DNA from: a virus
Direction: 5' to 3' (one strand)
DNA: 21,742 bases
Virus record (IMG/VR): IMGVR_UViG_3300031963_001035
Coordinates: 1 to 21,742 of that record
A program made the position numbers and the translations under genes. The notes beneath the pieces are model-generated. The model had not been told where the DNA came from, made no database searches, and was given only the letters and a program-made list of their open reading frames with translations. Shown here one piece after another: positions 1-21,742 of this stretch (position 1 is the stretch's first letter; each line of letters starts with the position of its first letter).

Positions 1-581
1 ACCACCGGCTTTTCCGGGTCGAACTGCTCAAGCTTAGGCCGGGTCGGCGTCATGCCCTCGGCCACCGGCTGGGCGGTCGCTCTATCAAGCGCGAGATAGG
101 TTCCGTCCGGCCCCTTGATGTACTCAAGCTCCCGCTTCACCGTGCCGACCACGGCGTCAAGGCCTTGATCGGTGAAGTCATCAACGGTGACTTGCGCCAG
201 TTGGTCCGGCGTCAGCGTGCGCGCCACCGGGTTCTGTGTGAACGCCTGAAAGCGTTGCTGGGGGTCCGCGAACTGCCTGCGCAGGTTGTCCGCCATGTCT
301 AGCCATAGCTTGCCGACCTCTTGACGGCTTTTGCGCTCCGCTTCTTCCGCCTGCGACCGACGCTGACGCCCGACGCCCTCAAGCGCCGCCGTTTCATCCG
401 CAAGCCCCGCCTCCCCATAGACGCCCGCTGCGCCCTGGTAGTCACCTGCCGCAATCATCGGAGCGGCGCGGGTGGAGGCACGGCGGGACCGGATGCGGTC
501 GTCAAAGGCGTTGGCGGCCTCGATCCCGCGCTGCACGTTCGGAAGCCATGAGCCTTCTTGGGCGAAGATATTGCGCGCCAT
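1..581 (-). CDS. Putative internal virion / ejection protein, 3' end outside window
   Basis: An open frame starts at an ATG (581-579) that overlaps the TAA of the upstream gp7-like gene (TAATG) and stays open for 193 codons to the left edge, so only the N-terminal part is visible. The protein begins MARNIFAQEGSW. It is rich in Ala, Arg, Gln and Glu and looks mainly helical: an E/R/Q-rich segment around residues 70-95 (RRSQAEEAERKSRQEVG) is followed by a LTPDQLAQVTVDDFTDQGLD stretch. I recognise no catalytic motif. In P22 the gp7 gene is followed by the genes for ejection proteins gp20 and gp16, so by position this could be an equivalent DNA-ejection protein. That role is inference from gene order only. 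The missing C-terminus might carry a lytic transglycosylase or peptidase domain. Confidence 0.6.
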   Translation of the reverse strand, partial: MARNIFAQEGSWLPNVQRGIEAANAFDDRIRSRRASTRAAPMIAAGDYQGAAGVYGEAGLADETAALEGVGRQRRSQAEEAERKSRQEVGKLWLDMADNLRRQFADPQQRFQAFTQNPVARTLTPDQLAQVTVDDFTDQGLDAVVGTVKRELEYIKGPDGTYLALDRATAQPVAEGMTPTRPKLEQFDPEKPV

Positions 582-1870
582 TACCAAGCCCTCGATTGCC
601 AGCCCGGTGCGGGCATCCCGACCGCAGGAGCGAGCGGCCTGCTACCGCCGCCCCAACTCGCAAAGGCGTTGCCGACCGAGCCCGCGACCTGTCCGTAAAG
701 CTCTTGGTTGGCCGTCGCGCGGGATTGCGCCCGTTGCCCGGTCGATGCGGCCTGGTCGCCGTAGATGTTGGAGGCGTTGTTGGCGAAGTTCGTGCCGGCG
801 CCCGCGACCTGACCCGCCGCGCCGCGCCCGACGTTGGTCAGGCTGAACAGGTTGTTGTTCTGCGTGTCGTAGCGGTCGGTTTGGTAATTCCGGTCGGCGT
901 CAAAGCGGTTGTCGCCGTAGGTGCGCTGGTCGACGTAGCGGGCCGTTCCATAGGCGCGGTCGTCGGCAAACACGTTGTCCGCCCGGCCTTGGCCGTATTG
1001 GAACTGTTGGTTGGTCCGGTCGAAGGCTTGAAGCTGGCGATTGTACCAGTCCGCATAGCCCTGGTTTGCAAGGCCCTCGCCGCGCGCCTGGAGCGCCATG
1101 GCGGCGTCACCGGACCGGAGCTTGCCCCGCGCCGCAGAGGCCGCGTTGACGGCCTTCAGGCCCTCGCTGAGACGGAACTGATAGCCGGGGTCCACCTGGA
1201 ACTTGGCGGGGTCGATGAAGCCCTGCAGGCTCGGGGCTTGCATCGCCGCAGGACGCTCAAACGTCGGCGCTTCCGGGGCGTCCGGGCGGCGCATGTTCAT
1301 GTAGTCGGGGACGGCGTTGGAGTCTGTCGGGGCGGCGTTGAGCGTGCGCCCTTCGCCCTGCCCGTGGGCCTGATAGTGATAGGCCGCCGCCTCCTCGGGG
1401 CTGTCGATCACCCCGCCTTCCCAATTCGGAGGCGTCTGACCGATGGACTGTTGCGCCCACGCGGCAACGTCGGGATTAGCTTGCAGGTAGCCCGCGAAGT
1501 CCTGTCCACCGCCTTGGGGTGTAGGCTCGCCGGGGATGCCGCCCGCAAAGCCGCCCGGAGCCTTGGCCTGCCCACCACCGCCGGGGCTTACGGTGCCTTG
1601 AGGCGTCATCGTCCAGGGGTTCGCCGGTTGCGCGGGAGGCAGTAGCCCCAACCGGCGCTCGTAGGCTTCCTGCGCCCTATTGCCACCTTGGATGTAACGC
1701 TCGTTGAACCCGACGATGCGGTCAAGGTTGGCCTGTTGGGCCGCAAGTGCGCGTTCTGCCGCCTGCTGGTTCGCGGCGTCCGTCTTGGCGGCGGCTTTCT
1801 TGGCGCTCGATGCGCCGAGAAGCGAAGCCCCAACGCTCAACGCGGGGCCGATGAGTGCAGCAAGCGGCAT
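581..1870 (-). CDS. gp7-like DNA ejection (internal virion) protein
   Basis: This 429-residue protein starts at ATG 1870 behind a near-perfect Shine-Dalgarno (TAGGAGGCGATATG), which fixes the start. Residues 1-22 form a small-residue hydrophobic segment (LIGPALSVGASLLGA) followed by a K/A/Q helix to about residue 50, as is usual in phage ejection proteins. A Gly/Pro linker covers about 77-123. Residues 128-175 hold a NPDV...YHYQAHGQGEGR element. The core at 224-275 (FQVDPGYQFRLSEG, AASAARGKLRSGDAA) is a pattern I associate with phage DNA-transfer proteins. Residues 303-334 contain three Arg/Tyr-rich repeats of about ten residues. P22 gp7 is much shorter (229 aa), so the linker and NPDV element look like additions. 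The role, entry into the host with the DNA, is inferred from family pattern and from position after gp10. Confidence 0.7.
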   Translation of the reverse strand: MPLAALIGPALSVGASLLGASSAKKAAAKTDAANQQAAERALAAQQANLDRIVGFNERYIQGGNRAQEAYERRLGLLPPAQPANPWTMTPQGTVSPGGGGQAKAPGGFAGGIPGEPTPQGGGQDFAGYLQANPDVAAWAQQSIGQTPPNWEGGVIDSPEEAAAYHYQAHGQGEGRTLNAAPTDSNAVPDYMNMRRPDAPEAPTFERPAAMQAPSLQGFIDPAKFQVDPGYQFRLSEGLKAVNAASAARGKLRSGDAAMALQARGEGLANQGYADWYNRQLQAFDRTNQQFQYGQGRADNVFADDRAYGTARYVDQRTYGDNRFDADRNYQTDRYDTQNNNLFSLTNVGRGAAGQVAGAGTNFANNASNIYGDQAASTGQRAQSRATANQELYGQVAGSVGNAFASWGGGSRPLAPAVGMPAPGWQSRAW

Positions 1871-1878
1871 ATCGCCTC

Positions 1879-2130
1879 CTAGTTCAGCAGTTCCCAGAAC
1901 CGATCACTTCCGCGCCCTTCGGCGTCGGCTATCGGCTCAAGCGGGAGGGGTTGGCGCAACGGGAAGGCCCGAGCCCACCAGTCGCGGAAGTATTTCGTAG
2001 GCAGCCCGCCATCCACGAGGACGGCCATCGACTGAAACGGCTGCAGCGGTCCCCTGCGTCGGATCTGACCTAACAGAAGCGGGGTCGCCCGACCGCTCGC
2101 CATGAACAGAACCGAGTTGCGAATGGTCAC
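1879..2130 (-). CDS. Small hypothetical protein between tail hub and ejection genes
   Basis: An 83-residue frame starts at GTG 2130, which overlaps the TGA of the gp10-like gene (GTGA), and ends in TAG nine bases before the next ATG. The overlap supports this start; the next in-frame ATG (2103) would give 74 residues. The protein has a basic N-terminal half (GQIRRRGPLQPFQ) and a central PTKYFRDWWARAF motif. I do not assign a family. P22 has the tail needle (gp26) and gp14 at this place, but this protein is far too short for a needle and has no visible heptad repeat. A minor tail or head-completion protein is possible from context only. Confidence 0.6.
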   Translation of the reverse strand: MTIRNSVLFMASGRATPLLLGQIRRRGPLQPFQSMAVLVDGGLPTKYFRDWWARAFPLRQPLPLEPIADAEGRGSDRFWELLN

Positions 2131-3536
2131 GGCACGTTGATCCGCACCGCCGAGAAGCGCCGGCCAACCGGGTCCGACACCTCAAACTTCAGCATGAGCC
2201 CATACGGCGCCCGAACCTGCCCCAAGGCCGTCCAGCGCACCGTCTCGGCGTTCTTGCCGGTGGCCCCCAGGCTCCGATACCGCGCATCGCTCCACGTCGC
2301 GCCACGGTCCCTTGACCACCGCATCCCGATCAGCGGGTCGCTCCCCTGCCCCGTTCGCGGCGCATCGCCCGTCAGGCAATCCAGCTCGACATTGCCGATG
2401 TCCGCCGTTCCCTCGGGCACGTCGATGACCGCCATGAACTCCAGCGGGAACACGTCCGAGCCGTCCGTCCGGCGGTCGGGGTCGAGGCGGTATAGCTGCG
2501 AGGATAGACGATCCGTCGCCAGCACCGTCCCGCCGAGGTTGGCGAAGAAGCGGGGCCGCCAGTAGTCATAGCCGAGCGAGAGGAAGTTGCTCCACCGCTT
2601 GGTCGAAAGGTCATAGACCCACGTCGCCGTCGTGCCGAGGTGCAGCACATAGAGCGGGTGTTGATCGACAATGAAGTAGGACGCCGACAGGTCCGCCGCT
2701 GCCGTCTTCCGGATCTGCTCCGAAAGGCCGCTGTCCGAGATGACCGAAGGCGGGCCGCCGTCGCTAACGTTGACCGAGCAATTGTCATCGACCCACGCCA
2801 GCGTCCCAGCCATGTTGACCGCCGAGGCGATGGCCCGACACCCAATGTCGAACTTGAGCCCGCCCGCCGGTTCCAAGGGTGACGAGGCATTGCCCGTCAG
2901 TCGCCAGAACTCCGTCGTTGCCGACCCGAGAAGCGCCAGAACCTCCCCGAAGGCCCGCACGCCGACCAGCGGATCGGGCGCATATTCCGCCGAGGCGAAT
3001 TGCAGCGCGTTCCAGGTCGTCTCGCCGGGGTTCTGGTAGTAGAGAGCATCGCTCCCGACTTCCGACGCCACCCAATAGCCACCCAGGAACGCCACCGACG
3101 TCGCCCCGGCGTTGCCACTATCGGGGAACGTCTCCGCGACCACCGCAAGGCCGCTGCTGTCGTACTTGTAAAGCGCCGAACCCGTCGCAATGCGGATGAT
3201 TGAGTTGTAATCAGCGTCCAGGCCGCCGTCGATCTCGACCAGCCCCGAGCCCGGAATGGTCCCGGTCAGCGCCGTCACCGCACCGCCCGATGTCACCCGG
3301 TAGCAGGTGTCGTTAGCGACGATGAACGCGTCACCACCGATCAGGCCCGCTTTCTGAAACACCCCCCGGATGGGCGCGGTCCCGACCGTGGCGAAGTCCT
3401 CCAGGCCAGGCCGCGCGATCAGCGCCGTGGTGGCGCTCGGAAGCGTGGGCGCGTTCTCCGAAATGCAATTCAGCGCAATGGCCTCGGGAAAGCCGGTGCG
3501 CTTGTAGGCGCCGAAATACACAAGCGCGTCGGCCAT
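2127..3536 (-). CDS. P22 gp10-like packaged-DNA stabilisation / tail hub protein
   Basis: The 469-residue protein matches P22 gp10 (472 aa) in length and place. It is predicted to be almost all beta, with repeated short blades (for example ALYKYDSSG, ATWVYDLSTKRWSNF, FLGGYWVASEVGSD) as expected for the propeller-like hub of this family. In P22, gp10 binds under gp4, closes the portal after packaging and carries the tailspikes. The ATG at 3536 overlaps the preceding TGA (TGATG), so I reject a 30-residue upstream extension, which would run across the preceding gene. The C-terminus (VGRRFSAVRINVP) is typical of hub proteins that end in a beta strand. The downstream gene overlaps by four bases, so the two are probably translated together. 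Confidence 0.85.
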   Translation of the reverse strand: MADALVYFGAYKRTGFPEAIALNCISENAPTLPSATTALIARPGLEDFATVGTAPIRGVFQKAGLIGGDAFIVANDTCYRVTSGGAVTALTGTIPGSGLVEIDGGLDADYNSIIRIATGSALYKYDSSGLAVVAETFPDSGNAGATSVAFLGGYWVASEVGSDALYYQNPGETTWNALQFASAEYAPDPLVGVRAFGEVLALLGSATTEFWRLTGNASSPLEPAGGLKFDIGCRAIASAVNMAGTLAWVDDNCSVNVSDGGPPSVISDSGLSEQIRKTAAADLSASYFIVDQHPLYVLHLGTTATWVYDLSTKRWSNFLSLGYDYWRPRFFANLGGTVLATDRLSSQLYRLDPDRRTDGSDVFPLEFMAVIDVPEGTADIGNVELDCLTGDAPRTGQGSDPLIGMRWSRDRGATWSDARYRSLGATGKNAETVRWTALGQVRAPYGLMLKFEVSDPVGRRFSAVRINVP

Positions 3537-3748
3537 CAGATCAGACCCTCCTCGCGCGCGTGCTCTTGACAGTGGTTTTTCGACCACAGTAGCCCGTCGA
3601 TTAGTCTCGCCGCCCGGATCGCCCACCGCTTGCCGTGGTGCGCTTCCATGCCCACGCGGGCGGAGAAGCTGTTGCGCGGATCACCGCCGGCTAGGGCGTT
3701 CAGAAGGTGAGAGCATCCGGCGAGGACGCGCTCCAGATACCGCCTCAC
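3536..3748 (-). CDS. Small conserved phage protein upstream of tail hub gene
   Basis: The frame starts at GTG 3748, which overlaps the TGA of the preceding gene (GTGA), and gives 70 residues. An upstream extension in the same frame would lie inside the previous gene and has no better start. The pattern is LLNALAGGDPRNSFSARVG, then GKRWAIRAARLID, and HCQEHAREEG at the end. I recall similar short phage proteins with a GGDPR...S.RVG core and a C-terminal HC motif, but their function is not known to me. The Cys/His ending could bind a metal; this is speculation. It is coupled to the gp10-like gene through a TGATG overlap, so expression with the tail proteins is likely. Confidence 0.65.
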   Translation of the reverse strand: MRRYLERVLAGCSHLLNALAGGDPRNSFSARVGMEAHHGKRWAIRAARLIDGLLWSKNHCQEHAREEGLI

Positions 3749-4152
3749 GGCCACCCCGCACCCATGTCGATAGCCTCCAGCGCGGCCCGCGTCGTGACCG
3801 ACCGGCACTCATCCTTAAGCCGCCACCAGTTGGCCTGAGCCTGCATCGCCCACGCCCTCAATTCCTGCATCAGAACGAAGGTCTCGGCGTAGGTCGGGCG
3901 GATGAAGGCGTTGGACGTGCAGCGGATGCCCGGCGCGTCGATTGTCAGGTCACCCACGCCCGCCGCGATAGCCTCGGCGCAGATGTCCTTGAGCGTTAGC
4001 CAGTTTGTCCGGTCCAGCTCGTTGCGGATTTGCAACGTCTCGCCGGGGTAGTCATCGAGCGGAAAGCCCGGAGCGAGGAACGCCGCGTAGGCCGCGTCCG
4101 CCGCCAGGATGCGCCGGTCACGCTGCGGACTGTTGGGCGACAGGTTAGCCAT
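3745..4152 (-). CDS. Hypothetical helical phage protein
   Basis: This 135-residue protein starts at ATG 4152, inside the end of the repeat-protein gene (8-base overlap), and ends in the GTGA overlap with the next gene. The sequence shows NELDRTNWLTLKDICAEAI near residues 44-62, IRCTSN near 75-80, and LRAWAMQAQANWWRLKDE near 98-115. This resembles a phage pattern of the R.E.DR.NW...A....PIR..SN...LR.W....W.LKD type, possibly related to DUF4376-like tail-fibre-associated proteins. I cannot confirm that by eye. It lies after a run of beta-rich structural genes and could help assemble or anchor them; this is inference from position. Confidence 0.65.
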   Translation of the reverse strand: MANLSPNSPQRDRRILAADAAYAAFLAPGFPLDDYPGETLQIRNELDRTNWLTLKDICAEAIAAGVGDLTIDAPGIRCTSNAFIRPTYAETFVLMQELRAWAMQAQANWWRLKDECRSVTTRAALEAIDMGAGWP

Positions 4153-4684
4153 TGATGACCGGCCCCGACGCTATGGGTTCCGCCGTGATCGAAGGCGAGG
4201 AAGGCAAGCCACCCGCACTCGCCGTTCCGCCACCCGTTATGGGTTGCGCCGTAATCGTTCCGCCGCTTGCCGGATCACCCGAAGCCGTGGGCGGGGTCGG
4301 TATCGGATAGGCCGGGATGCGACCCGGCCCGAACAGAAGCGTCGGCCCGCCGCTGACGACATACGAACCGCCATCGGACGTGATCTGATAGCTGCGGCTG
4401 AAGCTGACCGTCGCCCCGGCGACCGCGTAGCTTCCGCCACCCGCAACCAGCGTGTAGCCGCGATTAAGCCCCGCATCCGCGCCGGTGACCGTATAAGCCC
4501 CGCCAGATGCCTCCAGACGGCGCGTCAGTCTCAGCGCCGCATTGTCCCCGGTCAGGACGTAAGCGCCGCCACCGGCCTCCAGAAGCCGCGCAATCCGTAG
4601 TCCGGCGTCCGCCCCGGTGACCGTATAGGCCCCCGACGCCGCGCTTAGGGTAAGTCCCCCGCTAAGTGCGAGGAGAAGGCTCAA
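4145..4684 (-). CDS. 22-residue tandem repeat structural/adhesin-like protein, TTG start
   Basis: The product (179 aa) is built of repeats. Five copies of a unit with core GaYtVTGADAgL place a Tyr at residues 20, 42, 64, 86 and 108, exactly 22 apart. A Gly/Pro/Thr-rich tail follows, with PI doublets at 127, 148 and 170 (TAQPI, TAEPI), again about 22 apart. Such short beta repeats suggest an elongated fibrous or surface-exposed structure. The frame is the same as that of the 503-residue gene upstream, separated only by TAA and one CCG codon; the first usable start is TTG 4684, with GGGAG six bases before it. Either the ribosome reinitiates at TTG or it occasionally reads through the TAA. Function is unknown; a head-spike or fibre part is plausible from the neighbours. 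Confidence 0.65.
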   Translation of the reverse strand: MSLLLALSGGLTLSAASGAYTVTGADAGLRIARLLEAGGGAYVLTGDNAALRLTRRLEASGGAYTVTGADAGLNRGYTLVAGGGSYAVAGATVSFSRSYQITSDGGSYVVSGGPTLLFGPGRIPAYPIPTPPTASGDPASGGTITAQPITGGGTASAGGLPSSPSITAEPIASGPVING

Positions 4685-4687
4685 CGG

Positions 4688-6199
4688 TTACTCCCAACCG
4701 TAGACGGGTTGCCAGATGAAGTTGATGGTCTGCGAGGCCGTGGCGGTGCCGACCAGGAACTTACCGACCAGAGCGATGAACTCGCCCGGATTGACGTAGA
4801 TCGGCGCATCCCCAAGGTCGAGGTAGATCGGTCCCTCCGATGCGGGCGCACCGATAGCCGCGCCGATTGCCCAGGATTGGAAGCCCATGGCCACCCGGCG
4901 CGGAGCCTTGGTCGTGCCGGTGGCGAAAGACGCGCTTTCCGATGTCGCCATCGAAACCGCCGTATGACCGAACGCGAGCGAGAACTGCACGACGGTCGCC
5001 GTGGTCGCCACAGCAGCGCCGTTGTTGACGCATTGCAGTCGGACGCCGCGAACCACCAGCCTGCGGCCCTGAACGGTCGTGGAGCCCGCCGGAACCTGAT
5101 AGCTGCCCCAAATGCCGTCCGTCGCAGCCGCAGCCGCAGCGGTGACGCTACCCTGCCCTCCGAGGCCGCCCGGAAGGTTGGCCGTGAGCGCCGTGTTGCT
5201 TGGCGCGGCGGCGGTCGGGTTCGTGCTGTTGGCGTAGGTGGCGAGCGAGCCCATCGTGCCGCCGGAGAGGCCCTGATAGGAGCCGAACATGCGGTTGCCC
5301 GACGTGCTGAGCACGTTGGCGTACTGCGGCCCGCGCACGGTCACGCGGTAGTCCTTGACCAGCGCCTGGGTCGCCGCGCCCGCCGCACCGCCGACGATGG
5401 CGTGACGAATGGACCACGGAAGCGAGCGAGACAGGCAAGGGCTGTCGGCGCCGACCGGCGTAGGGATTTCACCGACCTTGAGGTTGTCGATCCAGAAGGT
5501 CGTGACCACGTTCGTGGTCTGGATGAGGAAGCGGTAAACCCGGTTGTTGGCGTAGGCGAACGTGCCGGTCCCCAGCGCGAGCGGAAACACGCTCGTCGTG
5601 GTCTCCACACCCGCGTTGTTGACGACGCCCAGCAGGCCCGTTGATGTCATACGGAAGTAGACGCCGTCCAGCGGCGCAAAGGCCGTTGAAGCGCCACGCT
5701 GGAACACGCCGAAGTCGATGACCGTGTTGGCGTTCGGCTGTGCCGAGAAGGAAAGCGCCGTCTCGACAACGAGCGTGTTGGTCCCGCCAATCGGGAATTG
5801 CGCGAACGTGCCGAACGTCATGCCGGTCGTCGTGGTGGTGATGTTGCCGCTGTTGGTCAGCAGGCCCGACGCGCTTGAGGTCGCGGTGAGCGTCGTGAAG
5901 GCGTGCGAGAACTTGCCGGTGTTCTGCGCCGTGTCGGTGAAGGCTTCCTGATCCAGCAGGAGGTCGAGGCCGACCCGCAAACGGTAGTCGTCATCGGTCT
6001 CAGGCGCATGGACGTGGCGGACGCCGGTCAGCTCGCCGGAATCGTTCTCCGACTGCATCGTGTGGCCCGCGTTGGGGCCGCCGCCGAACTGCTGGCCATT
6101 GGCTGCGTGGCCAGGAGTGATGACGAACGCGTTCTTGTTCGCATCGACCTCCTGCTTTGTGCCGGAGACGCCCCCTGCGAGGTTGGTGTCAAGAGCCAT
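4688..6199 (-). CDS. Large beta-rich virion structural protein (candidate spike/fibre)
   Basis: The ATG at 6199 follows AAGGA (TAAGGACACATCATG), giving 503 residues. The N-terminal 80 residues contain ALDTNLAGG, QEVDANKNAF, a SENDSGELTGVR strand and RLRVGLDLLLDQEAF, a pattern I associate with conserved phage structural proteins. Residues of about 95-300 alternate beta strands with Thr/Ser/Gly turns and look like a LamG- or concanavalin-like sandwich (VIDFGVFQRG, VYRFLIQTTNVVTTFWIDNLKVGEI). The C-terminal 200 residues are Ala/Gly/Thr-rich and end in INFIWQPVYGWE. No enzyme motif is visible. Its neighbours are small conserved structural proteins and a spike-base homologue, so an exposed spike or fibre role is likely but not proven. 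Its TAA stop is followed in frame by the repeat protein. Confidence 0.7.
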   Translation of the reverse strand: MALDTNLAGGVSGTKQEVDANKNAFVITPGHAANGQQFGGGPNAGHTMQSENDSGELTGVRHVHAPETDDDYRLRVGLDLLLDQEAFTDTAQNTGKFSHAFTTLTATSSASGLLTNSGNITTTTTGMTFGTFAQFPIGGTNTLVVETALSFSAQPNANTVIDFGVFQRGASTAFAPLDGVYFRMTSTGLLGVVNNAGVETTTSVFPLALGTGTFAYANNRVYRFLIQTTNVVTTFWIDNLKVGEIPTPVGADSPCLSRSLPWSIRHAIVGGAAGAATQALVKDYRVTVRGPQYANVLSTSGNRMFGSYQGLSGGTMGSLATYANSTNPTAAAPSNTALTANLPGGLGGQGSVTAAAAAATDGIWGSYQVPAGSTTVQGRRLVVRGVRLQCVNNGAAVATTATVVQFSLAFGHTAVSMATSESASFATGTTKAPRRVAMGFQSWAIGAAIGAPASEGPIYLDLGDAPIYVNPGEFIALVGKFLVGTATASQTINFIWQPVYGWE

Positions 6200-6208
6200 G
6201 ATGTGTCC

Positions 6209-6490
6209 TTAGTCTGCCCAGACGTAGCGAACCGCCCACGTCCCCTGCATCTTGTGAATTGACCGCGCGTAGATCGTCCCGCCGACACCCGCGTTGGGCG
6301 CCGCCGTGAGCGAGAAGAACTGCCCGGCGTAGCGATGGTCAGCCGCCGTGTGGTCCGACGTCGTGTCGTTCGCCATGATGAAGGCTTCGACCTTGGCCCC
6401 CGCGCCAATCGTGGCGTCCGAGAACGCGACCGACGCTTCGTTGCTTCCGGGGAACGCCCCGAAGTCGAGCGTAGCCGTCCCGGTCGGCAT
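6209..6490 (-). CDS. Small conserved beta-rich phage structural protein
   Basis: This 93-residue protein starts at ATG 6490, which shares a base with the preceding TGA (TGATG). It shows TATLDFGAFPGSNEASVAF at the N-terminus, KVEAFIMA and HRYAGQFFSLTA in the middle and IYARSIHKMQGTWAVRYVW at the C-terminus. I recognise this as a recurring small phage structural-type protein that occurs beside capsid or tail genes, but no precise function is known to me. The predicted fold is an all-beta sandwich. Close packing between the 139- and 503-residue genes suggests that it works with them in the same virion substructure. Confidence 0.65.
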   Translation of the reverse strand: MPTGTATLDFGAFPGSNEASVAFSDATIGAGAKVEAFIMANDTTSDHTAADHRYAGQFFSLTAAPNAGVGGTIYARSIHKMQGTWAVRYVWAD

Positions 6491-6909
6491 CAGGTCACCG
6501 TGAGGATGTTAGATCCGAAGTCCACGGTCAGCGTCTCGCCCGAGGCCAGGGTCACGCTTGAGCCGTAGTCCCAGAACGCAATCAGCGGGTCGGCCGGGCT
6601 GGTCGGGGTGTCGTTGTACAGCACCGCATAGCGGAACGGGCCGACCGACCCACCCGAGGCCGTGAACACCACGTCATTGCCCACTAGCGAATAGACGCCG
6701 CTCGACTGCGCAGATGACGTCACGGTCACCGTGGCGCCGCCCGCCGTGTAGCCATTGCCGGCGCTGATCTCGGTCAGGTTCGCCCGAACCGTGTTGGTCA
6801 CCAGCGGAGCCGAATTGGTTAGCATCACCTTGAGCGTGTTGGACCCAAGGTTGTGGACGCCTTCCGCCAGGTTCTCGGTAAAGACGTCGAACTTGGTAAA
6901 CGTCGCCAT
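6490..6909 (-). CDS. Conserved beta-rich phage structural protein
   Basis: The 139-residue product begins MATFTKFDVFTENLAEGVHNLG and continues LKVMLTNSAP, ISAGNGYTAGG, GPFRYAVLYNDT, PLIAFWDYGSSVTL and GETLTVDF. These blocks form a pattern I have seen repeatedly in tailed-phage structural modules, usually as a hypothetical protein; I do not know a proven role. It is all-beta with no signal peptide or membrane segment. Its ATG lies one base after the TAG of the spike-base gene, and its TGA overlaps the next start, so translation is probably coupled. Membership of the same virion substructure as the spike base is inference. Confidence 0.7.
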   Translation of the reverse strand: MATFTKFDVFTENLAEGVHNLGSNTLKVMLTNSAPLVTNTVRANLTEISAGNGYTAGGATVTVTSSAQSSGVYSLVGNDVVFTASGGSVGPFRYAVLYNDTPTSPADPLIAFWDYGSSVTLASGETLTVDFGSNILTVT

Positions 6910-6910
6910 G

Positions 6911-7171
6911 CTAGTAGACCGCGACCATGGACGTGGCCGTCTGGTTCGTGGTGTTCGTGCTGTTCACGCGCTTGAACCGAACCGGAAGCATGGTCCCCGC
7001 CGGAACGCCCTCGAACGTCCGCGTCGTGCCGTTGGGCGCGACCACGGCGATGTTGCCCGCAACACCCACCCAGAGCGAACGCGGCCAATCGCCGTTGACC
7101 TTTGCCACGTCAGCGGTATCGGAGGCGGTAACCGCCCCAAAGGATTCACCAGGGCGCGTCATTTCGGACAT
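6911..7171 (-). CDS. Spike base protein, RCAP_Rcc01079-like
   Basis: The 86-residue protein has the layout of the short spike-base family named after Rcc01079 of the Rhodobacter capsulatus gene transfer agent: VTASDTADV (residues 14-22), RSLWVGVAGNI (31-41), GVPAGTMLPV (55-64) and KRVN (67-70). In that agent the protein anchors head spikes at the capsid surface, and the spikes help bind host capsule. The start ATG 7171 directly follows the TAA of the gp4-like gene; a second ATG three codons on is an alternative. The assignment rests on remembered motif layout, so moderate confidence is appropriate. It heads a run of beta-rich structural genes that could form the rest of a spike. Confidence 0.6.
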   Translation of the reverse strand: MSEMTRPGESFGAVTASDTADVAKVNGDWPRSLWVGVAGNIAVVAPNGTTRTFEGVPAGTMLPVRFKRVNSTNTTNQTATSMVAVY

Positions 7172-7759
7172 TTAAGTCTCCATGCTCAGGTCTTCAGGCC
7201 GCAAGAGCGCCCGGTCGAAGGTGGGAACGTACTTTTGACGGAACGCCGCCCGGATCGCCGTGCGCCCGGCATTGGCGAGCGCCATCACATCGTCAGGGGC
7301 CGAACGCTGGAACACCGGACCCGCAATCCGCGCCGCAATCATCGCCGCTACGTCGCCGTCATGCGTCGGGCCGAACGGCTGTTCGCTGATCAGCGTCAGG
7401 TCGGTTAGCTCTTTCCAGGCCGCCAATTCGGAGACGTAGATGTACCGCTCGGTCGATGTCCCCGCGACTTCCACAAGCGCGCCGTTCTGCACCGCCCGCT
7501 CGCTTCCGTCCTCGGTAATGGTTTCCGGCAGGGTCACCGTGATCGGAGAGCCCGACGTGTTGACCACCCGCTCGTTTTCCTTGGCGGTGTAGTTGGCCGT
7601 CACCAGCACCGGCTTGAGCGTGCGGATCGGGAAATACAGGTAGAAGCTCTGCGCATCCTCAAGCGCGGCTTCCATCTGCTCCGCCTCGGGCGTGTCGCCC
7701 ATAGGCAGGGCGCGCGTCATGCGAATGGCCCGCGTGAGGATAACTCGCATCGTGGTCAT
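7172..7759 (-). CDS. gp4-like head-tail adaptor (tail accessory factor) with inserted beta domain
   Basis: This 195-residue protein has a helical N-terminal part (1-43: ILTRAIRMTRAL, EQMEAALEDAQSFY) and a helical C-terminal part (131-180: VAAMIAARIAGPVF, MALANAGRTAIRAAF). These resemble the two helical parts of P22 gp4, the ring that extends the portal and joins it to gp10. Residues of about 47-120 form a beta-rich insert (NYTAKENERVVN, ITVTLPETI, NGALVEVAG) absent from P22 gp4 (166 aa); I recall such an insert in other phage gp4-like proteins. The start ATG 7759 overlaps the glycosyltransferase TGA (ATGA). The assignment also rests on position between coat and gp10-like genes. Confidence 0.7.
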   Translation of the reverse strand: MTTMRVILTRAIRMTRALPMGDTPEAEQMEAALEDAQSFYLYFPIRTLKPVLVTANYTAKENERVVNTSGSPITVTLPETITEDGSERAVQNGALVEVAGTSTERYIYVSELAAWKELTDLTLISEQPFGPTHDGDVAAMIAARIAGPVFQRSAPDDVMALANAGRTAIRAAFRQKYVPTFDRALLRPEDLSMET

Positions 7760-8442
7760 GCGGCCTCCGCCAAGTCACCGCCGGGCTGCCGGCGCAAATA
7801 GGTGTGAAAGCTGCCCGAATAGGCCGTCCCGTCCGCGCCGTGGTGCGTCAGTTCAAGCCTCGGGTTAATCCATATTTCCCCGCCCCGCGCGTTCCAGCGC
7901 CGGGAAAAGGCGTAATCCTCGCCGTACCAGACGCCCTCATGGGCGCCGTGGTTGAACAGGTCATGGCTCAGGCGATAAAGCGGCCCGTAATTCAGTTCCG
8001 GGTAAGCCTTCATCATTTCGTTGACGGCGTGCGGCGTGACCTTGAGGAACCCCGCCGGAACCCACTCGCCCCGGATGCAGCCGTCTTCGCGTTGTTCCGG
8101 GTAGCCCTCGGCGTCCGTGCGCCAGGTCCCCATATATTCGACCTTCTCGGTCTTGAACCGATACGTCCCACAGACAACGTCACCCGGCGTCTGCACCAGC
8201 TTGACCAGCTCGCCCGGTTCCCAGGACATATCGTGGTCAATGAACACGATGGCGTCCGGCTGCACGTCCAACGCCTTGCGGAGGATCGAGGCCCGCGCGT
8301 GCGAGATGTAGGCCGAGCCCACCTCATTGACCGCGAAGTGTTCAAACCCCGCCGCGTCGAGGTGCGGAACCTCCGCCTCCAAGGCCGCCAGGTAGGCGTC
8401 GAACGGGCGCTTGATCGTCGGGGTGCAGATCACCAGCTTCAA
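7756..8442 (-). CDS. GT-A-type (family 2-like) glycosyltransferase
   Basis: The 228-residue protein starts LVICTPTIKRP, the opening strand of nucleotide-sugar GT-A folds. IVFIDHDMSW (65-74) carries a DxD-like D69-H70-D71 that would bind the metal and sugar nucleotide, and GEDYAFSRRW (174-183) matches the ED motif near the acceptor site. LTHHG (198-202) could supply a metal-binding His. No membrane segment is present, so it should be soluble. The start is TTG 8442, overlapping the methyltransferase TGA (TTGA). The donor and acceptor cannot be read from sequence; candidates are capsid or spike proteins, host surface glycan, or DNA. Its place between coat and adaptor genes favours virion proteins, but that is inference. 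Confidence 0.8.
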   Translation of the reverse strand: MKLVICTPTIKRPFDAYLAALEAEVPHLDAAGFEHFAVNEVGSAYISHARASILRKALDVQPDAIVFIDHDMSWEPGELVKLVQTPGDVVCGTYRFKTEKVEYMGTWRTDAEGYPEQREDGCIRGEWVPAGFLKVTPHAVNEMMKAYPELNYGPLYRLSHDLFNHGAHEGVWYGEDYAFSRRWNARGGEIWINPRLELTHHGADGTAYSGSFHTYLRRQPGGDLAEAA

Positions 8443-8942
8443 GGCTTCCGCCCCGCACCCAGCAGCGTCCAGAACGCCAAGCCCTTGGCCGAAACCTCCT
8501 CGAAGCCCGCCGCCGTCATGGCCTTGGCGAGCGTGTCAGGCACGAACCCCGAGTGGTGCGCCATGTAGGGCGCGTCCTTGATCAGCCGGGACATGCCGTA
8601 AAACATATCGAGCCCACACACCGGACCCGCCGGGGACTCGTACAGAACCTCTTCGTCGGGCTTCACGCCGTCGAGGTTCGGGACGATGATGACCGCAATC
8701 CCTCCAGGCCGAAGCACCCGGTAGAACTCACCCAGCGCCACAGGCACTTCGTGCGGGTAAACGTGCTCCAGCGAGTGGCAGCTATAAACGACGTCGAACC
8801 CGCCGATGTCGCCCATGTCGAGCATGGAGGCGACGATATGCGGCTCAACGTCAGGATCGACGTCAAGCCGCACCTCGTCATGGTTCCCAAGCCACGCCGG
8901 AAGCGAGTCACGCCCGCACCCGACGTGGAGAACCGACGGCAC
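8439..8942 (-). CDS. Class I SAM-dependent methyltransferase
   Basis: At 167 residues this is a compact Rossmann methyltransferase. Motif I is HVGCG (6-10), the acidic end of strand 2 is LDVDP (26-30), motif IV is FDVVYSCHSLEH (49-60) and LRPGG (77-81) precedes strand 5. The SLEHV pattern is typical of the Methyltransf_11 group acting on small molecules or sugars; no DNA-methylase signature (DPPY, NPPY or PC) is visible. The start is GTG 8942, immediately after the TAA of the preceding gene, with GGAAGG about eleven bases upstream. It overlaps the glycosyltransferase gene, so the pair may add and then methylate a sugar. The substrate is unknown. Confidence 0.8.
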   Translation of the reverse strand: MPSVLHVGCGRDSLPAWLGNHDEVRLDVDPDVEPHIVASMLDMGDIGGFDVVYSCHSLEHVYPHEVPVALGEFYRVLRPGGIAVIIVPNLDGVKPDEEVLYESPAGPVCGLDMFYGMSRLIKDAPYMAHHSGFVPDTLAKAMTAAGFEEVSAKGLAFWTLLGAGRKP

Positions 8943-9179
8943 TTAGGCGCCGCCCTTCCAGAGACCCAGGTTGGTCAGCGTGTTCATGATCTCGATCACG
9001 GCTGCCTTCAGGTCGGTGGTGACATCCGCCGAGGAGGCGGTGCCGACGAGCGCGGTGCCCTGAGCGGCGCCGGCGCGCTGGCTGATCGCCGTGGTGCCGT
9101 AAAAGCCGATCAGGTGAGAGGTGGCTTGACCCACCCGGAGGCCGTCCGCAGGGGCGCGGCCAATAACTTCAGCGGTCAT
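8943..9179 (-). CDS. Small capsid-associated protein (possible decoration/head fibre)
   Basis: This 78-residue protein follows the coat gene and its terminator. It has HLIGFYGTTAISQ near residues 22-34, then an Ala/Thr-rich linker and a C-terminal helix (ADVTTDLKAAVIEIMNTLTNL) ending GLWKGG. The IGFYG.T...Q plus C-terminal coiled-coil layout recurs in small proteins beside phage coat genes, so a trimeric decoration or fibre-like capsid protein is plausible; I cannot name the family with certainty. AAAGGG lies about eight bases before the ATG. Placement after a strong terminator suggests lower expression than coat, or its own promoter. Confidence 0.65.
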   Translation of the reverse strand: MTAEVIGRAPADGLRVGQATSHLIGFYGTTAISQRAGAAQGTALVGTASSADVTTDLKAAVIEIMNTLTNLGLWKGGA

Positions 9180-9195
9180 GTCTGACCCTTTCTAT

Positions 9196-9228
9196 GAAAA
9201 GAGAGAGGCGGAGCCGAAGCCCCGCCTC
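9196..9228 (-). terminator. Intrinsic terminator after the coat gene
   Basis: On the minus strand a 10-bp stem (GAGGCGGGGC / GCTCCGCCTC, one G-U pair) closes a TTCG tetraloop and is followed at once by TCTCTTTTC. It sits 21 bases past the coat stop codon. It probably limits transcription into the decoration, sugar-modifying and tail genes, giving the coat protein the highest dose. Confidence 0.85.
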
Positions 9229-9248
9229 AGTTCCAGGGAGGAGACCGA

Positions 9249-10529
9249 TTAGGCCGTGCCGGAGAGGCGGACGCCTCGGCGGCGATCCACGTTCTTCACG
9301 CCGTAGACCACGTCGAAGCGGTGCAGGTGCGTGTCGTTGGTGGAGTCAGACGAACGCCAGTAGCGAACCGTCAGGCCGGTGTCGGGGTCGGTGGCGTAAT
9401 CCGCCTCGCCCGAGTAAGGCATGATCAGCTTCGCGGAGACCAGCGCGATGGCCTCGGGACGGAACACCGTGCCAAACTTGTAGGTCGTGGCGTCGGTGTT
9501 GGCCTCGTTGTCGTCACCCATCCACTGGATCGCGGCGTTGTCAGCCGGAGCCGCGCTCACCGTCTGGAACGCTCCAGAGGTGATGATCGGCGGGGTGATG
9601 GTCAGCGCCAGGTTCTGGTTGTCGCCCGTGCCGGTCGCCACCGAAGTGCCGCCGGTGATGACCGTGAACTGCTGCAGGAAGTCCTGCGTGGCCTTGGTCA
9701 TCGGGTTGACGGCGAACACCCCGTCAATGGTGAACACCTCGCCGGCGGCCACGGTCTGAGCGTTGCCGACGTTGTCGATGTTCAGCGTCTGCTGCCAATC
9801 GCCGTCCTTCACCGAAGCATAGGTGACGTTTTGGCTGGCGCCATCGACCAGGGCGTTGCCCGAGCGCGTGCCGGTCGTGACCGTCGAAGCGTTCTGGGTG
9901 GCGTACCAGTCGATGTTGCCGAGGATCGGCAGCTTGGCGCGGGTGAGCGCGTCGGAGGCGATCTTCTCGGTCTGGAGGCCGGACAGATTGCCGAGCATGG
10001 CCCAGGCATCCGAGGGATGCAGGAAGCCGACGCGGCCATCGGTCTCGACGCCCTGCTCATCAAGCCGCTGCGGAGCCTTGGACAGGTCCGAGAAGCTGTT
10101 GATGAGCTGACCCGGCGTTCCGACCCAGGAGTAGAACTGGCGGGTCACCGCGTGAATGTCGGTGTCCACCTGGTTCGCCAACTGAGCCGCAGCCGAGGTC
10201 ATGACCTTCGACTTCAGCAGGCTGTCAACGGTCAGGGTCTCTTCCATCGAGGTGAACTCGACGTCGATACCCTTCTGCTTGTCGATGGTCAGGGCGATTT
10301 CGCCTTCGACCACGTCTTGCACCTGGGCGACCGCGCCGTCACGCACCGTGAACTGCGGCGGGCGCTTGACGTAGACCGTGGTGCCGTTCTTCTGACCAGT
10401 GTTGCTGATCGGCTTGACGACAATGTCCTTGAACTCGCTCGTCACCACCTTGGCGGCCACGAGGTTGTTCTTCATGAGCTTGAGGAAGGTGTTAGCGTAC
10501 ACCTTCGGAGACAGGAGTGCGTTAGGCAT
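9249..10529 (-). CDS. Major capsid protein, P22 coat (gp5) family
   Basis: The 426-residue protein is close to P22 coat (430 aa). It starts MPNALLSPKVYANTFLKLMK. Residues of about 45-60 (QKNGTTVYVKRPPQF) correspond to the P-loop/E-loop area of the P22_CoatProtein family, and EGEIALTIDKQKGIDVEF is also characteristic. A beta-rich stretch at about 225-345 (VTYASVKDGDWQQTLNI through LALTITPPIITSG) fits the inserted I-domain that helps this family fold. The C-terminal VRYWRSSDSTNDTHLHRFDVVYGVKNVDRRRGVRLSG completes the HK97-like core. The ATG is preceded by GAGGACGG. It follows the scaffold gene by 32 bases and precedes a strong terminator, as expected for the most abundant virion protein. Confidence 0.93.
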   Translation of the reverse strand: MPNALLSPKVYANTFLKLMKNNLVAAKVVTSEFKDIVVKPISNTGQKNGTTVYVKRPPQFTVRDGAVAQVQDVVEGEIALTIDKQKGIDVEFTSMEETLTVDSLLKSKVMTSAAAQLANQVDTDIHAVTRQFYSWVGTPGQLINSFSDLSKAPQRLDEQGVETDGRVGFLHPSDAWAMLGNLSGLQTEKIASDALTRAKLPILGNIDWYATQNASTVTTGTRSGNALVDGASQNVTYASVKDGDWQQTLNIDNVGNAQTVAAGEVFTIDGVFAVNPMTKATQDFLQQFTVITGGTSVATGTGDNQNLALTITPPIITSGAFQTVSAAPADNAAIQWMGDDNEANTDATTYKFGTVFRPEAIALVSAKLIMPYSGEADYATDPDTGLTVRYWRSSDSTNDTHLHRFDVVYGVKNVDRRRGVRLSGTA

Positions 10530-10561
10530 TTGGGTTCCGTCCTCTTGGGACTAGAGCCGCC

Positions 10562-11386
10562 TCAGCCGTAGGTTTGCTCGAAGGCCGAGAAGTCGTCCGT
10601 GTCCGGCGCGACCTTGAATCGGCCTCCGGTCCCTCGCGCTTGCGGGGGAGGTTCCGGGGCATCGGTGGCGGTTTTTGGGGCTGGTCGTGGCGCTGCGGGC
10701 GCCGACAACCGGGCTGCGAGTTTTCCGATCTCAACGGCTTGGGCGTAGGGGTTGAGTGCCGCGATGCGGCGCGCCTCTGCCGGGTGTTTCGCCAGGTGAT
10801 ACGCCAGGGCCGGCGCTTCATCGGCTGCACGAGCGGCGTGCTGCATGACTTCCGTCATCACAGACGCGGCGCGCTCGTAGTTCTGACCCACCACGTCGTA
10901 GAAGTCCGGCGTTTGACCGGCGAAGGTCTCGGCCCGCTCGTTGAACCGCCGACGCTCGGCCTGTTCGGCTTCACGTTGGGCGCGCTCGTTGAACTGGCGC
11001 GTGACTTCCTGCCGGGCTTCCCAAGCGGCCTGCGCCCGAATGAAGCGCACGTCGTTTTCCCCATGCTCGTAAGCGTAGGGGCTGGGTTCCGGGTCTTCAT
11101 CGACCTGGGGCTCGGGGTCGCGTTGGCGCTCTTGCGGCTGGGTGGCCTTGGCCCTCCAGAACTCCGCCTCGCGTTCGGCTTCCCGCTTCTGCCGGGTCAT
11201 TTCATCGATGCGGTCTTGAAACGTCTTCTTCGGCTTGGGCTTTTCGCCAGAGCCGTCGTCGGCGGTTTCGGCGGGGGCATCGTCCCCGAGATGTTCGTCA
11301 CCCTGAGCGGGGGCTTGTTCCGTAACCTGATCGGCAACGGACACGTCTTCGGTCACGCCTTCCGGCGTGTTGGGGGCTTCTGACAT
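10562..11386 (-). CDS. P22-type scaffolding protein
   Basis: At 274 residues it is slightly shorter than P22 gp8 (303 aa). It is highly charged and mostly helical: an acidic N-terminus (VTEDVSVADQ, DDAPAETADDGSG), a basic Pro/Lys turn (KPKPKKTFQDRIDEMTRQKRE), a coiled-coil-like segment of about 120-155 (EVTRQFNERAQREAEQAERRRF) and a Pro-rich linker near 230-250. The C-terminal GRFKVAPDTDDFSAFEQTYG would hold the coat-binding helix-turn-helix. It guides procapsid assembly and leaves the head before packaging. The gene lies between portal and coat exactly as in P22. No strong Shine-Dalgarno precedes ATG 11386. Confidence 0.85.
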   Translation of the reverse strand: MSEAPNTPEGVTEDVSVADQVTEQAPAQGDEHLGDDAPAETADDGSGEKPKPKKTFQDRIDEMTRQKREAEREAEFWRAKATQPQERQRDPEPQVDEDPEPSPYAYEHGENDVRFIRAQAAWEARQEVTRQFNERAQREAEQAERRRFNERAETFAGQTPDFYDVVGQNYERAASVMTEVMQHAARAADEAPALAYHLAKHPAEARRIAALNPYAQAVEIGKLAARLSAPAAPRPAPKTATDAPEPPPQARGTGGRFKVAPDTDDFSAFEQTYG

Positions 11387-11452
11387 TGGCGCTTTCGCGG
11401 AAGTCCCGAGGCGCGTGATCCAGGGGCGGGACGAACCCCCCGGCGCGAAACC

Positions 11453-13630
11453 TTAGCCGGCCGCTTCAGGCGTCGGCGGGTTGATCTTGTTCTGTAGGTC
11501 CGCTTCGGAGTGCATCACTTCCAGCGGCTTGCGTTCCAGGTCCATGATGTCGCCTTGCAGCGCCACCTGTGAGCGTTGGGCTTCAACCTCGGCTTTCACC
11601 GCGTCGGCCTGCGCCTTGCGTAGCTGCGCCATCTTCAGCGCCTCATCGAGCGGCGTGACGGCGGGGCCTGACTCCTGACCCACCGCTTCGGCTTCGCGCA
11701 TCGCCTTGATCGCCTCGGCCTGGGTCTTCTGAACCTGGGCTTCCTTCTCCGCGAGCGCCAGTTGCCCGGCCTGCATCTGCATGGCCTGCTGCTGCTGTTG
11801 CTCGGCCTGGGCCGCTTGCATCGCCTGCTGACGCTGCTGCATCTCTTCGGGCGATAGGTCTTCGTCCTTCTCCTCGGCCATGCCGGGCGGAAGCGCCTTC
11901 TTGAGCCGCTCCGCGATCAGGTCAGCGCCGGGCCAATCCATGTTGCGCGCGATCAGGTCGCCGGCCATCTGAGCGGCGCCCGGAACCGCTTGCATGAATT
12001 GCATCATGCTCTCGGCGGCTTCGACGCGCTTCGTGCTGTAAGATGCTCCGGTTTCCACCACCACGTCATAGCGGCCACGGTTGATGTCGATGCTCTCCGG
12101 GTTCATCGGGTCGTTAATGCGCTTGACCTTGACCGCCTCGTCTTCGCCGATCACGCGGATCGTGCGCGCGGTGTCGTAGGCAATCGGAATCAGCGCATTG
12201 ATGACCCGCCCGGCCTCGGCAATCGCGGCTTGGAGGTTGTCGTGGTAGATATAGCTTGCCACGTCGCCTTCACGCTGGCGGGCGATGATGGCTTTGCCGC
12301 TGGTCTCGTTGGACGTCATGCCGAGCGAGGCGTCGTGCAGCCCGGTCGTGTCCTTGATGTCCTGGGTGAGTATCTGGCTCTCTTGCAGCACCGCGCTGTT
12401 CAGGGTCGGCGGGCCGACGAACTGCGGCGGAACCTGACCCGAGTAGACCAGCAACGTGTCGTCGTTCTGATACGCCGTGCGGAAGGCTTCCTGATCGCCC
12501 TCGGTGTTCTCGTGCAGAATCCACTTGCCGTTGCCCGCAAGCGCCAGCATCTCAGCCGACTTGGACCGCCAGTAGTTCCGCAGCCGGTAGCTATCGCGGG
12601 CGAACCGCACCAGCCCGAACCGCACCCGCTTGGCGCGGACGTTGACCTCCCAACCGCGCGCCCGAAAGATAGGCAGGCGCGGAATGGGCAACTCATGCGG
12701 GCCGGACAGGATCGCGTGACCCGTCATCAGATACATGCAGGCGTACTTCCGAACGCCCTTGCGGATCATCGGCTCGCCGTCATCGTCCAGCGCGAAAGGC
12801 GCGGGCAACGGGCGCAGCTTCTGGCCCTTCGACGTCCGCACGATCATGGCGGGCATCATCGGGTCGGTCATATCCACTTCGACCGTCGATCCGGTCTCAA
12901 GGCGCGCGTATGTCGTCGGCTCCGACTTCATCCGCCAAAACTCGACAACGCGGACCTCGTCGCGCTTGTACCAGCCGTTGGCGTCGGCCTTGGGAACCTC
13001 TAGTTCCGAAGGCAGCTCCTGCTTCCACTGCTTTTCAAACGCCTTGCGGGGCATCGCCTCTTCAACAAAGCACCACTCCGCATCACGCCCGGTCCGTTCA
13101 CCCGCGAACGGGTCCCAGACCACCGCGAAGGCGTCGGGGATGTTCTTGATCTCGATGTCGCGCTCAAAGCCGGTGTCGTCGGCGTACTTCAGCCCCACGC
13201 GGAAGTTGCCGATCCCGCAGCCGACTTGGTTCTCACCCGCCGCGATGTAGACACCCTGCGCGTCGTTGTCCCGCTCGATGGCGCGGATCAGCCCCTCGCG
13301 GACCTCGGCCAAGTCCTTGTCGGCGTCTTCGGCCGGGCGCACGCGGATCGACGGGCGGTTGATCCGCATGTCGCCCACCACCTGGGCAATCTTCTGCGGT
13401 AGGTCGTTGATCGTCAGGCGAGGCTTGCCGGCGCGAGTCTTGACCGCATCGTCATCCCACTGGTCACCGGCCAGGAACTTCAGGTCTTCGTCGGCCTGGT
13501 CGCGGTTCTCGCGGTCGTAATCGACGCCGTTCTGGAATAGCTCGCGGACCTCCTGGCAGAACTCGCCCTCGTCCTTGTAGCCCGGCGGCACTTTGGCTTT
13601 GCGGGCAGGCTTTTCGGCGTCGTAAGCCAT
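11453..13630 (-). CDS. Portal protein, P22 gp1 family
   Basis: The product is 725 residues, the same length as P22 gp1. The N-terminal part has DQADEDLKFLAGDQWDDD and RLTINDLPQKIAQVVGDMR, typical of P22-type portals, and the middle has WDPFAGERTGRDAEWCFVE, RNYWRSKSAEMLALAGNGKW and LGMTSNETSGKAI. Residues of about 593-705 form a long Gln-rich coiled coil (with EQQQQQAMQMQ), matching the C-terminal barrel that runs into the P22 capsid and senses packaging. Twelve copies would form the DNA channel. The ATG sits four bases after the terminase TAG and behind GGGGAGG, a strong ribosome site. Confidence 0.93.
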   Translation of the reverse strand: MAYDAEKPARKAKVPPGYKDEGEFCQEVRELFQNGVDYDRENRDQADEDLKFLAGDQWDDDAVKTRAGKPRLTINDLPQKIAQVVGDMRINRPSIRVRPAEDADKDLAEVREGLIRAIERDNDAQGVYIAAGENQVGCGIGNFRVGLKYADDTGFERDIEIKNIPDAFAVVWDPFAGERTGRDAEWCFVEEAMPRKAFEKQWKQELPSELEVPKADANGWYKRDEVRVVEFWRMKSEPTTYARLETGSTVEVDMTDPMMPAMIVRTSKGQKLRPLPAPFALDDDGEPMIRKGVRKYACMYLMTGHAILSGPHELPIPRLPIFRARGWEVNVRAKRVRFGLVRFARDSYRLRNYWRSKSAEMLALAGNGKWILHENTEGDQEAFRTAYQNDDTLLVYSGQVPPQFVGPPTLNSAVLQESQILTQDIKDTTGLHDASLGMTSNETSGKAIIARQREGDVASYIYHDNLQAAIAEAGRVINALIPIAYDTARTIRVIGEDEAVKVKRINDPMNPESIDINRGRYDVVVETGASYSTKRVEAAESMMQFMQAVPGAAQMAGDLIARNMDWPGADLIAERLKKALPPGMAEEKDEDLSPEEMQQRQQAMQAAQAEQQQQQAMQMQAGQLALAEKEAQVQKTQAEAIKAMREAEAVGQESGPAVTPLDEALKMAQLRKAQADAVKAEVEAQRSQVALQGDIMDLERKPLEVMHSEADLQNKINPPTPEAAG

Positions 13631-13631
13631 A

Positions 13632-14933
13632 CTACCTCCCCATCCATGCGTTGCCGCCCGCGTGAACGGGCTTGCGTGCCGCTTCCCGCTTCACGCGGGG
13701 TTCGTCGTAGGCCACCGCCAGAAGCCCGAAGGCATCCGCGCCGTGTGACGCCCAATCGTGCTCAGGCCCGAGGCCAATCTCGCGCTTGTCGTCGCGGCGT
13801 TCGTGGTACGCGCCCAACACCTCAAGGCCGTCCGCCGTCGTCGCTTCGTTGAACCACATGCGGGGAAACAACCGCCGCCCCGCATCAATCCGAAGCATGG
13901 CCGCCGATGGTCCCTGGTTGCGGATCACCTCGACGTCGAAGCCCGCTTCCCGCGCCTGGTCCTCGTAGCTCTTGCCGTTGTGGTTCTCAGGGCCGACCCG
14001 CGAACCGTCGTGCGGGAGATAGACCATGCAGCCGCGATAGCCGCGCTGGCGTAGCTCCTCGAAGTAGTAGCTAGGCGGTTGGCCCGAGCCCTCGATGTAG
14101 TCCAGCAGGGTGATCTTCTGGCCCACCCATTGCGCCACCCAGATCGCCGTATGGTCGCGCCGGCCAAGGTCCCAGAAGGTTCGTATCGCCATGTTCGGAT
14201 CGCGGGCCACGAAGCCGATGCGGTTTTCCTTCCGCGCCTCGGTCAGGCTTGCCGCGTAGTAAGCGCCTTCGGTCACCTTGGCGTAACCACCCTCCCAAAT
14301 GTGGTCGTATTGGTCTGGTCGTGCGGCTTGATCGTCCAACCGCTCGCGCTCCAGTTCGACCGGAAACCACGGATTGTCTGACCAGTTGGCCCTGACCACT
14401 TGGGCGCCGGTCGGCAGATGTTCGCCCCTCAGAAGCGTATCAACCGGGTCGGTCTTGCGGTTCGGGTTCCACGAGAACCAAAGCTCCGAAGCCTTGGCGC
14501 GGATCGTCGGCCGGAGAAGCGTCAGGCTGCGAGCGCTCAGGCTTTGGGCTTCCTCGACCCAGGCCCGCTGGAAACCCTCCAGCGACTTGATGCTTTCCGC
14601 CGTGTGATCCTGCATCCCGACGAACGTGATAAGCCCACCGCCGGGCGTTTCGATCCGGTCATTCAGAACCCGGAAGCCGTCCGCCTCGCCCAAGCCGTAG
14701 TCCGATAGCTTCTGTTCGATCAGGCGCTTCGAGCTTTGCGCCAGAGACTTCTGCACCTCACGAACACACACGCTGAGAGCGCCGCGTTGCGCCAGGTGCT
14801 CCTCGACCATGAGGCCCGCGAAGAAGTGCGACTTCCCCGATCCGCGACCACCCCAAGCGCCCTTGTAGCGAGCGGGCTGGAGTAGCGGGACGAAGATGCG
14901 CGCCGTGGGGATATCAAGACTTCGGGTCGACAA
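13632..14933 (-). CDS. terL: Terminase large subunit
   Basis: This 433-residue packaging motor has an ATPase domain with Walker A GGRGSGKS (28-35), Walker B AWVEEA (124-129) and a WNPNRKTDPVD motif (155-165) typical of PBSX-like terminases. The RNase H-like nuclease has D255 (FWDLGRRDHTA), D309 (LPHDG) and D400 (SHGADAF). It pumps DNA through the portal and cuts the concatemer. The start is the TTG at 14933, overlapping terS by 20 bases: the frame is closed by TGA at 14945-14943, and no ATG or GTG occurs before Walker A, so TTG is the only standard start that keeps the ATPase intact. The weak start is probably driven by coupling to terS. Confidence 0.93.
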   Translation of the reverse strand: MSTRSLDIPTARIFVPLLQPARYKGAWGGRGSGKSHFFAGLMVEEHLAQRGALSVCVREVQKSLAQSSKRLIEQKLSDYGLGEADGFRVLNDRIETPGGGLITFVGMQDHTAESIKSLEGFQRAWVEEAQSLSARSLTLLRPTIRAKASELWFSWNPNRKTDPVDTLLRGEHLPTGAQVVRANWSDNPWFPVELERERLDDQAARPDQYDHIWEGGYAKVTEGAYYAASLTEARKENRIGFVARDPNMAIRTFWDLGRRDHTAIWVAQWVGQKITLLDYIEGSGQPPSYYFEELRQRGYRGCMVYLPHDGSRVGPENHNGKSYEDQAREAGFDVEVIRNQGPSAAMLRIDAGRRLFPRMWFNEATTADGLEVLGAYHERRDDKREIGLGPEHDWASHGADAFGLLAVAYDEPRVKREAARKPVHAGGNAWMGR

Positions 14934-15297
14934 CGGTTCGCGTCAGCTTCTCGATTGCGAGGGCGCCAGAATGTTCGGTCTCAGTCTTGTCCTTCCACGC
15001 GTCGGGCTGGCGGTTCTTGAGGCCGAAGATAATTCCGGTCGCGTTGCCCTCGTTGCGTTCGGCCAGGGCCTTGAGCCGATCCTCCCAAACGCGAGCGCCT
15101 TTAGCCCGTCCGATCTTTATGGATGCGGAAAAATCTGGATGAACCTTCTTCCACTCGGTCACGGTGTCGATGCAGACGCCAAGCTCACCAGCGAGAACCG
15201 CTTCGCTGTAGCCTTCCGACAAGACCTGTTCGGCGGTCTCGCAAAAGGCTGGATCGTATTTGCTTGGACGACCTCGCGTCGGGGCTTGGTCAGTCAT
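14914..15297 (-). CDS. terS: Terminase small subunit
   Basis: The 127-residue protein carries TRGRPSKYDP (7-16) and a helix-turn-helix at about 31-50 (SEAVLAGELGVCIDTVTEWKK), then HPDFSASIKIGRAKGARVWEDRL and GIIFGLKNRQPDAWKDK (88-104). This arrangement is characteristic of phage small terminase subunits, which recognise the packaging site and hand DNA to TerL. ATG 15297 follows the TAG of the upstream gene by eight bases with a weak TAGGGT site. It overlaps terL by 20 bases, further supporting the assignment. Confidence 0.88.
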   Translation of the reverse strand: MTDQAPTRGRPSKYDPAFCETAEQVLSEGYSEAVLAGELGVCIDTVTEWKKVHPDFSASIKIGRAKGARVWEDRLKALAERNEGNATGIIFGLKNRQPDAWKDKTETEHSGALAIEKLTRTVVDPKS

Positions 15298-15305
15298 GTG
15301 AGACC

Positions 15306-15476
15306 CTAGTTAACCGTCGCCCCTTGGCGCTCGCGTGCGGAAGCTATCTCAGCCAGAGCGCGCATGTTGGCGGCGTAGACTTCCGATGCAATGCGGGCGT
15401 GTTCGATGCAGAACGCCTCAGCGTCGTCTAGCTCGGCTTCGGTGAGTGTGCTTATGGGCTTGCCGGCGTAGGTCAT
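15306..15476 (-). CDS. Small hypothetical protein upstream of terS
   Basis: I chose ATG 15476 because AGGGGG lies about six bases before it; an in-frame start ten codons further up lacks such a site. The 56-residue product is MTYAGKPISTLTEAEL, then a single helical stretch (DDAEAFCIEHARIASEV and beyond). No family is recognised. As first gene of the packaging operon, behind a possible promoter and followed closely by terS, it is likely expressed with the late genes. Its short acidic/helical nature would suit a small regulator or accessory protein, but nothing in the sequence shows that. Confidence 0.6.
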   Translation of the reverse strand: MTYAGKPISTLTEAELDDAEAFCIEHARIASEVYAANMRALAEIASARERQGATVN

Positions 15477-15545
15477 GGGAACCCCCTGACCGATGGCTGC
15501 GCGCAAAGCGCCGCTTTAGTTTTCTGTTGGGTTGTTCGCGTGCAA

Positions 15546-15570
15546 AGTCAAGCGGTGTTGTCAAGCATCA
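15546..15570 (-). promoter_or_regulatory. Possible late-operon promoter/operator
   Basis: In the 91-base gap before the packaging operon the minus strand has two GCTTGAC repeats (TTGACA at 15564-15559, TTGACT at 15551-15546), 13 bases apart. Both resemble -35 elements, but no convincing -10 box follows at 16-18 bases. The pair could also be half-sites for a phage regulator. Low confidence. Confidence 0.25.
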
Positions 15571-16179
15571 CGCCGCACGCCTCACACCCGCCCGCATCAA
15601 TTCGAGCGCGGCGATCAGGTTTGTCTGCACGACGAGGGCGCCCTTGTCCGTCAGTCCGTACTGCCTCGGGGTGAGGCCAACGCCCGCAATCGCCGCTAGA
15701 GCGCCGTACAGGGCCGGTACGGCTTCGATGTAGCCCGACATAGCCCGGAGCCTGCGTTGCGCCGCCACGCGGGCCTGTGCGGCGACCAGGGCCGATCCTG
15801 TAGGGTCTCCGCCTCCGCCGATGCTGTCGTTGATGCAGGAGCGAAGCGGCGGGTCTCCGTAGGCTTGGCGGTAGAGGTCTCCCCATGTCTCTCCGATCTG
15901 GGCAAGCTCGGTTGTGAGCACCTTGCGGCTGACGAGGTAGGCCAGGCCGTTCAGGCGACGCACGGGCTTCTGTCGCTCCCCTGGTCGTTGCTTCGGACGC
16001 TCAAACGCTTCCCCCCTGCCCTCGGCAAGCGCGACGGTTTCGTCAACGCCAGTGGCAACCTCCAGAGCCTCGGACTTGGCGCGCTCGCGTTCGGCTTGGC
16101 GGACAAGGTTGGCGCGGGTGCGGGCGTGGTGGGCCTTTGCGACCGAAGCGAAGGCGCGGCTCTTGGCGGTTCGGGCCAT
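15568..16179 (-). CDS. Hypothetical protein, possible late regulator
   Basis: The frame could start at GTG 16182 or ATG 16179; GAGGGG lies six bases before the ATG, so I chose 16179 (203 residues). The N-terminal 40 residues are strongly basic (AHHARTRANLVRQAERERAK). A folded region follows (LNGLAYLVSRKVLTTELAQIGETWGDLYRQAYGD; SCINDSIGGGGDP; AAIAGVGLTPRQYGLTDKG). The arrangement faintly recalls DUF6456-type alphaproteobacterial proteins with a LT..Q..AG..Y...Y core, but the match is too weak to claim. It is the last gene before the gap preceding the packaging operon, where phage late regulators are often found; that role is speculation. Confidence 0.6.
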   Translation of the reverse strand: MARTAKSRAFASVAKAHHARTRANLVRQAERERAKSEALEVATGVDETVALAEGRGEAFERPKQRPGERQKPVRRLNGLAYLVSRKVLTTELAQIGETWGDLYRQAYGDPPLRSCINDSIGGGGDPTGSALVAAQARVAAQRRLRAMSGYIEAVPALYGALAAIAGVGLTPRQYGLTDKGALVVQTNLIAALELMRAGVRRAA

Positions 16180-16182
16180 CAC

Positions 16183-16362
16183 TCACCCCTCGCTTGCGGG
16201 TTGTTTGGCGTAGTCGAGGAGGTGGTCACGCATACTGTCGGTAAGCTCGACGACGAGCGCCGGGGGGTCAGCGCCTTTCGCGCCCGGGAACACCCCCTCG
16301 ATCTCCGCTCTCAATGCGGCGAACGCGGCTTTCAGCCGGGTGTCTGCGTTGCGGTAGGTCAT
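16183..16362 (-). CDS. Small hypothetical protein (59 aa)
   Basis: The ATG at 16362 is preceded by CGGAG about nine bases upstream, and the TGA is followed after three bases by the next gene's ATG. The product begins MTYRNADTRLKAAFAALRAE and continues with GVFPGAKGADPPALVVEL and DSMRDHLLDYA. It looks like two helices around a short Pro-rich loop. No family is recognised. The tight fit between its neighbours (16 bases on one side, 3 on the other) is the main argument that it is real. Confidence 0.6.
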   Translation of the reverse strand: MTYRNADTRLKAAFAALRAEIEGVFPGAKGADPPALVVELTDSMRDHLLDYAKQPASEG

Positions 16363-16378
16363 GCGGCTTGCTCCGTTG

Positions 16379-16924
16379 TCAAAATGGAATCTCGTCGCCG
16401 TCCTTCACCCAGGCGCGGCTGAACGAACCTTGAAACTTGGAACCGGGAAACACGCGCTTTGCCTCCACCAGCGTCGGGGGCAGGGCGTCAATGATATTCC
16501 CGATCTCGCGGGCCGTATAGACCGAAACGAACCGACCGGACGCCTCAACGTCCGCGACCTCGGCGTCAGTTCGGACCAGCGCGGCGACGGTCCCGTTCTG
16601 CAACGGTATCTCCCACACCCACGGCTTGACGGGTCTGTGGCCGGCGTCGGTGGCGGCCTGCGATAGAGCGGCCCACGCCCGCTTCATGGCGCCCGCCTGC
16701 TTCTCGACCTCGTCCAGCATGGCGCGCGTCAACGTGTCCGCCGCCCACGCGGCCTGATAGGCTTCCGACCACTTGGCCTTCTGTCGATAGAGCTTAGCGC
16801 GCAAATCATCAGAAACCAGCATGGGGAGGCGTTCAAACCCCCATTCCGTCTCCGCTTCGGATCGGGCGTTTTCGACGCCTTCGAAAATGGCCTGAAGGGT
16901 TCCGGCGTCGGATGGTGATGGCAT
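16379..16924 (-). CDS. Hypothetical protein with SSB-like C-terminal tip
   Basis: The 181-residue protein has a helical N-terminal two-thirds (ERLPMLVSDDLRAKLYRQK; EAYQAAWAADTLTRAMLDEVEKQ), a beta-like section (KPWVWEIPLQNGTVAALVRTD; GRFVSVYTAREIGNIID) and the ending KDGDEIPF. That ending resembles the acidic, Phe-terminated tip of bacterial SSB (DDDIPF), which recruits replication and repair proteins. I see no clear OB-fold, so a true SSB is uncertain; it could be a replication partner that mimics or competes with the SSB tip. GGAG lies ten bases before ATG 16924. It is the first gene after the palindromic non-coding region that follows the primase-helicase. Confidence 0.7.
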   Translation of the reverse strand: MPSPSDAGTLQAIFEGVENARSEAETEWGFERLPMLVSDDLRAKLYRQKAKWSEAYQAAWAADTLTRAMLDEVEKQAGAMKRAWAALSQAATDAGHRPVKPWVWEIPLQNGTVAALVRTDAEVADVEASGRFVSVYTAREIGNIIDALPPTLVEAKRVFPGSKFQGSFSRAWVKDGDEIPF

Positions 16925-16950
16925 GGTTATGGTTCTCCGCTGACTTAGGT

Positions 16951-16978
16951 GGCGATGCCGCGTAGCGGCGGCAGCGCC
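16951..16978 (-). other. Hairpin upstream of the 181-aa gene
   Basis: On the minus strand GGCG-C-TGCCGC pairs with GCGGCA-T-CGCC around a CGCTAC loop: ten pairs with one mismatch. No U-run follows, so it is not a standard intrinsic terminator. It could influence RNA stability or translation of the gene starting 27 bases downstream. Confidence 0.45.
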
Positions 16979-16993
16979 ACAAAACCCTTAAAA

Positions 16994-17155
16994 CGCGCGC
17001 GCGCGTACGCGCGACCCCTAAGCGTTTGTCTTTGTTCGTTAATTTGTGGGCGTACGCCCACATTGTGGCGGTGTGGCGTACGCCCACATTTTTCGTAAGC
17101 ATTTCAAAGACATGACGTGTGGCGGTAAAATCACCGCCCACATCACCGCCCACAT
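16994..17155. repeat. Palindrome/iteron-like cluster, candidate origin or operator region
   Basis: The 252-base gap after the primase-helicase is AT-richer than its surroundings and full of short repeats. GCGTACGC occurs three times (17003, 17050, 17076), each at the centre of a palindrome; the one at 17045-17062 is a perfect 18-bp palindrome (TGTGGGCGTACGCCCACA) and the one at 17000-17013 is 14 bp. The 9-mer CGCCCACAT occurs four times in one orientation (17055, 17081, 17135, 17147), the last two inside a perfect 12-bp tandem repeat (17132-17155). GGCGGT/ACCGCC (17121-17138) forms a small hairpin. Placement beside a replicative primase-helicase suits an iteron-type origin; binding sites for a dimeric repressor are the alternative. 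Confidence 0.6.
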
Positions 17156-17176
17156 GAGTTAGCGTCTTGTTCACGG

Positions 17177-19297
17177 TCATTCGCCGGACCTTGAGGTGCG
17201 ATAACCGCGCTTGTCGCGGCCTTTGGCGAGGCTGATAACCGCGTCATCCGTGATCAATTCGCGCAGGGCCTGGCGCGATACGGAGGGGCTGAAACCGGCC
17301 TTCATCATGTCCGCCGGCAGGGCCTTGAAGATATAGCGGGGGTGTTCCTTGCGGCCTGCGTAGGGACGCCCTGACGCCCACGCCTTGTCCACCAGCGCGC
17401 ACGCTTCCTCGCGTGCGGCGAACAGCACGCTATCCCCATCCTCGGCGTCATCGCAGGGGTGCAGCACGCCCTGGTCAAAGAACAACCGGATGGCTGTTTC
17501 GTCGCCAGACTTGGCGTAGTTCGCCTTGCCGCGCGTCAGCATCCGGTCGTCGGTTGAGCCCTCTTCAGGGCGCGTCAGATAGATGCGCGAACGCACGGCG
17601 TTGTTCCATGCCGTCGAGCCGCTGTAGCCGCTCCCTGACGCCTTCCCGGCCACAGAGGGGTGACCTAGCAGGAGGATGGTCAGGGAATGTCCCTTGGCCG
17701 CCTGGCGCTTGATAAGGCCGCCCAGCAGTGTCTTCACGAAATAGTTCACCTGGGGCCGGTCGATCTCCGATCCGGCGTAGAAGTCGGCCAGCGTGTCGAG
17801 GATCAGGAGCGACGGTTGGACGGCCTCGATCTGTTGTTCAATCCGCTCCCAGAACGCGCCGACGATAGGCTTTGAATCCTTATCCCAACGGATCAGGGCG
17901 TTGTCGTCACCGACCCTAGGCCACAGCCAGACGTCGTTGAATGGGTTGCCGATGGTGTGACCCATCGCCGCCTTGATGGCGTTGTGGCGCCGGTGAAGCT
18001 CGTCCTTTTCATCCTCACACAAGATAGCGAGGACCGACCCTTGCTTGACCGGGATACCTAGCCACGGAACGCCGGTGGCGACGGAACACGCAAGCTGCTG
18101 CGCCAGGAGCGTCTTGCCTAGGCCACCGTCGCCGTAGAGCGAATTGACCGCCCCGGCGACGATCCAGTCATCCACCACCCAGACGCGCTCAGGCGGTTCG
18201 CCTGTCAGGTCGGAGGCGCGAAACGGACCTTCCGGCGGTGGGTAACTATCCTCCGGTTCGTCCAAAGGGCCGTCGTCATGCGTCCTCTCGGCCCAGGTCG
18301 TGACGGCTTCGTCAAGCGTCGCCATGCCGGGGATTTGGCCGGCGTGAAAGGCGCGCACGGCTTCCTGACACTTCGCCAGCAGGAACGTCGGACCGCGCCC
18401 TGGTCGGTTCTGGTCAACGCGCCGGAAGTAGGTCGGCCCGACTTCCTTGTAGAGTTCTTCCGCCGTGGGCGCCGATCCCGTCTCCCCGACGTACTGGCGC
18501 AGCGTGGCGCGCACGAGGCGGAAGGCGTAGCCCTCGCGCCCGTCCATGACCTTCTCCTCAAGGCCGAGCGCGCCAGCTGGGGCGACGGTGATTTCAGGCG
18601 GCGCGTCTGCCTTTGATTGCGCCACGGTGACGGGCGGGAAGGCGCGTTCGATCTGTTCAATCGCAAACTCGCGCGGCGCGCGTTCAATCCGCACCAGCTC
18701 GGTGCGCTCCAGCACGCGGCCCGGCTTGTTCTGTTTCGGCCAGGCGATTGATCCGGCAAGGCGCATCAACTGCTTTGCGGTGCAGACGACGCGATCCGTC
18801 CCTAACGCCGTGGCGATGCCGCGCGTCGCAGCGCGCAAGGTGTCGGCGTCGTCTATGGGGGTTTCGAGCGGCCACCACATCTGCGCGCGGCGTTCCGGCG
18901 TTCGCCCCGTAACCACCACGATAGCGGGGTCACAGCCTGCGTAGGCGGCCCTTGCGCTCTGTAGCTGGGCTTCGGTGTCAGCGTCGGCCCAAAGGGCGTA
19001 GGCGCGCAAAAAATCGGTATCGTCAGCGGTGGTGTCGGGAAACACGTCGTCTTTGCGGAGCGCCGCGCCGACGTAGACATTCCAACCGTGTTGAGCGTTC
19101 AGGCCGGATGCGTAGTCCGCCGCCGCCTCGAGGTCGTCAGTGGCGAAGAAGCGCGTGCGCGTCCGGCCCTTGGTTTCCTTATCGACGTGGATGCCCGTTA
19201 TCTCGACCTTGCCGGTGATGGCGCGACCAAACAGAAGCCCCAGGTGGGCCGTCATGTCGGATTTATCGGGGCTTAGGATCGGTGACACGTTGACCAC
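17177..19297 (-). CDS. Primase / RecA-fold (RepA-like) helicase fusion, replication protein
   Basis: This 706-residue protein joins two replication enzymes. The N-terminal part looks like a RepB/prim-pol-type primase: the metal-binding LWADADT (D105, D107), GRTPERRAQMWWPLE (131-145), and MRLAGSIAWPKQNKPGR (178-194), which is typical of such primases. The C-terminal part is an AAA_25/RepA-like hexameric helicase: Walker A GDGGLGKT (389-396), a catalytic-type CEDE (427-430), Walker B LLILDT (497-502) and GHPS plus STAWNNAVRSR (about 545-571) for motif 3 and the finger. The last 70 residues (SRQALRELITDDAVISLAKG) look like a winged helix. The GTG start at 19297 has AAGGG eight bases upstream; an ATG at codon 15 is the alternative. 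It probably unwinds and primes the phage origin. Confidence 0.9.
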   Translation of the reverse strand: MVNVSPILSPDKSDMTAHLGLLFGRAITGKVEITGIHVDKETKGRTRTRFFATDDLEAAADYASGLNAQHGWNVYVGAALRKDDVFPDTTADDTDFLRAYALWADADTEAQLQSARAAYAGCDPAIVVVTGRTPERRAQMWWPLETPIDDADTLRAATRGIATALGTDRVVCTAKQLMRLAGSIAWPKQNKPGRVLERTELVRIERAPREFAIEQIERAFPPVTVAQSKADAPPEITVAPAGALGLEEKVMDGREGYAFRLVRATLRQYVGETGSAPTAEELYKEVGPTYFRRVDQNRPGRGPTFLLAKCQEAVRAFHAGQIPGMATLDEAVTTWAERTHDDGPLDEPEDSYPPPEGPFRASDLTGEPPERVWVVDDWIVAGAVNSLYGDGGLGKTLLAQQLACSVATGVPWLGIPVKQGSVLAILCEDEKDELHRRHNAIKAAMGHTIGNPFNDVWLWPRVGDDNALIRWDKDSKPIVGAFWERIEQQIEAVQPSLLILDTLADFYAGSEIDRPQVNYFVKTLLGGLIKRQAAKGHSLTILLLGHPSVAGKASGSGYSGSTAWNNAVRSRIYLTRPEEGSTDDRMLTRGKANYAKSGDETAIRLFFDQGVLHPCDDAEDGDSVLFAAREEACALVDKAWASGRPYAGRKEHPRYIFKALPADMMKAGFSPSVSRQALRELITDDAVISLAKGRDKRGYRTSRSGE

Positions 19298-19308
19298 GTT
19301 TGACCCTT

Positions 19309-19340
19309 GAAAAAGTGGCGGGACGCTTTCACGCCCCGCC
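19309..19340 (-). terminator. Intrinsic terminator/attenuator before the primase-helicase
   Basis: On the minus strand GGCGGGGCG pairs with CGTCCCGCC (nine pairs, one G-U) around TGAAAG, followed by ACTTTTTC. It lies 24 bases past the stop of the ssDNA-binding gene and 11 bases before the next GTG. An upstream CCCCG (minus 19354-19350 region) could pair with the CGGGG of the stem, so an attenuator is possible. Confidence 0.8.
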
Positions 19341-19364
19341 TAGATGCCTCGGGGAGGAGGTCTC

Positions 19365-19976
19365 TTAAAACTCGGTGTCGTCGGCCTCGACCGGCGCGGG
19401 TGCTGGCGCCACAGGGGCGGGCGTAGTGTCGAAGTCGGCGGGACGATCCACCCAGGACTTGATCTCAAAGATCGGAGCGTAGTTGGTCGAGGTCTGCCCC
19501 TTGCCCGTCGATTTGATCGCCGTCGTGCCTGTCATGGCGACCACGGGAACCTTGCCGGGGTTGTCCTTGAGCCCAGCCGTATAGGCGTCGTGCAGCTTGT
19601 CCACCGCGCCGATCACCGACTTGGCCTGGGATGCGAACTCACGCACATCACCGCCGCAAGCCTTGCCGAGCTTCACCTTGAGGCGAAAGCACTGTTTGTG
19701 GTTCTCGGACGGACGGGCCGGCAGAGGCTGACCCAGCGGGACAACCGCCCAGGCCGGACCCTGGCCCGCGACGAAATAGACCCAGCCGACCTCGATAGCG
19801 CCAAGGTCGAACGCGCCCTGAAACGTGGACGTGATGTCCACATCGTCGGATGACCAGTTGCCCGCGCTGTCCTGATGCCGGTCGATGCGGAACACCCGCC
19901 CGGCCCGCGCGTCGTACTTGACCACCGGAAGGAAGTTTTCACCGCCACCGGCTTCGGTCTGCAATCCTAGTGCCAT
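19365..19976 (-). CDS. Putative ssDNA-binding protein
   Basis: At 203 residues, the protein starts MALGLQTEAGGGENFLPVVKYDARAGRVFR. A beta-rich core contains GAFDLGAIEVGWVYFVAGQG and NHKQCFRLKVKLGK, followed by helical and beta segments up to APIFEIKSWVDRP. A disordered Ala/Pro/Val linker (about 183-198) then leads to the acidic tip EADDTEF. Core, flexible linker and acidic tip ending in Phe is the usual layout of SSB-type proteins, including phage gp2.5-like ones, which coat single strands and recruit partners. No exact OB-fold can be proven by eye. GAGGAAA precedes the ATG. The neighbours are a nuclease and a primase-helicase, consistent with replication or recombination. Confidence 0.6.
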   Translation of the reverse strand: MALGLQTEAGGGENFLPVVKYDARAGRVFRIDRHQDSAGNWSSDDVDITSTFQGAFDLGAIEVGWVYFVAGQGPAWAVVPLGQPLPARPSENHKQCFRLKVKLGKACGGDVREFASQAKSVIGAVDKLHDAYTAGLKDNPGKVPVVAMTGTTAIKSTGKGQTSTNYAPIFEIKSWVDRPADFDTTPAPVAPAPAPVEADDTEF

Positions 19977-20029
19977 GTTCGTTCTTTCCTCAGTTTACAC
20001 ATACCCGAAAGGGTCGGGCCGCCCATCTC

Positions 20030-20290
20030 TTACGCCGCGTGTTCAGGGAACCTGCGGCGCGACCAATCCGCCAGGATCATCGCCGTGCGGTCAAGAATAT
20101 TCTCGCCCTTGATGACAGGCGGTTGGCCGTTCAGTTCACGCAGGGCGACTTGAATGGAAGCCGCGCGATATTCAGGCTCAATAAAGCCATCGCCGCGCCA
20201 CACTTCGTGTTCGCCACTGTGAATGGTAAAGCCAAGCAGCGGTTGCCCGCGCGTCTTGTGCTGATACTTCTTGACGGTGAACGTCGCCAT
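20030..20290 (-). CDS. Small hypothetical protein in replication cluster
   Basis: ATG 20290 is preceded by AAAGGCG and lies ten bases after the nuclease stop; a longer upstream extension would run through the nuclease gene and is rejected. The 86-residue product is MATFTVKKYQHKTRGQPLLG, then FTIHSGEHEVWRGDGFIEPEYRAA and ELNGQPPVIKGENILDRTAMI, ending in a basic tail (DWSRRRFPEHAA). It looks like a small alpha/beta protein. I recognise no family. Its location between a RecB-like nuclease and a likely ssDNA-binding protein points to a helper in recombination or replication. Confidence 0.65.
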   Translation of the reverse strand: MATFTVKKYQHKTRGQPLLGFTIHSGEHEVWRGDGFIEPEYRAASIQVALRELNGQPPVIKGENILDRTAMILADWSRRRFPEHAA

Positions 20291-20300
20291 TGGTCGCCTT

Positions 20301-21062
20301 TCAGTAACCGAACACTTCAACCGACTTGGCGCGTGTCGCCGGGTCGTTGAAGTAAAAGCTGTCCGACGAGTGCGGAACAATGGCGGCAAGTTCGCGCGCG
20401 TCAGCCGAGATGGCAAGAAATTTCTGCAACCGCAAAGCCGCGCCTGTAAGCTGGACAATGGCGGCGTCGTATTGCTCGCGCGTGAGCGTGTGCGTCTCTG
20501 ACTTCTTGTCGCTGACGTAGACAAACCGCACGCGCTTATCCATGTGCGCCCGCTTGTAGACGGACGCCTGGCGCAGGTGCGTCTCGCTCATGGCGGACGG
20601 AACTCGGAGCGTCGTTTTCAGGTCAAGGATTTCATCGGCGAACATCCAATCGAGATAGCCGATCACCGGCACACCGACGCCATCAAGCGACGTTTCGACC
20701 TTGTGCTGGTCGCCCCGGTTGGGCCGGATCGGGACGCCGTGCGTGCGTAGGGCGAGCCCTTGCTTGACCATGCCGGGGATAACGCCGCGCTCGGTGTCGC
20801 GCTTAGGGTCGCCTGACAGCGCCGTGAGGCGGTCATAGATGGGCAACGCGACGGCGACGCAGGCGTCAAGCGTCAGGTCGTGGTCGAATAGCCCCGCGCT
20901 GACGCCCGCCTCTGTCGCCGTGCCACGGTGAGCGGCGGCGCCCACACCCCCACGGTGGCCCAAGAGCTTTTCAAGCACCCACAACGACGGCGCGTTAAGC
21001 CAGAGGTTGATGGACGACGGCGACAGGTGGCCGATGTTGTGTGTCTCGAATGCGTTCGTCAT
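20301..21062 (-). CDS. PD-(D/E)XK nuclease, RecB/Cas4-like exonuclease
   Basis: I chose ATG 21062, which overlaps the preceding TGA (ATGA) and gives 253 residues starting MTNAFETHNIGHLSPSSINLW. The family core is visible: RGTATEAG with E51, GYLDW with D138, ILDLKTT with D147 and K149, and RQASVYK with the Q165...Y169 motif of RecB-type nucleases. The SPSSINLWLNAPSLWVLEKLLG opening matches the N-terminal helix of such enzymes but lacks the Cys residues of an iron-sulfur cluster. It probably degrades DNA ends during phage recombination together with the ssDNA-binding protein two genes downstream. A longer start 50 codons upstream would lie in the neighbouring gene. Confidence 0.82.
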   Translation of the reverse strand: MTNAFETHNIGHLSPSSINLWLNAPSLWVLEKLLGHRGGVGAAAHRGTATEAGVSAGLFDHDLTLDACVAVALPIYDRLTALSGDPKRDTERGVIPGMVKQGLALRTHGVPIRPNRGDQHKVETSLDGVGVPVIGYLDWMFADEILDLKTTLRVPSAMSETHLRQASVYKRAHMDKRVRFVYVSDKKSETHTLTREQYDAAIVQLTGAALRLQKFLAISADARELAAIVPHSSDSFYFNDPATRAKSVEVFGY

Positions 21063-21730
21063 GCAAAGTCCAATTCTAAAGGAGAGGGCGCCAACTCCCA
21101 ACGCGCCGGGCATTGCGCCGCATCCCAACGAGCGGCCATGGCCTCGGGCGTGTTCTGTGGGCGGTTGTGATTGCGGGCCACGTCGGTCGAGTCCACCGAC
21201 GCAAACGGCCACCGGGACCGGACTAGCTGCATCCCGCGAAACATGTGAACGACCGGCGTGCGGCGATGATGCCGCGCCAGCTCGTTCCAGAGCGCATCCA
21301 TCGCGCGCTCAAACGCGACACCGTTGATCGGGTGCGTTGACGGCGGGTGTGCCCATCCGATGCAGACGCGCGGCCACTCCTGCGTCAGCCGGACAAGGCG
21401 CGAAAGCGGCTGCATAAAGTCGTCGGTCAGGTGGTAGACGGGCGCTCCACGGTCGCCGTGCGGCCAAAGCCCGATCAGCCGGTCCTGCTCCTGGGTTCCC
21501 GAAGCGATGGCGTCAGGGATGACAGCCCACGTCGTCGGGCGATCCAGCAGAGGGTCGCACCAATCGAAATAGCCGGACCAGTAGGCATCGCTAAGATCAA
21601 CGCCCGCCTGCCATGCCGAGAACGCGCCGTTGTCGAGCATGAGGCTGGACGCGATGCCCTCGATCAGCGGGAGGCTGGTCTTCGTCCGGTTGAAATACGA
21701 GACGCAGAAGTGACGCCCGGCGAGTTTCAA
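21059..21730 (-). CDS. tRNA-guanine transglycosylase-like (DpdA-like) protein, start uncertain
   Basis: The first start codon visible is TTG 21730 (223 residues), but the frame stays open to the right edge, so the true start may be outside. Two motifs recall the TGT barrel: LDNGAFSAW (32-40, D33), similar to the TDSGGFQ base-binding loop, and VDSTDVARN (179-187, D180), similar to the catalytic D...P.R.AR loop. TWAVIPDAI (67-75) and PVYHLTDDF (97-105) look like barrel strands. In phages DpdA-type enzymes exchange guanine in DNA for 7-deazaguanines, hiding the genome from restriction. No deazaguanine-synthesis gene is visible here. The link is a motif-level inference; a zinc site is not evident. 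Confidence 0.5.
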   Translation of the reverse strand: MKLAGRHFCVSYFNRTKTSLPLIEGIASSLMLDNGAFSAWQAGVDLSDAYWSGYFDWCDPLLDRPTTWAVIPDAIASGTQEQDRLIGLWPHGDRGAPVYHLTDDFMQPLSRLVRLTQEWPRVCIGWAHPPSTHPINGVAFERAMDALWNELARHHRRTPVVHMFRGMQLVRSRWPFASVDSTDVARNHNRPQNTPEAMAARWDAAQCPARWELAPSPLELDFA

Positions 21731-21742
21731 GAGCGCGCTTTG

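Follow-up and report, generated by a model that had tools for sequence, protein, structure and literature searches.

The origins of PICIs and SaPIs lie 3′ of the initiator gene, where two sets of iterons flank an AT-rich melting site, and the primase and initiator of these elements are sometimes fused (PMC6092414). The C-terminal domain of the SaPI Rep reads the iterons, and in SCCmec Cch2 the C-terminal domain of the helicase binds direct repeats that lie downstream of its gene (PMC7581432). The P4 alpha protein is a fused primase-helicase with a C-terminal winged-helix domain that binds origin repeats, and for pRN1 (orf904) and phage BIP-1 an essential origin region directly follows the gene for the primase-helicase (PMC4234260). 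Replication initiators of phages have also been reported to undergo domain shuffling (PMC10684548). Our search of the open-access literature found no report tying initiator domain shuffling to the origin word. The origins of most phages that are represented only in metagenomes are unknown; here, an origin can probably be read from the array of repeats that directly follows the stop codon of a primase-helicase gene.

The window analysed in this study spans an entire IMG/VR virus record (21,742 b, 65 % GC), a fragment with reading frames that run off both ends. Pfam and PHROG identified P22-type portal and Terminase_3 genes approximately 2 kb from the array, and the possession of its own terminase and portal marks the record as a phage and not a PICI. 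The putative origin region as a whole (16925–17176) is the record's strongest repeat window and lies between the primase-helicase stop codon and a gene for a 181-aa protein, which has its first base at 16924 and has the array upstream of it. The array is directly 3′ of the gene for the putative cognate initiator, a 706-aa primase-helicase (17177–19297, minus strand). By position and by comparison with relatives, the N-terminal half of this protein is primase-like, and its PHROG match was to DNA polymerase/primase (4.6e-37). Residues 359–548 form an AAA_25/RepA-type RecA-fold helicase (Pfam AAA_25, 1.6e-34; PDB match to RSF1010 RepA, 2.3e-5). The C-terminal ~85 residues, encoded at about 17180–17434, are a putative DNA-binding domain, for which a winged-helix fold is likewise putative, as the AlphaFold model was of low confidence (pLDDT 53 for the whole protein and 45 for this domain) and Pfam searches of the C-terminal domains gave sub-threshold matches only (FeoC winged helix, E 0.01, for the related locus L010). 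An NCBIfam search gave nothing useful, and a primase-alignment scan of genome contigs found no relatives.

With PICI and SaPI origins, this locus shares a putative origin immediately 3′ of the initiator and two iteron sets around an AT-rich region. Unlike those elements, it belongs to a tailed phage with a RecA-fold AAA_25/RSF1010-RepA helicase and not a SaPI-type Rep. SaPI Rep belongs to another helicase class, and, with a helicase of the kind found in RSF1010 RepA, the present element does not descend from PICI origins as far as the helicase is concerned. A layout like that of PICI origins seems to exist outside PICIs in combination with a non-homologous helicase, an indication of convergence. 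SCCmec Cch2 resembles the locus in having repeats 3′ of the helicase gene and a C-terminal domain as reader, a role that is predicted here, but it has a separate primase-polymerase and SCCmec is a mobile island, not a phage. P4 alpha is also a fused primase-helicase in which, as we propose here, the C-terminal domain reads origin repeats, although its primase and helicase are of different classes. The ori and crr of P4 are distinct sites, whereas here a single array adjoins the gene. A RepA-type helicase and an iteron origin are shared with RSF1010 oriV; RSF1010, however, relies on three proteins (RepA, RepB′ and RepC), of which RepC is the iteron reader, and a single fused protein seems to perform all of these tasks here. 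An origin region directly following the primase-helicase gene is common to pRN1 orf904 and BIP-1, but theirs is a long stem-loop without iterons and their helicase is of the SF3 type.

Based upon the evidence below, we consider it very probable that the array is a replication origin of the iteron type, that the adjacent primase-helicase reads it through its C-terminal domain, and that the two are exchanged as a cassette; origin function, melting and binding in this phage are what we infer from sequence. Comparison of ~90 related loci suggests that such phages keep changing the address word together with the C-terminal end of the adjacent primase-helicase.

The original prediction had described three copies of an 8-bp palindrome, one of them within a perfect 18-bp palindrome, together with four same-orientation 9-mers and a 12-bp tandem pair, in gene-free DNA at 16994–17155. 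Each of these motifs was recovered, with GCGTACGC confined within the window to 17003, 17050 and 17076, CGCCCACAT at 17055, 17081, 17135 and 17147, TGTGGGCGTACGCCCACA at 17045–17062 and ATCACCGCCCAC at 17130–17153. Only 0.22 copies of CGCCCACAT are expected, and none of 100 shuffles reached four. For GCGTACGC, with 0.85 copies expected and three attained in 4 of 100 shuffles, the number of copies is not exceptional by itself, and the clustering is the informative part. As a repeated site GCGTACGC was not upheld, as two copies are merely junctions of inverted half-sites and the third lies in CGCGCGTACGCGCG. The true repeat unit is the half-site TGTGGGCG/CGCCCACA, with five copies, one of them inverted, within 16975–17154, alongside four variants of the form TGTGGCG, one base shorter than TGTGGGCG. 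This amounts to nine half-sites in 180 b directly 3′ of the primase-helicase gene, the clustering of short repeats by the initiator that characterizes iteron origins. Scored for strand-symmetric 7-mer repeats, the 300 b that follow the stop codon reached 96, whereas dinucleotide shuffles gave 11.5±4.8 and no other part of the window exceeded 50, in agreement with the predicted excess of motif density.

Within the array, iteron cluster 1 (17135–17154, minus strand) consists of two tandem copies of TGTGGGCG (17135–17142 and 17147–17154) inside the 12-bp tandem repeat, and is faced by a variant TGTGGCG half-site on the plus strand (17118–17124). Iteron cluster 2 (17045–17088) comprises the palindrome TGTGGGCGTACGCCCACA, TGTGGCG at 17064–17070 and 17072–17078, and CGCCCACA at 17081–17088. 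The predicted interval was slightly too narrow, as one TGTGGCG-type half-site (CGCCACA, 16975–16981) lies outside it; this half-site is lost in the related loci L004–L007 (TTTTGCGGCG) and is therefore probably dispensable or due to chance. The palindrome CGCGCGTACGCGCG (17000–17013) is independent of the iteron word. Its core recurs as GCGCGTACGCGC at the equivalent relative position in L008 and L009, where the array is built from another word, and a near copy, GCGCGTATGCGC, is found in L023 and L025, where the words differ too. The AT-rich stretches noted originally are more pronounced than was stated, since the record's only AT islands sit in the array: the only 24-b windows with GC ≤30 % start at 17024–17025 and 17085–17090. 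One island, the putative melting site (17085–17114), lies between the iteron clusters and holds the lowest-GC 24-mer of the region, and a second AT-rich stretch (17017–17046) is distal to cluster 2. The array thus has beside its iterons an AT-rich candidate unwinding region, as iteron origins do.

That this DNA is gene-free holds with the caveat of an unsupported 115-aa ORF (16833–17180, minus strand) that spans the array region. The pattern could in principle be a coding or RNA feature, either this ORF, whose start codon overlaps the stop of the primase gene in the sequence ATGA, or terminator hairpins, to which the palindromes of the region might belong. We regard this as extremely unlikely, as the ORF had no family match in Pfam or PHROG and was unconserved in L008 and L010, where the frames are unrelated, Rfam gave no match, and terminator-like sites were not above shuffles (1 found vs 0.8 expected).

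Exchange of the array together with the initiator was seen in contig G004 (locus L021), which encodes a version of the 181-aa protein (P0002) with 93 % identity to that of the window. Upstream of its 181-aa gene, G004 has an unrelated Prim-Pol/DUF3987 protein and an array of TCTTTCCC words. In blastn, the match between the window and G004 breaks off at 16924 and picks up again at 19310, a short way upstream of the primase-helicase; the flanking parts are 83 and 90 % identical. The breakpoints enclose exactly the gene and the array, which indicates that both were exchanged together while their neighbours stayed. Window positions 10365–10461 align across both ends of the 35.4-kb G004, which is thus probably a complete, circularly permuted genome. 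Other variable modules were also observed, as positions 4140–6911 and 13762–15307 of the window had no blastn match in G004, to which it is otherwise 80–91 % identical.

This exchange bears upon the choice, offered by the original prediction, between an iteron origin and a multi-site operator. Were the array an operator only, it would be bound by the primase-helicase or another regulator for downstream genes, and the origin would lie elsewhere. Its position upstream of the 181-aa gene would suit such a role, as would multi-site palindromes, which are possible in operators, and a weak sigma-70-like match (9/12) at 17103–17131; however, this match is on the plus strand and points away from the 181-aa gene, and promoters and terminators were not above chance in any telling way. 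The array instead follows the initiator and was not found to be tied to a regulated downstream gene, as P0002 stays 93 % identical while array and initiator change. Furthermore, the AT islands, and the DnaA boxes concentrated at the arrays of a sister family (below), are origin features. We therefore consider an operator alone unlikely and favour the iteron origin, although the two roles could coexist. Of the binders originally put forward, the primase-helicase is favoured, as it is swapped with the array and, in the sister family, the word covaries with the C-terminus of the primase-helicase, and the 181-aa protein is not, as its gene stays.

Among the relatives of the window, near-identical phages (L002–L007 and L011) keep the array, whereas those with an N-terminal half at 44–60 % identity have an array at the equivalent place made of different words. 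For initiators that are 55–57 % identical, the word is GGGTGCG in L008 (palindrome GGGTGCGCGCACCC) and GCGTGTCG in L023 and L025; the words of L010, L024 and L026 are TTGCGGAA, TGGAAGTC and GGGAAGTC, respectively. The repeat score of the 3′ region was far above shuffles in each of these contigs (z 9.6 to 40), with some other windows scoring equally high in L025 and L026, several of which are low-complexity or tandem repeats. Chimeric initiators were observed in L010 (4001–6151) and L024 (4007–6253), which combine a window-like N-half (54–60 %) with different helicase/C-terminal halves. L010 has a C-terminal domain and a GCGGA word in common with Rhizobium N65 and EBPR siphovirus 5, whereas its N-terminal half is 60 % identical to that of the window, which has a different word, and unrelated to those of N65 and EBPR siphovirus 5. 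Across BLAST clusters, words grouped by C-terminal and not by N-terminal relatedness, with greater similarity within than between clusters (permutation p 0.0004); these word classes and clusters were derived after inspecting the first arrays, and the 75-locus test and specificity scan described below came later.

The external comparison covered 22 phage records that encode a related ATPase core. The highest repeat score of the locus fell on the array directly behind the initiator gene in eight (Rhizobium N65, EBPR siphovirus 5, Alteromonas PB15, Salicola CGphi29, Idiomarinaceae 1N2-2, Roseobacter CRP-831, MW202867 and WOVitB). No 3′ array was found in about 14 of the 22, which have the related ATPase core only, for example Gordonia Trine, Mycobacterium Minerva, Caulobacter GB2A and BFK20, and the rule is therefore not universal for RepA-type helicases. 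The arrangement was found in phages of unrelated gene order. This recurrence, along with the covariation of the word with the primase-helicase C-terminus, argues against a packaging (pac/cos) or partition site, a reading that the proximity of the portal and terminase genes might invite and to which we attach a very low probability.

A prediction that the array would lie straight after the stop codon was made for PB15/Idiomarina-type initiators, a sister family unrelated to the initiator of the window, before the data were inspected. The sample was the best 80 of at least 496 IMG/VR loci, so that closer relatives are over-represented, and 75 were usable. In 63 of these 75 (84 %), the window straight after the stop codon was the strongest repeat window of the locus, with a median repeat score of 49 vs 7. 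DnaA boxes were 41-fold denser at the sister arrays (90 in 37 kb) than elsewhere (30 in 512 kb) and were present in 38 of the 75 loci. The circular genome MW202867 contains just two perfect DnaA boxes, both of them in its array. The array of the window has no DnaA box; such boxes are common at iteron origins but not obligatory. GC skew gave no support for or against an origin at the array, with the minimum of the window at 18559 and the extremes of MW202867 not at its array.

The sister family was also used to ask which residues track the word, by comparing array-word similarity with identity in 30-residue windows over 1,431 pairs of 54 non-redundant loci, with the rest of the protein controlled. 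The partial correlation was ≤0.02 across residues 1–560 and climbed to 0.50 at 591–631, within the C-terminal ~70 residues, and a partial Mantel test gave 0.435 (p 0.0005). In the alignment, the best columns (606–622) fall in a helix-like segment of ~15 residues, a putative recognition helix, followed by a wing-like HGW segment. One residue of this helix was Q with GGTAAC arrays (GTAAC) and V with [GC]GGAAC arrays (GGAAC) in 18 of 18 loci, some of which are closely related to each other and do not count independently. Different words were found in pairs with bodies that are 95–97 % identical and C-terminal domains that are ~42 % identical. By parsimony, at least 15 word changes were required on the body tree vs 5 on the C-terminal tree, for a minimum of 4.

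As the 3′ end of the gene adjoins the array, word and C-terminal coding sequence lie within about 300 bp, and their association might reflect physical linkage only, with no recognition. Flanking DNA beyond the array (300–900 b after the stop codon) nevertheless had a partial correlation of 0.024, with the C-terminal term still at 0.446, and linkage alone is thus insufficient as an explanation. Moreover, the signal peaks in the ~15-residue helix with no smooth decay, and L077 and L091, with C-termini that are 96 % identical, differ in both the V/Q residue and the word. We consider linkage without recognition quite improbable, and the near-zero value for the flank speaks against an operator as well. 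For the family of the window, whose sequence set is too small for such mapping, C-terminal recognition of the word is what we infer by analogy and from the swaps.

Under the favoured reading of an iteron origin, the primase-helicase would use its C-terminal domain to bind the TGTGG(G)CG half-sites, assemble on both iteron clusters and open the AT-rich island between them, where the RepA-type helicase ring would be loaded and the N-terminal primase would prime synthesis. Gene and array would form a self-contained cassette of initiator and cognate address that is exchanged between phages, with the address word changing jointly with the C-terminal reading domain. Such a cassette would explain how near-identical phages become mutually blind replicons, and the V/Q residue offers a testable candidate code for protein–DNA recognition, in which V would read GGAAC and Q would read GTAAC. 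A broader proposal, to which we give even chances, is that phages with fused primase/RepA-type helicases have a common origin system, always 3′ of the gene, with the word read by a swappable or point-mutable C-terminal helix, so that initiators that are 95–97 % identical become different replicons, perhaps pressed by satellites or origin-bearing decoys parasitizing a fixed word.

Further elements were seen in and around the arrays. The window has a weak match (13/20) to a common AT element, TAAGTCATTGAAATCATTGA, at 17095–17114 on the minus strand (shuffle p 0.025; other windows p 0.029), and the combined p for an element near TAAGTCATTGAAATCATTGA was 8.7e-5 over 13 arrays. TAAGTCATTGAAATCATTGA-like elements occur in the L010, N65, L021, L026 and PB15 arrays despite unrelated words and even unrelated initiators, and are perhaps a melting element or host-factor site. 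L063 (MW202475) has, from 5002 onward, an initiator with a PB15-type C-terminal domain and no array after its gene; its origin may have moved. In L043 (G009), alternating GAGCGAGCCA/GACAGCACCA tandem units with variable spacers at about 551–1400 are unrelated to the origin array. Finally, a GC-rich dyad with a TA-containing AT centre (e.g. CCCCTATATAGGGG and ACACACCTATATAGGTGTGT), by a definition chosen post hoc after the data were seen, was found in 7 of 15 arrays vs 1 of 564 other windows. In N65, L024, PB15, Idiomarina, Salicola, MW202867 and CRP-831 it lies in the array or at its 3′ end, at roughly +86 to +207 relative to the stop codon, and is possibly a primase start hairpin or a protein site.
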